DNA of 64,000 nucleotides from Coriobacteriaceae bacterium AF08-21 (GTDB taxonomy: Bacteria; Actinomycetota; Coriobacteriia; Coriobacteriales; Coriobacteriaceae), in NCBI GenBank assembly GCA_027687465.1, contig JAQCQR010000009.1:33289-97288 (forward strand), written 5' to 3'. The notes below the pieces were generated by a model that did not search any database, was not told the DNA's origin, and saw nothing but the letters and a program-made list of their open reading frames with translations. Positions within the stretch are counted from its first letter, which is position 1. The number at the start of each line of letters is the position of its first letter. Below are positions 1 through 64,000 of this stretch, piece by piece. The translations under genes were made by a program, and so were the position numbers.

Positions 1-364
<364 letters not shown>

Positions 365-448
365 TTACATTCATGGACTGTCTACGCGCCACGCCGGCAC
401 GCAGAAGCACAAAACATTCCCAGTATACCCGTGCAACGGGCGCCTGTC

Positions 449-1840
449 CTACTCCTCGGCATGTGCCCCATCAAGCTCATAGAACTTGGTGGATGCCGGC
501 AGGAACATCAGGTCGACGTCGCCGATCGGGCCCGAACGGTTCTTGGCCACGACGATACGCGTAACGCCCTCGTCGGGTCGATCGTCGCGCGAGGCTTCGG
601 CCTCGTCGGCGGAGCGGTCCAAGAACATAACGATATCGGCGTCCTGCTCGATGGAGCCCGATTCACGAAGGTCGGAAAGCTGCGGGCGCTTGCCGGTACG
701 GGATTCGACCTGACGCGAGAGCTGCGACAGCGCGATGAGCGGGATCTTGAGCTCCTTGGCCATGATCTTCAGACCACGCGACATCTCAGAGACCTCGACG
801 GTACGGCTCTCGGAGCGGCGTCCCGGCGGAGGACTCACCAGCTGCAGGTAGTCCAAGATGATGATGGCCTTCTCCTTGTTGTGGAGCATGCGGCGGCTCT
901 TGGCGCGGATCTCGGTCACCGTGGTGCCGGGCGTATCGTCAATCAGAATATCGAGCTTGGACAAGGTCTGCGTGGCCTCGTTGATATTGGCCCACTGTTC
1001 GGGGCTAATGCGGCCCGTGCGGAAGTCGCTGATCGAAATCATGGCGTAGGCGCAAATCAGGCGCTGGGCGATTTCCTTGCCCGACATCTCCAGCGAGAAG
1101 AAGCCAACGGTATAACCGGCAGCGGCGGCATTGAGTGCCAGGTTCAGAGCGAACGACGTCTTACCCACGGCGGGGCGGGCGCCGATAATGATGAGCTGGC
1201 CCTCGCGAAAACCCATAAGCATACGGTCGAGCGACGGGAAGCCCGTGGGCACGCCCGCCGCCTGACCACCGGCCTGGCACACTTCCTCGGCCTCGTTATA
1301 GGCCTCGACCATAAACTCGGTCAGCGTCTTGTAGCTCGACTTGACCTCGCGCGCCGTGACCTTGAGCAGCTTGCTCTCGGCCAGCTCGACAACCTCTTTG
1401 GTGTCGGTGGGGGCGTTATATGCCAGCGCGTTGATCTCGTTGGTGGCGCCGATCAGCTCACGCAGCATCGAATCGCGGCGAACGATGGCGGCATGGTGCT
1501 GCCAGTTGACGAGCGACAGGGTCTGACCCATCAACTCCAAAATGTACGCTTCGCCGCCCACGGCATCGAGCTTGTTGATGCTTCGCAGGTAATCGATCAG
1601 CGAGATGGAGTCGATGGGAATGCGGCTGTTGTACATATCGACCATCGCGGTATAGATGGTCTTATGAATGGGCCGGTAGAAGTCATCGGGCTGCAGCTCG
1701 ACCTGGGCCTCCTCGACCACCTCGGGCGATAGCAGCATAGCGGCCAGTACATTGGCCTCTGCATCTTGGTTTTGGGGAAGACCCAACTTTGAGCCGCGGT
1801 CCTCAACCGTCAGCCCGGTCTCCCTATCGTCATATGCCAT
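449..1840 (-). CDS. dnaB: Replicative DNA helicase DnaB
   Basis: The 463-residue product matches the usual DnaB length. It has the N-terminal DnaB domain, beginning near PQNQDAEANVLAAML, then the RecA-like helicase domain. The Walker A loop is ARPAVGKT (GRPSMGKT-like), about residue 221 from the chosen start, and Walker B is IIILDYLQLV. The helicase is a ring that unwinds the fork and recruits primase. I chose the ATG at 1840 because a GAGG motif lies six bases upstream; an in-frame ATG at 1852 would add four residues. It follows the rpsF-ssb-rpsR-rplI operon in the same direction, but a terminator separates them, so it probably has its own promoter in 1841-1990. Confidence 0.96.
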   Translation of the reverse strand: MAYDDRETGLTVEDRGSKLGLPQNQDAEANVLAAMLLSPEVVEEAQVELQPDDFYRPIHKTIYTAMVDMYNSRIPIDSISLIDYLRSINKLDAVGGEAYILELMGQTLSLVNWQHHAAIVRRDSMLRELIGATNEINALAYNAPTDTKEVVELAESKLLKVTAREVKSSYKTLTEFMVEAYNEAEEVCQAGGQAAGVPTGFPSLDRMLMGFREGQLIIIGARPAVGKTSFALNLALNAAAAGYTVGFFSLEMSGKEIAQRLICAYAMISISDFRTGRISPEQWANINEATQTLSKLDILIDDTPGTTVTEIRAKSRRMLHNKEKAIIILDYLQLVSPPPGRRSESRTVEVSEMSRGLKIMAKELKIPLIALSQLSRQVESRTGKRPQLSDLRESGSIEQDADIVMFLDRSADEAEASRDDRPDEGVTRIVVAKNRSGPIGDVDLMFLPASTKFYELDGAHAEE

Positions 1841-1991
1841 GAGCATCCTCATTCATATCGCTTGCGAGCATCCATAGTATCAGCCACGGTCCCAAAACGC
1901 GCCGCGCGCCGCCAATCATCACCGAACCAAACGGATGAACGGTCCTGTATATAGGACTTCGACGCAACGTTCACCATGACACTCACTCAGC

Positions 1992-2031
1992 GAAAAAACA
2001 AAAGGGCGCCCTGGTTTCCCAGAGCGCCCTT
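1992..2031 (-). terminator. Terminator of the ribosomal-protein/ssb operon
   Basis: On the minus strand a GC-rich hairpin (arms AAGGGCGC and GCGCCCTT) is followed by a T-rich run. It lies about 30 bp past the rplI stop codon, so it ends the rpsF-ssb-rpsR-rplI transcript. Confidence 0.85.
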
Positions 2032-2063
2032 CTTAGAACAAGATTGTTGCGTTGCAGCAAATG

Positions 2064-2603
2064 CTACTCGGCAGCAGCCTCAGTCTCGACCTCGGCGGTC
2101 TCGGCCTCGGCGACCTCAGCGGCCTCCTCGACCTCAGCCTCGGCAGCGAGCTCCTCGGCGGTAACGCCGACGAGAACGACAACCTCGGCCTTGATCTCGC
2201 GGTACAGCGAGATGGCAACGGTGTGGGCACCGGCAACCTTGATGGGCTTACCGAGCTCGACGCGCTTGCGGTCGATGTCCATACCGAGCTGAGCCTTGAT
2301 GGCGTCAGCGATCATAGCGGCGGTAACAGAGCCAAAGAGGATGCCCTCGTCGCCGACCTTGACGTCAACGGTGACCTGCTTGCCCTCGAGGGCAGCCTTG
2401 GTCTCGTTGGCGGTAGCCAGACGGACGGCCTCGCGCTTGGCGATGTTGTTGCGACGCTCGTCGAGCTGCTTGAGGTTGCCCTTGGTGGCGGCAACAGCGA
2501 GCTTCTTGGGGAACAGGAAGTTCTCAGCGTAACCCTGAGCGACCTCTACGACGTCACCCTCGCCGCCCTTGCCCTTGATCTCATCGAGAAGAATAACCTT
2601 CAT
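2064..2603 (-). CDS. rplI: 50S ribosomal protein L9
   Basis: The protein starts MKVILLDEIKGKGGEGDVVEVAQGYAENFLFPK in outline, the typical L9 N-terminal rRNA-binding domain, and continues with the long helix and C-terminal domain. At 179 residues it is about 30 longer than most L9 proteins. The extra length is an acidic Ala/Glu-rich tail after about residue 150, which looks disordered. L9 binds 23S rRNA near L1 and helps maintain reading frame. It is the last gene of the rpsF-ssb-rpsR-rplI operon, with a strong terminator just downstream. Confidence 0.96.
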   Translation of the reverse strand: MKVILLDEIKGKGGEGDVVEVAQGYAENFLFPKKLAVAATKGNLKQLDERRNNIAKREAVRLATANETKAALEGKQVTVDVKVGDEGILFGSVTAAMIADAIKAQLGMDIDRKRVELGKPIKVAGAHTVAISLYREIKAEVVVLVGVTAEELAAEAEVEEAAEVAEAETAEVETEAAAE

Positions 2604-2618
2604 GATGCGTCTCCCTTC

Positions 2619-2885
2619 TTAGCCGCGGTCGCGGTTGCCACGAGAGGAAACCACGGGGACGGTGTACGGCAGGAGAGCCATCTCGCGGGCGCGCTTGATG
2701 GCGTTGGCGATGTCATGCTGATGCTGCGTGCAAGCGCCAGTGACGCGACGGGGCTTGATCTTGCCACGGTCGGTCATGTACTTACGGAGAAGCTGAGTGT
2801 CCTTATAGTCGATGAACTCAGTGTTCTCCTTGCAGAACTGGCAGTACTTACGACGCGGCTGACGTGCAGAAAAATCATTAGCCAT
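2619..2885 (-). CDS. rpsR: 30S ribosomal protein S18
   Basis: The product is 88 residues, the usual size. I use the ATG at 2885, giving [17 protein letters not shown], because AAAGG lies just upstream; the longer open frame to 2936 has no homology-like N-terminus. The KYCQFC motif is a Cys-x-x-Cys as in zinc-binding S18 forms. The C-terminal half carries the conserved [22 protein letters not shown] segment that contacts 16S rRNA and S6 on the platform of the small subunit. It lies between ssb and rplI in the S6-SSB-S18-L9 operon. Confidence 0.96.
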
Positions 2886-2957
2886 GTCAAAATACCTTTC
2901 GTTTGGCAACTTCGGCGAACCGAAGCCGCCTCTCACTCAAAAATAGGTGAACAACCC

Positions 2958-3410
2958 TTAGAACGGGATGTCCTCATCGTAGACGTCGACCGCGGGCGGC
3001 GTGGCCACCGGTGCGGCAGGACGTGCTGCGGGCGCGGGAGCTGCGGGGGCGTAACCGCCCTGATCGTAGCCACCCTGGCCACCACGGGAGCTCATAAACT
3101 CGATCTCATCGACGATGACCTCAAGCTTGCTCCGGCGCTGGCCGTCGCGCTCCCAAGAGCTGTAGCGCAGCTTGCCCTCGATCGCGACCTTGTTTCCCTT
3201 TGCCAGGAAACGGCTCACGGCCTCGGCGCGGGTGCCGAACATAGTGCAGTCGACAAAGTTGGGATAGTCCTCCCACTCGCCAGTCTGCGCGTTGCGGCGA
3301 CGATCGTTCACGGCGACGCCAAAGGACAGAACCTGGGTTCCGCCGGCGGTGGCGCGCAGCTCGGGATCGCGGGTGAGGTTACCGGTGATGTTCACTCGAT
3401 TGATGCTCAT
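2958..3410 (-). CDS. ssb: Single-stranded DNA-binding protein
   Basis: This 150-residue protein has an N-terminal OB fold starting MSINRVNITGNLTRDPEL, with WERDGQRRSKLEVIVDEI near residue 90. A Gly/Ala/Pro-rich flexible linker follows, and it ends in the acidic tip DEDIPF that recruits replication and repair proteins. SSB coats single-stranded DNA as a tetramer at forks and repair sites. It lies between rpsF and rpsR, a placement conserved in many Gram-positive bacteria. No sequence oddity is visible. Confidence 0.96.
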   Translation of the reverse strand: MSINRVNITGNLTRDPELRATAGGTQVLSFGVAVNDRRRNAQTGEWEDYPNFVDCTMFGTRAEAVSRFLAKGNKVAIEGKLRYSSWERDGQRRSKLEVIVDEIEFMSSRGGQGGYDQGGYAPAAPAPAARPAAPVATPPAVDVYDEDIPF

Positions 3411-3458
3411 AACTCACTACTTCCTCTTGGGGCACAAGCCCAGTCCAAAACGACAGTC

Positions 3459-3752
3459 TTACTCCTGGTCGTCGCGACGGACGATCATGTGGCGGACCAC
3501 AGCGTCGGTGATGCGCAGGACGCGATCAAGCTCGGCGATCTGGGTAGGATCTGCGTGGAAGTTGATGAGGGTGTAGTCACCATCGGTGAGGTCGTTGATC
3601 TCGTAGGCGAGCTTGCGCTTGCCCCACTCGTCAACGGAGTCGACCTTGCCAGCGCCCTCAGCGATCGTGGTATCGATACGCTTCATAACAGCGAGACGAG
3701 TCTCGGGGTCGAGCGACGGGTCAACAAAGAACAGCAGTTCATAAGCCTTCAT
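3459..3752 (-). CDS. rpsF: 30S ribosomal protein S6
   Basis: The 97-residue product begins MKAYELLFFVDPSLDPE and contains WGKRKLAYEINDLTDGDY, both typical of S6. The ATG at 3752 is preceded by a strong GAGGAGGTG ribosome-binding site. A longer frame to 3773 would use codons inside that site and is rejected. S6 pairs with S18 on the platform of the 30S subunit. It is the first gene of the rpsF-ssb-rpsR-rplI operon; its promoter must lie in the upstream 3753-4200 gap. Confidence 0.96.
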   Translation of the reverse strand: MKAYELLFFVDPSLDPETRLAVMKRIDTTIAEGAGKVDSVDEWGKRKLAYEINDLTDGDYTLINFHADPTQIAELDRVLRITDAVVRHMIVRRDDQE

Positions 3753-4212
3753 ATTGTCACCTCCTCTGGGCAAATGTGGCTTCAGGTCGTGAAGGTGCGC
3801 CTGAAGCAGGAAAAGACTTGGTAATAATATCTTTCAACCTCCCAGGCCGCAAGAATATGCAGCTACAACCTCATGACCTCCACATATGCCCATACTCGCA
3901 CGACGTTTCATGCGCATTCCAACCAAATGCTGACCAAAAGCTTGACGGATCTGTGGACAAGATACGGCGCCGTGGGAACAAGCTGAGCCAAGCCGCAGGT
4001 CAACGGGTACAAGGCTGTGGTCGCAAAATGCATACCAGTGGCGCACAGCACCACCCAAAGATTTTTAAATTCATTGCCAAGTCGCTTATGAATACCCCTT
4101 TTGAACAATTGAGTTAATCAACCACGCTGGTCGGAAGCCGTTTTTTGGCACCTCAAACCCCACTGCAACGACAAGCGCGGCCAAGCGTTTTAAAAAATGC
4201 CAACTTTTCTGT
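3753..4212. other. Gene-free divergent intergenic region
   Basis: About 460 bp separate rpsF (minus) from the tRNA-Ser genes (plus). No reading frame here has a convincing ribosome-binding site or recognisable protein. The region must carry the minus-strand promoter and 5' leader of the rpsF operon, but I could not pick a clear -35/-10 pair. I see no strong hairpin or repeat. Confidence 0.5.
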
Positions 4213-4240
4213 TTGCACTTTGCGATTCCTCGTGTATACT
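4213..4240 (+). promoter_or_regulatory. Promoter of tRNA-Ser(GGA)
   Basis: A -35 box TTGCAC and a -10 box TATACT are separated by 16 bp. The first tRNA base is 16 bp beyond the -10 box, as expected for a short 5' leader. Confidence 0.75.
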
Positions 4241-4256
4241 GACTTTCGCATTTAAC

Positions 4257-4347
4257 GGAGAGTTGTCCGAGTGGCCGAAGGAGCACGATTGGAAATCGTG
4301 TAGGCGTCAAAAGCGTCTCCAGGGTTCAAATCCCTGACTCTCCGCCA
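4257..4347 (+). tRNA. tRNA-Ser (anticodon GGA)
   Basis: The 91 nt sequence folds as a class II tRNA with a long variable arm. The acceptor pairs GGAGAGT with ACTCTCC, the anticodon loop reads TTGGAAA, the T arm has GGTTCAAATCC, and CCA is encoded. It serves UCC/UCU serine codons. A second serine tRNA follows about 50 bp downstream. Confidence 0.96.
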
Positions 4348-4356
4348 GTTAATTCC

Positions 4357-4386
4357 AAAGCAGGCCTTCGAGCCTGCTTTGTTTTT
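4357..4386 (+). terminator. Terminator between the two tRNA-Ser genes
   Basis: A 9 bp stem (AAAGCAGGC with GCCTGCTTT) and a short loop are followed by GTTTTT. It sits directly after the first tRNA. Confidence 0.8.
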
Positions 4387-4395
4387 ACCCCACGC

Positions 4396-4486
4396 GGAGG
4401 GGTGGCAGAGTGGTTGAATGCGGCGGTCTCGAAAACCGTTTGGCCTGTATAAGGTCACGAGGGTTCGAATCCCTCCTCCTCCGCCA
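4396..4486 (+). tRNA. tRNA-Ser (anticodon CGA)
   Basis: This is a class II tRNA of 91 nt with anticodon loop CTCGAAA and a long variable arm. The acceptor GGAGGGG pairs with CTCCTCC with one G-T wobble, the T arm is GGGTTCGAATCCC, and CCA is encoded. It reads UCG codons. Confidence 0.96.
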
Positions 4487-4498
4487 TTTAGGTTGAGA

Positions 4499-4525
4499 AA
4501 GCTCCCGGCAACGGGGGCTTTTTTG
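4499..4525 (+). terminator. Terminator after tRNA-Ser(CGA)
   Basis: A GC-rich stem (AGCTCCCG with CGGGGGCT, one bulge) is followed by TTTTTT. Confidence 0.8.
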
Positions 4526-4556
4526 TTATCGAGATACGTCTCGATCCCACGCTTCC

Positions 4557-4638
4557 CCAAACGTGTACGTCAGCCTCCAAAACCGACATATTTCGACATC
4601 TTTGGAGGCTGACGTACACGTTTGGATTGAGCTCACGG
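4557..4638 (+). repeat. Left palindrome-bearing inverted repeat of the nuclease unit
   Basis: Positions 4557-4581 and 4601-4625 form a perfect 25 bp inverted repeat around a 19 nt loop that itself holds CGACAT twice. The following 13 bases, ATTGAGCTCACGG, extend the match to the second copy at 5745-5827, which lies in the opposite orientation. The two copies bracket the gene at 4647-5654. No transposase is visible, so whether this is a mobile-element end or an extragenic palindrome of regulatory or terminator type is open. Confidence 0.85.
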
Positions 4639-4646
4639 GAGTGGCA

Positions 4647-5654
4647 CTATTCGGAAGGCACCTCTTCGTCTCGCATGCTTTTCCAGTTGCGGATAAGCGC
4701 CTTGCGTAGTTCGTTTTGCTCTCGCTGGTGCCCGGTATCGGTACAGCGAGGCATGCCGAGTGCTTCGCGAATGTTGTTCATGGCGCGGTGAAAGGCGAGC
4801 TGGCTGCCGAACTGAGCCGAAGTGAGCGTAACGATTCGATATCCCATTTGGGAGAGAACGGCCTCTCGCTCCGCATCTGCTCCTTTGCGCTCGAACTCAT
4901 CGTGAAAGCCGCCCTTATATTCGATACCGAGCTCCCTGCGCTTGTAGGTAACGATCGCATCGATTTTGAGTGTTCGAGCTTTGGCGCAATGCCAGAGACG
5001 TTGAGGGATCTCGAGCGGTTTGTTGAGTTCGATACCTCGGATGCCAACGCCGCCTTCGCTTGTTGGGAGCGAGAGGGCGATTGCCGAAGCGGTCTCCATA
5101 GGCGAGGCCGAGTGATCGTAGATGTGCCTGAGCGCGAGCCGTGCACGCGTGGCACCGGGTTTGCCGGGGTGCCGATCGAGCAGTTCGGTTATTTCATCCT
5201 TGGAGGAAGTGGCTGGTTGCTCGGTATAAGGGTCGGCGGGATTGAGCCTCATGCGATAATCGCCGCAAACTTCATAGCCATATTCGAGATATTCGATCCT
5301 ATCCATCCATTCGGCTGCGAGCACGAAGGTGAAGGCTTCGTCGGTGATAAAGATGCCGGGCGTCAACTCGTTAATATGCTCGTAGGGAAGATTTTGTCCA
5401 AGAATGTGGCAGACGACGCCTTTGGTACGAATTCGCTCAAATTCGAATACAACCGCGATATCGATAGTCTTAAGCATATCGGACGGAATGCCACAGTCGG
5501 TAAGGGCCTGTCGTATGCGCGCAACACGTTGCTGGGTGGAGATGCCTTGTGCGCCTATCTGGTAGTCGTGCCGCGCAAGAGACTGAACCAAATTCTGGGG
5601 TGCATGATGGACAAGCCATGCGGTTTTATGCGAAATGAGAACAGGGGTATCCAT
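4647..5654 (-). CDS. Predicted PD-(D/E)XK nuclease (DUF559/Vsr-like C-terminus)
   Basis: The 335-residue protein has no signal peptide or membrane segment. Residues 228-300 look like the Vsr/DUF559 branch of the PD-(D/E)XK nucleases: LKIDAIV supplies Asp232, LGIEYKG supplies Glu245 and Lys247, and AEREAVLSQMGYRIVTLT matches the conserved helix and strand that follow. Residues 1-130 may be an AbiEi-like or other specificity domain, but I see no certain motif. Residues 184-200 (SPMETASAIALSLPTSE) resemble the linker seen before DUF559 domains in actinobacterial proteins. The gene is alone, bracketed by two inverted palindrome-bearing repeats, with its stop only 9 bp from one of them. Its substrate is unknown; defence, repair or mobility roles are all possible. 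Confidence 0.7.
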   Translation of the reverse strand: MDTPVLISHKTAWLVHHAPQNLVQSLARHDYQIGAQGISTQQRVARIRQALTDCGIPSDMLKTIDIAVVFEFERIRTKGVVCHILGQNLPYEHINELTPGIFITDEAFTFVLAAEWMDRIEYLEYGYEVCGDYRMRLNPADPYTEQPATSSKDEITELLDRHPGKPGATRARLALRHIYDHSASPMETASAIALSLPTSEGGVGIRGIELNKPLEIPQRLWHCAKARTLKIDAIVTYKRRELGIEYKGGFHDEFERKGADAEREAVLSQMGYRIVTLTSAQFGSQLAFHRAMNNIREALGMPRCTDTGHQREQNELRKALIRNWKSMRDEEVPSE

Positions 5655-5744
5655 TGAGGGCCTCTCGCTCTGAGCCGGTATCCAACTCTTATGTCCGTTG
5701 AAGTGGGGAAATATACCGGATGTGAGTAAATCAACTCACTCATG

Positions 5745-5827
5745 CCGTGAGCTCAATCCAAACATGTACGTCAGCCTCCAAAGATGTCGAAAAATGTCGT
5801 TTTTGGAGGGTGACGTACATGTTTTGG
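5745..5827 (-). repeat. Right palindrome-bearing inverted repeat of the nuclease unit
   Basis: This is the reverse-oriented partner of the repeat at 4557-4638. Its arms are 5758-5782 and 5802-5827, with one mismatch and one inserted T. The loop differs from the reverse complement of the other loop at only two or three positions. The inner 13 bases CCGTGAGCTCAAT (5745-5757) also match. I saw no clear target-site duplication outside the pair. The rest of the 5655-5958 gap holds the promoter of the nuclease gene and the leader of the next gene. Confidence 0.85.
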
Positions 5828-5958
5828 ATCCCTGGCATTCCAGTAACGCCACGCCCCCACCCGGTCCCGACCGTTTACCGAGCAATAGGGTCGCCACGCC
5901 CGCCAACCATGTACTATGTACGGGCATTGTCTAAACCCACGATCCAAAGGACCCCATC

Positions 5959-6648
5959 TTGCCCGTCATCGCCGCCGTAACCGTTACCTCACATGCCTCG
6001 GATGCCATGGTCGCCATTCCGTTTTGGCTCGAGATGTTCGCTGTTGTCGCTGCATCGATCTCGGGTGTGTTGGTCGCGCGCGAGCACAAGCTCGACCTGG
6101 TGGGCGCCGTCGCGCTCGCCGTGGTCTGTGGACTGGGCGGCGGTCTTTTGCGCGATATGACGCTGCAGGTGGGCAACGTCTACATCCTCAACCAGCCGAT
6201 GGCGCTGCCGCTCTCCATCGCCACGGCGGCAATCATCTACATCTTCCCGGCAATCGTCGATAAGCCCGAAAAACTCATTCCCCTGCTCGACATCATCTCG
6301 GTCGGCATCTATGCGGCAACCGGCGCGGACAAGGCGTTGGTGTACGGATTTGCGCCCGCCGTATGTATCATGATGGGCTTCTTTACCGCCGTGGGCGGCG
6401 GCATGCTGCGCGACGGCTTTATGGGCGTGGTCCCGGGCATTTTCCAACGCACCAACTTCTATGCCATCGCGGCCATCGCCGGATCGGCAAGCTATGTAGC
6501 CCTCGTCATGAGCGGCCTCATGAGCAATGTTGCCGCGCTGATCGTATGCGTTGTCGTGACCATGGGTCTGCGCTGGCTCTCGCTGCGCTTTGACATCAAA
6601 AGCCCCACCGAAGAAGACATCGCGCGCTTTTTGCATCGCAAAAAGTAG
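5959..6648 (+). CDS. TRIC/UPF0126-family membrane protein
   Basis: The 229-residue product has about seven hydrophobic segments in two similar halves. LVGAVALAVVCGLGGGLLRD in the first half and GFFTAVGGGMLRDGFMGVVP in the second are the duplicated Gly-rich motifs of the UPF0126 (YicG-like) family, whose members resemble trimeric intracellular cation channels. The start is a TTG at 5959, with AAAGGA seven bases upstream. It sits in the inner membrane and probably conducts a monovalent cation, but the physiological substrate is unknown. It is a plus-strand gene in a mainly minus-strand region, about 100 bp ahead of the next plus-strand gene. Confidence 0.85.
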   Translation: MPVIAAVTVTSHASDAMVAIPFWLEMFAVVAASISGVLVAREHKLDLVGAVALAVVCGLGGGLLRDMTLQVGNVYILNQPMALPLSIATAAIIYIFPAIVDKPEKLIPLLDIISVGIYAATGADKALVYGFAPAVCIMMGFFTAVGGGMLRDGFMGVVPGIFQRTNFYAIAAIAGSASYVALVMSGLMSNVAALIVCVVVTMGLRWLSLRFDIKSPTEEDIARFLHRKK

Positions 6649-6754
6649 GTAGCGCGGGCTCATTCTTCGAAATGCAACCGAGAGGTTCTTTTAGAGCGCC
6701 CGCGCGTTGGGTACCCTGTTAAGTGCATATCGAGCATCTGACGAAGGATTCACT

Positions 6755-7900
6755 ATGTCCCGCAATCAATTCCCGTCGACCCAGCGCCGTAAAGCGTGGG
6801 GCCGCATCACCATCCTATTCGCGCTCATCGCGCTGGCGCTCACCGCACTTCCCACGGCGTCATTTGCCGGCACGGACACGGCAGGCAACGTACTTGCAAC
6901 CGACAACGACTCTAATCCGTCCGGTGTCGAGGGCGACCTGTATTGGGCCGGTAAGGCCCTCAACTTGGACGACGCCTCCATCGACCGCGACATAATTGCG
7001 GCAGGCGAGAGCCTCTCCATCCGCGACTGCACAGTGGGCGGCGCCGTCCGTCTGGCGGCACGCACCATCGACATTGCCAAGACCACGGTTGATGGCAGCG
7101 TGACCGTTGCTGGCCAGCATGTCGTTCTCAATTCCAACAGCACCGCCAACTGTTTCTACGCGATAGGCGAGACGGTTGCCTTGCGAGGCTCCACCAAGTC
7201 GGCAGCGCTCGCGGGCGATACGGTAACCATCGACGGCACCGTCGATGGCGATGTCGAGGTTTGGGCCGACAAGCTCATCCTGGGCAAGAACGCCCACATC
7301 ACCGGCACCGTGAACGCGCACGTCTCCGAGGACCCCGAGCGCGCCGCGGGAGCCGAGGTCGGTGCCCTCAAGATCGACCGCACCGAGAACGAAGATACTT
7401 CCACCGTTAACGATGTCATCGGCGGTATCGTCGCCGCGGCACTCTCGACCTGCTTTGTCGCTCTGCTGCTCGAGCTCGTCTTTCCGCGTGCGACTGCCAG
7501 CGCCGCCGGTATGCTCCACCAGCGCCCCATGCCCCTGTGGGTGAGCGGTCTTCTGGGTACGATTGCTGTCGTCCCCGCCGTCCTACTGCTGATTATCTCT
7601 ATCGCTGGTCTGTCGCTTGCCGGAGCCCTCATGTGCGGTGTTATTGGCATCGCGCTGGTGTCGAGTGCCTTTGCAGGGTGCGCGATCGCGCGCATGGTCG
7701 GACACAGCCAGAACCGCTACGTCATGGCAGCCGTGGGTGGCATCGCCGCGGGCGCGCTTACGGCAATCCCCCTCGTAGGTGATTTCATCAGCGGCGTAGC
7801 CTTCGTCTTTATGCTCGGCTACGTTATCCAGATCATCTGGCGCAACGCCCACCTCAAGTCGCAGCAAACCCCCAACACACCAGGACTCCCCACCGCCTAG
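6755..7900 (+). CDS. Secreted/membrane bactofilin-like repeat protein
   Basis: Starting at the ATG at 6755, the protein is 381 residues. Residues 10-40 form a signal peptide ending near PTASFA. Residues 55-220 are short hydrophobic repeats (for example TIDIAKTTVDGSVTVAGQHV and TVTIDGTVDGDVEVWADKL) in the pattern of polymer-forming, right-handed beta-helix proteins. Residues 235-375 contain about four membrane helices, including VVPAVLLLIISIAGLSLAG. This signal-helix-membrane layout is typical of predicted envelope proteins with a bactofilin-like domain facing outward. No enzyme motif is seen. A longer open frame to 6707 lacks a signal peptide at its start and is not used. Confidence 0.7.
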   Translation: MSRNQFPSTQRRKAWGRITILFALIALALTALPTASFAGTDTAGNVLATDNDSNPSGVEGDLYWAGKALNLDDASIDRDIIAAGESLSIRDCTVGGAVRLAARTIDIAKTTVDGSVTVAGQHVVLNSNSTANCFYAIGETVALRGSTKSAALAGDTVTIDGTVDGDVEVWADKLILGKNAHITGTVNAHVSEDPERAAGAEVGALKIDRTENEDTSTVNDVIGGIVAAALSTCFVALLLELVFPRATASAAGMLHQRPMPLWVSGLLGTIAVVPAVLLLIISIAGLSLAGALMCGVIGIALVSSAFAGCAIARMVGHSQNRYVMAAVGGIAAGALTAIPLVGDFISGVAFVFMLGYVIQIIWRNAHLKSQQTPNTPGLPTA

Positions 7901-7906
7901 CAGCCG

Positions 7907-7941
7907 ACCACCACAAAAGGGCCAGGCACCTTTGTGGTGGT
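7907..7941. repeat. Short inverted repeat after the bactofilin-like gene
   Basis: ACCACCACAAA (7907-7917) and TTTGTGGTGGT (7931-7941) are reverse complements, and the pairing continues inward through GG/CC with one bulged A. There is no T run, so it is a weak terminator candidate or an intergenic palindrome. Confidence 0.6.
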
Positions 7942-7951
7942 ACACAAACGT

Positions 7952-7992
7952 AGCGGGGCACCCGATCGCATCGACCGGGTGCCCCGCTTTTT
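7952..7992 (+). terminator. Terminator of the bactofilin-like gene
   Basis: A perfect 13 bp stem (AGCGGGGCACCCG with CGGGTGCCCCGCT) is followed by TTTTT on the plus strand. The converging pilin gene ends 32 bp further on; on its strand the hairpin lacks a good T run. Confidence 0.85.
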
Positions 7993-8023
7993 CATGTCTC
8001 GTATTGATATTCGAGACGAGCAA

Positions 8024-9817
8024 TTACTCCTCAGAGCCGTCGTCGCGCCTACGACTACGGATGAGATGCGCCACACCGATGCACAGTACCGCGCCACCAG
8101 CAATCCAAGTGAACGTCACGCCATTAAGGCCGGTGAGCGGGAGGCTGGAGCCCTTCTTGTCGACGATGGTGAAGCTGAGCTTGCCGGCCCTGGCCGTTGC
8201 GGTGCCGCCCATGACAACATCTTTGCCAGCATCAATGGTGGAAGTATCAAGCTTCACATTCTTACCTGTTTGATCGAACGTACTCTTGATAGTGAAAGTA
8301 ACGCCATTTGCTGCAGAGTTATTGTAACCGGGCGCCGGGGTGACCTCTTTAAGGATGTAGGTGCCCTCATCAAGGCCGACAACGTTAATCTTGCCGTTTG
8401 CGTCGGTCGTCAGCTCGGCCAGTTTACCATCCGTCGTCTTGGTGCCGTTTGCCATAATAAAGGTGTCGGCATCATCGCCCTGCTCTTGCAGCGTGAACAC
8501 AACACCGGCGAGAGGCGGATTGTTAGTCTCTGAACCAACCTTGGTTACATCGATACCATAGGTATAGTCGTAAGCAGGATGTTTAACCGTGGTACCGGTG
8601 GTACCGGTACCCTCGGCGTGAGGATTGTTGGAATAGGTCAACGTAACGGTATTCTCCTGGGGGTTACCCACCAAGCTGCCAAACTCCGTTTTAATCGCAC
8701 CATCCTTGCCGTTTACGAAAATCTTTGTAGAATCAAGCTTGGCCTGATATTCAACGGTCACATGGGACGATTCGCTAACGGTAATGGGTTGATTATTCTC
8801 ATCAAAGCATGCTTTAAGATTCGTAAAGCTAACGGTAAGCACGTTATCCCTTGAGAAGGCTCTGGTATAGTCACCGCTCCTAACGGTCTTACCATCAATC
8901 TTAACCGTCACAGCAGGGGTCGTGCTGCCGACCTCATCAGTAAACATGGGCGTCATGGATTTGGGCAGCTCATCCGTGAAAGTGTACGTATAGGCACTGT
9001 AGGTGTTGATGTTGCTCGCAACCGTGCCGGTAAGCTGGTACTCGATAAACTGATCCATGCGGGAGTCGGCGGACTTATTGGGGCTCTTAAACACGTCGGC
9101 ACCAAACGTGCCGTCCTTGTCATCCTTGACGGCCTTAGTCACGTTGGGGACGTTCTTCTTGGGCTCCGCATTTACATCGGCGCCGCCGACGATGGTGAAA
9201 ATCGGTGAGGTGAACGCGTCGTCATTACCGTTGGTCTTATTGGTATCCTTAGTCGAACCGGGCCGATCGGTCACAAAGAGCCAGTAACCAGCGGGCAGAT
9301 TATTGAATTTACCATCGGGCGAGGTTTTCCAGCCGGTAGCGTCGTCAGTTGCGGTTACCCCTTCCAAGGCTTTGGCGATTTTGTCGAGCACGCTGCCGGA
9401 ATCAACCTTTACTTTCTCGCCAACGTTATTGCCGGCTTTTTGCGCAATGTAATCCGCCCATTCCTGCGGAGTAGCAGTAGAACCGGGCGCATCGGACACA
9501 CCAGCAAACACGCCCTTCACGGCTTTCTCGGCATCAGTCGATGCCCACGTGATATCGGAAAGCGTCTTCTTCCCCGCAGAATCCCAATCATCAGCGCTTG
9601 TCCGATCCTGCGTAACCGTAGCGGAGAAAATCTTGATGCCCTTAAAGGTCGTACCCTCGTAGCCGCCATCTTCAATCGTCACATTACCGCTCGTCGTAGC
9701 CACAGGCGTACCCGCTGCAAACGCCATACCCACTGGCGTCACTACTCCGCCGAAGCTCAGCGCTGCTGTGAGGCCGGCGGTTACTGCCAGGCGTGCGATG
9801 TTCTTGGTTATCTTCAT
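8024..9817 (-). CDS. LPXTG pilus protein, probable major pilin
   Basis: The 597-residue protein has an N-terminal signal peptide (cleavage near GMAFAAG), then a fimbrial isopeptide-forming D2-like domain (about 230-400). A Cna-B/SpaA-type domain follows (about 420-510, VTKVGSETNNPPLAGVVFTL), then the cell-wall sorting signal LPLTG at 559-563, a membrane helix and an Arg-rich tail. Such proteins are joined covalently by a class C sortase into pili. It is the last of three genes in one minus-strand operon, 121 bp after the previous one. Its position and domain pattern suggest the shaft subunit; that assignment is inference. Confidence 0.85.
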   Translation of the reverse strand: MKITKNIARLAVTAGLTAALSFGGVVTPVGMAFAAGTPVATTSGNVTIEDGGYEGTTFKGIKIFSATVTQDRTSADDWDSAGKKTLSDITWASTDAEKAVKGVFAGVSDAPGSTATPQEWADYIAQKAGNNVGEKVKVDSGSVLDKIAKALEGVTATDDATGWKTSPDGKFNNLPAGYWLFVTDRPGSTKDTNKTNGNDDAFTSPIFTIVGGADVNAEPKKNVPNVTKAVKDDKDGTFGADVFKSPNKSADSRMDQFIEYQLTGTVASNINTYSAYTYTFTDELPKSMTPMFTDEVGSTTPAVTVKIDGKTVRSGDYTRAFSRDNVLTVSFTNLKACFDENNQPITVSESSHVTVEYQAKLDSTKIFVNGKDGAIKTEFGSLVGNPQENTVTLTYSNNPHAEGTGTTGTTVKHPAYDYTYGIDVTKVGSETNNPPLAGVVFTLQEQGDDADTFIMANGTKTTDGKLAELTTDANGKINVVGLDEGTYILKEVTPAPGYNNSAANGVTFTIKSTFDQTGKNVKLDTSTIDAGKDVVMGGTATARAGKLSFTIVDKKGSSLPLTGLNGVTFTWIAGGAVLCIGVAHLIRSRRRDDGSEE

Positions 9818-9938
9818 GTTTGGTCCTCTTTCTTGGAGGGTTCTCTAGTAACTTTTTCAAAACCAATGATCATCAGGTCGGTAGACCTGCGCGTCACTCG
9901 CTACGGAGGCAGTACGCCATTGAGCAAGGGGGGGGCAA

Positions 9939-11582
9939 TTATTTTTCACGGCGACCTCCTCCCCGCTTGATGACGAGCGCGACAACAATAGCCGCCACTC
10001 CGATGGCAGCCAAAGCCGCCACCAGCACCAACGCTCTATCTCCCGTCGAGGGCATAAAGCCTCGACTTGCTTCTTTGCTTGGGGTGTTGAGCACCGACAG
10101 CTCAATCGAACCCGTCCCGGCATCGGCGGTATCAACCCGTAGGGGGCTTTCGACCGACACGGTCACCTTGGGCTTCGCGGCCGTCCCCTGTTTAACGTCC
10201 AGGCCCTCGGCCGTAACCGTCACCGTACGTTTGCCTTCAAAGGCGGCGTATCCCTTGGGAGCCGCGGCCTCTTCGACGGTGTAGACACCCGCGTCCACAC
10301 CGGTCAATTCCACGTGGCCGTCCGCGCCCGTGGTGACGTGCGCGGCGGCATCCGTCGACCACGAGCCGTCAGTCGTTAGAATGCGCCCGCGGTCATCGAT
10401 GATGCGCAGCTTGGCGCCCGCGAGCGGTTTATCGTCCGAGCTTGAGCGCTTGATCAGACTGAGTCCCCAGGTGTAGGCGCACGCATCGTCGCTCGGCGTG
10501 CGGGTGAATCCGGCGTCGCCGGACTGGCCGGCGAGGGGAGAGCGCGGGTAGCGCAGGTAGACCTCGTTGGGGTTGCCCTTGGTGGCACCTCGATTGCAGT
10601 TGGCCCCCAACGGCGCATTGTAGACAGCAACCACGCGGGCGCCCGTGGCGAAGGCGTCGGCCCCGCCGAGCGCGGCGATGAGGTCGCCGGTGCGCACGGT
10701 GAAGGCATTGCCCTCGACCGAGACCCTGCACCGTGAAGTAATGTCCGTCCACCCTTTAGCCGGCGTCGAGCTGGCGTTGCCGCCCTCACATGCGACGGCG
10801 TCGAAGCCGCCGTCCGCGCCCGCCGCCACGTACACGCGCATGCTCGCGGCCACCTTGGAGGGGTCGAGCCCCGCGCTCATGGTGTCGACGAACCGCACCG
10901 CATAGGTGTCGTAGGCAGCAAGGCCCGCCGGGACCGTGGCAGAGAGGCGCCAGTACAGGTCGTCGGCGACCGTGGCGTCGGCGGCCTTCTGCCATGCGGC
11001 GGTGCCGTCCTCCAGCACGTGCTTGGCCACCTTGGGGGTCGCCGCCTTGGGCTTGACGGTGACGGCGCTGCCGCCGACCAGGGCCATGATCGGCGCGGTG
11101 CCGGCCTCGCCCTGGGCGATGGCGTCGTCGTCGGCGACGATGAGCCAGTAGCCGCAGGGCAGCTCGGCCACCGTGCCCGCGTTAAGGGCCACGGAAGGGA
11201 CGCCGGCATTGCAAATCGCGCGGGCAAGCTTTGCCGTCAGCGCAGCCGTCATGTGCCCGTCGGCATTCATCCATTGGGCAGCATCTTGCGCCGTCGATGC
11301 CGAGCCATCAAGTCCAGCGTCATGAAGCACGGGAAGAACGGCATGGCGAACGACATCATTCGCCCACGTTACATCGGTTGCAACCTTTTGGTCGACATCG
11401 TCATCGTCGACAACGGTCGCCGAAAAGAGCTGGTGCGCGTCATACCGCGTCGCAACCGTACCGTCCACCGTAATGGCTCCGGTGTCGGCAGCACGGGCCG
11501 CCCCAGGGGCAATCGCGAAAGACAGAATAGCGACCATGATTATCGTCGCGGCAGCCAACAAGCGGCGGTTAAGTCTACTCAC
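9939..11582 (-). CDS. LPXTG-like pilus protein, probable minor/basal pilin
   Basis: I start this 547-residue protein at the GTG at 11582, which has GAGGTGG five bases upstream and overlaps the end of the preceding gene by 8 bp. It has a signal peptide (LLAAATIIMVAILSFAIAPG), a D2-like pilin region and a Cna-B-type domain near 400-480 (PLAGAKLRIIDDRGRILTTD). The sorting signal is the variant MPSTG at 510-514, followed by a membrane helix and a basic tail. A Met in place of Leu is unusual but known in sortase substrates. The overlap with the large adhesin gene indicates translational coupling. Confidence 0.82.
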   Translation of the reverse strand: MSRLNRRLLAAATIIMVAILSFAIAPGAARAADTGAITVDGTVATRYDAHQLFSATVVDDDDVDQKVATDVTWANDVVRHAVLPVLHDAGLDGSASTAQDAAQWMNADGHMTAALTAKLARAICNAGVPSVALNAGTVAELPCGYWLIVADDDAIAQGEAGTAPIMALVGGSAVTVKPKAATPKVAKHVLEDGTAAWQKAADATVADDLYWRLSATVPAGLAAYDTYAVRFVDTMSAGLDPSKVAASMRVYVAAGADGGFDAVACEGGNASSTPAKGWTDITSRCRVSVEGNAFTVRTGDLIAALGGADAFATGARVVAVYNAPLGANCNRGATKGNPNEVYLRYPRSPLAGQSGDAGFTRTPSDDACAYTWGLSLIKRSSSDDKPLAGAKLRIIDDRGRILTTDGSWSTDAAAHVTTGADGHVELTGVDAGVYTVEEAAAPKGYAAFEGKRTVTVTAEGLDVKQGTAAKPKVTVSVESPLRVDTADAGTGSIELSVLNTPSKEASRGFMPSTGDRALVLVAALAAIGVAAIVVALVIKRGGGRREK

Positions 11583-14500
11583 GGCTACCACCTCGACCTT
11601 GATCGCGATGGCGACGAGCATGCATCCACGTCGCAGCAAAACACAGCAGCGATGCACCAGCCAGATACGTCATAGTCAAGCCAGCCCCGCCCGCCTCGGG
11701 AAGCGTGGTCGAATACCTGTTAGTAAAGGTCGGCGGGGTCGAAGAGGTGCCATCGTAGGTGACGGCGGCGTTGAGTTTCCCCTTGCCATTAGTCACAACA
11801 ACCTCAACCTCGTGCTCGGTTGTGTCGTAGGTGATGTGGTCTTTGACACCATTCACCGCGCCCTCGGGGACGACCTCGGAGATAAAGTACTTATAGGTCC
11901 CCTCCTCGGTGTAATCCAGAACAAAGTTGATATTGCCGTTTGCATCGTTCTTGGTTGTCTTGAGAACCTTGTGATTTGCATCTTTAAGCACAAATTCAAA
12001 CTGATCCCGCTGCAAAGTCGAGCCTTGGAGCGACTTGACGGCAGAAATCTCAGCCTGCCCACTATACGGTTCGTCAGAAACCATAATGTCAGTACTAGCC
12101 GTCGGGGTCTTGACGACGGGACACGCCCGCTTCAAGCTCTCTACCTGAGCAAGGGCATCTCTGTATTGTTGCTCGTCTTGCCCTTTCAACATAATCCATA
12201 TGGGTTCGGAAATCGCAGTATAGCCCTCGGGCGCGGTGGTTTCTTTGAGACAGTACAGCGTATAGGCCTTCATCTTATTGCCCGCAGATCCAAACGCTGC
12301 CTCACCATTGCTATTAGTCGTGACCTTCTGAAACTCAGTCATGGCGCCGTCAACGCCCGACTTCAGAGCCTCTTCCATATCGACCTCATAGAGCGTGAAT
12401 TCGGCACCAGACAGCTTCTTTGTAATATCGCTCGCATCGACCTTGGTCACCGTGATACCGCCACCGCTACCGACAGCCGAACCATTCAGCTTTTGAATTT
12501 CCCAGTCTTTTGAATGGACCGTATCACCGTCGTAGACACCCGTAAGCGACGCTTTATTGCTCAGAGAAACCTTTTCCCTCTCGTTACCTGCAGGAATCAC
12601 TTCATACTCAACTTTGAGATACTCCTCATCGGGCACGCGGAGCGTCATCTTTGTACATGCCGCGCCGTTTTCATCTTCAATGGTCCTAGCGGAAACGGGG
12701 CATTTATCAGAGCCAAGCAACTTCCAGACTGCCCCATCGAATTGGTACACCTTGACCGAATCCGTCACCAGCGTGCACTTGGCATCCATGACATCGACAA
12801 GCTCAAGGAAGTCGCTGTCGCTCTTAAGGTTAACTGCCGATTCGTTAACCCAGATGGTGTATTTGATACGGTTGCTGCCAGCGACCTGATCTCCGGTCTT
12901 TTGTAGCACGTTGTTCTCAATGGTGACGGTGCTGCTACCGGAGATACCGGTTTTGAACTCTTTATCACCCGACTCGGCACTAGCCGAGTTTTCGAGCGTG
13001 GCCGAGTTCGTGGAAGTGTTGAGCGCTCTGCGCTTTATTGCCGTTTGAAACGTAAGCTTGACATAGCCGGCATATTCACCGAGTGCCGTCGTGGGGATGG
13101 AGAAAGTAACTTCATTACCCGAAACGCTCCCTTCAACACTCCGATTCGCCACTTCACGTTCGGCTTCTCTACGCTCGTCATAGGGATTCGCATAAAGCGT
13201 ATATGTGGCCGATCCGGGAACAAAACTCATAGTTCCGTCCGCCGGCAAGGTATCCTTAATCGTTATGGGCTGACCGCCAAGCTTTCCAGCACCATAGTGT
13301 TGACCAGCAGGAGTCTTATAGCGGTTGGCATAAACCGTCCACGTCGCAATCCAGGCGCCCTTTTCAGTTGAACCGGGCTCGACCTGCGACCAATCAAATT
13401 TGCCATCCCACGTATATCCATCCGACGATTTGTCCACATCAGGCGTCTCGGAGTTATTAACGATGTAATATGGATCATTCGATTTCTTATTAATGGGCTG
13501 CCCTGCAAACGGAAAATTAACGGCTGCTAAATTCCAGTACTGACCATCGAGGTTGTCGGTCACGGTCGTATAGGTAACATCAATCTGGTACCCGCTGGCT
13601 ACCAATGCGCTTCTCACCCTCTCAGTGTTGCGCAACCGAATATTAAAGTTAATTTTGGTCTCAGTCGTTAACCCATTAAAGAAATAATAGTCCCCTCTTT
13701 CGCTGGTCCCCTCAGTAAGCGTAAACCCACCAATCTTTACGGTAAGCGACTCAACCTTAAGGTTCTGTTTGTATGTACTTTGAAATGTGTCTAGGATCTC
13801 AATCTTAGAAATATCGTCCGTTCCGGGAAGCTTCACATGGGTGGTCCACGTCGCCCGGCCTTTATCATCTTTTGAATCAAGCTTTTTGTTGATCGTCACC
13901 TGGTCGGCAACACCGCGCCAAAACGTTGCTGTGCTCGCTCCTAATGGCGACGTCGTTCCCTCATGCTCAATCCTCGCCGTATTTTTAACGGACTCATACG
14001 AGTCTAGATTGTTCATCTTGGTGTGATAGACAATGCGATAGGGCTGATACTTATCTTCGTTAGACAAATTTGAAAACGTATAGCTAAACGTCGTGCCGGT
14101 AGAGCCATCGAGATTGCCGTCGGCAATCTTATTCTCGCCGTAAAGCCCCTTATAAACAACGTATTCACCCGTATAAGTCTGTTTGTCATCCAGCGTGTCG
14201 GTGAATGTATAGCCATTCATGTCGGTTTTGACATCACCGTTGTTGAGCGTAACAATCCATTTGATATCGGACGGCGTTCCGGTGCCATCGCTCTTCTGGA
14301 TCATGTCATAGCGAAACCGATTTGCTACCACGCCTTCGCAACCGCTTGATTCCTTTTTGTTTTGGCCCCATGTCCAGTCGGCTTTGTTTTTTGAACCGCT
14401 GAGCTCATTAATCCAAACATAGTTGTCCACAGAAACATTCGGATTCATCACCGAATCATAGGTAACCGTATTGGTCCCCTTGGACAAGTTACCCAGGCTC

Positions 14501-15276
14501 AAAGTCGCGGTCTGCCCCTCAATGCTCGGCTGCTGCTTGAGCGTCTCGCCGTTCAACTTAAACGACCCAGGCACAAACGAAAAATTCTCACCAAGCACAT
14601 CAGTGAGTTGGACATTTTGAGCATAGGACTCGACCTCGAGATTGAGGGTCCATGTTACTTTTCCCTCGCCGCCGTTTTGAGGGACGAACTGTCCCTTCTT
14701 CTCTCCCGTCACAGCGCCGTCCCTGGTCGCAATGTCGATTCCGGTCGTTCCGGGAAACTCAACTTTTGTTGTATTGCCGGAGCCAACGTTCTCATTTGCT
14801 AGCTTGAATGAAAAATTAACACCGACATGAACATCGGACGGATTCGTATTAATCCAGTTTTGGTTGAAAGTGAAAATTAGCTTATTATTCTCGCACTTCC
14901 AGGTGCCAGCCTCTTTTTTCTGACCGTCATAGAGCACCCCGCCTTCAACATTCAATGTAACATTGCTCGGAAGAGAGTACTCCGCAACATTTTGCGCCAA
15001 GCTCGGGGTATGGCTCGGCTTAAACTTCGCGCTAAACGAACCGTAGAGCGTGTCGGTCGAAAGCACGGCGGTATTACTCAAAGGCGTTTTACGACCCTCA
15101 TCGGTAAACAGCTCAACCGTAACGTCCGCCGTCTTCTCATCAATCACAATCGGCGTCGGCGTCGTCACGTCCTCGGCGCGCACGGGGGATGCACCATGAA
15201 AAACCGCGGCGGTAAGGCTAATTAAAATGAAGATCAGGGCCGCCATACCAAGCGACCGTGAGCGGTGTGCGTCCAT
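11575..15276 (-). CDS. Large LPXTG surface adhesin, probable pilus tip
   Basis: The 1233-residue protein starts with a signal peptide (AALIFILISLTAAVFHGAS). A long stretch of collagen-binding/adhesin-type beta domains (about 40-900) follows, with repeated GxTFTDTL-like segments. Next come a Cna-B domain (about 965-1065, VTKVDASDITKKLSGAEFTL) and a Spy0128/FctA-type pilin domain (about 1080-1185, VKSLQGSTLQRDQFEFVLKD). It ends with LPEAG (1192-1196), a hydrophobic helix and a basic tail. This layout fits a tip adhesin held by sortase. It is the first gene of the operon, and the following pilin gene starts inside its end. The DNA is less GC-rich than neighbouring housekeeping genes, which suggests acquisition or fast evolution. 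Confidence 0.84.
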   Translation of the reverse strand: MDAHRSRSLGMAALIFILISLTAAVFHGASPVRAEDVTTPTPIVIDEKTADVTVELFTDEGRKTPLSNTAVLSTDTLYGSFSAKFKPSHTPSLAQNVAEYSLPSNVTLNVEGGVLYDGQKKEAGTWKCENNKLIFTFNQNWINTNPSDVHVGVNFSFKLANENVGSGNTTKVEFPGTTGIDIATRDGAVTGEKKGQFVPQNGGEGKVTWTLNLEVESYAQNVQLTDVLGENFSFVPGSFKLNGETLKQQPSIEGQTATLSLGNLSKGTNTVTYDSVMNPNVSVDNYVWINELSGSKNKADWTWGQNKKESSGCEGVVANRFRYDMIQKSDGTGTPSDIKWIVTLNNGDVKTDMNGYTFTDTLDDKQTYTGEYVVYKGLYGENKIADGNLDGSTGTTFSYTFSNLSNEDKYQPYRIVYHTKMNNLDSYESVKNTARIEHEGTTSPLGASTATFWRGVADQVTINKKLDSKDDKGRATWTTHVKLPGTDDISKIEILDTFQSTYKQNLKVESLTVKIGGFTLTEGTSERGDYYFFNGLTTETKINFNIRLRNTERVRSALVASGYQIDVTYTTVTDNLDGQYWNLAAVNFPFAGQPINKKSNDPYYIVNNSETPDVDKSSDGYTWDGKFDWSQVEPGSTEKGAWIATWTVYANRYKTPAGQHYGAGKLGGQPITIKDTLPADGTMSFVPGSATYTLYANPYDERREAEREVANRSVEGSVSGNEVTFSIPTTALGEYAGYVKLTFQTAIKRRALNTSTNSATLENSASAESGDKEFKTGISGSSTVTIENNVLQKTGDQVAGSNRIKYTIWVNESAVNLKSDSDFLELVDVMDAKCTLVTDSVKVYQFDGAVWKLLGSDKCPVSARTIEDENGAACTKMTLRVPDEEYLKVEYEVIPAGNEREKVSLSNKASLTGVYDGDTVHSKDWEIQKLNGSAVGSGGGITVTKVDASDITKKLSGAEFTLYEVDMEEALKSGVDGAMTEFQKVTTNSNGEAAFGSAGNKMKAYTLYCLKETTAPEGYTAISEPIWIMLKGQDEQQYRDALAQVESLKRACPVVKTPTASTDIMVSDEPYSGQAEISAVKSLQGSTLQRDQFEFVLKDANHKVLKTTKNDANGNINFVLDYTEEGTYKYFISEVVPEGAVNGVKDHITYDTTEHEVEVVVTNGKGKLNAAVTYDGTSSTPPTFTNRYSTTLPEAGGAGLTMTYLAGASLLCFAATWMHARRHRDQGRGGSRE

Positions 15277-15426
15277 AGTTGTCCCTTAATTCCTACAACA
15301 CAGTGTGGAATACGGCGAATCGTCGGATCGAACACAAACCCCAACATCAACGAGAACCTACCTAGCGCATTGCAAGAACCCATTGGGGAGCAACTTCTAA
15401 GACGGTTCGTCTATGCCACAATGCAT

Positions 15427-15456
15427 AACATACAATATAGATACCAGTCATGTAAA
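15427..15456 (-). promoter_or_regulatory. Candidate promoter of the pilus operon
   Basis: On the minus strand TTTACA (15451-15456) and TATGTT (15427-15432) are 18 bp apart, about 150 bp before the adhesin start. They lie in a clearly AT-rich stretch (about 15420-15570) inside the 420 bp gene-free gap 15277-15699. I see no flanking inverted repeats that would make it an invertible switch. Confidence 0.4.
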
Positions 15457-15637
15457 CCGCAGGTAAAGAGGTCTTTTAATTTAATACCAGTTGATATTTA
15501 CCTGTTAACAGTTTTGCATTAAAGCAGTTATATTCTATGGATTTATGTATATGTTTAAACAACTTAACTTTGCCTGAAAAGCCGCTCGGGGGATAACTTC
15601 CTCCACCGTGGTGCAGAAAGCTCAATCTCCTTGCACC

Positions 15638-15669
15638 AAAAAGGGCGCCGACCATTGCGGTCGGTGCCC
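15638..15669 (-). terminator. Terminator of typA
   Basis: On the minus strand an 11 bp stem (GGGCACCGACC with GGTCGGCGCCC, one wobble) is followed by TTTTT, about 30 bp past the typA stop. Confidence 0.85.
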
Positions 15670-15699
15670 TTTCTTGTTAGTCGCTATAAAGCTCAGCGC

Positions 15700-17538
<1,839 letters not shown>

Positions 17539-17655
17539 GTAGTTCCCCTATCTTCTATCCATATACAAACGGCACGCGTATGCGGCCCGCCCAGCGATAC
17601 AACGCTCAGCGGGAATATTGAGCCTTTTACCGAAAACTCGTTTATTTTAGCGATT

Positions 17656-18105
17656 TTAGATAAGAGGGGTTTCCTCACCTGCAGGTTCAGGGTCGCTCCA
17701 CATAAAACCATCGCCGGCACCCATGCCCTCATACAGCACGTATGCCGAAAAACCACTCTCGAGCGTGGTTTCGAAGAAGCTCACGAGCAGAGCATCGTGA
17801 TAGCCGCCGTCAATCTCAACGCAGCCGGTGTAGCCGATGGCATAGCGGGCGATACGGCCCAGGCCCTCGTCCTTAAGACCCATCTTGTGCTCGGAGATAA
17901 AGTTGGTAGCCGCCTCGAGGCACGCCTCTTCGCCATCCTCATCGAGCGCCGCCAGATAACGGTTGGAAGCGGCATCCTCAATTGCCACGACCACGCCAGG
18001 GTTTTCACCGGCGGCCAGGTCGTCCAAGAACGCACCGATCAGGTCACACACCATGGCGTCGAGCTCGGCGGAGACGTTACCGGCGTCCTGCATATCCTGT
18101 GCCAT
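17656..18105 (-). CDS. Conserved hypothetical protein, 149 residues
   Basis: I do not recognise this acidic, probably cytoplasmic protein. It has no signal peptide or membrane segment. A helical N-terminus (SAELDAMVCDLIGAFLDDLAAGENPGVVVAIED) leads into an alpha/beta region with GYTGCVEIDGGYHDALLVSFFET. It is the last of three closely spaced minus-strand genes (18526-19026, 18136-18525, this one), so it is probably in one operon with the DUF151 gene. Codon use matches the housekeeping neighbours, which supports a real gene. Confidence 0.7.
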   Translation of the reverse strand: MAQDMQDAGNVSAELDAMVCDLIGAFLDDLAAGENPGVVVAIEDAASNRYLAALDEDGEEACLEAATNFISEHKMGLKDEGLGRIARYAIGYTGCVEIDGGYHDALLVSFFETTLESGFSAYVLYEGMGAGDGFMWSDPEPAGEETPLI

Positions 18106-18135
18106 CTTTAGACCTTCCCATCGAGTCTGGCATCG

Positions 18136-18525
18136 TTACAGTTCTTGCGCCTCGGCGGCGATCTTGGCGGCAGCGTCGCGGGCGCGCATCATATCCATCG
18201 CGCGCTTGTCGAGCACCTTGATCTGACTGGTCAGCATTACCGCATCGACCACGCCCCAGATCACGAGGCCCGTAGAGATCGAAAACCCAAGCGCACCAAC
18301 TGTACCACGAAGGCGCGAGCAGATCGCCGCGACAAGGGCGGAGATGACAACCATCTTGATAAACGAGCCGCGGCGTTCGCGAAGCGTGCGGGCCTGCGTC
18401 ACATAGGCAATGCGAGCCGCCTCAGAAGCCTCCGAGCGCATCTGGGCCTCGCGGGCGATCGCAGCCGCCTCGGCCGACATACCGCCGGCCATCAGCGAAC
18501 GCTCCGCATCCTGGCCGCCCCGCAT
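18136..18525 (-). CDS. Small membrane protein, 129 residues, unknown function
   Basis: The first 50 residues are Ala/Arg/Glu-rich and probably helical. Two hydrophobic segments follow (MVVISALVAAICSRL at about 58 and GFSISTGLVIWGVVDAVML at about 80), then a charged helical tail. It begins at the position directly next to the stop codon of the DUF151 gene, so the two are translationally linked. I do not recognise a family. Confidence 0.65.
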   Translation of the reverse strand: MRGGQDAERSLMAGGMSAEAAAIAREAQMRSEASEAARIAYVTQARTLRERRGSFIKMVVISALVAAICSRLRGTVGALGFSISTGLVIWGVVDAVMLTSQIKVLDKRAMDMMRARDAAAKIAAEAQEL

Positions 18526-19026
18526 TTAGAAATCATCGGGGGAGAGCGTATGGACGAACTCGTCGAACTTCTCGAACTCCTGCTCGTCGTCGACTTCCTC
18601 GGCGTGGGTGGAAACAGTGCCCAGGCGATTCATGATGTCATCCTCCACAAACATGGGAGCATTGCTGCGTACGGCAAGGGCGATGGCATCGCTGGGGCGG
18701 GCATCGATCTTGCGCTCCTCGCCATCGGCCAGCACGACGATCGTCGCGTAGAACACCGGCGGCTCGGCGCGAACGATCTCTATACGCTCGAGCTTGGCGC
18801 CCAGGGCGTCAACGGCATCGAGCAGCAGGTCATGGGTAATCGGGCGCTCGGCTCGGCCGCCATCGATGCCACGGCTGATTGCCGCAGCCTCAAACGAACC
18901 AGTCTGAATGGAAAGGGAACGCAGCGGCGCGGGCGAGTCCGATTTGCTGCTGCGCTCACGAAGCACGATAAGCGATGGCACGGGACCGGCGGCCATGACG
19001 ATAGTCTCTATGTCGACACGAACCAT
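18526..19026 (-). CDS. DUF151/bifunctional-nuclease-family protein
   Basis: The start is the ATG at 19026, four bases after GGAGGTG, giving 166 residues. RIEIVRAEPPVFYATIVV, GEERKIDARPSDAIALAVR and APMFVEDDI are the conserved core of the DUF151 (BFN) family. Plant members have nuclease activity; the bacterial role is not settled. An acidic C-terminal tail (EEVDDEQEFEKFDEFVHTL) follows. It leads a three-gene minus-strand cluster with two unknown small genes. Confidence 0.85.
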   Translation of the reverse strand: MVRVDIETIVMAAGPVPSLIVLRERSSKSDSPAPLRSLSIQTGSFEAAAISRGIDGGRAERPITHDLLLDAVDALGAKLERIEIVRAEPPVFYATIVVLADGEERKIDARPSDAIALAVRSNAPMFVEDDIMNRLGTVSTHAEEVDDEQEFEKFDEFVHTLSPDDF

Positions 19027-19140
19027 GGAACACCTCCGGTACGTAGCGGTTAACACGCGGCAGGGTCGCCGCATTGAATAGCTATACTACCCAATCTTTC
19101 GCACAGCACACAAAACCAAAATGAGATTTATCGCAGACAA

Positions 19141-19171
19141 GAAAAAAGCCCCGAGGCAACGCCCCAGGGCT
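19141..19171 (-). terminator. Terminator of the tRNA-Ile/Ala transcript
   Basis: On the minus strand a hairpin with outer stem AGCCC/GGGCT and an imperfect inner stem is followed by TTTTTT, 15 bp past the last tRNA. Confidence 0.7.
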
Positions 19172-19185
19172 CTTCACGGTTTTGA

Positions 19186-19262
19186 TGGTGGACCTGACAA
19201 GATTCGAACTTGTGACCTCCCGGTTATCAGCCGGACGCTCTAACCAACTGAGCTACAGGTCC
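19186..19262 (-). tRNA. tRNA-Ile (anticodon GAT), copy 2
   Basis: The minus strand gives a 77 nt tRNA. The acceptor GGACCTG pairs with CAGGTCC, the anticodon loop is CTGATAA, the T arm is AAGTTCGAATCTT, and CCA is encoded. It is identical to the copy at 19410-19486. Confidence 0.96.
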
Positions 19263-19266
19263 ATCA

Positions 19267-19342
19267 TGGTGGAGGTTAGGGGGATCGAACCCCTGACCTC
19301 AGGCTTGCAAAGCCCGCGCTCTCCCAGCTGAGCTAAACCCCC
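19267..19342 (-). tRNA. tRNA-Ala (anticodon TGC)
   Basis: This is a 76 nt tRNA with anticodon loop TTTGCAA, acceptor GGGGGTT pairing with AACCTCC (one wobble), T arm GGGTTCGATCCCC and encoded CCA. It lies 4 bp from tRNA-Ile copy 2, so the two are processed from one precursor. The Ile-Ala pair is common inside rRNA operons, but no rRNA is present here. Confidence 0.96.
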
Positions 19343-19353
19343 ACGGAGACAGT

Positions 19354-19398
19354 AATAAACACCCCAGCGGCGACTCGGCTCTCGCTGGGGTGTTTATT
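19354..19398 (-). terminator. Strong hairpin between tRNA-Ile copy 1 and tRNA-Ala
   Basis: A perfect 16 bp stem has one arm at 19354-19369 and the other at 19383-19398 around a 13 nt loop. It is a likely terminator or attenuator after the first tRNA-Ile, though the T run is only partial (the stem ends in TTTATT). Confidence 0.6.
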
Positions 19399-19409
19399 GC
19401 GAAAGAAAG

Positions 19410-19486
19410 TGGTGGACCTGACAAGATTCGAACTTGTGACCTCCCGGTTATCAGCCGGACGCTCTAACCAACTGAGCTACAGGTCC
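19410..19486 (-). tRNA. tRNA-Ile (anticodon GAT), copy 1
   Basis: This 77 nt gene is identical to the copy at 19186-19262, including the encoded CCA. It is the promoter-proximal tRNA of the cluster. Two identical tRNA-Ile genes flanking one tRNA-Ala suggest a local duplication. Confidence 0.96.
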
Positions 19487-19500
19487 ATCGCGCAAGGGAT

Positions 19501-19530
19501 ATATTAGACGAGTCGTTACGCGCGCGTCAA
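19501..19530 (-). promoter_or_regulatory. Promoter of the tRNA-Ile/Ala cluster
   Basis: On the minus strand TTGACG (19525-19530) and TAATAT (19501-19506) are 18 bp apart, with the tRNA starting 15 bp past the -10 box. Confidence 0.8.
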
Positions 19531-19532
19531 CA

Positions 19533-19719
19533 ACTTTTTTGAAAATCTTTGGGAGGGATGGTCGCTGGGCCGGCGAGATGGTTTTGGTTTGCTGCTCGGA
19601 CAGTCCTGCGCAAGACGAAGGCCACATAAAGTGGCCTTCTTTGCGTGCGGAACTCGCGACAAACCAAAACCATCTCGCCGGCCCAGCGACCATGGGATCC
19701 CAAGGTTTTCAAAAAAGCG
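19533..19719. repeat. Long imperfect palindrome (about 187 bp)
   Basis: Positions 19558-19591 and 19660-19693 are a perfect 34 bp inverted repeat. Outside it the arms continue imperfectly (19533-19557 with 19694-19719, sharing CTTTTTTGAAAA). Inside it the imperfect pairing continues to a central 9 bp hairpin, GAAGGCCAC at 19617-19625 with GTGGCCTTC at 19631-19639. The structure fills the space between gyrA's terminator and the tRNA promoter. It encodes no credible protein. It may be a MITE-like or REP-like element. Confidence 0.85.
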
Positions 19720-19743
19720 GTCGGCGCGCAGTGCGCCGACCGC
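19709..19743 (-). terminator. Terminator of gyrA
   Basis: On the minus strand an 11 bp stem (GCGGTCGGCGC with GCGCCGACCGC) is followed by TTTTTT. The T run is also the outermost part of the long palindrome. Confidence 0.85.
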
Positions 19744-19783
19744 CGATATAAGGGGTCTGATGATTTTTACCAGCTAGGGCCTC

Positions 19784-22525
19784 TTACTCGTCTAGGAGAT
19801 CCTCTGGCATGTCGTTGCCGTCGCCTAGATCGACAGGGGCTTCTTCGGGGGCAGAGCCGTCTTCCGTGGCTTCGCCTTCGGGCTTCTCTTTGGCTGCTGT
19901 CATGCGGGCTACGGCGCATACGCGGTCGTTATCGTCGACGGTCATCATCTTGACGCCCTGGGTGGCGCGGCCGGTCTGGCTGATCTCGTCGGTCTTGACG
20001 CGAATGACCGTCGCGCCCTCCGTCACGATGAACAGCTCGTGCTGCGGGCCCACCGTCTTCATAGCCGCAAGGTTACCCTTACGCTCGGTCATTTGGATGG
20101 TATAGACGCCCTGGCCGCCGCGATTCTGCTCCGGGTAGTCCGCGACCGGCGTGCGCTTGCCGTAGCCGCGCTCGGTGATGACAAATAGGTCACCATTGCC
20201 GTTGGTAACCTCCATACCCAAAACGCTCACGCCATCCTTCATGCCAATACCGCGGACGCCGCTGGTATCGCGACCGGTGGCGCGCACCTGGTCCTCGGGG
20301 AACATAATCGCCTTGCCCGCGGTGGTTGCCATGATGATCTTGTCACCCTCGCGCACGCGGCGTACAGCGAGCAGCGCGTCGTCGTCACGCAGGTTGATAG
20401 CGATCAGGCCGTCGCGACGGCTGCGGTCATATGCGCTCATCACGGTCTTCTTGACCATGCCGCTCTTGGTGGCAAACATCAGGTACTCGTCGGCCGGGAA
20501 CTCGCGGCAGCTGATGACGCTCGCGATCTTCTCGCCCTCCTCGAAAGGCAGCAAGTTGACGATCGCGGTACCGCGTGCCTGGCGCGTACCTACCGGCAGC
20601 TCGTGCACCTTCAGGCGATAGACCTTGCCCTTGCTCGAGAAGAACAGCACGTACTCGTGCGTGGACGCGATGAACATCTCATCGATGACATCGTCCTCTT
20701 TGAGGTTGACGCCCGACACGCCCTTGCCACCGCGCTTCTGGGCACGGTAGGCGGCCACCGGAATGCGCTTGACATAGCCGGTGTGGGTGATGGTCACGAC
20801 CATATCCTCGTCGGCGATGAGGTCCTCGACATCCAGGTCCTTCTCAACCTGGCTGATCTCGGTGCGGCGCTTGTCGCCGAACTTCTTGGAGATCTCGCGC
20901 ATCTCTTCCTTGATGACGCCCAGGATCTTCTCCTCATGCGCCAGCAGGTCCTCGTAGTAGGCGATGGCGCGGCGCAGGCCGTCCAACTCTTCCTGGATCT
21001 TGTCGCGCTCCAGGCCGGTCAGGCGGCGCAGCTTCATCTCGAGGATGGCCGTGGTCTGCTCGGGCGTAAAGCCAAAGCGCTCGATCAGGCGGCTGCTGGC
21101 CTCGGAATCGGTCTGCGAGGAGCGAATGATGCTGATGACCTCGTCAATATGGTCGAGAGCCATCAGGTAGCCCTCGAGGATATGCGCGCGAGCCTGGGCC
21201 TTCTTAAGGTCGAAGCGGGTGCGGCGGGTGACGACGTCGACCTGGTGGTCGATGTAGTGCTGCAGCATCTCGCGCAGGCTCAGGCATTTGGGAACGCCGT
21301 TGACGAGCGCCAGGTTGTTGGCGCCAAAGGTCGTCTGCAGCGAGGTGTACTTATACAGGTTGTTGAGTACGACCTGCGGAATGACGCCCTTCTTGAGCTC
21401 GATGACCAGACGGATGCCCTTCTGGTTGGACTCATCGCGCATATCCGAGATGCCCTCGATGCGTTTGTCGTTGACGAGCTGGGCAATCTTCTCCTGCAGG
21501 GTGCCTTTGTTGACCATGTAGGGAATCTCGGTAAAGACCAGGCGGCTGCGGCCGGTCTTGGTGGACTCCACGTGAGCCTTGGCGCGCACGGTAATGGAGC
21601 CGCGGCCGGTCTCGTAGCTCTGCTTAATGCCGGCGCTGCCCATGATGATGGCGCCGGTGGGGAAGTCCGGACCGGGCATGATCTGCATGAGCTCGTCGAC
21701 GGTGGCGTCGGGGTTGTCGATCAGGTAGCAGGTGGCCTCGATCGCCTCGGTGAGGTTATGCGGAGCGATGTTGGTGGCCATGCCGACGGCGATGCCCTGG
21801 CTGCCGTTGACCAGCAGGTTGGGGAAGCGCGCAGGCAGCGCCACGGGCTCGGCGAGCGATTCGTCGTAGTTGGGCTGCCAGTCGACGGTATCCTTCTGCA
21901 GGTCACGCAGCAGCTCCATGGCAGGCTTTGCCAGGCGGCTCTCGGTGTAACGCATAGCAGCGGCGCCGTCGCCATCGATGTTGCCGAAGTTGCCGTGGCC
22001 GTCGATGAGCGGCGTGCGCATGGAGAACCACTGCGCCAGGCGGACCATGGCCTCATAGACCGCGAAGTCGCCATGCGGGTGGTACTTACCGATAACTTCG
22101 CCGACCGTCCAGGCCGACTTCTTGTGTGGGCGGTTGGGGTAGATGCCGCTCTCGTTCATCGCGTACAGGATGCGGCGGTGCACCGGCTTTAAGCCGTCGC
22201 GCACATCCGGCAGGGCGCGCGCCGTGATGACCGACATCGAATACTCGATAAACGACTGCTTCATCTCGCGGCCAAACTCCGAAATCTGGAGCTGGCCACC
22301 GTTGATATCCTCACCGGCCGAGGCACCACGGTCGACTTCGCCAAAGCTCTCCTCGAGCTCGGCGTCGTCGTCCTCTTCCTCATCATCATCGGCATCGGGG
22401 TTATAGGCGTCCGGGTCGCCGTCCTCGCCCTGCTCAGCACGGGCAAGCAGGCGCTTCAGATCGTCGGGCATGCCGGCATCGCCGGCCTCGCCCATACCCT
22501 CGTTATTGTTGATATCGTCTGCCAC
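19784..22525 (-). CDS. gyrA: DNA gyrase subunit A
   Basis: The 913-residue protein is longer than usual because of an acidic N-terminal extension of about 75 residues ([18 protein letters not shown]) and an acidic tail. The breakage-reunion domain starts near residue 80, and the catalytic tyrosine is Tyr193 in [10 protein letters not shown]. The C-terminal beta-pinwheel contains the GyrA box-like QKRGGKG. With GyrB it introduces negative supercoils using ATP. At residue 154, in [12 protein letters not shown], a Phe (TTC codon, 22064-22066) occupies the position of E. coli Ser83, the main quinolone-resistance site. It lies 11 bp after gyrB in one operon. Confidence 0.97.
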
Positions 22526-22536
22526 GTTACCTCCTC

Positions 22537-24609
<2,073 letters not shown>

Positions 24610-24672
24610 TTATCGTAAAAAAATACCCTCGGGAACGAGGGTATTTGGCTCTACAAGGCCACCAGATGCGAT

Positions 24673-25236
24673 TTAAGGCTCTTTTTTGCTTTGCACGCCC
24701 TTGGCCCACTCGGCGCTGGCTCTCATGGCATTCTCGAGGGCCTCGCGCAGTTTTTGGTCTTCGATGGGCGCCACTTGGCGCTCGATCTCGGCACGCTCGG
24801 CCTCACTTAGGTCGGCGTGCGGGGCCGGCGGTCGCTCGGTCGTCGCCGGGCGCAGGCGCTCCTTGGCGGCGGGCGGCGTGTGACCGGGCGCGGTGGTTTT
24901 GAACACCAGGCCGTCCACATGCGCACCGGCGCGCTCCATGCGCGCACGGATGATCTCGCGCAACAGCGTCATTTCCTGCGTCCACGAGGGCGAGTCGAGA
25001 TACACCAGCAGCTCATTGGACTCGGGCAGGTAGCGCAGCCCCGTCACATGCCGTCCCTCGCGCGTGCCCGAGCACACCGCGTTCCATGCGCGATAGACCG
25101 TGCGCGACTCCTCGGCAGCCTCCATCTGCGCACGGCGCTTAGGCGTTGCAGCCGCCAGGATGCGCTGGCGCTCTGCGTTCAAAAATCCACTGAAGGCGAC
25201 TGTCTCGCTCTCGCGCTCGTAATTAGCACGTCTCAC
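24673..25236 (-). CDS. DciA-like (DUF721) protein
   Basis: The 187-residue product has a DUF721-type core at about 40-110 (YRAWNAVCSGTREGRHVTGLRY, then LLVYLDSPSWTQEMTLLREII), where W49 and the short beta strands fit the family. A Pro/Ala-rich linker and charged helical tail follow. DciA-family proteins interact with the replicative helicase DnaB in bacteria lacking DnaC/DnaI. It overlaps the end of recF by 14 bp, so the two are translationally coupled. The recF-DUF721-gyrB order is typical of actinobacterial origins. The exact role here is inferred. Confidence 0.8.
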   Translation of the reverse strand: MRRANYERESETVAFSGFLNAERQRILAAATPKRRAQMEAAEESRTVYRAWNAVCSGTREGRHVTGLRYLPESNELLVYLDSPSWTQEMTLLREIIRARMERAGAHVDGLVFKTTAPGHTPPAAKERLRPATTERPPAPHADLSEAERAEIERQVAPIEDQKLREALENAMRASAEWAKGVQSKKEP

Positions 25237-26329
25237 CCATGCTCACCACCTTGGCTCGATCAAGCAGGTCATCGGTAAAGTATCCCAGGTTGGTCGTGGT
25301 TATGACCGTCTGGATATCATCGCCGATCAGCCGCAGGAAAGCACCGCGACGCTCGCCGTCGAGCTCGCTCATCACGTCGTCCAAAAGCAGCAGTGGGGCG
25401 GTGCCCAGGACATCGCGAGCCACGGCCACCTCGGCCACCTTCCAGGACAGCACCAACGTTCGCTGCTGTCCTTGGCTGGCAAATGAACGGGCGGGGCGAC
25501 CCGCCACGGTAAATTCAATCTCGTCGCGATGCGGTCCCACCAACGTCACGCCGCGGCGAATTTCCTCGTCGGCGTGCTCATCAAGGGCGGCCAGCATGCG
25601 CTCGTACGCCCAGCCCTTCAGCTCTTCGCGATCCTCGACCTGGGGTAAATCCCCCAGCGTGGACGCATAGGACACGTTGGCGGCTTCACCGGACGCTACT
25701 TGCCCGTAGGCAGCGCGCACATGGCCCGCCAGCCGGTCGAGCAGGGCCAACCGGTGCACGAGCAGGGCCGAGCCCGCGCGGGCAATCGATTCGTTCCACG
25801 CGCCGAGCATCTCGCGGCAGCACCAGGTCTCCTTGAGCAGGGCGTTACGCTGGGTCACGCAGCGCCCATAGGTGTTCGCAAGATCGGCATAGCGTGCGCT
25901 CAGTTGCATGCCAAAGTCATCGAGGGCGGCGCGGCGCACACTGGCGCCCCGCTTAACCATGTCCAGATGGTCGGGGCAAAACAGCACGCTCGGCAGAACC
26001 CCGCGCACACCGGCGGCAGAGCATCTCTTGCCGTTGCGGCTAAACGAGCGCTTACCGTCCTCCGCGCTCAGTCCCATATCAAGCACGCGGCCGTCGCCCT
26101 CGAGTCTCAGCTCGACCTTGCACGAGCCCACGCCGTCATGGACGAGCTCGGCTGCGGTCGGATGCCTAAACGAGGCGCCGCTCGTCAGCAGCTGCAGCGC
26201 CTCTATGAGATTGGTCTTTCCCGCCGCGTTGGGTCCCGCAAGTATCGTCACGCCCTCATCCAGGGCAAGGCGATAGCTATCGAAGCTGCGGTAGTGCGCG
26301 ACGGAAAGATCGCGGGCGAACATGGTCAT
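25223..26329 (-). CDS. recF: DNA replication and repair protein RecF
   Basis: The 368-residue length is standard. The Walker A loop is GPNAAGKTNL near residues 33-42, the ABC signature region is SFASQGQQRTL, and Walker B is PLLLLDDVMSELD. RecF is an SMC-like ATPase that helps RecOR load RecA at gaps. It lies 9 bp after dnaN, with its end overlapping the DUF721 gene. Confidence 0.96.
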   Translation of the reverse strand: MTMFARDLSVAHYRSFDSYRLALDEGVTILAGPNAAGKTNLIEALQLLTSGASFRHPTAAELVHDGVGSCKVELRLEGDGRVLDMGLSAEDGKRSFSRNGKRCSAAGVRGVLPSVLFCPDHLDMVKRGASVRRAALDDFGMQLSARYADLANTYGRCVTQRNALLKETWCCREMLGAWNESIARAGSALLVHRLALLDRLAGHVRAAYGQVASGEAANVSYASTLGDLPQVEDREELKGWAYERMLAALDEHADEEIRRGVTLVGPHRDEIEFTVAGRPARSFASQGQQRTLVLSWKVAEVAVARDVLGTAPLLLLDDVMSELDGERRGAFLRLIGDDIQTVITTTNLGYFTDDLLDRAKVVSMGETC

Positions 26330-26338
26330 GGCGCAGCG

Positions 26339-27442
26339 CTAGATGCGGACCGGCATGACCAGGTACAGGTAGTTGATCTTGTCGTAGGACTTGAAGATGC
26401 CCGCCTGCGAGTAGCTCTTGAGCTCCAGCGTGATCTCCTTCTCCTTGGACAGGGCATTGAGGCAGCCGAAGATGTAGTGGTAGTTGAAGGCGATAGTACC
26501 CGACTCGCCCTCGGCCTCGACATCGATCGTCTCCTGCGCAAGGTCCTGGTCATTGGAAATGGAGGACAGGCCCATCTGTCCGTTCTCGACATCGATCTCG
26601 AACTTGACGGCGGGGTTGGCGCTCGCGATAACGGCCACGCGCTTGAGGGCGGCGTTAAAGGCGGCGACGTCGATCTTGACGCTCGTCACGCACGAATCGG
26701 GGATGAGCTGCTTGTAGTTGGGGTACACGCCCTCGATGCGGCGCGACACGTAGGTGGTGTTGCCGGCCTCGAAGACGACCTGGGTGTCGGTAGCCCCGAT
26801 CATGATGGTCGCCTGGCTGGCCATGATGCTCAGCGCGTCGTTAAAGGCGTCAGCCGGAACGTTGAGCTCAAAGGAGCCCTCGAGGGTCGAGGTCTCGACC
26901 TGCGTATCGCACACGGCCAAGCGGAAGGAATCGGTCGCCACCAGGCGCACGGTGTTGTTCTCGACCTTCATGTGCACACCACCCAGGATGGGGCGGGCTT
27001 TGTCGGTCGAGGTGACGCGCCACACGCGGCCGACCATTTCGGACAAGATATCGGTCGGCAGCTCCACGGCACTCTCGATGGCATAGGCCGGAAACTCGGG
27101 GAAGTCATTGGCATCGAGCGTATTCAGGCGGAAAGAGCTCTTCTTGCAACCAATCAGCACCTGGCGCTCGGACAGCTCAAAGGTGACCGGGGCATCGGGG
27201 AGGGTCTTGGTGATATTGGAGAGCATCTTACAGGGGATAACCATCTCGCCCTCTTCTTCGACATGCGCCGCGATGCGATGACGGATCGAGATGGTGTAGT
27301 TAGAGGTTTGGAATTCCAAGATGCCGTCTTGGGCCTTAACGAGCACGCCCGACAGGATGGGAAGGGTGGATGCCGAAGCGACACCCTTCATAACGACGCC
27401 GATGGCTTGTGTAAGCGAGCTCTGGCTGACGGTGAACTTCAT
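26339..27442 (-). CDS. dnaN: DNA polymerase III sliding clamp (beta)
   Basis: The 367 residues form the three repeated clamp domains. The start MKFTVSQSSLTQAIGVVMKG and the terminal segment YLVMPVRI are both typical. The dimeric ring tethers the polymerase to DNA and binds many partner proteins. The ATG has GAAAGG upstream. It follows dnaA in the same direction with a 238 bp gap containing DnaA-box-like sequences. Confidence 0.96.
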   Translation of the reverse strand: MKFTVSQSSLTQAIGVVMKGVASASTLPILSGVLVKAQDGILEFQTSNYTISIRHRIAAHVEEEGEMVIPCKMLSNITKTLPDAPVTFELSERQVLIGCKKSSFRLNTLDANDFPEFPAYAIESAVELPTDILSEMVGRVWRVTSTDKARPILGGVHMKVENNTVRLVATDSFRLAVCDTQVETSTLEGSFELNVPADAFNDALSIMASQATIMIGATDTQVVFEAGNTTYVSRRIEGVYPNYKQLIPDSCVTSVKIDVAAFNAALKRVAVIASANPAVKFEIDVENGQMGLSSISNDQDLAQETIDVEAEGESGTIAFNYHYIFGCLNALSKEKEITLELKSYSQAGIFKSYDKINYLYLVMPVRI

Positions 27443-27680
27443 CTTTTAATACCTTTCTATAGATATAAATATCTTAATAATAGTAATAGCACTGACGAAA
27501 CTGTTGATTACTCCCAAAGACGCAGGTCAGACCCGGAAAGAGAATCGACAGCAACCTGTGTGCAACAGGGGTGGTTTTCCACGTTCAAAACCTGCGCAAA
27601 ACTTTTCATCACCGCGGGTTGGGTTTTAGACACCTTATGCCCGTGGTTTCGACAAGTTTTCAACAGGTGTCTCTATTTCC
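27443..27680. other. dnaA-dnaN intergenic region with DnaA-box-like motifs
   Basis: The gap holds TTTTCAACA at 27657-27665, TTTTCCACG at 27575-27583 and TTTTCATCA at 27603-27611, all on the plus strand. These resemble the DnaA box TTATCCACA with two or three changes. The first matches exactly the motif repeated on the other side of the ATPase gene. An AT-rich patch (27460-27490) lies next to dnaN. It may be part of a bipartite origin or a dnaA/dnaN control site. Confidence 0.55.
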
Positions 27681-29405
27681 CTACGAGCGCAGTGTAATTT
27701 TATCGCGCAGCGACTTGAGGTCTTCGGTGACGGTGCGGTCTTCCTGGATCATCTTCTGGACCTTTTTGTAACTCGTGCTGACGGTCGAGTGGTTGCGGTT
27801 GCCAAATTCGGCGCCCACCGCCGTGGTCGTCATTTCGCACATCTCGATGGCCAGGTAGATAGCGATATGGCGTGCTTTGGCGATATTGGCGTTGCGACGC
27901 GGGCCGATGAGCTCCTCGTGCGTCACGCCGTACTGCTCTTCGATGACGGACTGAACCGTCTGGACGTTGATCTTTTTGGCCGATGTGTCAAAGTACTGGC
28001 TGGCGATGGCGTCGATATCGTCAAAGGTGAGCTCCCCGCCCTCGCGCTCGCGGTCGCCCGCCTCGCCGGCGCAGCGCTCGCAAAAGCTCTCGAGTTCGCG
28101 GATGTTGGTGCCCGAGACCTCGGCCATGTGTTTAAAGTGCTCGTCGGTTAGGTGCCCGCCGTCGCCCCCATAGGCCGCCAGCAGCGAGTCGTCGCCTGCC
28201 TCGGGAGCGGCGACGATGGTGTTCTCGTAATAGCGCTGCAAGATCTTGTATTTCATTTCGTAGCTGGGCTCTGCGACCAGGCAGAGCATGCCGGCGTTGA
28301 AGCGGCTGGTTAGACGCTCGTCCATGCTCAGGTCCTTGGGGGCGCGGTCTGCCGCGATGACGACCTTCTTGTTGTTGCGGATGAACTCGTCCATGAGCTG
28401 GAAAAAGTAGTCCACGCTCGCGCGCTTGCCGATGATGTTTTGGATGTCATCGATGATGAGCACGTCCACGCCGTGGTACGCCTGCATGATGGGGGCGTTG
28501 CTCTTCTTTTGGCGGTCGAACTCGGTCATCAGGTCGTCCAGATATGCCTGGGAGTTGGCATACTTGACCTTGATCTCGGGCGACTTCTCGGCGAGCTCGT
28601 TTTTGATGGCAAGCAGTAGGTGCGTCTTGCCCAGGCCCGATTTGCCGTAGATGAACAGTGATGTGCATGTGCCGCGCTCGTCCGCGAGGGCGGCAAACTT
28701 GAGTGCCGAGCGATAGGCATGGCTGTTCTCGGGGCCGTAGACAAAGTTCTCAAAGGTAAATTTTGAGTTCGCGGCGAGCGGGGCTCCATCCGTATTCTGC
28801 TCGGCCGGCACAGTCGGTGCTGGCATGGGTGAAGCGGGGGTCGCAGCTTGCGTGGATTTAGTTGGCGCTCCGCCCTTCATCTGGTTCATCATGCGACGAA
28901 AATCATCGGCCGAGAGTGTGTTCTTGATTGCAATGCCCGAATCCGCGCTCGCCGCTGCGTCGTGAGCGATGGGCATGTGCGTGACGGGTGCGTTCGCTGG
29001 CGTCGCCGCCGCGGTCGGCAACGGTGCCATGGTTTCACGGGAAACATCGCTGTGCTGGTGCTTGATTGTCGGCACGTCGCCTGCGGAGGCTGGCGCCGCA
29101 GGGGAAGCAGCGGGAGCCGTGGCGGGCACCGTCGCGGCAGCAGATTCGGCCGTTGCGCCTTGCGGTGCCACGATGTCGAGCGCGATCGGAGCAAAGGCGA
29201 TTTCTTCCAGATAGGCCTCAATAGTCGGCTGATGCTTTTTGAGCTGCGCGATGGCAAAGCGCGAGGGGGCCTCGATCGTGAGCGTATCTTCGGTCAGGCT
29301 TATGGCGCGCGATTGCCCCAGCATGTTGATGAGGCGTGCATCTTGGCCGTCGCGCTGGCAAAAGGCGATGGCATCCCCCAGGATGATGCTTGCTTCCTCG
29401 TCCAC
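27681..29405 (-). CDS. dnaA: Chromosomal replication initiator DnaA
   Basis: The 574-residue protein is longer than the usual 440-510 because the linker between domain I (about 1-75) and the AAA+ domain (from about 215) is extended and Ala/Pro-rich. Walker A is GKSGLGKTH (254-262) and Walker B is VLIIDDIQ (315-322). The DNA-binding domain IV signature includes ARHIAIYLAIEMCEMTTTAVG and NRNHSTV. DnaA-ATP opens the origin and loads DnaB. The linker contains the peptide DVSRETM (120-126), encoded by a degenerate parS site. Upstream in the same direction is a GHKL ATPase gene, 15 bp away. Confidence 0.97.
   Translation of the reverse strand: MDEEASIILGDAIAFCQRDGQDARLINMLGQSRAISLTEDTLTIEAPSRFAIAQLKKHQPTIEAYLEEIAFAPIALDIVAPQGATAESAAATVPATAPAASPAAPASAGDVPTIKHQHSDVSRETMAPLPTAAATPANAPVTHMPIAHDAAASADSGIAIKNTLSADDFRRMMNQMKGGAPTKSTQAATPASPMPAPTVPAEQNTDGAPLAANSKFTFENFVYGPENSHAYRSALKFAALADERGTCTSLFIYGKSGLGKTHLLLAIKNELAEKSPEIKVKYANSQAYLDDLMTEFDRQKKSNAPIMQAYHGVDVLIIDDIQNIIGKRASVDYFFQLMDEFIRNNKKVVIAADRAPKDLSMDERLTSRFNAGMLCLVAEPSYEMKYKILQRYYENTIVAAPEAGDDSLLAAYGGDGGHLTDEHFKHMAEVSGTNIRELESFCERCAGEAGDREREGGELTFDDIDAIASQYFDTSAKKINVQTVQSVIEEQYGVTHEELIGPRRNANIAKARHIAIYLAIEMCEMTTTAVGAEFGNRNHSTVSTSYKKVQKMIQEDRTVTEDLKSLRDKITLRS
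29031..29046. promoter_or_regulatory. Degenerate parS site inside dnaA
   Basis: GGTTTCACGGGAAACA matches the ParB site TGTTTCACGTGAAACA at 14 of 16 positions. It encodes part of the DVSRET peptide in the disordered linker of DnaA, where coding constraint should be low. Confidence 0.5.
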
Positions 29406-29420
29406 TGTCTCTCCCGTTCT

Positions 29421-30773
29421 TTAGCTCTGAGCTCGCACGCGAGCGGCGCCGAGTTCGGTCAGATGGTATTTCTGGCCATGCTTGATGACCAAGCCGGCCT
29501 GCGCCAAGTCATTGAGCGTGCGTGACCAAGTGGGGGCCGAGTTTCCAAACGCCCTCGCCAGATCGGTTGCACCGCACGCTTGATTTTGCGCCAGATAGCC
29601 CAGCGCGGCGTTGCCGCGATCGCTTACGAACACGTCCGGCTGTGGCTGCGCATACTGATTTGCTGCATTAGGATACATCATTTGAGCTGCTGATTGTTGA
29701 GAACTCTGCATCGGCGGCATTTGCTGTTGAAAACTTTGAGGCCACTGTTGGTAAGGCTGCGGAGTCATCTGCTGGGCCCAGGGGTTGTACTGCTGCTGCG
29801 GCATCTGCTGGTACGGCTGCTGATATCCCTGCTGGTACTGCTGTGGGAACTGCTGGCCATACCCCAGTGGCGGCATCTGCTGATATGGATATCCCTGTTG
29901 GTACGGCTGATATCCCATTTGCTGGCCACCCGGTGCCCCCGTCGCCTGCTGCATTGCTGCTGCATCCTGATCCGCCAGCGGCATGGCCTCTGGCACGTTT
30001 GGCGGCATCGACATCGACGCCGCCTGGGACTCTTGTGTAGGAAGCATTCCGGGCTGCTGCATCTGTCCCACGCGGGGCTGCATCTGTTGCGTTGCCATGG
30101 GCTGCTGCGCAAAAGCTCCCGGCAGGGGATATGCGGGCTGCTCCGTCTCGGGCCGCACGGCAGCACCGCGCCCGCCGGCGCGTTCGATTTCCTGCACGCG
30201 TTTAGGATCCAGGCTTACCGTAACCACGGTGCCGTTGCCCATGTTGTCCTCGATGGACACGGCCCCGCCGGCGTTTTCCAAATACTCCTGCACCATGGGA
30301 AACCCTGCTCCGGTTCCACGGATATAGCGCTTCATCTTGCTGTTTGCGCTGGTAACGCCAAAGTCGAAAGCGCGCTCCTTGTCGTCGATGCCGGGTCCTT
30401 GATCAGCAAAGCGGATGGTGTCTCCGCCGTCCAGAATCGAGATGATGGGCTCGGCAAAGTGCGCGTGGATAAAGTTTTCGACAATCTCGCGGATGACCAT
30501 GAGCGAGATATGGCCACCTTGTTCTTTCATGCACTGGTAGACGGTGTTGGTCGTCTCTTCCAAATACGTGCGGACATCTTGCGGATCAATGACGATCACA
30601 CGCGGTGTCGACAGCATGTCGTCATAGACGGCGATGCGCGCGGCGTACATGGCTTTTGGCGCCTGCGTGGTCGTCTGCTCGCCTTCCTCACGCTCTTCGC
30701 GCACGCCGGTGATGTGCTCGTTGTCGGGTGCCGGGTCTCCGGAATCGACCATGGTGTAAAAGTCGTCAGACAT
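29421..30773 (-). CDS. GHKL-type ATPase with Gln-rich linker and winged helix, between origin and dnaA
   Basis: The 450-residue protein has a histidine-kinase-like ATPase fold at about 75-190. The N box is VIREIVENFIHAHF (93-106), the G1 box is DQGPG (124-128) and the G2 box is GTGAGFP (153-159). No phospho-acceptor His domain is present, so it resembles SpoIIAB/RsbW-type anti-sigma ATPases or stand-alone ATP switches. Residues 215-385 are low complexity, rich in Gln, Pro and Tyr (repeats of PYQQM type). Residues 386-450 form a winged helix (ALGYLAQNQACGATDLARAF, then LNDLAQAGLVIKHG). It begins next to the DnaA-box cluster and is followed 15 bp later by dnaA. A role in replication control is inference. 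Confidence 0.7.
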   Translation of the reverse strand: MSDDFYTMVDSGDPAPDNEHITGVREEREEGEQTTTQAPKAMYAARIAVYDDMLSTPRVIVIDPQDVRTYLEETTNTVYQCMKEQGGHISLMVIREIVENFIHAHFAEPIISILDGGDTIRFADQGPGIDDKERAFDFGVTSANSKMKRYIRGTGAGFPMVQEYLENAGGAVSIEDNMGNGTVVTVSLDPKRVQEIERAGGRGAAVRPETEQPAYPLPGAFAQQPMATQQMQPRVGQMQQPGMLPTQESQAASMSMPPNVPEAMPLADQDAAAMQQATGAPGGQQMGYQPYQQGYPYQQMPPLGYGQQFPQQYQQGYQQPYQQMPQQQYNPWAQQMTPQPYQQWPQSFQQQMPPMQSSQQSAAQMMYPNAANQYAQPQPDVFVSDRGNAALGYLAQNQACGATDLARAFGNSAPTWSRTLNDLAQAGLVIKHGQKYHLTELGAARVRAQS

Positions 30774-31016
30774 GCCGCTCGCAATCTTTCAAAAGGTTTC
30801 GAACAAATAGTAGCTCACCGTGCAATGTTTCTCATCTTTCGACAACTTTTCAAAACCTGTTGAAAACTTTGGAAAACGGACGAAAAGTTCTCAACATTGC
30901 CAACATGACCTGTTGAAAACTCGATGAAATATCGTGAAAAGTTGCCATGCACCGCTAAATCGAGCTCGGCTTATGGGGGAACCGTGTGAACTGCGCAACC
31001 TTTTACCTTTGATTTC
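30774..31016. other. Probable replication origin (oriC) segment
   Basis: This gene-free stretch marks the strand switch between genes going left and right. It holds TTTTCAACA on the minus strand at 30858-30866 and 30911-30919, plus related motifs TTTTCAAAA (30847-30855), TTCTCAACA (30888-30896) and CTTTCGACA (30836-30844). The spacing of 10-30 bp and the neighbours dnaA and rpmH fit an actinobacterial oriC. No perfect TTATCCACA box is present. The AT-rich part at about 30995-31050 could be the unwinding site. Confidence 0.7.
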
Positions 31017-31046
31017 TTGACATTTGAACATTGATTTCCCTACAAT
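31017..31046 (+). promoter_or_regulatory. Promoter of the rpmH-rnpA-yidD-yidC-jag operon
   Basis: A perfect -35 TTGACA (31017-31022) and a -10 TACAAT (31041-31046) are separated by 18 bp, about 75 bp before rpmH. Confidence 0.85.
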
Positions 31047-31118
31047 CTTCAAGCTCACGTGTCTATATCTGCGTCCGCGCCCCCGCGGACACTCGAAATG
31101 CAGCAGGAGGAACTTAAG

Positions 31119-31253
31119 ATGAAGCGTACGTATCAGCCTAATAAGCGTAAGCGTGCCAAGACCCATGGCTTCCGTGCCCGTATGGCCACTAAGGGTGGTC
31201 GTGCCGTGCTCGCCCGTCGTCGCGCCAAGGGCCGCAAGCGTCTCACTGTCTAG
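31119..31253 (+). CDS. rpmH: 50S ribosomal protein L34
   Basis: The protein is 44 residues, starting [18 protein letters not shown] and ending KGRKRLTV, which is L34 throughout. The ATG at 31119 follows GCAGGAGG; a longer frame to 31059 has no support. L34 is a small basic rRNA-binding protein of the large subunit. It is the first gene of the conserved operon leading away from the origin. Confidence 0.97.
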
Positions 31254-31273
31254 CAGCGATACACACATCTCGC

Positions 31274-31612
31274 ATGAAGACTATTAAGTCTCGGCAAGAT
31301 TTCGAGCATGTGTTCAGTCAGGGGCGTCGTTTCAATCACCCTCTGATTCGAATGACCATATGTGAATCGGTTGGCGAAGGCGACTCCGGAAGGGTCGCCT
31401 TCGTTGGTGCTAAACGGCTCGGTTGTGCTGTCGTGCGCAACCGTTCTAAGCGTGTGATGCGCGAGGCCGCCCGCAGCTGTGGATTTCCCGTTGCGGGTTA
31501 TGACATCATCTTGTTCGCAACTCCCAAGACGAGGGTTTCTTCGCCTCAGGAGATGGACAATGCATTGCGTTCGCTTATGAAACGCGCCGGCGTTGCCGGG
31601 GAGGAGCGATGA
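31274..31612 (+). CDS. rnpA: Ribonuclease P protein component
   Basis: The 112-residue product contains the RNR motif region AKRLGCAVVRNRSKRVMREAAR, which binds RNase P RNA, and starts MKTIKSRQDFEHVFSQGRR. It supports the RNA subunit in cutting 5' leaders from tRNA precursors. It lies 20 bp after rpmH and overlaps yidD by four bases (ATGA). Confidence 0.96.
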   Translation: MKTIKSRQDFEHVFSQGRRFNHPLIRMTICESVGEGDSGRVAFVGAKRLGCAVVRNRSKRVMREAARSCGFPVAGYDIILFATPKTRVSSPQEMDNALRSLMKRAGVAGEER

Positions 31613-31833
31613 GCAATCACGTTTTGCGACGTGTTGCCATCGCTCCTATTCGCATATATCAACAGGTTATTTCGCCCTTATTGCCTGACGCCTGCATTTA
31701 TTACCCAACGTGCTCGCAATACGCCGTCCAGGCGATTGAGAAGTACGGTGTTTTGAGAGGCTGCTGGCTTGCCGTGAGGCGCATCGCTCGCTGCAATCCC
31801 CTGCACGTCGGCGGTTATGACCCTGTGCCCTAG
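31609..31833 (+). CDS. yidD: Membrane protein insertion efficiency factor YidD
   Basis: The 74-residue protein has the family pattern: IRIYQQVISPLLPDACIYYPTCSQYAVQAIEKYG, then RIARCNPLHVGGYDPVP. Cysteines in ACIYYPTCSQY and the ending GGYDPVP are the hallmark. It helps YidC insert membrane proteins, probably as a peripheral factor. The start codon overlaps the rnpA stop. Confidence 0.96.
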   Translation: MSNHVLRRVAIAPIRIYQQVISPLLPDACIYYPTCSQYAVQAIEKYGVLRGCWLAVRRIARCNPLHVGGYDPVP

Positions 31834-31862
31834 CGGGCACTCGCTATCGGAGGAAAACTTAC

Positions 31863-32633
31863 ATGTGGGATTGGATCGTTAACATCCTTTTCGAGCTGCT
31901 CAAGCTCATCCAGACCTTTGCGGTCGACTGGGGCCTGTCCATCATCATCCTGGTGGTCATCATCCGTCTGCTGCTGACGCCGCTTATGCTCAAGTCGACT
32001 AAGTCGACGGCACGCATGCAGGTGCTGCAGCCCAAGATGCTCGAGATCCAGGAGCGCTATGCCGACGATCCCCAGCGTCAGGCCGAGGAAATGCAGAAGT
32101 TCTACAGCGAGAACAAGTTCAACCCGATGGCTGGTTGTCTGCCGCTGTTGATTCAGATGCCTGTCCTGTTCGCCCTATTTACGCTGCTGCGTAACCTGCC
32201 GGACTACTTTAACGACGGCGCGTTCTCGTTCTTTAGTATTCTGCCCGACCTGACCACCACGCCGAGTGCCTCCTTTGCCGATGGCTTTATGGTCGCGCTG
32301 CCTGCGCTGGTCTGCCTGATCCTGTTCGCTGTCCTGACCCTGATTCCGCAGCTCTATATGTCGCGCAACCAGACCGGCCAGCAGGCTCAGAGCATGCGTA
32401 TGATGGCCGTTGTCATGACGGTCATGATGCTTTGGATGGGCTGGAGCCTTCCCGTTGGTGTTCTGCTGTACTACGACGTCTCGTCTGCTTGGCAGGTTAT
32501 CCAGCAGATTTTTGTGACGCAGAAGGTCATCGACAAGGCGAAGGCCGATGAGGAGGAGCGCCTTAAGAACGCGCCGCTGCAGGTTGAGGTCACTCGTCGC
32601 GAGAAGAAGCCGCGCCCGCACAAGAAGAAGTAG
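31863..32633 (+). CDS. yidC: Membrane protein insertase YidC/Oxa1
   Basis: The 256-residue protein is the short Gram-positive/Oxa1-type form without the large periplasmic domain. It has about five membrane segments: SIIILVVIIRLLLTPLML, the hydrophobic pair around MPVLFALFTLL, LVCLILFAVLTLIPQLYM and MMAVVMTVMMLWMGWSLPVG. The conserved Arg in the groove is in VIIRLLLTPL. It ends in a very basic tail (REKKPRPHKKK) that can contact the ribosome. No lipobox is seen at the N-terminus. Confidence 0.95.
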   Translation: MWDWIVNILFELLKLIQTFAVDWGLSIIILVVIIRLLLTPLMLKSTKSTARMQVLQPKMLEIQERYADDPQRQAEEMQKFYSENKFNPMAGCLPLLIQMPVLFALFTLLRNLPDYFNDGAFSFFSILPDLTTTPSASFADGFMVALPALVCLILFAVLTLIPQLYMSRNQTGQQAQSMRMMAVVMTVMMLWMGWSLPVGVLLYYDVSSAWQVIQQIFVTQKVIDKAKADEEERLKNAPLQVEVTRREKKPRPHKKK

Positions 32634-32677
32634 CGGGATATCAATCTTATTTAGGTACCTAACTTTTGGAGTACGTT

Positions 32678-33247
32678 ATGTCTGAAGAGATCATCGAGGA
32701 TATGCTTGAGGAGGTTGCCCCGCAGGTCGCGGGCGATTATCCCGAGATTGCACAGCGCTACAAGGCCGGTGAAGAGCTGACCGACGAGGAGCTCGACACC
32801 ATTGCCGATGTCGCGATTTCCATCCTGCGTTCCATCCTTTCGCACTTCGATGCCGCCAACTCTCCTATCGATGAGTATGAGGGCGACGAGGGTGAGCTGA
32901 TTCTGGATGTAACGGCTCCCGACCTTGCTGTTCTCATTGGCCGTCATGGTCGCACCCTTGATGCCCTTCAGGTTATGTTCTCTTTGCTAGTGAGCCGCAA
33001 ACTTGGCTTTAGGTATCCGGTTGTAGTGGACGTCGAGGGATACAAGAGCCGCCGTCAGGACAAGGTTGCCTCCATGGCTCAGTCTGCAGCCGAGCGTGCC
33101 ATCCGCACTCATAAGAGTGTTTCGCTTCCGCCCATGAATGCCTACGAGCGCCGACTGGTTCACATTGCACTTCGTGGCAATGACGCCGTCGATACTCATT
33201 CTGAGGGTTCTGACCCCGATCGCCATGTGGTGATTGTTGCTCGATAA
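32678..33247 (+). CDS. jag: Jag/KhpB-type RNA-binding protein (KH-R3H)
   Basis: From the ATG at 32678 the protein has 189 residues. An acidic helical N-terminus is followed by a KH domain with LIGRHGRTLDALQ (the GxxG loop is GRHG) and an R3H domain with NAYERRLVHIALRG. It lacks the N-terminal Jag domain of some homologues. KhpB-type proteins bind RNA and affect cell elongation and division. It follows yidC as in most Gram-positive origins, and a terminator follows. Confidence 0.93.
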   Translation: MSEEIIEDMLEEVAPQVAGDYPEIAQRYKAGEELTDEELDTIADVAISILRSILSHFDAANSPIDEYEGDEGELILDVTAPDLAVLIGRHGRTLDALQVMFSLLVSRKLGFRYPVVVDVEGYKSRRQDKVASMAQSAAERAIRTHKSVSLPPMNAYERRLVHIALRGNDAVDTHSEGSDPDRHVVIVAR

Positions 33248-33265
33248 TCTACTCGAGCTTATGCT

Positions 33266-33297
33266 AAGGGGACGTGGTTTCCACGTCCCCTTTTTTT
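33266..33297 (+). terminator. Terminator of the rpmH-jag operon
   Basis: A 12 bp perfect stem (AAGGGGACGTGG with CCACGTCCCCTT) with a TTT loop is followed by TTTTT. Confidence 0.9.
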
Positions 33298-33343
33298 GTC
33301 AAAAGTTCTCGATACACTGATTTTTGTCAGAAAGGAGCTTTCG

Positions 33344-34081
33344 TTGTTAGTACTTACTGATCAGCAAGCTGACGAGATGTTGACTCGTCTAACTTCCTAT
33401 TGCAAAGAGTATTCCTTGAGCGTATCTGATGTTGAGATGAGGAATTGTATTCAGCATTTGGATTTGGTTCTGGAAACAAATAAGACAACTAATCTCACCC
33501 GTATTCTTAACGTTGAAGATGCTGCGGTACTTCATATCCTCGACTCACTTGTTTTGCTCCCCTATATCAATAAGGCTCCTGAGGGAGCTTTGCTCGATAT
33601 GGGGACAGGTGCGGGCTTCCCTGGTATTCCGTTAACCATAACCACGCATCGTAAAGCTACTTATATTGACTCTGTTGGTAAGAAGGTTGATGCCGTCAAT
33701 TCTTTTGTTCATGCTCTTGGGTTGAAACATGCTCATGCGGTCCATGATCGTCTTGAAGAATATGCTCGAAGCCATAAGAAGCAGTTCTCTGTCGTAACTG
33801 CCCGCGCACTGGCTCCTCTACCGATTCTTGTTGAGTATGCAGCTCCGTTCCTCAAGGATAGAGGGCTATTTGTTATCACCAAGGGCAATCCTTCGGATGA
33901 GGAGCTTGCTTCTGGCATGTCAGCAGCTAAGATTTGTGGCTTCACTTTGCTTCTGAATGACGCAATCGATTTGCCTGAGGGCTTGGGCCACAGGGAGTTC
34001 ATTGTTCTTAAGAAGAGTCATCCAGCATCTGTTTCATTGCCTCGTGCAAATGGCATGGCAAAGAAGAATCCGCTTGCCTAG
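33344..34081 (+). CDS. rsmG: 16S rRNA (guanine527-N7)-methyltransferase
   Basis: The best start is the TTG at 33344, because AAAGGAG ends six bases before it; an upstream TTG at 33296 lies in the terminator. The product is 245 residues. The SAM-binding motif is LLDMGTGAGFPGIPL, and FSVVTARALAPLP is the second family motif. It methylates G527 of 16S rRNA; loss causes low-level streptomycin resistance in other bacteria. Codon use is noticeably more AT-rich than in the operon before it, and the same holds for parA and parB. It lies directly before the parS sites. Confidence 0.94.
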   Translation: MLVLTDQQADEMLTRLTSYCKEYSLSVSDVEMRNCIQHLDLVLETNKTTNLTRILNVEDAAVLHILDSLVLLPYINKAPEGALLDMGTGAGFPGIPLTITTHRKATYIDSVGKKVDAVNSFVHALGLKHAHAVHDRLEEYARSHKKQFSVVTARALAPLPILVEYAAPFLKDRGLFVITKGNPSDEELASGMSAAKICGFTLLLNDAIDLPEGLGHREFIVLKKSHPASVSLPRANGMAKKNPLA

Positions 34082-34082
34082 A

Positions 34083-34176
34083 TGTTTCACGTGAAACATA
34101 ATGGATACTAACAACTTGCAGTGTTTCACGTGAAACATGGCGGTTGATATCGAATCGGAATGTTTCACGTGAAACA
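34083..34176. promoter_or_regulatory. Three perfect parS sites
   Basis: TGTTTCACGTGAAACA occurs at 34083-34098, 34122-34137 and 34161-34176, with regular spacing of 39 bp start to start. It is the canonical 16 bp ParB-binding palindrome. The cluster lies in the leader of parA-parB, so it both seeds the ParB-DNA complex about 3 kb from the origin and may autoregulate the operon. Confidence 0.97.
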
Positions 34177-34215
34177 TCCTCCGTTTGACAGCTTTAATAC
34201 ACACCAGGAGGGACC

Positions 34216-35016
34216 GTGGGATTTCGCGACGTTAAGCGTTCTGAGAACGCAAAAGACACGCGTATCATTGCAATCATCAATCAAAAAGGCGGCGTCGGTA
34301 AGTCAACAACGGCTGTAAACCTTGCAGCAGCACTGGGTGAGCAGGGTCGTAAGACACTGATTGTCGATTTTGATCCGCAGGGAAACAGTACCAGTGGATT
34401 TGGAATTGAAAAAGAAGACCTTGATCACTGCATCTATGATGCATTGTTGAATGATGTGCCGGCAGAATCGCTTGTTCTTGATACAAATTGCAAAAAGGTA
34501 TTCGTAATTCCAGCTACGATTCAGCTTGCAGGTGCTGAAATTGAGCTCGTAAGCGCAATTGCTCGTGAAACCCGCCTCAAAGACTTGCTTGAGCCGATTC
34601 AGGACGAGTTCGATTTTATTTTCATTGACTGTCCTCCTTCGCTCGGCCTGCTTACAATCAATGCCTTGACCGCAGCAGATAGCGTTTTGATTCCAATCCA
34701 GTGTGAGTATTACGCACTCGAGGGCGTTACGAAGCTGCTTGAGTCAATGAAGATGGTCAAATCACGTCTGAACAAGGGCTTAGACACCTATGGCGTGCTT
34801 ATGACCATGTATGACTCACGTACTTCTTTGTCGAATCAGGTTGTTGAGGAAGTTCAATCGTACTTTGGTGATAAGGCGTTTAAGACGCTGATTCCCCGTA
34901 CTGTTAAAATCTCTGAAGCTCCGTCTTTTGGAGAACCGGTAATTACCTATGCACCTCAAAATAAGGGTGCAAAAGCGTATATGAACCTTGCAAAAGAGGT
35001 GATCAAGCGTGCCTAG
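34216..35016 (+). CDS. parA: Chromosome-partitioning ATPase ParA/Soj
   Basis: The 266-residue protein starts at a GTG after AGGAGGG. The deviant Walker A is QKGGVGKSTTA (about residues 24-34), followed by DFDPQGNSTSGFG and FIDCPPSLGLLTINAL. It is a DNA-binding ATPase that moves or positions ParB-parS complexes during segregation. The N-terminal extension before the Walker box is short, as in chromosomal Soj. It overlaps parB by 8 bp. Confidence 0.97.
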   Translation: MGFRDVKRSENAKDTRIIAIINQKGGVGKSTTAVNLAAALGEQGRKTLIVDFDPQGNSTSGFGIEKEDLDHCIYDALLNDVPAESLVLDTNCKKVFVIPATIQLAGAEIELVSAIARETRLKDLLEPIQDEFDFIFIDCPPSLGLLTINALTAADSVLIPIQCEYYALEGVTKLLESMKMVKSRLNKGLDTYGVLMTMYDSRTSLSNQVVEEVQSYFGDKAFKTLIPRTVKISEAPSFGEPVITYAPQNKGAKAYMNLAKEVIKRA

Positions 35017-35914
35017 TGCAAAGAAACGCGGTGGATTGGGACGCGGACTCAATGCTTTGGTCTCAGAGGCTGAGTATGAGACCGGTGGTTCTGCTGCATC
35101 TGCTTCAAATACAGCATCTGAAACAAAACTACCGGTTGAGGATATCGTTCCCAACCCTAATCAACCGCGAATTCACTTTAATGAAACTGAACTTCGCGAG
35201 TTGAGCGAGTCAATCCAAGAACATGGCGTTTTGCAGCCGCTTTTGGTTCGCAAGCATGGAAACGGCTATGAGATCATCGCTGGTGAGCGTCGTTACCAGG
35301 CGTCAAAGCTTGCTGGTCTTGAGGAGCTGCCTGTCATCATTAAAGATGTTAATGATGAAGAGATGCTGGCCCTTGCTCTTATCGAAAACCTTCAGCGTTC
35401 TGATCTGAATCCCGTCGAAGAGGCTAAGGGCTATCGCCAGCTCATTGATGCCAGCGGTATGACTCAGGAGGCATTGTCGAAGGCAGTAAGCAAATCACGC
35501 TCTGCAATTACAAATTCGCTGCGCCTTCTCGATCTCCCCGAAGTAGTTCAGCAGATGATTTTTGAGGGTAAACTTACTGCTGGTCACGCACGTGCGATTC
35601 TTGCAGTTCCCTATGAGGATGCTCGAATTCGACTTGCAGAGAAGGTTGTTGCGGAGGGCCTTTCTGTAAGAGCGACAGAAAATCTTGCTCCATTGTTTTC
35701 TGCCGGAGAGACACCTAAGACGCCGCGGCCTGCAACGCCCCAGTCTTTTAAAAAGGCTGCGCGTGTACTTCGTCAGGTATTTAATACCAACGTGCGCGTG
35801 AAAAGCTCGCGTGGAAAGAATAAGATTGAGATTGAGTTTAAAGACGAGGAAGAGCTCTCTCGTATTCTTGGTGAAATGATTCAGTTTGATCAAGGAGGCC
35901 AAGATGAGGAATAA
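35009..35914 (+). CDS. parB: Chromosome-partitioning protein ParB
   Basis: The 301-residue protein has a basic N-terminus (MPSAKKRGGLGRGLNAL) that stimulates ParA. The CTP-binding domain follows, with PNPNQPR and GERRYQASKLAGL, then LALIENLQRSDLNPVEEA. The HTH is MTQEALSKAVSKSRSAITNSL, and there is a C-terminal dimerisation domain. ParB loads at parS and spreads as a CTP-dependent clamp. Three parS sites lie upstream. It overlaps the next small gene by 11 bp. Confidence 0.97.
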   Translation: MPSAKKRGGLGRGLNALVSEAEYETGGSAASASNTASETKLPVEDIVPNPNQPRIHFNETELRELSESIQEHGVLQPLLVRKHGNGYEIIAGERRYQASKLAGLEELPVIIKDVNDEEMLALALIENLQRSDLNPVEEAKGYRQLIDASGMTQEALSKAVSKSRSAITNSLRLLDLPEVVQQMIFEGKLTAGHARAILAVPYEDARIRLAEKVVAEGLSVRATENLAPLFSAGETPKTPRPATPQSFKKAARVLRQVFNTNVRVKSSRGKNKIEIEFKDEEELSRILGEMIQFDQGGQDEE

Positions 35915-36158
35915 GATTTTAACTGCGATTGCATTGGTGACGACTGTCGCGGCCGGTGCCTTTGCTGGCTATAAGATCGCGACAGACGATGAACTTCGAG
36001 GTCGTTTGCTTCGTGGTGCGCAAGATATTGTCGATACTTCCAAGAAGAAAATGGATGTTATGACAGAAGATGTTGCCATGCGCACCGCTCAGGTAACAAA
36101 TAATCCTAAGATTAATCAAGGTTGGGTTAGCAACCAATGGGAAAATGTAGGCTATTAG
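35904..36158 (+). CDS. Small membrane-anchored protein following parB
   Basis: From the ATG at 35904, preceded by AAGGAGG, the product is 84 residues. It has a hydrophobic N-terminal helix (ILTAIALVTTVAAGAFAGYKI) and a charged, mostly helical rest with no catalytic motif, resembling small YtxH-like membrane proteins. It overlaps the end of parB by 11 bp, so it is translated with the partition genes. I do not know its function; a membrane link to ParB is speculation. Confidence 0.7.
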   Translation: MRNKILTAIALVTTVAAGAFAGYKIATDDELRGRLLRGAQDIVDTSKKKMDVMTEDVAMRTAQVTNNPKINQGWVSNQWENVGY

Positions 36159-36187
36159 GTACCTAACAATTACCCTGCATATTTTGA

Positions 36188-36230
36188 GCGGCCCTTGTCT
36201 GATTCATGAGACAAGGGCTGCTTATTTTGT
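36188..36230 (+). terminator. Terminator of the parAB operon
   Basis: A 13 bp stem (GCGGCCCTTGTCT with AGACAAGGGCTGC, one wobble) is followed by TTATTTTGT. Confidence 0.8.
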
Positions 36231-36278
36231 CCGTAAACAATGGGGAAGCTAGCAGCGGTCCAAAATTGAGGTCAATAA

Positions 36279-36318
36279 ATGAAACGGCCCCTGTTGCATA
36301 TCCTGCAACAGGGGCCGT
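36279..36318 (-). terminator. Terminator of rlmN
   Basis: On the minus strand a perfect 15 bp stem (arms 36284-36298 and 36304-36318) is followed by TTTCATTT. It lies about 40 bp past the rlmN stop. Confidence 0.8.
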
Positions 36319-36322
36319 CCGA

Positions 36323-36338
36323 TGTTTCACATGAAACG
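36323..36338. promoter_or_regulatory. parS-like site downstream of rlmN
   Basis: TGTTTCACATGAAACG matches the parS consensus at 14 of 16 positions. It lies between the convergent parAB and rlmN transcripts, about 2.2 kb from the main parS cluster. Confidence 0.55.
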
Positions 36339-36356
36339 TTTTGGAGTGCGACTCCC

Positions 36357-37409
36357 CTATGCGCTCTTCTGAACTTTGAAGCGCTGTTTCAGCTGTCCGC
36401 AAGCGGCGTCAATATCGTTACCACGGGAGTTACGAATCGTGGTCTCGATGCCACGGGACTCAAGACGACGCTGAAGATCCTCAGCCTTATGAATCGGCGA
36501 CGGCTTGAGCGGGCTGCCCTCGATGTCGTTAAGTTGAATCAGGTTAACGTGGCACAGCGTTCCCTCGCAGAAGTCGCAGAGTGCCTGCATCTCGGGATTC
36601 GTATCGTTGACGCCTTCGATCATGGCATACTCATAGGTCGGGCGGCGGCCAGTCTTCTCGGTGTAGAGCTGAAGCGCTTCGTGAAGGCGAAGCAGCGTGT
36701 ATTTCTTAACACCGGGCATGAGCTTATTGCGCGTCGACTGGATGGCGGAATGCAGGGAAACGGCAAGAGTGAACTGCTCGGGGATATCGGCAAATTTGCG
36801 AATACCGGGAATAACGCCGCTGGTAGAGACGGTGAGGTGACGAGCGCCGATACCGATACCATCGGGGTCGTTGAGGATACGCAATGCCTTGAGAACCTCG
36901 TCGTAGTTGGCAAACGGCTCGCCCTGGCCCATGAAGACAACGCTTGTGGCACGCTCGCCAAAGTCGTTGGATACATGAAGCACCTGGTCGACGATCTCTT
37001 GAGCGGTCAGAGAGCGCTTGAGGCCGTTGAGACCGGTAGCGCAAAAGGCGCAGCCCATGCCGCAGCCTGCCTGGGTGGAAACGCAGACGGAAAGTTTGTT
37101 ACGACGGGGCATGCCGACAGTCTCGACGGAAATGCCATCGTGGTACTCGAGCAGATACTTGCGCGAGCCATCTTTGGAAACCTGCTTGGTGAGTTCAGTC
37201 GGCGTATCAAAGGCAAAAGCCTCTTTAAGCTGCTCACGGAAAGCCTTGGGAAGGTTGGTCATATCGTCAAACGAACAAACGTTCTTCTCAAAGACCCATT
37301 CGATGAGCTGCTTCGCGCGGAAGGCGGGCTGGCCAAGTTCGGCCACGAGCTCGCGAATATCGTTTTGGCTCAAGTCGCGAATGTCCTGAGATTTAGTCTT
37401 GGGATTCAT
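36357..37409 (-). CDS. rlmN: 23S rRNA/tRNA adenine-C2 methyltransferase RlmN
   Basis: The 350-residue radical-SAM enzyme has the cluster motif in CVSTQAGCGMGCAFCATG, with Cys spacing CxxxCxxC. FMGQGEPFANYDEV contains the GEP motif, and the catalytic C-terminal Cys region is RGNDIDAACGQL. It methylates A2503 of 23S rRNA and A37 of some tRNAs. It is one of the few minus-strand genes to the right of the origin and has its own terminator. Confidence 0.96.
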   Translation of the reverse strand: MNPKTKSQDIRDLSQNDIRELVAELGQPAFRAKQLIEWVFEKNVCSFDDMTNLPKAFREQLKEAFAFDTPTELTKQVSKDGSRKYLLEYHDGISVETVGMPRRNKLSVCVSTQAGCGMGCAFCATGLNGLKRSLTAQEIVDQVLHVSNDFGERATSVVFMGQGEPFANYDEVLKALRILNDPDGIGIGARHLTVSTSGVIPGIRKFADIPEQFTLAVSLHSAIQSTRNKLMPGVKKYTLLRLHEALQLYTEKTGRRPTYEYAMIEGVNDTNPEMQALCDFCEGTLCHVNLIQLNDIEGSPLKPSPIHKAEDLQRRLESRGIETTIRNSRGNDIDAACGQLKQRFKVQKSA

Positions 37410-37494
37410 GGAAGCCTTTCGATTTTGGGGAAACGTAGAGGGTATCGCTACAATATGGTATCAGCTGCAGAAATTATAGAGGAGGAGTCTGCCC

Positions 37495-38460
37495 ATGCCG
37501 GGTAAAAGCCTAGAGAACATGCACGTAGCGGTCTTGGCGGGCGGTCATTCCGCCGAGCGCGAGATCTCGCTCGATTCGGGAAAGAACGTTGTGGTGGCAC
37601 TGAAGGAAGCCGGCTACACCTCGGTGGAGCTGCTTGACACGGCTGCCGATGATTTTATGGTAACCATGGCGACCGGTGGTTTCGACGTGGCATTTATCGC
37701 CATGCACGGCGCCGGCGGTGAGGATGGTGCCATGCAGGGTGCCATGGAGGCCCTGGGTATCCCCTACACAGCCTCGGGCGTGCTTGCCAGCGCCTGCGGT
37801 GCCGACAAGGAGGTCTCTAAGCTCCTGTACGCCAAGGCAGGCATTCCCATTGCCCCCGGCCTCGCGCTCGAGGTGGGCGATGAAGTCGATATCGATCATA
37901 TCGTCGAGGTTTGTGGCGAGCGCTGCTTTGTGAAGCCGGCCGTCAACGGTTCCAGCTATGGCATTTCCCTGGTCCATGAGCCCTCCGAGCTGCCCGCGGC
38001 AATCGCCAAGGCGTTTGAGTACGGCGACAAAGTGCTGGTCGAGAAGTGCATCGAGGGTACCGAGATCACCGTCGGCGTATACGGCGAAGATGACGTACGC
38101 GCCCTGCCGATTGTCGAGATTCGTAAGCCCGAGGACTGCGAGTTCTACGATCTGGACGTGAAGTATGTCGACCCTACGGATATCCATCGCATTCCGGCGC
38201 AGATTTCACCCGAGAATTACGCTCGCGCTCAGGAACTTGCCTGTGCCGCTCACAAGGCCCTCGGTTGCCTGGGTATCTCGCGCAGCGACTTTATTGTGAG
38301 CGAGGACGGCCCCGTTATCCTCGAGACCAATACCATTCCCGGCATGACCGATACGTCGCTGTATCCAGATGAGATCCGCCACACCGACGACATGACGTTC
38401 CCGCAGGTCTGTGACAGCCTGATCCGTATGGGCCTTCGTCGAGCGGGCATTGCATGCTAA
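37495..38460 (+). CDS. ddl: D-alanine--D-alanine ligase
   Basis: The 321-residue ATP-grasp enzyme shows AVLAGGHSAEREISLDSG at the start, FIAMHGAGGEDGAMQG near 65, KPAVNGSSYGISLV near 150, and ILETNTIPGMTDTSLYP near 280. The final motif normally reads NTxPGMT, so it is intact. It makes the D-Ala-D-Ala dipeptide for peptidoglycan. It overlaps the following helicase gene by 7 bp, an unusual pairing. Confidence 0.95.
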   Translation: MPGKSLENMHVAVLAGGHSAEREISLDSGKNVVVALKEAGYTSVELLDTAADDFMVTMATGGFDVAFIAMHGAGGEDGAMQGAMEALGIPYTASGVLASACGADKEVSKLLYAKAGIPIAPGLALEVGDEVDIDHIVEVCGERCFVKPAVNGSSYGISLVHEPSELPAAIAKAFEYGDKVLVEKCIEGTEITVGVYGEDDVRALPIVEIRKPEDCEFYDLDVKYVDPTDIHRIPAQISPENYARAQELACAAHKALGCLGISRSDFIVSEDGPVILETNTIPGMTDTSLYPDEIRHTDDMTFPQVCDSLIRMGLRRAGIAC

Positions 38461-41348
38461 TCGAGGACGCGGTTTCGTCAGGAACGCCGCAGTTTGTCAT
38501 CGACTCCTATGCCACGCTTGCCGACCGCGCCAAAACGCAGTCCTTCGGCCTTATCGAGGAAGATGTGATTGTCCTCGATACCGAGACCACGGGTCTTTCG
38601 GTGCAGGACAACGAGCTGATCGAGATCTCGGCGGCCCGTCTTTCGGGCCGCGAGGTCATCGACCGCTTCGATACCTTCGTGCATCCCAAACAGCTGATTC
38701 CCGCCGAGATTACCGAGCTCACGAGCATTACAAATGCCGATGTGGCAGATGCCCCGTCGGCGGTTGAGGCCGTCGCCGCTCTCGCCGATTTTGTCGGTGG
38801 CTGCCCGGTGATCGCACACAACGCCACGTTCGACCGCTCGTTTATCGAGTCGATCAAAGGCGGCGTCAACGTGAGCGATATTTGGATCGATTCGCTGGCG
38901 CTGTCGCGCATCGCGCTTCCGCGCCTGGCCTCGCACAAGCTGTCTTTTATGGCCGATCTGTTTGGCTGCGACTCGGTATCACACCGTGCCAATGCCGACG
39001 TCGACGCCCTGTGTGGCGTATGGCGCGTGTTGCTCGTGGCGCTCACCGACTTGCCCCAGGGCCTCATGGCGCGCCTAGCCGACATGCATCCGGACGTGCC
39101 TTGGTCCTATCGTCCTATCTTCTCATTCTTGGCAGGGCAGAACCCTGGTTCTATCTTCTCTCTCAGCGCCGCTCGTGCTGACGTTCTCAAGGCCGATCGC
39201 GCCGACGATCGGGTGGACGCCGATGAGCTGCCGGTTCTCAAGATGCCGAGTCGTGAGGAGATCGAGGCAGACTATGCGCCAGGTGGCCTGGTCAATCGCA
39301 TGTATCCCACCTACGAGCCGCGTGATGAGCAGATCGCGATGGCGCTCGAGGTCCGCGATGCGCTGGTCACGGGCACTCATCGAGTAATTGAGGCAGGCAC
39401 AGGCGTCGGCAAATCGATGGCCTATCTGGTGCCTTTTGCCGAGGCAGCACGCCGTAACAACATCACGGTTGGTATTGCGACCAAATCGAACAATCTTGCC
39501 GACCAGCTCATGTACCATGAGCTGCCAAAACTTGCCGAGCAACTGGACGGTGGTCTGTCATTTTGCGCTCTCAAGGGGTATGACCACTATCCGTGCCTGC
39601 GCAAGCTCGAGCGCATGAGCCGCGGCCAGGTCGAGATTACCACCAAGCGCGATCCGGCGGACACGCTCACGGCGGTCGCGGTCATTATGGCGTACGTCTG
39701 CCAATCAGCCGATGGCGACCTCGACTCGCTCGGCATTCGGTGGCGCAGCGTCAACCGTCCCGACTTTACGACGGCCTCGCGCGAGTGTGCTCGTCGCCTC
39801 TGCCCGTTTTTCCCTGATAAATGTTTGGTCCACGGCGCTCGCCGTCGTGCGGCGCATGCCGATGTGGTGGTCACCAACCATTCCCTGCTGTTCCGCAACG
39901 TCGCGGCCGAGGGCAGGATTTTGCCGCCGATTCGTCATTGGGTAATCGACGAGGCCCATTCCATCGAGCGCGAGGCGCGCCGTCAGTGGGCGCGTGTGGT
40001 GTCGGCGGACGAATCACGCGTTCTGTTTGAGCGTCTGGGTGGCTCGAGCACCGGCGCGCTAAGCCAGGTTTCCCGTGATTTGGCAACCTCCGAGGGCTCT
40101 ACGCTCTATCTGGGCCTTACCGCCAAGGCGACGTCGACGGTTGCGCGCGCGAGCATGGCGATCGCCGGCGTGTTCGATGGCGTTCGCGAGCTCGGTCGCC
40201 GTGCCCGTGGGGGCTATGACAATGCCAATCTATGGATTGGCCCCGAGCTGCGCGAATCTGACGACTGGCATGATTTCTTACAGTCGGCCTACACTGGCAT
40301 CGACGCATTGGAACAAGCTGACAAGAGCGTCGACGCGCTGGTGCAAGCCGTCGCCGCCGACAAGCCAGAGGTTGTTGTCGACCTGGGTGATATCTCGCGC
40401 CGCCTGCACGAGCTGGCCGAGAACCTAAAACTCATCATTGATGGTACCGATGAACACTACGTGTATTCGCTGCAGGTCAATCGCAGGCTGCGTGCCGGCG
40501 GAGAGTCAATGACCGCAGAGCGCATCGACATTGGCGAGGCCTTGGCAACCGAGTGGCTGCCCGAGGTTCACACGGCTATCTTTGCCTCGGCGACCATGAC
40601 GGTGTCCAAAAGCTTTGAGCACTTTAACCATGCGGTCGGCCTTGATCGCATCGGTGCTTCAACGTCGTCATCGCTGCACTTGGATTCGAGCTACGACTTC
40701 GATTCGAACATGGCTGTAGTCGTTGCGGGCGATATCCCCGATCCGCGCGATCGTGAGAGCTATCTTACGGCGCTCGAGCGCGTACTGGTCGACGCCCATC
40801 TTGCCATGGGCGGATCGGTGCTCACGTTGTTCACCAATCGGCGCGACATGGAGGACCTATACACCCGCGTTGAGCCCAAGATGGCCCGTGCGGGTCTGGA
40901 GCTCAACTGCCAGCAGCGCAACTCATCTCCTCGTCGCCTGCGCGACCGGTTTATCAACGAACCGACCTCGTCGCTTTTTGCGCTCAAGGCCTTCTGGGAG
41001 GGGTTTGATGCCAGCGGCGAGACGCTGCGCTGCGTCATCATTCCCAAGTTGCCGTTCTCGAGCCCCACGGACCCGCTCTCGTGCGAGCGCAACCTGCGCG
41101 AAGACCGCGCATGGGCGCGCTATTCGCTGCCCGAGGCGGTGCTCGAGGTTAAGCAGGCCGCGGGGCGTTTGATTCGCTCGTCGACCGATAGCGGTGTGCT
41201 GATCTTGGCGGATCCTCGCCTGGTGACGAAGGGCTATGGCAAGAAGTTCTTAACGTCGCTGCCCACGAGCTCCTACCAGCGCATCGAATCGGCGCAGATC
41301 GGGCACTATCTACAGCTGTGGCGTGCACGCCACGAGCGGCGGCGCTAA
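38454..41348 (+). CDS. dinG: Exonuclease-DinG family helicase
   Basis: The 964-residue protein joins an N-terminal DnaQ-like 3'-5' exonuclease (about 38-200; VLDTETTGLS supplies Asp and Glu, and VIAHNATFDRSF the next motif) to a DinG/XPD-type superfamily 2 helicase. Walker A is EAGTGVGKSMAY near 312, and the DEAH-type box is VIDEAHSIE near 500. The four Fe-S cysteines appear to be in YPCLRK, CARRLCPFFPDKC and nearby. Motif VI is VKQAAGRLIRSSTDSG. This architecture matches the long Gram-positive DinG form. It probably unwinds or degrades damaged or structured DNA. It ends tail to tail with the WYL gene. Confidence 0.9.
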   Translation: MLIEDAVSSGTPQFVIDSYATLADRAKTQSFGLIEEDVIVLDTETTGLSVQDNELIEISAARLSGREVIDRFDTFVHPKQLIPAEITELTSITNADVADAPSAVEAVAALADFVGGCPVIAHNATFDRSFIESIKGGVNVSDIWIDSLALSRIALPRLASHKLSFMADLFGCDSVSHRANADVDALCGVWRVLLVALTDLPQGLMARLADMHPDVPWSYRPIFSFLAGQNPGSIFSLSAARADVLKADRADDRVDADELPVLKMPSREEIEADYAPGGLVNRMYPTYEPRDEQIAMALEVRDALVTGTHRVIEAGTGVGKSMAYLVPFAEAARRNNITVGIATKSNNLADQLMYHELPKLAEQLDGGLSFCALKGYDHYPCLRKLERMSRGQVEITTKRDPADTLTAVAVIMAYVCQSADGDLDSLGIRWRSVNRPDFTTASRECARRLCPFFPDKCLVHGARRRAAHADVVVTNHSLLFRNVAAEGRILPPIRHWVIDEAHSIEREARRQWARVVSADESRVLFERLGGSSTGALSQVSRDLATSEGSTLYLGLTAKATSTVARASMAIAGVFDGVRELGRRARGGYDNANLWIGPELRESDDWHDFLQSAYTGIDALEQADKSVDALVQAVAADKPEVVVDLGDISRRLHELAENLKLIIDGTDEHYVYSLQVNRRLRAGGESMTAERIDIGEALATEWLPEVHTAIFASATMTVSKSFEHFNHAVGLDRIGASTSSSLHLDSSYDFDSNMAVVVAGDIPDPRDRESYLTALERVLVDAHLAMGGSVLTLFTNRRDMEDLYTRVEPKMARAGLELNCQQRNSSPRRLRDRFINEPTSSLFALKAFWEGFDASGETLRCVIIPKLPFSSPTDPLSCERNLREDRAWARYSLPEAVLEVKQAAGRLIRSSTDSGVLILADPRLVTKGYGKKFLTSLPTSSYQRIESAQIGHYLQLWRARHERRR

Positions 41349-42262
41349 AGCGGGCAGACGAGGGTTTTTGCCATATCGCACAGACGCTTTGACAGGGCGG
41401 GGTCATCCAAGATGCGGATGGCTCCGCCCGCTGCGATTATCTGGCTCAGCAGCCAACGCTCGGAGCCGTAATGTACGGTTACCGTTGCCATGTCTGTTCC
41501 GCTGAGTTCGATTAGGGTGATGCCGGCCCAGTCCAGATGCTCCGCCATATCGAATGGCATCAAGAGCTTTGCGCTACGCTGCGTCCGGGCAAGGGAATCG
41601 TGGAGGGATGCAACGTCCGGTGCGTGAGGCACGACGGAGTCTTCCGTCAAGGCGAGTCCCTCGATTTTATCCATGCGATAGGTGCGCTGCTCATCGACCG
41701 CGATGTCCCAGGCAATCAGATATGTTTGGTCGCCGTTTGCTGTAATGCGCAAGGGGTCGACCAGACGCTCGCGTGGCCGCGCATCGTCCATCGAGCGATA
41801 CGAGATACGACAGCGAACGCCGTCCTGAATGGCGCAGCTCAGCTGCTGCCAGTGCGACCCGTGGTTGACGGTGTCAAAGACGTGCTGGTTATAGCCGAGC
41901 TCTTCGGGTAGAAGAGCATGTCGAATTCGAGCCGCCGCCTGGGGCTCGATCCCCAACGATTCAAGTTCGTGGTTGAGCACAGCGCCCTCGGCGGCACTCA
42001 GACGCAGCGGTAGCACACGCCCAGCGTCACCGGTGAGGACCACACGCTCGCCGTGGCATTCGCAGATGATGCGCGCACCCGATTCTCGGTCCGCGAGCGT
42101 CGAGACGATCTCGAGAATCTCGTCGAGCGACACTCCTGTGATGTCAAAGCGACTGCAAATCTCAGTTCGTGTCATGCCGCTCTCGCCGGCGGCGTAGAGG
42201 GCCTCAATGATGTCGATGGCGCGCGAGAGCCTCTGCTCGCTGGTGAGTTTACGCACGGGCAT
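41345..42262 (-). CDS. WYL-domain regulator (PafC-like)
   Basis: From the ATG at 42262 the protein has 305 residues. An N-terminal winged-helix HTH (LSRAIDIIEALYAAGESGMTRTEICSRF) is followed by a WYL-type ligand domain (ISYRSMDDARPRERLVDPLRITANGDQTYLIAWD) and a C-terminal WCX-like region. In actinobacteria paired PafB/PafC WYL proteins activate DNA-damage genes after sensing single-stranded DNA. Its start overlaps the end of the upstream WYL gene, so they are coupled. Its stop overlaps that of the convergent dinG gene by 4 bp. Confidence 0.85.
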   Translation of the reverse strand: MPVRKLTSEQRLSRAIDIIEALYAAGESGMTRTEICSRFDITGVSLDEILEIVSTLADRESGARIICECHGERVVLTGDAGRVLPLRLSAAEGAVLNHELESLGIEPQAAARIRHALLPEELGYNQHVFDTVNHGSHWQQLSCAIQDGVRCRISYRSMDDARPRERLVDPLRITANGDQTYLIAWDIAVDEQRTYRMDKIEGLALTEDSVVPHAPDVASLHDSLARTQRSAKLLMPFDMAEHLDWAGITLIELSGTDMATVTVHYGSERWLLSQIIAAGGAIRILDDPALSKRLCDMAKTLVCPL

Positions 42263-43271
42263 GCTCGTGCACCGTCCTTTCAATGAGGTGGTTCCACGCC
42301 TGCTTGAGCGATTTGGGGGCCATGGGCCTCATGCCGTCCATGGCGTGGGCCATGCAAAATGAGGCGGCGGCTTCAAGATCGCGCACGTCAACGGTCCAAG
42401 TCCATCCCGAATCGGTGTGTGCGAGCTCACCTCGCCCGCGCGTGAGGCCGTTGATCATATCGATCTGCGTCTGCGGGGCGAACGAGAACGTAGCCGCAAC
42501 GGGCGGGCGGTCGGCAAAATCGAATTCAAAGAACAGGTAGTCGTTGAGATTGAAGTCTGCAGGGATGGCGTAGGCCTTCGAAGGACGCCAAGCGCGAACG
42601 ATACGGTCGCAGCGGAATGTCCTGATGTCGTCGGTGGCATTGTCGAGGCCGCAGAAGTACGCAACGCCCTCGCGCTCGAACATGCCGTAGACGCAGACGG
42701 TACGCTCTTTCTGCTCACCGCGTCCGTTCTGATATAAAAATCGCAGCGCGCATCGCTCGGCAAAGGCGCTCCATACCGCATCGACGGTGGGAGAGCGGCG
42801 GATCGGTGCTTCGTCCGCCGTCGTCCTGCCGGTGAGGTAGGCAATCTTGGAACGAATATCGGCAAGCGGCGCGGCAAAAGTGGATGAGCCGGCCGCTATT
42901 GTCTGGTCGATAGCGTTGAGCAGGATATCGGCGTCGTCTGCGGTGATGAGGCCGCCTGCCGCAAACGTGTGCTCGCGGTCGATTGTCCATGAGCTTTCCT
43001 CGGTCTCCTGCGCGCCGGCGGGGCGAACCTCCTTGATTAAGATGCCGCGTTCGAGCAGTTTGTCACGATCGCGCCGAAACTTGCGCTTATCCGAGTCGAT
43101 ATTGCCCGAGCCATATCCCAGGTCAGAATCCAAGACGATCTGCTCGGTCGTCAGCGGTTCGGGGGAGCTGTTGAGCACAAAGAAAAGATTGAGGATGCGC
43201 TGAGTCGTTTTATCGAAACTGGGCTCCGAATTCCCCTTTTTAATTGTCGCGGTCGCGTCGCTTGCCGTCAT
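42249..43271 (-). CDS. WYL-domain regulator (PafB-like)
   Basis: The 340-residue protein has an N-terminal HTH (TTQRILNLFFVLNSSPEPLTTEQIV) and a WYL domain (ALRFLYQNGRGEQKERTVCVYG, then AYFCGLDNATDDIRTFRCDRI). The tail ends in a WCX-like region. It is the first gene of a two-gene WYL unit and overlaps the second by 14 bp. Together they resemble PafBC, which is usually linked to proteasome genes, but no proteasome genes are present here. Confidence 0.85.
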   Translation of the reverse strand: MTASDATATIKKGNSEPSFDKTTQRILNLFFVLNSSPEPLTTEQIVLDSDLGYGSGNIDSDKRKFRRDRDKLLERGILIKEVRPAGAQETEESSWTIDREHTFAAGGLITADDADILLNAIDQTIAAGSSTFAAPLADIRSKIAYLTGRTTADEAPIRRSPTVDAVWSAFAERCALRFLYQNGRGEQKERTVCVYGMFEREGVAYFCGLDNATDDIRTFRCDRIVRAWRPSKAYAIPADFNLNDYLFFEFDFADRPPVAATFSFAPQTQIDMINGLTRGRGELAHTDSGWTWTVDVRDLEAAASFCMAHAMDGMRPMAPKSLKQAWNHLIERTVHEHARA

Positions 43272-43469
43272 AGAGTCCTCGCATGAGAAGGTGGTTTGCT
43301 GCCATGATTTTAGTCCGATATGGAGATTAGGCTATATCCTTGTCCGCTCGGGGCGTTAAGATGGCCCGAATTCGGTCGTTTGCGCTCGCTCGGGGTATAC
43401 TTTCGACTATATACGGTTCTAATGTGCATGCATTGGGCCTATTTGTCGGATTATGGATGTGGAGCGCAC

Positions 43470-46400
43470 ATGGCGAACACCCAGAACTATATTAACCACC
43501 TGCTGCAGAACACCGGCATCACGCCGGCATGCAGCGAAGAAGAGCGCTTGGCTGCCGAGGATATCGCTCAGATCTTCCGCAACCACGGCTTTGATCCCGA
43601 GGTTCAGGAGTTCAATGCCCCGGCGCCCAGCAGGTTGGCATTTGCCGTTACCGGTATTCTTGCGTTTGCCGGCGCCCTGCTGATGGGCATCGGCGGCGGC
43701 ATCGGCTTGGTCGGCACCTTGCTGGCCATTGTCGGTGCCGTTCTTTACGTGCTCGAGCGCACGGGCCACCCCGTGGTTTCGCGCCTGGGCAAGACGGGCG
43801 TGAGCCAAAATGTCATCGCCTACCACAAGGCCTCGGGCCCGCTCGCGTCTCCGCGCAACCGCCCGGTGGTCGTTGTCGCACACTACGACTCTCCCCGTGC
43901 TGAGCTGCTCGCCCGCGAGCCCTATGCTTCGTATCGTGCGCTCATCGCCAAGCTGTTGCCCGTTGCCACGGTTGCCCCTGCTGCCGTTGCCATCTTGCGT
44001 ATCCTGCCGCTCCCCGGCGCGCTCAAGGTTCTGCTGTGGATTGTCGCGATCCTCGCTTCCCTCGTTGCGCTCGCCAACGCGGCAAACATCATTTCTAACC
44101 GTTTTGTGCTTCCCTATACGTCCGGCGCAGTGTGCAACAAGTCTTCTGTCGCCGCTATGCTCGGCGTTATGGACAACGTTGCTCCCTTCCAGGGCGAAAA
44201 CGAGTTTCCCGACGATGTTCCGTTCGATACCTATTTTGGGGAGCAGAAGCGTCGTGCCGAGGAGATGGCGCGCGCAGCAGCGGAGTATGCCGCGGCCCAA
44301 CAGCAAAACGACTACGGCAACACCATCGAGTATGAAGAGCCTACCTACGCCGAGGACGAGTTCGGTCAGCCGATTGCTCCCGACGCTCAGACCGAGCCCG
44401 AACAGGGCGAGGCTTTCGACGAGCAGATCGAGGGCTTTGAGGGTGCGTCTGCCGACGAGACGCTGATTGGCGCCATCGTGCCCGAGGATCAGAATCAGGC
44501 TGTCCAGGCCGAAGAGTTCAATGACGAGGTTCCCACTGCCGAGCCGGCGGAGGAGCCTGTCGCGGCCGAGCCCGAGCCCAGGCTCTATCGCAATGCCGCC
44601 GGCAACATCCGCTTTGGTTCGGATGCCATCCGTGCGCTCGGAATGCTTCCCGAGTCCTGCACGCTCGATTACGAGGAAGGCGAGGAGCCGACGTTTGAGC
44701 CCGAGCCTGCCCCCGTCGTGACTGCATCTGCGCCCGTTGTCGCCGTGGATGATGAGTCTGCCGCGGTTGCCGCTGCCGTTGCCGAGCCCGAGGCGGTGTC
44801 CGCGATCGATCCCGCGGCAGGACTGGACATTTTGGCTCCCGCCGCGCCGGCGCAAGACGTTACGGACGAGCCTGACGACGATTACGCTGAACAGCCGAGG
44901 CGCGTGTCTTACGAGAGCGATACTGATTTCTCGGCCGAGATTCCCGCGGCAACGCCCCATGCCGATATTGCATCCGCGTTCTCTTCGATTGGCGCCAGCG
45001 CTTCCAACTTCTTTAAGGGTGCGCTTGCAAAGGGCAGGAAATTTGTCGACGATTTCGAGGGGAAGCGCGCTGCCGCACGCGAGGCTGCCGAGCAGGAGGC
45101 TATCGCTCAGCAGCAGGCAGCCGAGGCGGCACGTGAGCGCGCGGCGCAAGAGTTCGAGCAGAACGAGGCTATGCAGTCCGTGCCTGTCGACGCCGCCGAA
45201 GCTACGACGTCCTTTGAGGCTCAGCAGCACGTCGATAGCACCATGTCGTTTGATGCCGCGCAGTTCGATTCCACGATAACGTTTGAAAAGCAAGGCACCG
45301 CGATTGCCGAGCCCCTTCCTGTTTCCGATGAGCAGGGCGACGCGGCAGACGATGACGAGCCTATTGATGCTGCCGAAATCCAAGATGTCGCCGGGCACGA
45401 GCCCGTCGAGGTCAACTGTGACGAAGAGCAATACGCGGCAGCCGATCAAGGTGATTCGACCGAGGTCGAGCAGGAGGAAGTGCCTGCGGTTTCCGAGGCT
45501 CCCGAGACAGATGAGTCGAGGCCTTACTCCACGCAGATTTTCACCATGCCGACCCCGAGTGGTTCCGGTGCCACGGTTGCCGATGTTGCTCCCACCCAGG
45601 ACGAAACGGTCGATTCCCTTATGGCCCAGATTTCCTCCCAGGCATCACCGCGTCCGCAGGTGAATGTTCCCGATCCGGCGTCGGCTCCGTCGCCTGCACC
45701 TTCCTCGTCTCCGCTGGCTTCGGTCCCCGATCCGTCGCTGCCGTCGATGAAGCAGGCAAACGTTGCGTCTCGCACGTCGCTGTTCGACCTTCCCGACCCC
45801 TCCGCACAGGTCAACGACCCCTTTGCTACCGCTCAGGGCCCCGAACCAACATCGGCACCCGTTGCGCCTCCTAGGCCCGTTGCGTCGGGCGCTCAGCCGA
45901 TCGAGACCATTTCGGCTCCCGCCCCGGCGGCGCCCAAGTCTCGCAAGCGCGGCCTGGGCGGCCTGTTCGGTCGTAAAAAGAAAAACGAACAGGACAGCAT
46001 GAGTGATTGGCTGGGCGTCGAAGACGATTACGATGCCAAGAAGTCCGGTCGCGGCGTCGGTTCGTGGGATAATTTCGAGGACGATAACGATGGCTGGAAG
46101 GGCGGCGCTACGTCTTCCGACGGCGCTTCTTCCGAAGATATGCTCTCGGCTGTCGCCTCTATGGGCGACGATGAGCTGCTCGGTCACGATATCTGGTTTG
46201 TGGCAACGGGCGCCTCGGATTGTGATGGCGCCGGTATGAAGGCCTTCTTGGCTTCGCATCGCGATAAGCTCCGCGGCGTCTTCTTCATCAATCTTGAATC
46301 CGTCGGCGCCGGTAGGCTTTCGGTGGTGACGGTTGAGGGCGAACAGCAGCTGCTCAAGGGCGATCGCCGCATCATGAACCTGGTCAGCAAGGTGTGCAAG

Positions 46401-46616
46401 TCGTTCCATGTCGATTGTGGCGCGCTCGAGATGCCCTATGCCAAGACCGATGCCTACGCCGCCCTCGAGGCGAGCCGCCGAGCCCTCACCATCGCCGGCG
46501 TGGACGGCACGCGTCTGGCTTGCGCTCGTACCGAGGACGACCTGCCCCACAATGTCAACCCGACGAACATTGCCACGGTATCCGAGGTCGTGACCGAGGT
46601 TATCCGCCGTTCGTAG
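43470..46616 (+). CDS. Membrane M28-like peptidase homologue with a very long acidic insert
   Basis: From the ATG at 43470 the product has 1048 residues. The N-terminal third resembles M28 metallopeptidases: VVVVAHYDSPRAEL (133-146) matches the first His motif. Two hydrophobic hairpins lie at 55-95 and 158-208. Residues 245-902 are an acidic, Ala/Pro/Glu-rich, probably disordered insert. The C-terminal part (903-1048) returns to the M28 fold, ending with LPHNVNPTN. Key ligands look lost: the second metal motif reads GAVCNKSSVAAML without Asp, and the Glu-Glu pair position reads ASDCDG. It may be a pseudopeptidase scaffold. It is followed 21 bp later by a small membrane protein gene. Confidence 0.7.
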   Translation: MANTQNYINHLLQNTGITPACSEEERLAAEDIAQIFRNHGFDPEVQEFNAPAPSRLAFAVTGILAFAGALLMGIGGGIGLVGTLLAIVGAVLYVLERTGHPVVSRLGKTGVSQNVIAYHKASGPLASPRNRPVVVVAHYDSPRAELLAREPYASYRALIAKLLPVATVAPAAVAILRILPLPGALKVLLWIVAILASLVALANAANIISNRFVLPYTSGAVCNKSSVAAMLGVMDNVAPFQGENEFPDDVPFDTYFGEQKRRAEEMARAAAEYAAAQQQNDYGNTIEYEEPTYAEDEFGQPIAPDAQTEPEQGEAFDEQIEGFEGASADETLIGAIVPEDQNQAVQAEEFNDEVPTAEPAEEPVAAEPEPRLYRNAAGNIRFGSDAIRALGMLPESCTLDYEEGEEPTFEPEPAPVVTASAPVVAVDDESAAVAAAVAEPEAVSAIDPAAGLDILAPAAPAQDVTDEPDDDYAEQPRRVSYESDTDFSAEIPAATPHADIASAFSSIGASASNFFKGALAKGRKFVDDFEGKRAAAREAAEQEAIAQQQAAEAARERAAQEFEQNEAMQSVPVDAAEATTSFEAQQHVDSTMSFDAAQFDSTITFEKQGTAIAEPLPVSDEQGDAADDDEPIDAAEIQDVAGHEPVEVNCDEEQYAAADQGDSTEVEQEEVPAVSEAPETDESRPYSTQIFTMPTPSGSGATVADVAPTQDETVDSLMAQISSQASPRPQVNVPDPASAPSPAPSSSPLASVPDPSLPSMKQANVASRTSLFDLPDPSAQVNDPFATAQGPEPTSAPVAPPRPVASGAQPIETISAPAPAAPKSRKRGLGGLFGRKKKNEQDSMSDWLGVEDDYDAKKSGRGVGSWDNFEDDNDGWKGGATSSDGASSEDMLSAVASMGDDELLGHDIWFVATGASDCDGAGMKAFLASHRDKLRGVFFINLESVGAGRLSVVTVEGEQQLLKGDRRIMNLVSKVCKSFHVDCGALEMPYAKTDAYAALEASRRALTIAGVDGTRLACARTEDDLPHNVNPTNIATVSEVVTEVIRRS

Positions 46617-46637
46617 ACGGAGCTCTAAGGAGTCAAC

Positions 46638-46856
46638 GTGTTTTCGTATATTAAGCGCCACTGGCCTGTCTACGTGATTTTGACCTTGATTGCCATTGCG
46701 TTAGGGTTTGGAGCTGCCTACATCGTGGGCGCGAAGGGCTCGACCCCCGCCTCCGCAATCAGCGAAGAGGTGGAGCAAGAACAGAGCACGGGTGCCGATG
46801 GGATTCCTGAGTCCGAGCAAGCAATCGTTGATGGTGGATCTTCGTCTGCAGAGTAG
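46638..46856 (+). CDS. Small single-pass membrane protein
   Basis: The 72-residue product starts at a GTG with AAGGAG five bases upstream. It has one membrane helix (VYVILTLIAIALGFGAAYIVG, in part) and an acidic, Ser-rich outer or inner tail. It lies 21 bp after the M28-like gene and is probably cotranscribed. I do not recognise a family. Confidence 0.7.
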   Translation: MFSYIKRHWPVYVILTLIAIALGFGAAYIVGAKGSTPASAISEEVEQEQSTGADGIPESEQAIVDGGSSSAE

Positions 46857-46879
46857 ATGCGGCGATTTAAATGATTGAA

Positions 46880-46915
46880 AGCGGGCGAGCCGGGGGACTG
46901 GCTCGTCCGCTTTTT
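46880..46915. terminator. Bidirectional terminator between convergent genes
   Basis: A 12 bp stem (AGCGGGCGAGCC with GGCTCGTCCGCT, one wobble/mismatch) is followed by TTTTT on the plus strand and a shorter T run on the minus strand. It serves the small membrane-protein gene and possibly the converging surface-protein gene. Confidence 0.75.
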
Positions 46916-46922
46916 CATCGCG

Positions 46923-49900
46923 CTAGCGCTTCTTTGGGATTGACCTAAGGCGAGCGAACCATAGGGCTGCGGCACCCGAGGTCAGGAGCGCGGTGATGCA
47001 AGCGGCGATGGGAGCTGATCCTGTTGCCGGTAGGTCCTGCGGTAGGGTACAGCGTTGAATGACACTGTCCTCGTCATGTGACTCAAGTTTATCGCCGCCG
47101 CCGTTGCGGCAAAGATCGACGCGTGCGCTGTTGGTGAGTGCAGTTTGGGGTGTGTAAGCCGACGTTGCCTGCATGTGCACGACTGCGCCCCGAGCATCTG
47201 TGCCAAGGATTGCTTTGGCATCGTCAAGGTCGTCGTGCTCATCTTTGAGATCATCGCGGGTCCAAGAATCCGTATCGCTTCGAGTCGTAAAGTCGGCGGC
47301 TACCGCACCGTATTCAATGCGAATGCCCGTCACGACGGTATTGGATGCAAGGTCGAGTTCTTTCGCCTCGAGTGTGGCGGATTCCGTGGTCGGGACATCC
47401 GCCTTCCAGAGGCGCCAGCCGTCGTAATCGACGAGGCGACAGTCCTCACCAAGGCTCTCTTTTACTTCGTCGGACTCAAGCCAAGGATTTTCGTGCCCAT
47501 CGTCAAGTGTCGCGTTTGCCGGCTCATCGACGTCTGTCGAGTCCAACGGCGTTGTGCGATACCACACGTTGCACAGACCGTTGAGGTCGCCGATGGCGAC
47601 GGGGATTTCGATTGAGACGAATCTCGCCGTGCCGTCTTTGGCGCACTCAAGATTATCGGTAATCGTAAACTCATCAACCCAAGTAGCGGAATCGTTTCGA
47701 GCATCGATGGTATAGGAGAAAAGCCCATCACTATTGGTTTGCGTCGCGGCGCGATTTTTACCATCGCCGTTGGCCAACAGGCCCTTTTCGATAGGTTGGA
47801 CAAGCTCCTGACGCTTGTCGACCTGTCCTTTGATCTCGATGGGCGCATCCTTCATCGAGACGGATTGGACTTCTCCCGTGTCCTTTATTTCAAACGTTAT
47901 CTCCTCGGCAAGGTCATAGGTCCGCGGAGATATCATTTCGCGCAACGAGTAGGTGCCGGGTGCAAGATGTTCGACGCGGTGCGGCTTGTCGGATGAGGTC
48001 CAGGAGTCTATTTCGGTTTTATCGGGACCATATAAGGTGAGTTGTGCGCCTTTCACTTCCTGCTCTCCGCTTGCAGCGACCTTGGAGATATCAACCTTGG
48101 TGTAATCGTCGGATACGTTAAGCCGTGCTTCTACAACGGGTGTTTTCTGGTCGGCATAAGTAAGGTCGACAATATGGGATGTCCGATCGAGTAAGAAGCC
48201 TGCCGGCGCTTGAGTCTCGACAACCTCGTAGTGCGCGGTGCCAGATCCCAGCGGGAGGTCGTCCGCACGTGCTTCTCCAGTTTCATCCGTCGTGACGGTA
48301 GCGACAGTCTCACCGTCGAGCGCGGCAATGCTACCGTCGGGGCGCACGATATCACCCGAGGCACGGATCTCAAAGACGGCGCCCGCGAGGCTGCTGCCGT
48401 CTACGGCATCGGTTTTAACGATCCTGATGTTTCCGATCGCGGCGTGGTCATAATACGAGGCGATTGCAACGGGCGTTAGGTTCATGTCGGCGGGTATGTT
48501 TACCTCGATCTCTTCGCCGACAAGATAGGGCTCTTTGGCCGAGGTTTCGCGTACATAATAGGTGCCCGGCACGAGCGATTCGGGCAGTGTGACGGTCCCG
48601 GTCGCGTCAGTCGTAAAGGTGTCCATTACGTTATGTGCTGGATACCAGCAAGTTTGTGAGACAGGTTTGTGATTGCTGTCGAGTAGTTGGAAGGTGAATC
48701 CGGCTAGTGGAACAGAAGCGCCTGTTTGGGCATCGCGTTTTACAATTTGGAGATGCGTCGACAGAGCGTGGTTGTCCACGATATATTGAAGCTCGGCGCC
48801 GTCGGAAATCTGATTGGCCCCGACGGTCCATTCTCCTGCACGTTTAAAACCCTCGGGGACGGATTCCGGAACCTCGCGAACCGTGTAGCCGGCACGGTCG
48901 TATGGGACGGCCCCGTGGACACCGGCGGGTCGCTTGCCTGTGCCGAACCATGCTTCGGGCTGGTCTTTGGTGGAGGCAAAGCCATAGATGTTTGTAGTCA
49001 GTGTGCCAACAACCTGCTGAGAGCTGTTACTGACAACCTCAAAGACAACATCTCCTGCCGGCTGCTCCAGGCCGGATTGATCGCTATTGCCGTAGTCCTT
49101 GAATTTGGAAATCTCAAGGTCAAACGCAATGGGGATATCGGAAACGCGAGATTCGATTTCGACCACGCCTGAATCGCCGAGTTGGTCGGCTCCAACGGTG
49201 TAAGACCAACTGTCACCGGAGGGCAAATAGCCCTCGGGCGCCTTCGATTCATAGATGGTAAAGGTTCCCAGGGGGACATCGGTGAGGGTAGCTCGACCGC
49301 TTTCATCGGTCCTGAGAGTTTGTGTCCATCCAGGGGTTGATTGCGATACGCACACGAATTCTGCTCCTGCGAGCGAAGCCCCAACTTGGGGGCCTGCATT
49401 CGTTGCGGCGTCGAGCTTTACAATGCGCAAGGTAATGGTGCCGGGTTGTTCATCAATGGTGACGTATCCGCCGTTATCCGTCGTGGTAAAGGCAATGCGA
49501 TCGTGCAGGGGGATATAACCAGCTGGCGCTGTTGTCTCAACTAGGTAGTATGTCGTGTTGGGTAGGAGTGTTGCCTGCGCTCGACCGTTGCTGTCCATCT
49601 GGACGGTGCCGACACGCGCGCCGCTGGCGCTCTCAAAAACATCGAATGTTGCCCCGTCAAACTGATAAGTATTGTTTCCGCTGGTAATGGCAGCGTTTGC
49701 AGACTGCTTTTGGAAGGAAACAGAGACTGCCGGCAGTACATAGAGCATGTCTTGACGTTTGCTGCCGCCCGATACGGTTCCTATATAGCGCCGCGCGCGG
49801 TGCGGAGCGGCTTTGATGCTTCCTGATTTTGCGCTGTCGTGGAGCCACCGCGCAGCCGCCACGACTTCATTGTCGGCGGTAAAGTGCCCGCTCTTGGTTT

Positions 49901-50354
49901 TGCCCTGAGCGGTTGTGTAGGAGTAGGTGCCGTCGACATGGGTAGTGCCGTTGAGCATCCATACGGCAAGCTGGGTGGCGGCGCGGGCGCGATCGGGTGA
50001 AAGATGGTAACCGCCAAACGACGTGGCGGTAGGATATCCGCGACAAACGATTGCCGCGAACTCGTCGTCGAGCCACACCCAGCCTTGATCAAAGTTGAGC
50101 CATGGGCCGCCCGGCTTGGTGGGGCCGGGGCGCTCCTGGTTCATGCAGTAGGCAATCGAGGCGTCTTGAGCTTCATACTTGCCGATGAAGAAGGGCCCAC
50201 AATCATCGCTAATAGTGCGGAAGCCGAGCTGGTCGTAGCCATCGACGGCAAATGCGGCTCCCGGTGCCAGACAGCCGAAAAGCAGGAAGAGGAGCAGGAG
50301 CAGCGGACCTGTTGCGATTGCGCTGTGGACAGAGTGCGTGGGTGCGTTGGACAT
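46923..50354 (-). CDS. Thioester-domain LPXTG surface protein with SpaA/Cna-B repeats
   Basis: The 1143-residue protein has a signal peptide (LLLLLFLLFGCLAPGAAFA). A TQXA-type thioester domain follows, in which Cys70 (IAYCMNQERPG) and Gln128 (AATQLAVW) are the predicted bond partners. Five to seven SpaA/Cna-B-like domains come next, with repeated LAGAxF and GTYxVRE motifs. The end carries LPATG (1108-1112), a membrane helix and a basic tail. Internal thioesters let Gram-positive adhesins bind host proteins covalently. The gene stands alone on the minus strand, separate from the three-gene pilus operon, and no sortase is nearby. Confidence 0.85.
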   Translation of the reverse strand: MSNAPTHSVHSAIATGPLLLLLFLLFGCLAPGAAFAVDGYDQLGFRTISDDCGPFFIGKYEAQDASIAYCMNQERPGPTKPGGPWLNFDQGWVWLDDEFAAIVCRGYPTATSFGGYHLSPDRARAATQLAVWMLNGTTHVDGTYSYTTAQGKTKSGHFTADNEVVAAARWLHDSAKSGSIKAAPHRARRYIGTVSGGSKRQDMLYVLPAVSVSFQKQSANAAITSGNNTYQFDGATFDVFESASGARVGTVQMDSNGRAQATLLPNTTYYLVETTAPAGYIPLHDRIAFTTTDNGGYVTIDEQPGTITLRIVKLDAATNAGPQVGASLAGAEFVCVSQSTPGWTQTLRTDESGRATLTDVPLGTFTIYESKAPEGYLPSGDSWSYTVGADQLGDSGVVEIESRVSDIPIAFDLEISKFKDYGNSDQSGLEQPAGDVVFEVVSNSSQQVVGTLTTNIYGFASTKDQPEAWFGTGKRPAGVHGAVPYDRAGYTVREVPESVPEGFKRAGEWTVGANQISDGAELQYIVDNHALSTHLQIVKRDAQTGASVPLAGFTFQLLDSNHKPVSQTCWYPAHNVMDTFTTDATGTVTLPESLVPGTYYVRETSAKEPYLVGEEIEVNIPADMNLTPVAIASYYDHAAIGNIRIVKTDAVDGSSLAGAVFEIRASGDIVRPDGSIAALDGETVATVTTDETGEARADDLPLGSGTAHYEVVETQAPAGFLLDRTSHIVDLTYADQKTPVVEARLNVSDDYTKVDISKVAASGEQEVKGAQLTLYGPDKTEIDSWTSSDKPHRVEHLAPGTYSLREMISPRTYDLAEEITFEIKDTGEVQSVSMKDAPIEIKGQVDKRQELVQPIEKGLLANGDGKNRAATQTNSDGLFSYTIDARNDSATWVDEFTITDNLECAKDGTARFVSIEIPVAIGDLNGLCNVWYRTTPLDSTDVDEPANATLDDGHENPWLESDEVKESLGEDCRLVDYDGWRLWKADVPTTESATLEAKELDLASNTVVTGIRIEYGAVAADFTTRSDTDSWTRDDLKDEHDDLDDAKAILGTDARGAVVHMQATSAYTPQTALTNSARVDLCRNGGGDKLESHDEDSVIQRCTLPQDLPATGSAPIAACITALLTSGAAALWFARLRSIPKKR

Positions 50355-50608
50355 GGCTGCTCCTTATCCCTCGTGCGCCGCACGGGGAGGCCGCGGCGCT
50401 TGGGATGAGGCTACCGCCATGGTTCATGCGGGTAAGTACCAGAAGCTGACCAAAAGCTTGCCCGATTTCTGACAAATCGAACTCAAATACAACAATCAGA
50501 TAAAAGTACAGGTAGAAGATGGTAAGAAAAGAAAGACAAAGGTCCTCATCTCCACAATTGACGCGATTTTCAAACGAATCTCCACAGCTAAAACAAGCAT
50601 CACCACCC

Positions 50609-50638
50609 TTGTATCGAACAAGACAACCGCGTTATACT
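50609..50638 (+). promoter_or_regulatory. Candidate promoter of tRNA-Gly
   Basis: TTGTAT (50609-50614) and TATACT (50633-50638) are 18 bp apart, with the tRNA starting 13 bp later. The rest of the 50355-50651 gap is AT-rich and holds no gene I can support. Confidence 0.6.
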
Positions 50639-50651
50639 AGCCAACACACAA

Positions 50652-50726
50652 GCGGGCATCGCCAAGTGGTAAGGCATCAGCTTCCCAAGCTGACACTCGC
50701 GGGTTCGAGTCCCGTTGCCCGCTCCA
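50652..50726 (+). tRNA. tRNA-Gly (anticodon CCC)
   Basis: This is a 75 nt tRNA with acceptor GCGGGCA pairing with TGCCCGC, anticodon loop TTCCCAA, T arm CGGGTTCGAGTCCCG and encoded CCA. It reads GGG codons. Its last 18 bases are copied twice downstream (50900-50917 and 51032-51049). Confidence 0.96.
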
Positions 50727-50737
50727 GTTAAGAGCAC

Positions 50738-50770
50738 AAGCACGGCACCATCACGGTGCCGTGCTTTTTT
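50738..50770 (+). terminator. Terminator of tRNA-Gly
   Basis: A 12 bp perfect stem (AAGCACGGCACC with GGTGCCGTGCTT) is followed by TTTTT. Confidence 0.9.
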
Positions 50771-50781
50771 CAATAAAGTGC

Positions 50782-51049
50782 CGGGACTCGAACCCGACAG
50801 GGTGCGAGCGTAAATAAACGCGAAGCGTTTATAGCGAGCAGGCAAGGTCGCCGATAGGCGACCGCAGCCGGTGCGGATTTGCGAAGCAAATACGCGGATG
50901 TCCCGTTGCCCGCTCCATCGAGCACGGGAGACAGCCGGGGGCGTCAGATTCAACCCATTTTGCCCGCGCATGGGTGTAGGTCCGGGTGTGTCGCCGCAGC
51001 CGGTGCGGATTTGCGAAGCAAATACGCGGACGTCCCGTTGCCCGCTCCA
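50782..51049 (+). repeat. tRNA-Gly-derived repeat cassettes
   Basis: The block starts at 50782-50796 with an exact inverted copy of the tRNA-Gly T arm (15 of 15 bases). A chain of small hairpins follows (AAACGCGAAGCGTTT, TCGCCGATAGGCGA, GATTTGCGAAGCAAATAC). A 56 bp unit at 50862-50917 ends in an exact copy of the last 18 tRNA bases including CCA. The same 56 bp unit returns at 50994-51049 with one difference. No integrase or protein-coding gene is present in the 425 bp before purB. It looks like repeated insertion of a small element at the tRNA 3' end. Confidence 0.85.
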
Positions 51050-51151
51050 ATTCCAAAATGTTAGGTTCATGCCTGCTGCCCATACTTGCACCTGCGCACG
51101 GTACAATGGTTGGGTTACGACCAACGTGCCAATAACCAAAAAGGAGCCGCT

Positions 51152-52498
51152 ATGATCGATCGCTATACCCGCCCGGAGATGGGACACATCTTCTCCCTCG
51201 AGAACAAGTACGCCATTTGGCAGGAGATCGAGGTCCTGGCCTGCGAGGCCCAGGCGGAGCTCGGCAAGATCGGCATTTCTAAAGACGAAGCCCAGTGGAT
51301 CCGCGACCACGCCAACTTTGAGAAGGCAAAGGTCGACGAGATCGAGGAAGTCACGCGCCACGACGTTATTGCCTTCCTGACCAACATGAAGGAGTACATC
51401 GACGCTGATGTTCCCGAGGGCGACCCCAAGCCCAGCCGCTGGGTTCACTATGGCATGACCAGCTCCGATCTGGGCGATACGGCTCTGTGCTACCAGCTCA
51501 CCCAGGCCTGCGATCTGATCATCGAGGACGTCAAGAAGCTCGGCGAGATCTGCAAGCGCCGCGCCTTCGAGGAGCGCAACACGCTTTGCGCTGGCCGCAC
51601 CCATGGCATCCATGCCGAGCCGATGACCTTCGGCATGAAGTTTGGCTCTTGGGCCTGGGAGCTCAAGCGCGATCTGGATCGTCTTGAGGATGCCCGCAAG
51701 AACGTTGCCTTCGGTGCCATCTCGGGCGCGGTCGGCACGTACAGCTCCATCGAGCCGTTTGTCGAGGAGTACGTCTGCGAGCACCTGGGTCTGGTCCACG
51801 ACCCGCTGTCCACGCAGGTCATCTCCCGCGACCATCATGCCTATCTCGCCGGAGTCCTCGCCACCACGGCGGCCACCTGCGAGCGCATCGCTACCGAGGT
51901 TCGCAATCTGCAGAAGACCGATACGCTTGAGGCCGAGGAGCCGTTCCGCAAAGGTCAAAAGGGCAGCTCCGCCATGCCGCACAAGCGCAACCCGATCACC
52001 ATGGAGAAGGTCTGCGGCCTGTCGCGCATCGTGAAGTCCAACGCCCAGGTCGCCTTCGACAATGTCGCCCTGTGGCACGAGCGCGACATTTCGCACTCCT
52101 CTGCCGAGCGCGTCGCCCAGGCCGATAGCTTCATCGCGCTCGACCACATGTTCCAGTGTCTCATTCGCGTTATCGACGGCCTGCAGCTGTATCCGGCTCG
52201 CATGATGGCCAACCTCAACAAGACTCGCGGTCTCATCTTCTCCTCCAAGGTCCTGCTGGCCCTCGTCGATACGGGCATCACCCGCGAAGATGCCTATGCG
52301 ATCGTGCAGGAAAACGCCATGGCTACCTGGCACGAGGTGCAGGATTGCGTCTCCGGTCCCACCTTTAAGGAGCGTCTCGAGGCTGATCCGCGCTGCACCG
52401 TCAGCCAGGAGAAGCTCGACGAGATCTTTGATCCGTGGGACTTCCTCACCCGCATCGACACGGTCTTCGATCGTCTGGAGCAGCTGAGCTTCGAGTAG
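51152..52498 (+). CDS. purB: Adenylosuccinate lyase
   Basis: The 448-residue enzyme starts at the ATG at 51152 with AAGGAG upstream; an in-frame start at 51086 would lie in the tRNA repeat's edge. The signature GSSAMPHKRNPI lies near residue 270, TSSDLGDTA near 105 and RTHGIHAEP near 148. It cleaves SAICAR to AICAR and adenylosuccinate to AMP. purC lies 7 kb further on, and purA at the left edge of the window. It has its own terminator. Confidence 0.97.
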   Translation: MIDRYTRPEMGHIFSLENKYAIWQEIEVLACEAQAELGKIGISKDEAQWIRDHANFEKAKVDEIEEVTRHDVIAFLTNMKEYIDADVPEGDPKPSRWVHYGMTSSDLGDTALCYQLTQACDLIIEDVKKLGEICKRRAFEERNTLCAGRTHGIHAEPMTFGMKFGSWAWELKRDLDRLEDARKNVAFGAISGAVGTYSSIEPFVEEYVCEHLGLVHDPLSTQVISRDHHAYLAGVLATTAATCERIATEVRNLQKTDTLEAEEPFRKGQKGSSAMPHKRNPITMEKVCGLSRIVKSNAQVAFDNVALWHERDISHSSAERVAQADSFIALDHMFQCLIRVIDGLQLYPARMMANLNKTRGLIFSSKVLLALVDTGITREDAYAIVQENAMATWHEVQDCVSGPTFKERLEADPRCTVSQEKLDEIFDPWDFLTRIDTVFDRLEQLSFE

Positions 52499-52541
52499 GG
52501 TTGACCTAATTCGACCGCCTGCGGATGCATTTCAACCATTG

Positions 52542-52575
52542 GCGCCTTGCCCGTCTTGGGCAAGGCGCTTTTTTA
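52542..52575 (+). terminator. Terminator of purB
   Basis: An 11 bp perfect stem (GCGCCTTGCCC with GGGCAAGGCGC) is followed by TTTTTT. Confidence 0.9.
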
Positions 52576-52636
52576 TTGCCGCATCAGCCCCGGGTATAAA
52601 ATGAAATCCGACTGCTGTTTCGATGAAGGGAGGCGC

Positions 52637-53473
52637 GTGCCCGGACGTATCAAGCGAGTCGCCATTGTCTCGTTTACGCTCATGCTCCTTGTTGCTGCCT
52701 GTGTGGCCGCCCTGACGTATACCGTTCGAAGCAGTTCTTCCTCCTCGAATGAAGCCGACAAAGATCTCCCAGTACTCAAAATCGGCGTTACGGATAACGA
52801 CCCCTATGTGTATATCGATACCACGGGCGATTACGTCGGTATCGATATCGACATCGCCCGCGAGGCCTGCAAGCGTGCGGGGCTCAAGCCACAGTTTGTC
52901 GATATTGACTGGAACGATCGCGACCGGCTGCTCAAAAACGGTGATATCGATTGCCTGTGGTGTGATTATTCTCCCTGTTATCGCGAGGATAAGTATTACT
53001 GGACCGAGCCGTATCTAACCGTGACGGTCTCGGTTGCCGCCAAGAAAACGAGTGGCATCAAGTCCTTGGCGCATCTCGATGGAAGCAAGACCATCGCGGT
53101 GATTGCGGGCTCGGTGAGCGAACGCCGATTGCTCGCAGGGGATCTGGAAATCTCGCCGGACGTGCAAATCAAATCGTATGGTTCTGCCGAGCTCTGCAAA
53201 GCCGCCCTCGCCAAAGGGTATGTCGACTGTTGGATGGCGGACGTTCAGCCGCTTGATCGACTTGTCGCCCAGTATCCCGGTGTTTATCGCGTGTTTGCCG
53301 ACAACGTTATGACGGTTGACCTTGGCGTCGCGTTTAAGGACGGCTATGAGGGGGAGTACGTCAAAAACCTCAATACCGTGCTGTTCGAGATGGATCGAGA
53401 TGGCACGATTGAGCGCATTGTGGGCAAGTACAAGGCGGGGGCGACGACGGACGGGCAAGGAGCGGAATCATGA
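52637..53473 (+). CDS. Family 3 solute-binding protein, membrane-anchored
   Basis: From the GTG at 52637 (GGGAGG just upstream) the product is 278 residues; an ATG at 52601 would add 12. A hydrophobic signal or anchor (VAIVSFTLMLLVAACVAAL) is followed by a bacterial periplasmic-binding-protein type 2 domain: LKIGVTDNDPYVYIDTTGDYVGIDIDIA, then IAVIAGSVSERRL. No permease or ATPase gene is near. The stop overlaps the start of the diguanylate cyclase gene by 4 bp, so it is more likely a sensor partner than a transporter part. Confidence 0.8.
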   Translation: MPGRIKRVAIVSFTLMLLVAACVAALTYTVRSSSSSSNEADKDLPVLKIGVTDNDPYVYIDTTGDYVGIDIDIAREACKRAGLKPQFVDIDWNDRDRLLKNGDIDCLWCDYSPCYREDKYYWTEPYLTVTVSVAAKKTSGIKSLAHLDGSKTIAVIAGSVSERRLLAGDLEISPDVQIKSYGSAELCKAALAKGYVDCWMADVQPLDRLVAQYPGVYRVFADNVMTVDLGVAFKDGYEGEYVKNLNTVLFEMDRDGTIERIVGKYKAGATTDGQGAES

Positions 53474-55269
53474 CAAATGATGAGCGCCGCTTACGCCGAA
53501 AGGCATTAGTCACCGTGGCTATCTGCGTTGTGGCCAGCGCTGCTTTGTTGGGTCTGCTGTATGTGGTCGGCACGCATCGCTGTCTCGATAAAACGCTTGG
53601 GTTTGGCCAGGAAACCATGGTGTTTTTAAAAAACGCCTGCGAAAAATATGACCGATATGAACAGGGAAGAAAAACCGAGGCGACGCACAATTTGGATGCC
53701 GCGCTCGAGTCGTTTGCGACGTTCTTGCCACCTGATCACGTTGAAGTCAACGATGACCTCGTCGAGGAGTACGTCCATACCGAGCACCTTTCGGGAATGT
53801 TGGTCATGGACGCCGACGGTCATATGGCCGCTCATTACGATATCGACGGTCGCGATCCGCTGATGCTATGGCGAGAGGAGCTTGCCTGTTCGTCGGTCGC
53901 ATCGATGTACCGAGGCTCCAAGGTGTCCTACTCGACGGTCGTTGAGCGTCGAGATGTCGACTTTGCCGTGAGTGTTGTTCCGTACGGTGATGGCGTAGCG
54001 CTGGGGTATCGATCGCTTGCGCCCGAGCCCGCCGATGATTATTCGTATACGATCGCCGACGTGCTCGTGAACAACACATTCCATCAGAGCCCAACGGTGT
54101 TCGTGATGCGCGATGCACAAATCGTTTCTTCAAACGATTCGACCGTCGATATAACTCTCGCCCGGCTTCTTGCCGATAGCGGAATTGATTGGAAAGACGA
54201 AGGCTTATCACGTGTCGAATATCGGGGAAGTACCTGGTATGCCGTGCGTGCGGCGTATAAGGACTATCGCCTGTTTGCGCTCTATCCCAAATCTGAGGTC
54301 ATGTCGGGCAGGATTTCATTTATCACTGCCGGCGTACTGGCGTTCCTGGTGTTTTTGGTTGTAGTGCTGTTGGTGCGTATCGTCGCCGATCGTCGCAATT
54401 TGGCCGAAAAGGACAAGCAGCTCGGCATCATCAATGCCATCAGTTCCACGTATGAGTCGACCCTCCTGTTGCATCTCGACACGCTTGAGATCGAGGGGAT
54501 TAACATGTCGCCATCGGTGGCGAAGATATTTGCCGAGCACTCCGAGGCATATGACTTTTTTGCAACGGTTTGCCGAGACATTGTGAGTCCCGAAAGTCGC
54601 GAGGCGGTCATGGAACTCTTAGATATAAAGACGCTTCGGGATCGTATGGAGGGCGTGCCGTACTTGGATGCCGAGGTACGAGACTGCCGAGGTACGTGGT
54701 ATTCGCTGCAGGTTGTTCCACAGCGCCGCGATGAGCGGGGTCGACTGGAATCGGTCGTCGTGGCAACGCATAACATCTCGATGACAAAGCGCGCCGAGGA
54801 GCTTTCTTTCCAGGACAAGCTGACGGGACTTCGCAATAGAAATTACCTTGAGTCCCTTGGCGACGACCTGGTGAACGAGTCCCTGCCCGTGAGTGTGATC
54901 ATGATGGACTGCAATTTCCTCAAGCGTACCAACGATCTCTACGGTCACGAAATGGGCGATGAGCTGCTACGGCGTACGGCGTCTGTATTGAGGCGGGCGG
55001 CAGGCGAGAAATATGTGCCTATGCGCATTGGTGGCGACGAGTTCTTGCTGATTTGCCCTCACACCGATCGCGAATCCGCATGTGAAGTAGTGCAAGATCT
55101 TCGCCTCAGCCTTGCTGCTGCGAGCGATGAGGTGCTGACAGTCAGTGCGTCGTTTGGCGTCGCGACGGCAGAGGCACCCGATTATACACTGACCGAGATT
55201 TACCACATCGCTGACCACAACATGTATCAAGAGAAACGAAAAGTCCACGCTCGGGAAGCAGATTGCTAG
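53470..55269 (+). CDS. Membrane diguanylate cyclase (GGDEF)
   Basis: The 599-residue protein has a first membrane helix at about 12-37 (ALVTVAICVVASAALLGLLY) and an extracytoplasmic sensor domain of about 240 residues. A second helix lies at about 280-305 (ISFITAGVLAFLVFLVVVLLV), followed by a PAS-like segment and a GGDEF domain (from about 445). The active-site motif GGDEF (521-525) is intact, while the upstream inhibitory RxxD site is not present. It should make c-di-GMP in response to an external signal. It overlaps the solute-binding gene by 4 bp (ATGA), which suggests the two form one sensory unit. Confidence 0.85.
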   Translation: MTNDERRLRRKALVTVAICVVASAALLGLLYVVGTHRCLDKTLGFGQETMVFLKNACEKYDRYEQGRKTEATHNLDAALESFATFLPPDHVEVNDDLVEEYVHTEHLSGMLVMDADGHMAAHYDIDGRDPLMLWREELACSSVASMYRGSKVSYSTVVERRDVDFAVSVVPYGDGVALGYRSLAPEPADDYSYTIADVLVNNTFHQSPTVFVMRDAQIVSSNDSTVDITLARLLADSGIDWKDEGLSRVEYRGSTWYAVRAAYKDYRLFALYPKSEVMSGRISFITAGVLAFLVFLVVVLLVRIVADRRNLAEKDKQLGIINAISSTYESTLLLHLDTLEIEGINMSPSVAKIFAEHSEAYDFFATVCRDIVSPESREAVMELLDIKTLRDRMEGVPYLDAEVRDCRGTWYSLQVVPQRRDERGRLESVVVATHNISMTKRAEELSFQDKLTGLRNRNYLESLGDDLVNESLPVSVIMMDCNFLKRTNDLYGHEMGDELLRRTASVLRRAAGEKYVPMRIGGDEFLLICPHTDRESACEVVQDLRLSLAAASDEVLTVSASFGVATAEAPDYTLTEIYHIADHNMYQEKRKVHAREADC

Positions 55270-55382
55270 TATTGCTGTTGCCGGTTTGCGCATTGGGGAA
55301 TGTTGAATCGGTGCCCGCGATACTTTATCGGTTCGGACGGGGATAATAGACGTCTGAAATTGCTTTACGAGAGGGGAACGCA

Positions 55383-55646
55383 ATGATTAGTTTTGATTAC
55401 AAGCCTCAGGGCGTATGCGCTCGCAATATCCACCTTGACCTGTCCGATGACGGCAACAAGGTGGTGGGCGTCGAGTTTACCGGTGGCTGCAACGGCAATC
55501 TCAAGGCTATCTCTAAGCTGGTCGAGGGTGCTCCTGCCGATCGTGTAATCGAGGTTCTCGCTGGTAATACCTGCGGTATGAAAAAGACCTCCTGCGCCGA
55601 CCAGCTTACACGCGCTATCGAGGCCGCTCGCGCCGAGATCGCCTAA
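55383..55646 (+). CDS. TSCPD-domain protein
   Basis: The 87-residue protein begins MISFDYKPQGVCARNIHLDL and has VVGVEFTGGCNGNLKAIS and GNTCGMKKTSCADQL, the cysteine pattern of the TSCPD family (TIGR03905-like). The role is unknown; the cysteines could bind metal. The stop TAA overlaps the ATG of the following Tat lipoprotein by one base, so they are coupled. Confidence 0.85.
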   Translation: MISFDYKPQGVCARNIHLDLSDDGNKVVGVEFTGGCNGNLKAISKLVEGAPADRVIEVLAGNTCGMKKTSCADQLTRAIEAARAEIA

Positions 55647-56857
55647 TGGGTATCGCCGACCACGTCAAGAACGGAATATCGCGCCGCGGCTTTGTGCTCG
55701 GAGGGGCTGCCGCGGGCGCTGCCACAGTGCTTGCCGGATGCTCGAAAAAAACGGGCACCAGCGATGATGCCGCCGGCGAGCCGCAGGTTATCAAGGACGA
55801 TTCCAAAATCATCTCGATTACGGATGAGTACGAGGCAGTCGACATCGATCTTGAGCCGGCGGCGTCGTGGACGCTGCCTCTGGGTACGCTGCTGTACTAC
55901 TGCGACGGCGATTACGCCGCGGCGATGATGGCGCCTGCTTCTGCCCTGCATGCCAATACGCTTGGTGTGCTCAACCTGGGCGATGGTTCGCTTACCACAT
56001 TAATCGAGGATCCTATCGAGGGCACGGGATATGCATTTTACGATGTCCGTGCCGGCGATGGCGTGTTTGCGTGGGTCGAGATGAACTTTGCCAATTCATC
56101 GTGGAAACTCTACGCTCAAAATCTGTCGGGCGCTTCGCTCTCTGGCGACGTGGTTGAGCTCGATCGGGGTGGCAAGGACTATGATCCGCCACTGTTTACG
56201 GCGTTCGGGTCATCAGTCATCTGGTATAAAATGCCTTCGGCAGGCGGCAATAAAACGAGTAGTGATTCGTTTTGCTATCGTCGCTCGCTTGATGAATCCA
56301 AGGCCGAGACAATTTGGAAATCGACGGGCCGCTTTGCATCGGCCCCGCGTGCGAGCGACGGCATTTTGACCATCTCGCCGCGTGTCCGCAACGACGAAGG
56401 CGTCTACTACGGCATAACGGCAATCGATCTGACCGACGGCAACAACACCAAACGTGCCCAGCTAGTTCTTCCCTCGTCAGTCTCGCCTTTCGAGGCCGTA
56501 TATATGGGCGATACCTTCGTGTTTTCTATCGAGGCGACCTATAGTGGCGTGGGCAGCTTGGGCAATATGGGCACGTATATCGGTAATGAGGGAGGGCCGT
56601 ACCTCTTCCTGTCACGCGAGCCGCTCGCATGTGCGGCTGGCAAGAAGAATAAATACCTTGTTAAGGTGCAGGCATCGCATTTCCTGATCGACACCTCTGC
56701 CAAGACCTATGGCTCGCTGCTGTCGCCCGACCGTGCTTTGGAGTATGGCGATTATCCAGCTACGGCGGGAAAATCGGACTCATTCCTTACGTACGCCACG
56801 GTGCGCAACAGCCAGGGTATACCAGAGACGGTCACGGCCCGCCTATTCTCTCTTTAA
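55646..56857 (+). CDS. Tat-exported lipoprotein, unknown function
   Basis: The 403-residue protein has a twin-arginine signal (SRRGFVLGGAAAGAATVLAGC) with a lipobox LAGC at about 28-31, so it is folded before export and lipid-anchored outside. The rest is beta-rich with many Asp-Gly turns and repeated aromatic segments (YAFYDVRAGDGVFAWVEM), and could be a beta-propeller. No cofactor motif is seen. It is coupled to the TSCPD gene. Confidence 0.75.
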   Translation: MGIADHVKNGISRRGFVLGGAAAGAATVLAGCSKKTGTSDDAAGEPQVIKDDSKIISITDEYEAVDIDLEPAASWTLPLGTLLYYCDGDYAAAMMAPASALHANTLGVLNLGDGSLTTLIEDPIEGTGYAFYDVRAGDGVFAWVEMNFANSSWKLYAQNLSGASLSGDVVELDRGGKDYDPPLFTAFGSSVIWYKMPSAGGNKTSSDSFCYRRSLDESKAETIWKSTGRFASAPRASDGILTISPRVRNDEGVYYGITAIDLTDGNNTKRAQLVLPSSVSPFEAVYMGDTFVFSIEATYSGVGSLGNMGTYIGNEGGPYLFLSREPLACAAGKKNKYLVKVQASHFLIDTSAKTYGSLLSPDRALEYGDYPATAGKSDSFLTYATVRNSQGIPETVTARLFSL

Positions 56858-57010
56858 GCTTAGAGGGGTTAAAAAGGCGCCAACAGGGGAATAAACGCGT
56901 TGTAATTGTGAGTACCGCCCGCCGAGCTGCCGCGTCATAGCGGCATCCGGCGGGCTCAGGTGCGTTAAAATGGGCTTGTTCTTAGCTAATTGAGACAGGG
57001 GGGCCGTGTT

Positions 57011-57733
57011 ATGGCTTCAGATGCAAAAAAGATTCTGCTGGTCGAGGATGAGAAGGCAATCCGTGACGCCGTCGCTGCCTATCTCGAGCGCGAAGGCTAC
57101 TGGGTTGTGGGCGTGGGCGACGGCCAGTCCGCTATCGAGGAGTTCGAGAAGCACCAGTTCGACCTGGTTGTGCTCGACCTCATGCTCCCCAAGATTCCCG
57201 GCGAGCGCGTTTGCCGCACCATTCGCGACACCTCGGATGTCCCCATCATTATGCTGACGGCCAAGGGCGAGATCGAGGACCGTATTATCGGTCTTGAGCT
57301 CGGCGCCGACGACTATCTGATTAAGCCGTTCTCGCCGCGCGAGCTCGTCGCCCGTGTTCGCGCTCTGTTCCGCCGTGCCCATCAGGCCGACGAGCCCGCC
57401 GTCGAGGTGCTCGACTTCGGCGATCTGGTCATCGATATCTCGGGCCACAAGATCTTGGTCGAGGGCAAGGAAGTCGATCTGACGGCTTCCGAGTTTAAGC
57501 TGCTCACCACGCTTGCCCGCCATCCCGGCCGTGTGTATAACCGCATGGAGCTGGTCGAGAAAGTGCTCGGGTATGACTTTGAGGGTTACGAGCGCACCAT
57601 CGACAGCCACGTGAAGAACCTTCGCGCCAAGCTGGGCGATGATCCCAAGAAGCCCAAGTGGCTCTACACCGTCCATGGTGTCGGCTATCGCTTCGAGGCT
57701 CCGGCCAAGACCGATAAGTCGGACGAGAAATAG
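57011..57733 (+). CDS. OmpR-family response regulator
   Basis: From the ATG at 57011 the product is 240 residues. The receiver domain has the acidic pair in LVEDEKA, the phospho-acceptor Asp56 in VVLDLMLP, MLTAKGE and KPF. The winged-helix domain has LTASEFKLLTTLARHPGRVYNR and the VHGVGYRF ending. It pairs with the histidine kinase 11 bp downstream. It may control envelope functions, but no target is indicated here. Confidence 0.93.
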   Translation: MASDAKKILLVEDEKAIRDAVAAYLEREGYWVVGVGDGQSAIEEFEKHQFDLVVLDLMLPKIPGERVCRTIRDTSDVPIIMLTAKGEIEDRIIGLELGADDYLIKPFSPRELVARVRALFRRAHQADEPAVEVLDFGDLVIDISGHKILVEGKEVDLTASEFKLLTTLARHPGRVYNRMELVEKVLGYDFEGYERTIDSHVKNLRAKLGDDPKKPKWLYTVHGVGYRFEAPAKTDKSDEK

Positions 57734-57744
57734 GGAAATCACAT

Positions 57745-59310
57745 ATGACACCTGCGCGCTTTGAAATCGGACAAAAGCACAAGCAGGAGAGCGAGGCGGG
57801 TTCCAAGGCTAGTTGGAACACGCCTCGTTCCGATTCACGGCCAACGATGAGCTATCCCTCGCGCATGGCACTTGCTTTTGCTCTGACATCGCTCATGACG
57901 GTATTGGTGCTGGTGGGTGTTGTCTCCGTTGTGTGGGGCACGGTCTTTTCGGATTACACACGCTCCAATATCGTAGAAATCGCAAATTCCGCTGCCGAGA
58001 AGTTGGCAACCTCATATGAGGAAAACGGCTCTTGGACCGCGGGGGAACTGCGCACGGTTGCAACGTCGAGTTTGGTTTCCGACGATCTGGGTATGCAGGT
58101 CGTCAATAAAAAGGGCGTGATCGTTTATGACGATTCCTGGCCCTCGGCAAGCGCCACCGCCGATGTACGCGAAAACCAGGCTACGACCGACGAAACGAGC
58201 GGCAAGAGGGCATCGCATAGCCCGGTCTCGTCTGCTCCAACCGACTCCGATAGCGTTGCTAACGTCGAGATTGTAACGTCTTCCGGCGAGCATGTCGGAC
58301 AGGTAAAGCTGTGGGCCATCGGCTCCGACGCTCTGCTCACCAAGGCGGACACTGCGTTTAGGGAGAAGACCTTTAACGCCATGGCCCTTGCCGCGGTTGT
58401 GGCCGTCTGCATCTCGGTCGTTATCGGAGCGCTCATGTCGCGCATGCTCACCAAGCCGATTCATCGTATTACCAGCACCGCCAAGCAGATTCGCGATGGA
58501 GACCTGTCCGCTCGTACGGGCTTGCGCGGCGATGATGAGATCGATCAGCTGGGAGAGACCTTCGACGAGATGGCCACCTCGCTCGAAAAGGATATGAAGC
58601 ACGAGAAGCGCCTGACCTCTGATGTTGCCCACGAGCTGCGTACGCCGCTCATGGCCATGCTTGCAACGGTCGAGGCCATGCAGGACGGCGTGTATCCCAC
58701 CGACGACGAGCATCTGGAGACGGTCGCTTCCGAGACGCGTCGTCTGGCCCGTCTGGTTCAGCAGATGCTCGACCTGTCGCGCATGGAAAACAGTACCGCG
58801 CCGCTCAATCTGGAGCCGGTGGATATGGTGCCGTTTGTGCGTTCGATTGTGAATGGCCAGGAGCGCCTGTTTGCCGACCGTGACCTGCGTTTGCGCTTTG
58901 CAGATGAGACGCAGGGCCACGATGACGTGGTCGAGGCAGATCCCGACATGATCACGCAATGCGTCATCAACCTCTTGAGTAACGCCATGCGCTATACCCC
59001 CGAGGGGGGTTGGGTCGTGGTGTCGGTGCTCAGCGACCGCAAGCACGTCGATATCGCGGTTTCGGATACGGGCATCGGTATCGCCAAGGATGATTTGTCG
59101 CGCATCTTCGGTCGTTTTTGGCGTGCCGACGCCAGTCGCGCCCGCGAGGCTGGTGGCCTGGGCGTGGGCCTCGCCGTGACCAAGCAGATTGTCGAGCGTC
59201 ATCACGGCTACATATCCGTGGAGTCGGAGCTTGGAAAGGGTACGACTTTTACGATTCATCTGCCTCGCGAGCACACGGCGGACGCGGCATCTACTACAAT
59301 GGAGCACTAG
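57745..59310 (+). CDS. Sensor histidine kinase
   Basis: The 521-residue protein has two membrane helices (about 40-66 and 212-232), an extracytoplasmic sensor of about 140 residues, and a HAMP region. A HisKA domain holds His296 in SDVAHELRTPL. The ATPase domain shows NLLSNAMRYTPEGG (N box), VSDTGIGIAKDDLSRIFGRF and GLGVGLAVTKQI. It pairs with the response regulator immediately upstream. The ligand is unknown. Confidence 0.93.
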   Translation: MTPARFEIGQKHKQESEAGSKASWNTPRSDSRPTMSYPSRMALAFALTSLMTVLVLVGVVSVVWGTVFSDYTRSNIVEIANSAAEKLATSYEENGSWTAGELRTVATSSLVSDDLGMQVVNKKGVIVYDDSWPSASATADVRENQATTDETSGKRASHSPVSSAPTDSDSVANVEIVTSSGEHVGQVKLWAIGSDALLTKADTAFREKTFNAMALAAVVAVCISVVIGALMSRMLTKPIHRITSTAKQIRDGDLSARTGLRGDDEIDQLGETFDEMATSLEKDMKHEKRLTSDVAHELRTPLMAMLATVEAMQDGVYPTDDEHLETVASETRRLARLVQQMLDLSRMENSTAPLNLEPVDMVPFVRSIVNGQERLFADRDLRLRFADETQGHDDVVEADPDMITQCVINLLSNAMRYTPEGGWVVVSVLSDRKHVDIAVSDTGIGIAKDDLSRIFGRFWRADASRAREAGGLGVGLAVTKQIVERHHGYISVESELGKGTTFTIHLPREHTADAASTTMEH

Positions 59311-59419
59311 CTTTTCGCTATTCGGTGAAGGAGGGGTTTCGTCCCTGCCGCTCCGAGTTTGCGAAAACGTGCGGGGAAGAACCCGCATTACTGTCGTATT
59401 TTGGTAAGGAGTGACTCAC

Positions 59420-60307
59420 GTGACAACGATGGAGCGTCGTCCGGATTCCCGTGGCAAGGTTCGTGATATCTATGATGCCGGTGAAAACCTGCTGATGGTC
59501 GCCACCGACCGCATTTCTGCGTTCGACTTCATTCTTCCCGACGAGATTCCGTTTAAGGGAGAGGTGCTCAACCGCATCTCGGCATTCTGGTTCGATAAGT
59601 TTGCCGACATCGTTCCCAACCATCTCGTCTCCATCGATCCGGCGGATTTCCCCGAGGAGTTTGCTGAGTATCGTGACTACCTCGCTGGCCGCGCCATGCT
59701 GGTTAAGAAGGCCCAGACGATTCCCATCGAGTGCATCGTCCGCGGCTATCTGACCGGTTCGGGCAAGAAGACCTACGACGAGAACGGCACCGTCTGCGGC
59801 ATCCAGCTGCCTGAGGGCCTGACCGAGGCTTCCAAGCTTCCTGAGCCGCTGTTCACGCCGTCCACGAAGGCCGAGATCGGTGACCACGACGAGAACATCT
59901 CGTTCGAGCGTTGCTGCGAGATCGTGGGCGAGGACATCGCCACGCAGATTCGCGACCTTTCCCTCAAGATCTACAAGGCCGCTGCCGAGTACGCCGCGAC
60001 CCGTGGCATCATCATTGCCGACACCAAGTTCGAGTTTGGTGTCATCGATGGCAAGGTCACACTGATCGACGAGTGCCTCACGCCCGACTCCAGCCGTTTC
60101 TGGCCTGCTGCCAGCTACGAGGAGGGCAAGATCCAGCCTAGCTACGACAAGCAATTCGTCCGCAATTGGCTCAAAGCCAACTGGGATATGACGGGGGAGA
60201 CCCCGCACCTGCCCGCCGAGGTCATCGATGGCACGTCCGAGCGCTATCGCGAGGCCTTCCAGATCATCACGGGCGCCCAGTTCACAAGCATGAAGGAGAA
60301 CGCATAA
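59420..60307 (+). CDS. purC: SAICAR synthetase
   Basis: I use the GTG at 59420, eight bases after AAGGAG, giving 295 residues; the GTG at 59411 is inside that site. GKVRDIYD near residue 11, VRGYLTGSGKKTY near 112 and IADTKFEFGVIDGKVTLIDE near 200 are the family motifs. It makes SAICAR from CAIR and aspartate in purine synthesis. It is close to the next small membrane gene and may be cotranscribed. Confidence 0.96.
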   Translation: MTTMERRPDSRGKVRDIYDAGENLLMVATDRISAFDFILPDEIPFKGEVLNRISAFWFDKFADIVPNHLVSIDPADFPEEFAEYRDYLAGRAMLVKKAQTIPIECIVRGYLTGSGKKTYDENGTVCGIQLPEGLTEASKLPEPLFTPSTKAEIGDHDENISFERCCEIVGEDIATQIRDLSLKIYKAAAEYAATRGIIIADTKFEFGVIDGKVTLIDECLTPDSSRFWPAASYEEGKIQPSYDKQFVRNWLKANWDMTGETPHLPAEVIDGTSERYREAFQIITGAQFTSMKENA

Positions 60308-60883
60308 GTGAGTACCCGTAGCGCCACGAACAAGCGCACGCAATCCCACGAAGTTACCGGGGTTGCGCGCAAGTCTGCCGCATCTGCTAAGCCCGCCCGC
60401 CAAGCAGCGAGCTCCGTTCGCGTCGTGCCGGCTTCGTCTAAGGCACGCCGCAAAGAGCTCGAGAAGGGCGAGAACCTCGAGGGCCTCTCTAAAGAGGAGA
60501 AGCGCGCCCGCAAGGCTAAGCAGCGCGCCAAGGAGGACCGCATCTATACGGTGTCGAATATCCTCCTCAAGCAGGACGAGGACTACACCAAGCGCCGTCG
60601 CATCTGGTGGATTGTGCTCGCCATTGGCATGGTGCTCGTCGTGGCAATTGGGGCCTCGCTGTACTTCGCTCCCGCTGGCATGGTGTCCAGCCCTGTCCAG
60701 ATGGTCGGCATCGTTTTGTCCTATGTCATCATTTTGGGTGACTTTATCTACGACTTCGTTCGTATTCGTCCCCTGCGCAACATGTACCGCGCGCAGGCCG
60801 AGGGCATGTCCGAGAACAAGCTCAACGCCCTTATCGAGCGCTCGGCTGCCGAGGAGGACAAGAAGGACTCCAAGAAGAAGTAG
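60308..60883 (+). CDS. Small membrane protein with basic N-terminus
   Basis: The 191-residue product starts at a GTG directly after the purC stop. Residues 1-90 are Lys/Arg/Ala-rich and probably disordered or helical (KARRKELEKGENLEGLSKEE). Two membrane helices follow (IWWIVLAIGMVLVVAIGASL and MVGIVLSYVIILGDFIY), then a charged tail. The family is not recognised. Direct adjacency to purC suggests one transcript ending at the terminator at 60914. Confidence 0.72.
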   Translation: MSTRSATNKRTQSHEVTGVARKSAASAKPARQAASSVRVVPASSKARRKELEKGENLEGLSKEEKRARKAKQRAKEDRIYTVSNILLKQDEDYTKRRRIWWIVLAIGMVLVVAIGASLYFAPAGMVSSPVQMVGIVLSYVIILGDFIYDFVRIRPLRNMYRAQAEGMSENKLNALIERSAAEEDKKDSKKK

Positions 60884-60913
60884 CGTTTGCATTCATACTT
60901 ATCGCTAAGATAT

Positions 60914-60945
60914 AAGGCGCGTCGTTTTTGCGGCGCGCCTTTTTA
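60914..60945 (+). terminator. Terminator after the purC operon
   Basis: AAGGCGCG pairs with CGCGCCTT around a short loop and is followed by TTTTA. Confidence 0.8.
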
Positions 60946-60972
60946 CTGTTCTATAGATAGATGGAGTGGCAC

Positions 60973-62253
60973 ATGATTCGAGCTGCCCTGACGGTCGAAG
61001 AGGCTCTGGAGGGCATGAAGGCCCTGGAGCCCAAGATTAAAAACTACGCGCGCCTGGTCGTCCGCAAGGGAGTAAACGTCAAACCCGGTCAGGAGGTCGT
61101 CGTTCAGTCTCCGGTCGAGTGCGCGCCTTTTGCCCGCGTGGTGGTCGCGGAGGCTTATGCCGCCGGCGCTGGTCACGTGACGGTCATCTGGGCCGATGAT
61201 GCCGTGACGAGGCTCACGTACGAGCATGTCGATAAAAGCTATTTTGAGCAGACGCCCGAGTGGAAGCGCCTGCAGCTGGATTCCCTGGCCCAGGACGGTG
61301 CCTGCTTTATCTTTATTGAGGGTGCGGATCCTGCAGCCCTCAAGGGCATCGATCCAGCCAAGCCGGCCGCGGCATCCAAGGCGAGGAATACGCAGTGCAA
61401 AGTTTTCCGCCGTGGACTGGATTACAACATCAATCCGTGGTGCATCGCCGGCGCTCCGGTCGTGGCTTGGGCACGCGAGGTGTTCCCGGGAGACGCCGAT
61501 GAGGTTGCAATCTATAAGCTGTGGAATGCGATTCTGCACACCGCTCGCGCCGATGGCCAGGACCCGGAGAGCGACTGGGAGCTTCATGACGCGGCGTTCG
61601 AAAAGAACTTGCGCTTCCTGAACGACAATCGTTTTGACCGGCTGCATTACACCGCGGCAAATGGAACCGATCTGACGATTGGCATGACGAAGGGTCACGA
61701 GTGGGCCGGCGGCAAGGGTAAGACGCCCGATGGACATCCCTTCTTCCCCAACATCCCCACCGAGGAGGTCTTCACCTCGCCTGATCGCATGCGCGCTGAC
61801 GGAATCGTCTACTCGGCCATGCCGCTCATCCACCACGGTAACAAGGTCGACGATTTTTGGATTAAGTTCGAGGGCGGCCGTGTGGTGGACTACGACGCCC
61901 GCGTGGGCAAGGCGACGCTTGCGAGCATCATTGACACCGACGAAGGTGCCGCTCATCTGGGCGAGGTCGCGCTCATTTCCAAGAACACGCCGATCCGCGA
62001 AAGTAGCGTTCTGTTCTACGATACGCTCTATGACGAGAACGCCAGCTGCCACCTTGCGCTGGGTGTCGGCTTCCCCGAGTGCATCGAGGGCGGGTATGAC
62101 ATGTCCAAGGAGGAGCTCCTGGAGCATGGCGTTAACGTATCGAGCACGCATGTCGACTTTATGATCGGCACGGACGACATCGATATTACGGGCATTACGC
62201 CTGATGGACGTGAAGTTGTGATTTTCCAGAACGGCCAATGGAGTTGGGAATAG
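60973..62253 (+). CDS. M29-family aminopeptidase (AmpS-like)
   Basis: The likely start at 60973 gives 426 residues; an ATG at 60961 would add four. The M29 pattern includes VVRKGVNVKPGQEVVVQSPVE early, GKGKTPDGHPFFPNIPTEEVFTSP near 255 with the metal-binding Glu, and SSVLFYDTLYDENASCHLALGVG near 340, where a His ligand follows. STHVDFMIGTDDIDITG near 395 supplies the last His and Asp ligands. It is a cytoplasmic metallo-aminopeptidase that trims peptides. It ends 28 bp before tRNA-Lys. Confidence 0.9.
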   Translation: MIRAALTVEEALEGMKALEPKIKNYARLVVRKGVNVKPGQEVVVQSPVECAPFARVVVAEAYAAGAGHVTVIWADDAVTRLTYEHVDKSYFEQTPEWKRLQLDSLAQDGACFIFIEGADPAALKGIDPAKPAAASKARNTQCKVFRRGLDYNINPWCIAGAPVVAWAREVFPGDADEVAIYKLWNAILHTARADGQDPESDWELHDAAFEKNLRFLNDNRFDRLHYTAANGTDLTIGMTKGHEWAGGKGKTPDGHPFFPNIPTEEVFTSPDRMRADGIVYSAMPLIHHGNKVDDFWIKFEGGRVVDYDARVGKATLASIIDTDEGAAHLGEVALISKNTPIRESSVLFYDTLYDENASCHLALGVGFPECIEGGYDMSKEELLEHGVNVSSTHVDFMIGTDDIDITGITPDGREVVIFQNGQWSWE

Positions 62254-62281
62254 TCCCAGACCGTGGTACAATGCCACCCGC

Positions 62282-62354
62282 GGGCCGTTAGCTCAGCTGG
62301 CAGAGCAGGGGACTTTTAATCCCAAGGTCCAGGGTTCGAACCCCTGACGGCCCA
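62282..62354 (+). tRNA. tRNA-Lys (anticodon TTT)
   Basis: The 73 nt gene has acceptor GGGCCGT pairing with ACGGCCC, anticodon loop CTTTTAA, and T arm GGGTTCGAACCC. It is followed by CCC, so CCA is not encoded here. A copy of its last 19 bases downstream (62518-62536) is followed by A, giving CCA. Candidate -10 box TACAAT lies near 62267. Confidence 0.95.
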
Positions 62355-62369
62355 CCCAAAGATTGTTGG

Positions 62370-62400
62370 GACGGTCAACTTCGGTTGGCCGTCTTTTTTT
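62370..62400 (+). terminator. Terminator of tRNA-Lys
   Basis: GACGGTCAAC pairs with GTTGGCCGTC (one wobble) around a TTCG tetraloop and is followed by TTTTTTT. It lies inside the 56 bp direct repeat. Confidence 0.9.
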
Positions 62401-62427
62401 GTCGCCCTTTCATGGGTTCGAACCCGT
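62372..62427 (+). repeat. 56 bp direct repeat, left copy
   Basis: This segment is identical to 63657-63712 over all 56 bases. It spans the tRNA-Lys terminator and ends in GGGTTCGAACCCGT, a T-arm-like palindrome. The repeat pair brackets a 1.23 kb segment that carries the traX-like gene. Confidence 0.93.
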
Positions 62428-62536
62428 CGGTGCGCGGAGCTGAGTAAACGCGTGAGCGTTTGCCAGCGCAGCGCGCAAGGCGCGAAAGTGCCGCAGCGGC
62501 CGCCTGCGGAGCAGGCTGAACCCCTGACGGCCCACC
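62428..62536 (+). repeat. Mini-hairpin cassette ending in a tRNA-Lys 3' copy
   Basis: A run of small hairpins (AAACGCGTGAGCGTTT, GCGCGCAAGGCGCG, GCCTGCGGAGCAGGC) ends in an exact copy (62518-62536) of the last 19 bases of tRNA-Lys plus CCA. The order and several motifs (GGTGCG, TAAACGCG, CCGCAGC) match the cassette behind tRNA-Gly. No protein is encoded. Confidence 0.8.
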
Positions 62537-62553
62537 ATAGAAAAGAAAAAGAA

Positions 62554-63351
62554 ATGAAAACAGATAGATACGGAATTAGCGGCAGCACATTAAAGATAAT
62601 AGCGGCCATCTCGATGGTTCTCGATCATGTAAGCGGGATCGTCCTGACCAATGGAATCATGACTCACGCATCGTACAATCAGATATCAGACGAACAGTGG
62701 GCGATTCTAAGCGAGGCTTCGGATGTGCTTCATGTTCTTGGCAGAATTGCATTTCCCTTATTTTGCTTTTTGATAGTTGAGGGATTTTTGCATACTCATG
62801 ACATAAAGAAGTACCTGCGAAATATGCTTGTCTTCGCAATCATTGCGGAGCCCATATACGATTTCGTTCAAACCGGGCAGCTATTTGACCTTCGGCAACA
62901 GAATGTTATGTATGAGCTCCTGCTTTCCTTGGTCTTTTTGATTATTCTGGAAAAGATACAAAGTCTTTCAAAATGGAAGAGGCACATTGCAGAAATTGCT
63001 CTGATTGTTTTGACAGCACTGGCAGCTGAATACACTAAGCTGGATGGCGGTGCGTATGGCATTCTGCTTGTGGCTGCATTCTATTTATTCCACGACAGCG
63101 AAGCTAAGATGTTCTTTGCTGCAGTATGTGCAGTGCTCCTTTCGTCATGCCATATAATTGGCGGCGGATTTGAGTTCACTACAGCTAATTTTTTTAATCC
63201 TGATGTTGCTGCCGCGATAATTTCGTTGTTGCTTATCAATCTTTATAATGGCAAGCGAGGGCTGAAGCTGAAATATTTCTTCTACATTTTCTATCCGGCA
63301 CATCTTGCTCTGCTTTATGGTGTCTCGCTTATTGTTTTGAACTGTCTTTAA
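62554..63351 (+). CDS. TraX-family membrane protein
   Basis: From the ATG at 62554 the product has 265 residues with about seven to eight membrane helices. The start GISGSTLKIIAAISMVLDH and the segment VLGRIAFPLFCFLIVEGFLHT are typical of TraX (PF05857), a family related to acyltransferases and named from F-pilin acetylation; chromosomal members are of unknown role. The gene is clearly more AT-rich than its surroundings and starts 17 bp after the copied tRNA 3' end, inside a segment bracketed by 56 bp direct repeats. It is probably acquired. No strong ribosome-binding site is seen (AAAAGAAAAAG). Confidence 0.85.
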   Translation: MKTDRYGISGSTLKIIAAISMVLDHVSGIVLTNGIMTHASYNQISDEQWAILSEASDVLHVLGRIAFPLFCFLIVEGFLHTHDIKKYLRNMLVFAIIAEPIYDFVQTGQLFDLRQQNVMYELLLSLVFLIILEKIQSLSKWKRHIAEIALIVLTALAAEYTKLDGGAYGILLVAAFYLFHDSEAKMFFAAVCAVLLSSCHIIGGGFEFTTANFFNPDVAAAIISLLLINLYNGKRGLKLKYFFYIFYPAHLALLYGVSLIVLNCL

Positions 63352-63379
63352 AAACTCTCAAACAAGTCTCTGAAAGCAG

Positions 63380-63652
63380 AAACAAATTGACCCTAAGACT
63401 GCTTGTGAATTTCCGGAAGACCTGAGAGATGCGAGGATAGACAACGAGGGCTGCAGAAAGATGCTTCTCAGTTCTCTGGCGGATCGCATGAATCTGTATG
63501 AGGATCACTTCCACACACTCATTGATAACAGTGATAAACACGGCAGATCCTCAAAACATGAGACTGCGAAGGTCGAAAGATGCTTCGAAAGCCTGAATGG
63601 CAGCGAGAAAACGAGTTCGGAAGCACCCTCTGGATGCTCCAGCATAGAATAG
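63380..63652 (+). pseudogene. Possible gene remnant
   Basis: An open frame from about 63380 to 63652 has no good start. From the ATG at 63461 it would make 63 residues (MLLSSLADRMNLYEDHFHTL at the start). Its composition is protein-like but matches nothing I recognise. It lies in the AT-richer island between traX and the right 56 bp repeat, so it may be the decayed end of a gene carried with the island. Confidence 0.35.
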
Positions 63653-63656
63653 AAAG

Positions 63657-63712
63657 CGGTCAACTTCGGTTGGCCGTCTTTTTTTGTCGCCCTTTCATGG
63701 GTTCGAACCCGT
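63657..63712 (+). repeat. 56 bp direct repeat, right copy
   Basis: Identical to 62372-62427. It includes the same terminator hairpin and T-arm-like end and marks the right edge of the tRNA-Lys island. Confidence 0.93.
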
Positions 63713-64000
63713 ATCTATCTATATATAAGAACGCTTGGCGAACAAAACCCGCCTTTTACCGATGGGAAACAAATAGCTGATGCCTTTGGAGTAAAGTAAC
63801 GCTCCAGAGATGACCGATGTCTCAATACTCATAAAACAGCTGGTCATCGCCAATATCAGAAGCCAATGCTTCAGTTTTAACCCCAGTGATGCAACTGAGG
63901 GACCTATACAATTGTGAACAAAATATGGAGTGCGCGATTCCCGCCCCCGGGGGCCCTCCGGTCTGGCAATATATCTCCTTGCCGCGCGGCCCGGTCGAAC
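63713..64000. other. Right end of window, no supported gene
   Basis: The first 190 bases are AT-rich. On the minus strand an open, hydrophobic frame of about 58 codons (stop at 63719) includes KGISYLFPIG, but it lacks a convincing start and could be a membrane-protein remnant. The last 70 bases are very GC-rich with a CCCCCGGGGG palindrome; nothing recognisable can be assigned. Confidence 0.4.

Follow-up and report, generated by a model that had tools for sequence, protein, structure and literature searches.

A Vsr/EDxHD-like nuclease gene between two copies of its own palindrome: a possible homing-type gene cassette in Collinsella

Introduction

Several described systems join an enzyme gene to a short DNA site. 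In REP/RAYT systems (TnpA-REP, REPtrons) the gene of a HuH Y1 enzyme is bracketed by lineage-specific palindromes that are also dispersed in high copy number; REP palindromes are given as 20–40 bp long in an excerpt of PMC3733652, and an excerpt of PMC8266576 reports that REPtron enzymes and palindromes have co-evolved. Homing endonuclease genes, including those of the EDxHD/Vsr-like family (I-Bth0305I), have otherwise matching gene-less alleles, and integron gene cassettes are units of a gene and one palindromic site that stand in long arrays. Fungal mitochondrial double-hairpin elements or palindromic repeats are optional and have been proposed to be mobile; they are mitochondrial, differ in sequence from those described here and, in the excerpted part of their description, are not tied to a bracketed nuclease gene (PMC7218506). 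Palindromes are not mentioned in the excerpted part of PMC10448857, and the titles and abstract openings searched contained nothing on palindrome-bracketed nucleases or Collinsella palindromes.

Here we analyse an element in a 64,000-nucleotide stretch of DNA from Coriobacteriaceae bacterium AF08-21 (the window), in which the gene of a nuclease-like protein lies between two copies of a palindrome. Alleles elsewhere that have one palindrome and lack the gene suggest a type of homing gene cassette that has not been described before.

Results

A preliminary description of this DNA had noted two opposite repeats, each a palindrome plus a 13-bp inner extension, with a nuclease gene as the only gene between them. 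Both points hold: the repeats (4556–4638 and 5745–5827) are 83 nt each, 93% complementary and 1106 nt apart, and the nuclease ORF occupies the gap, the other listed ORFs there overlapping it (Table 1). The left repeat contains a palindrome with 25-bp arms (4557–4581/4601–4625, 100%) that lies about 20 bp beyond the nuclease stop codon, the right one a palindrome with 23-bp arms (5760–5782/5802–5824, 96%), and the remainder of each repeat is the common inner extension. With up to two mismatches, the arm 16-mer matches four times in the 64 kb, every time within the two palindromes (0.01 expected from 100 shuffles). The right neighbour is presumably a TRIC/UPF0126-like protein, and further right (8024–15276, reverse strand) are three large genes that we take to resemble those of sortase-anchored pilins or adhesins.

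Table 1. Features of the window element and its immediate neighbours
Feature	Position	Strand	Remarks
tRNA-Ser (cga), left neighbour	4396..4486	+	Marks insertion site (locus 1)
Left palindrome	4556..4625	+	25-bp arms; two CGACAT-like words in the asymmetric loop; profile score 80.9
13-bp inner extension	4626..4638	+	Inverted copy at 5745-5757
Nuclease, 335 aa, bracketed clade	4647..5654	-	ORF and catalytic residues
13-bp inner extension	5745..5757	-	Inverted copy of 4626-4638
Right palindrome	5758..5827	-	Upstream of nuclease start; profile score 83.7
229-aa membrane protein, right neighbour	5959..6648	+	ORF list

The C-terminal catalytic domain (about residues 181–301) has Asp232, Glu245 and Lys247 intact, as first described. 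Asp232 and Glu245 are invariant across 17 relatives, and Lys247 is limited to the window's lineage, the other relatives among these having Asp, Asn or His there. In Pfam, MTES_1575 scores 24 bits against a cut-off of 38.2 and DUF559 scores 13.6 against 20.6, both sub-threshold. An initial structure model was of poor quality (mean pLDDT 56); in a model from a broader alignment (mean pLDDT 89), the predicted fold of the catalytic domain matches nucleases, including the EDxHD/Vsr-like homing endonuclease family fold, and structure searches with the full-protein model gave no convincing match for the N-terminal ∼130 residues. The family is large (122 of 148 relative genomes, among the matches listed), with orthologues 87–98% identical to the window nuclease at seven C. 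aerofaciens / Collinsella sp. loci, which places the host in the C. aerofaciens group; a search of viral contigs confirmed no relatives.

One of the two palindromes precedes the start codon and the other follows the stop, in the window and in other lineages too, as might be expected if the nuclease bound them for self-repression, like some antitoxins, as part of a defence or conflict module. Vsr nuclease domains of the MTES_1575 type are known from conflict-system proteins (excerpt of PMC3710099), but no PADLOC family matches the nuclease at E up to 0.1. Autorepression, moreover, could do without the copy beyond the stop codon, the further copies at distant conserved loci and the one-palindrome empty allele, and we regard such operators as very improbable.

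Relatives at 36–40% identity also sit between palindromes, but these are of different sequence. Bracketing was scored at 91 nuclease loci (31 "close" and 60 "distant") as a hairpin (≥38 nt) no more than 900 bp from the gene, together with a similar copy across the gene. The close set consists of the window, 29 of the 35 family-search matches with E ≤2.9e-53 and the truncated match G010:C1 (1.7e-48). With the close/distant boundary (E ∼3e-53) set after the bracketing result had been seen, bracketing was scored for 30 of the 31 close members and 2 of the 60 distant ones, against 1 of 138 control genes taken from these regions; this supports the REP/RAYT-like layout around a Vsr/TnsA-fold nuclease that had been proposed for the window. 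One of the 30 is doubtful (L050, whose contig ends 177 bp past the gene and whose score is exactly at the threshold of 24), and in the one close negative, L057, the second palindrome lies about 1.6 kb past the gene. The next members by E-value, L309, L063 and L064 (L064 lying close to the end of its contig), are all negative; L309 (E 1.1e-52) is inside the clade by tree and has one hairpin and no pair, and counting it as close would give 30 of 32. All 31 close members have at least one palindrome beside the nuclease, 29 have a clear pair, and six further close members outside the test have palindrome pairs at their positions, among the matches listed. Four distant members (L240, L244, L252 and L257) have long, mostly non-palindromic flanking repeats (alignment scores 70–204), which could be duplications or another style of bracketing.

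The genes of this nuclease clade thus sit between two copies of a lineage-specific palindrome of 64–74 bp. In 11 bracketed lineages the proteins are at most 59% identical between lineages, and similarity of the palindromes between lineages is mostly at the level of shuffled sequence (shuffled maximum 16). Higher scores were found for L306/L307 (33), L307/L310 (25), the window group against L305 (23–26, with the outer arm in common), L304 with L047 (22) and with L053 (19), and L059/L308 (19); protein and palindrome similarity are weakly correlated (Spearman 0.29). Changes in the palindrome stems are compensatory. The opposite orientation of the window repeats, originally thought part of the unit, is not essential to it, the pair being direct in 10 of 15 rows and at all 13 two-palindrome sites of locus 2 (below).

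The window palindrome was found in 22 of 148 relatives, all of one genus, and a covariance model found the window type in 22 of that genus's 43 genomes, both among the matches listed. Every such site that was followed, among the matches listed, lies at one of four conserved chromosomal places (loci 1–4), and the 58 fetched regions all map to loci 2–4. Locus 1, the window's own site, was located in relatives by the stretch 5850–6650, which has a match in 42 of the 43 genus genomes. Among 21 readable genomes (L093 has no anchor here and is outside the count), nine have the nuclease with two palindromes, four have one palindrome without the gene (G012, G029, G039 and G041) and eight have neither. 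The nuclease is reversed in G005, G007 and G037. Beyond tRNA-Ser(cga), nuclease-less alleles (L072, L075, L077, L079, L080, L085 and L087–L092) carry a reversed fragment resembling a tRNA-Ser 3′ end (GGAGGGATTCGAACCC), perhaps the scar of an integrated element.

At locus 2, 13 of 22 genomes have two palindromes (in one case three) flanking 0.5–5 kb of variable sequence. The other nine comprise two with one palindrome and no cargo, one with one palindrome and cargo, two contig-end breaks and four with no palindrome. A second hairpin repeat (GGGGACGTTCTTTAACGACTAGTCATTTAAGAACGTCCCC) lies left of the locus-2 palindrome in most rows of L102–L113 and is partly duplicated together with it in some. 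At locus 3, 17 of 19 regions have a single palindrome without cargo; in one region two palindromes flank a gene of 1185 aa, presumably for a CydCD-like ABC transporter, and in another a single palindrome adjoins the same gene. All 19 regions at locus 4 have a single palindrome; in seven (L134, L137, L139, L145, L152, L156 and L159) the flanks are similar but the asymmetric core runs the other way round, which we read as the palindrome flipping in place. Locus 4 was considered as a cargo hotspot and set aside; its neighbours vary, but the sequence adjacent to the palindrome is common within several groups and the changes lie further off. A local gene-spacing control was also set aside as evidence, since two palindrome-bearing gene pairs had the largest ranges of spacing, yet some palindrome-free pairs vary as well (gene-calling noise). 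In G007 both locus-2 palindromes have an IS110-family transposase gene (Pfam) at a distance of about 50 bp (L104, 5989–7278 and 11,051–12,223), and in G036 the locus-4 palindrome has one at about 200 bp (L129, 547–1656), as if IS110 elements also target this palindrome.

Unrelated genes are thus bracketed by the same palindromes as the nuclease, among them an RHH-domain gene (Pfam) and a group that we take to encode sirtuin/macrodomain proteins, so the palindromes do not always flank DUF559-type genes, a point that the preliminary description had proposed to check. Three contigs (G036:C104, G036:C52 and G043:C16) terminate in or beside a palindrome; as palindromes break assemblies, bracketed cargo will be under-reported in draft genomes.

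These positions also bear on a reading of the palindromes as insulators of the nuclease gene, acting as bidirectional transcription terminators or as hairpins for RNA stability. The compensatory stem changes, the short A/T runs at the end of many arms and the position of the locus-2 palindrome after the stop codons of genes agree with this, but the T run is absent from the window copies, the palindromes of loci 3 and 4 lie between divergent genes or upstream of a gene, where a terminator is unlikely, and neither one-palindrome empty sites nor a lineage-matched pair is predicted; we consider insulators improbable.

A recombinase of integron or RAYT type that acts on the palindromes in trans, with the nuclease as cargo, would fit the direct copies around diverse cargo at locus 2, and Y1 transposase genes are present in 37 of the 43 genus genomes. 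However, none of 20 sampled Y1 neighbourhoods has the palindrome, no integron integrase scores above cut-off in the 43 genomes, the attC boxes RYYYAAC and GTTRRRY on one strand occur in none of 89 palindromes, and a separate enzyme would be required for each palindrome lineage, for which the bracketed nuclease is the obvious partner. We hold the involvement of another enzyme to be quite unlikely, and set aside both a RAYT and an integron reading; the tyrosine recombinases found in the 43 genomes are all sub-threshold, as in all 14 control genomes. Some Collinsella Y1 transposase (RAYT-like) genes (L191, L194 and L200) have hairpins of their own (AACCTGCCAAAAAGGGACAGGTT), unrelated to the window palindrome.

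Dispersed copies besides the bracketing pair were found for all four palindrome types that were searched genome-wide, the preliminary description having proposed a search for other copies; these extra copies are few per genome. The L047 type (second lineage) is in 22 of 43 genus genomes, among the matches listed. The G025 palindrome occurs as its pair and at four other places, with none in the other five genomes searched, and those of G047 and G051 occur at four and three other places, with none in the other seven searched. Matches per genome, among those listed and with strands often double-counted, number 4–13 (window type) and 2–12 (L047 type). One pattern for the palindrome core had no match in viral contigs, and known RNA families match the palindromes only below their gathering scores. 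The window-lineage nuclease is present in 9 of 22 palindrome-bearing genomes and the second-lineage nuclease in 18 of 22, among the matches listed; palindromes thus either persist after loss of the gene or are sites at which it arrives. The preliminary description held that its reading would fail if palindrome and gene were each widespread without the other, with no empty sites. The palindrome is indeed found without the gene; the gene was not found free of the palindrome among the 31 close members, and empty sites exist.

Such sites were found for two nuclease lineages. Both outer flanks of one-palindrome G039 (L088) match those of occupied L070, and the two matches overlap only by the 67-bp palindrome; L077, L085 and L092, the other one-palindrome alleles of locus 1, match in the same way with a further 78–206 bp on one side of the palindrome. 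In the second lineage, G001 (L276) and L047 overlap by 66 bp, which is the palindrome. Cargo without nuclease behaves similarly: at locus 3 (L148 against L114) the overlap is 74 bp and the palindrome 69. Another case is a 4.84-kb segment flanked by direct copies of a palindrome akin to that of the second lineage, for which nine genomes were fetched. L294, L295, L296 and L298 have both copies around it, and in L301 it is absent and one copy stands precisely in its place (overlap 81 bp, of which the palindrome is 67). L297 and L300 have the segment with one copy, L302 lacks more on one side, and L299 was not resolved. At locus 2 the overlap is the palindrome plus about 36–60 bp of left flank (four of eight loci compared). 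The occupied second locus is matched in G009 and G012 up to the palindrome edge, with no palindrome remaining, and the other flank was not found in the fetched region. In these empty-site cases the inserted unit is thus the gene or genes plus one palindrome, although gene-less alleles do not all take this form.

The chief rival explanation is that the palindromes are passive, ordinary repeats, and that RecA-type recombination between 67-bp direct copies deletes, or via circles adds, their contents, the nuclease being one cargo, perhaps a defence gene, that is there by chance. Recombination between copies would by itself yield precise one-palindrome alleles, the cargo is diverse, and palindromes persist without the nuclease. 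This accounts for losses but not for each nuclease lineage having its own pair: 11 lineages with mostly unrelated palindromes have one and neighbouring genes do not, and the constant 64–74 bp span is left unexplained. We therefore think passive sites unlikely.

Discussion

We see an even chance that the element is a homing-type gene cassette made up of a Vsr/EDxHD-like nuclease and its own palindrome. The nuclease may act as a dimer that binds the palindrome with one subunit on each arm and cuts it or its cruciform, as fold, size and symmetry suggest. A broken solo palindrome could then be repaired by copying from palindrome-gene-palindrome DNA, which would bring in the gene, or any passenger located between two palindromes; the one-palindrome alleles point to such copying into solo sites. 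Later recombination of the two flanking palindromes would delete the insert and leave one palindrome, a removal that would need no special enzyme. The main difficulty for such homing is that the presumed target is intact on both sides of the gene.

A broader reading, tentative and to our minds somewhat doubtful, joins an autonomous palindrome-gene-palindrome unit (palindrome ∼67 bp), whose enzyme and palindrome change together across 11 lineages or more, to unrelated genes that move as non-autonomous cassettes into solo palindromes. If true, a large, functionally blank nuclease family would be tied to a defined DNA site, and at least 11 lineages would each supply an enzyme and a target that can be tested directly. 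Should the nuclease work in the proposed way, gut Collinsella would have a homing system able to move passenger genes too, at fixed chromosomal sites. Strains would then vary by a route intermediate between phage-type homing and integron-type cassettes, and every lineage would offer a long-target nuclease whose target is already known.

Among known systems, integron cassettes share the unit of a gene and one palindromic site and the direct copies around diverse cargo, but here there is no IntI above cut-off, there are no attC boxes in the 89 palindromes, and two or three sites take the place of long arrays. The C-terminal domain has sub-threshold similarity to the Vsr-type domains MTES_1575 and DUF559, whereas the distant members of the family here mostly lack bracketing. 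REP/RAYT systems share an enzyme gene between lineage-specific palindromes with dispersed copies; they differ in the enzyme (the nuclease, of Vsr/EDxHD-like fold, has no Y1 match), in the palindrome (here about 67 bp long and in a few copies per genome), and in the one-palindrome empty sites and passenger genes found here. EDxHD/Vsr-like homing endonucleases share the predicted fold of the catalytic domain, and homing endonuclease genes the otherwise matching gene-less alleles, but this cassette lies in bacterial chromosomes between two clear copies of its presumed target, has further copies at a few conserved loci and has non-nuclease passengers. If the palindrome is the target, it is not interrupted, both copies being whole in the window and clear pairs present in 29 of 31 close members, and for this reason we do not class the cassette as a homing endonuclease member. 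In its proposed mode of action it resembles a homing endonuclease and in its arrangement a REP/RAYT unit, but it lacks a defining feature of each.
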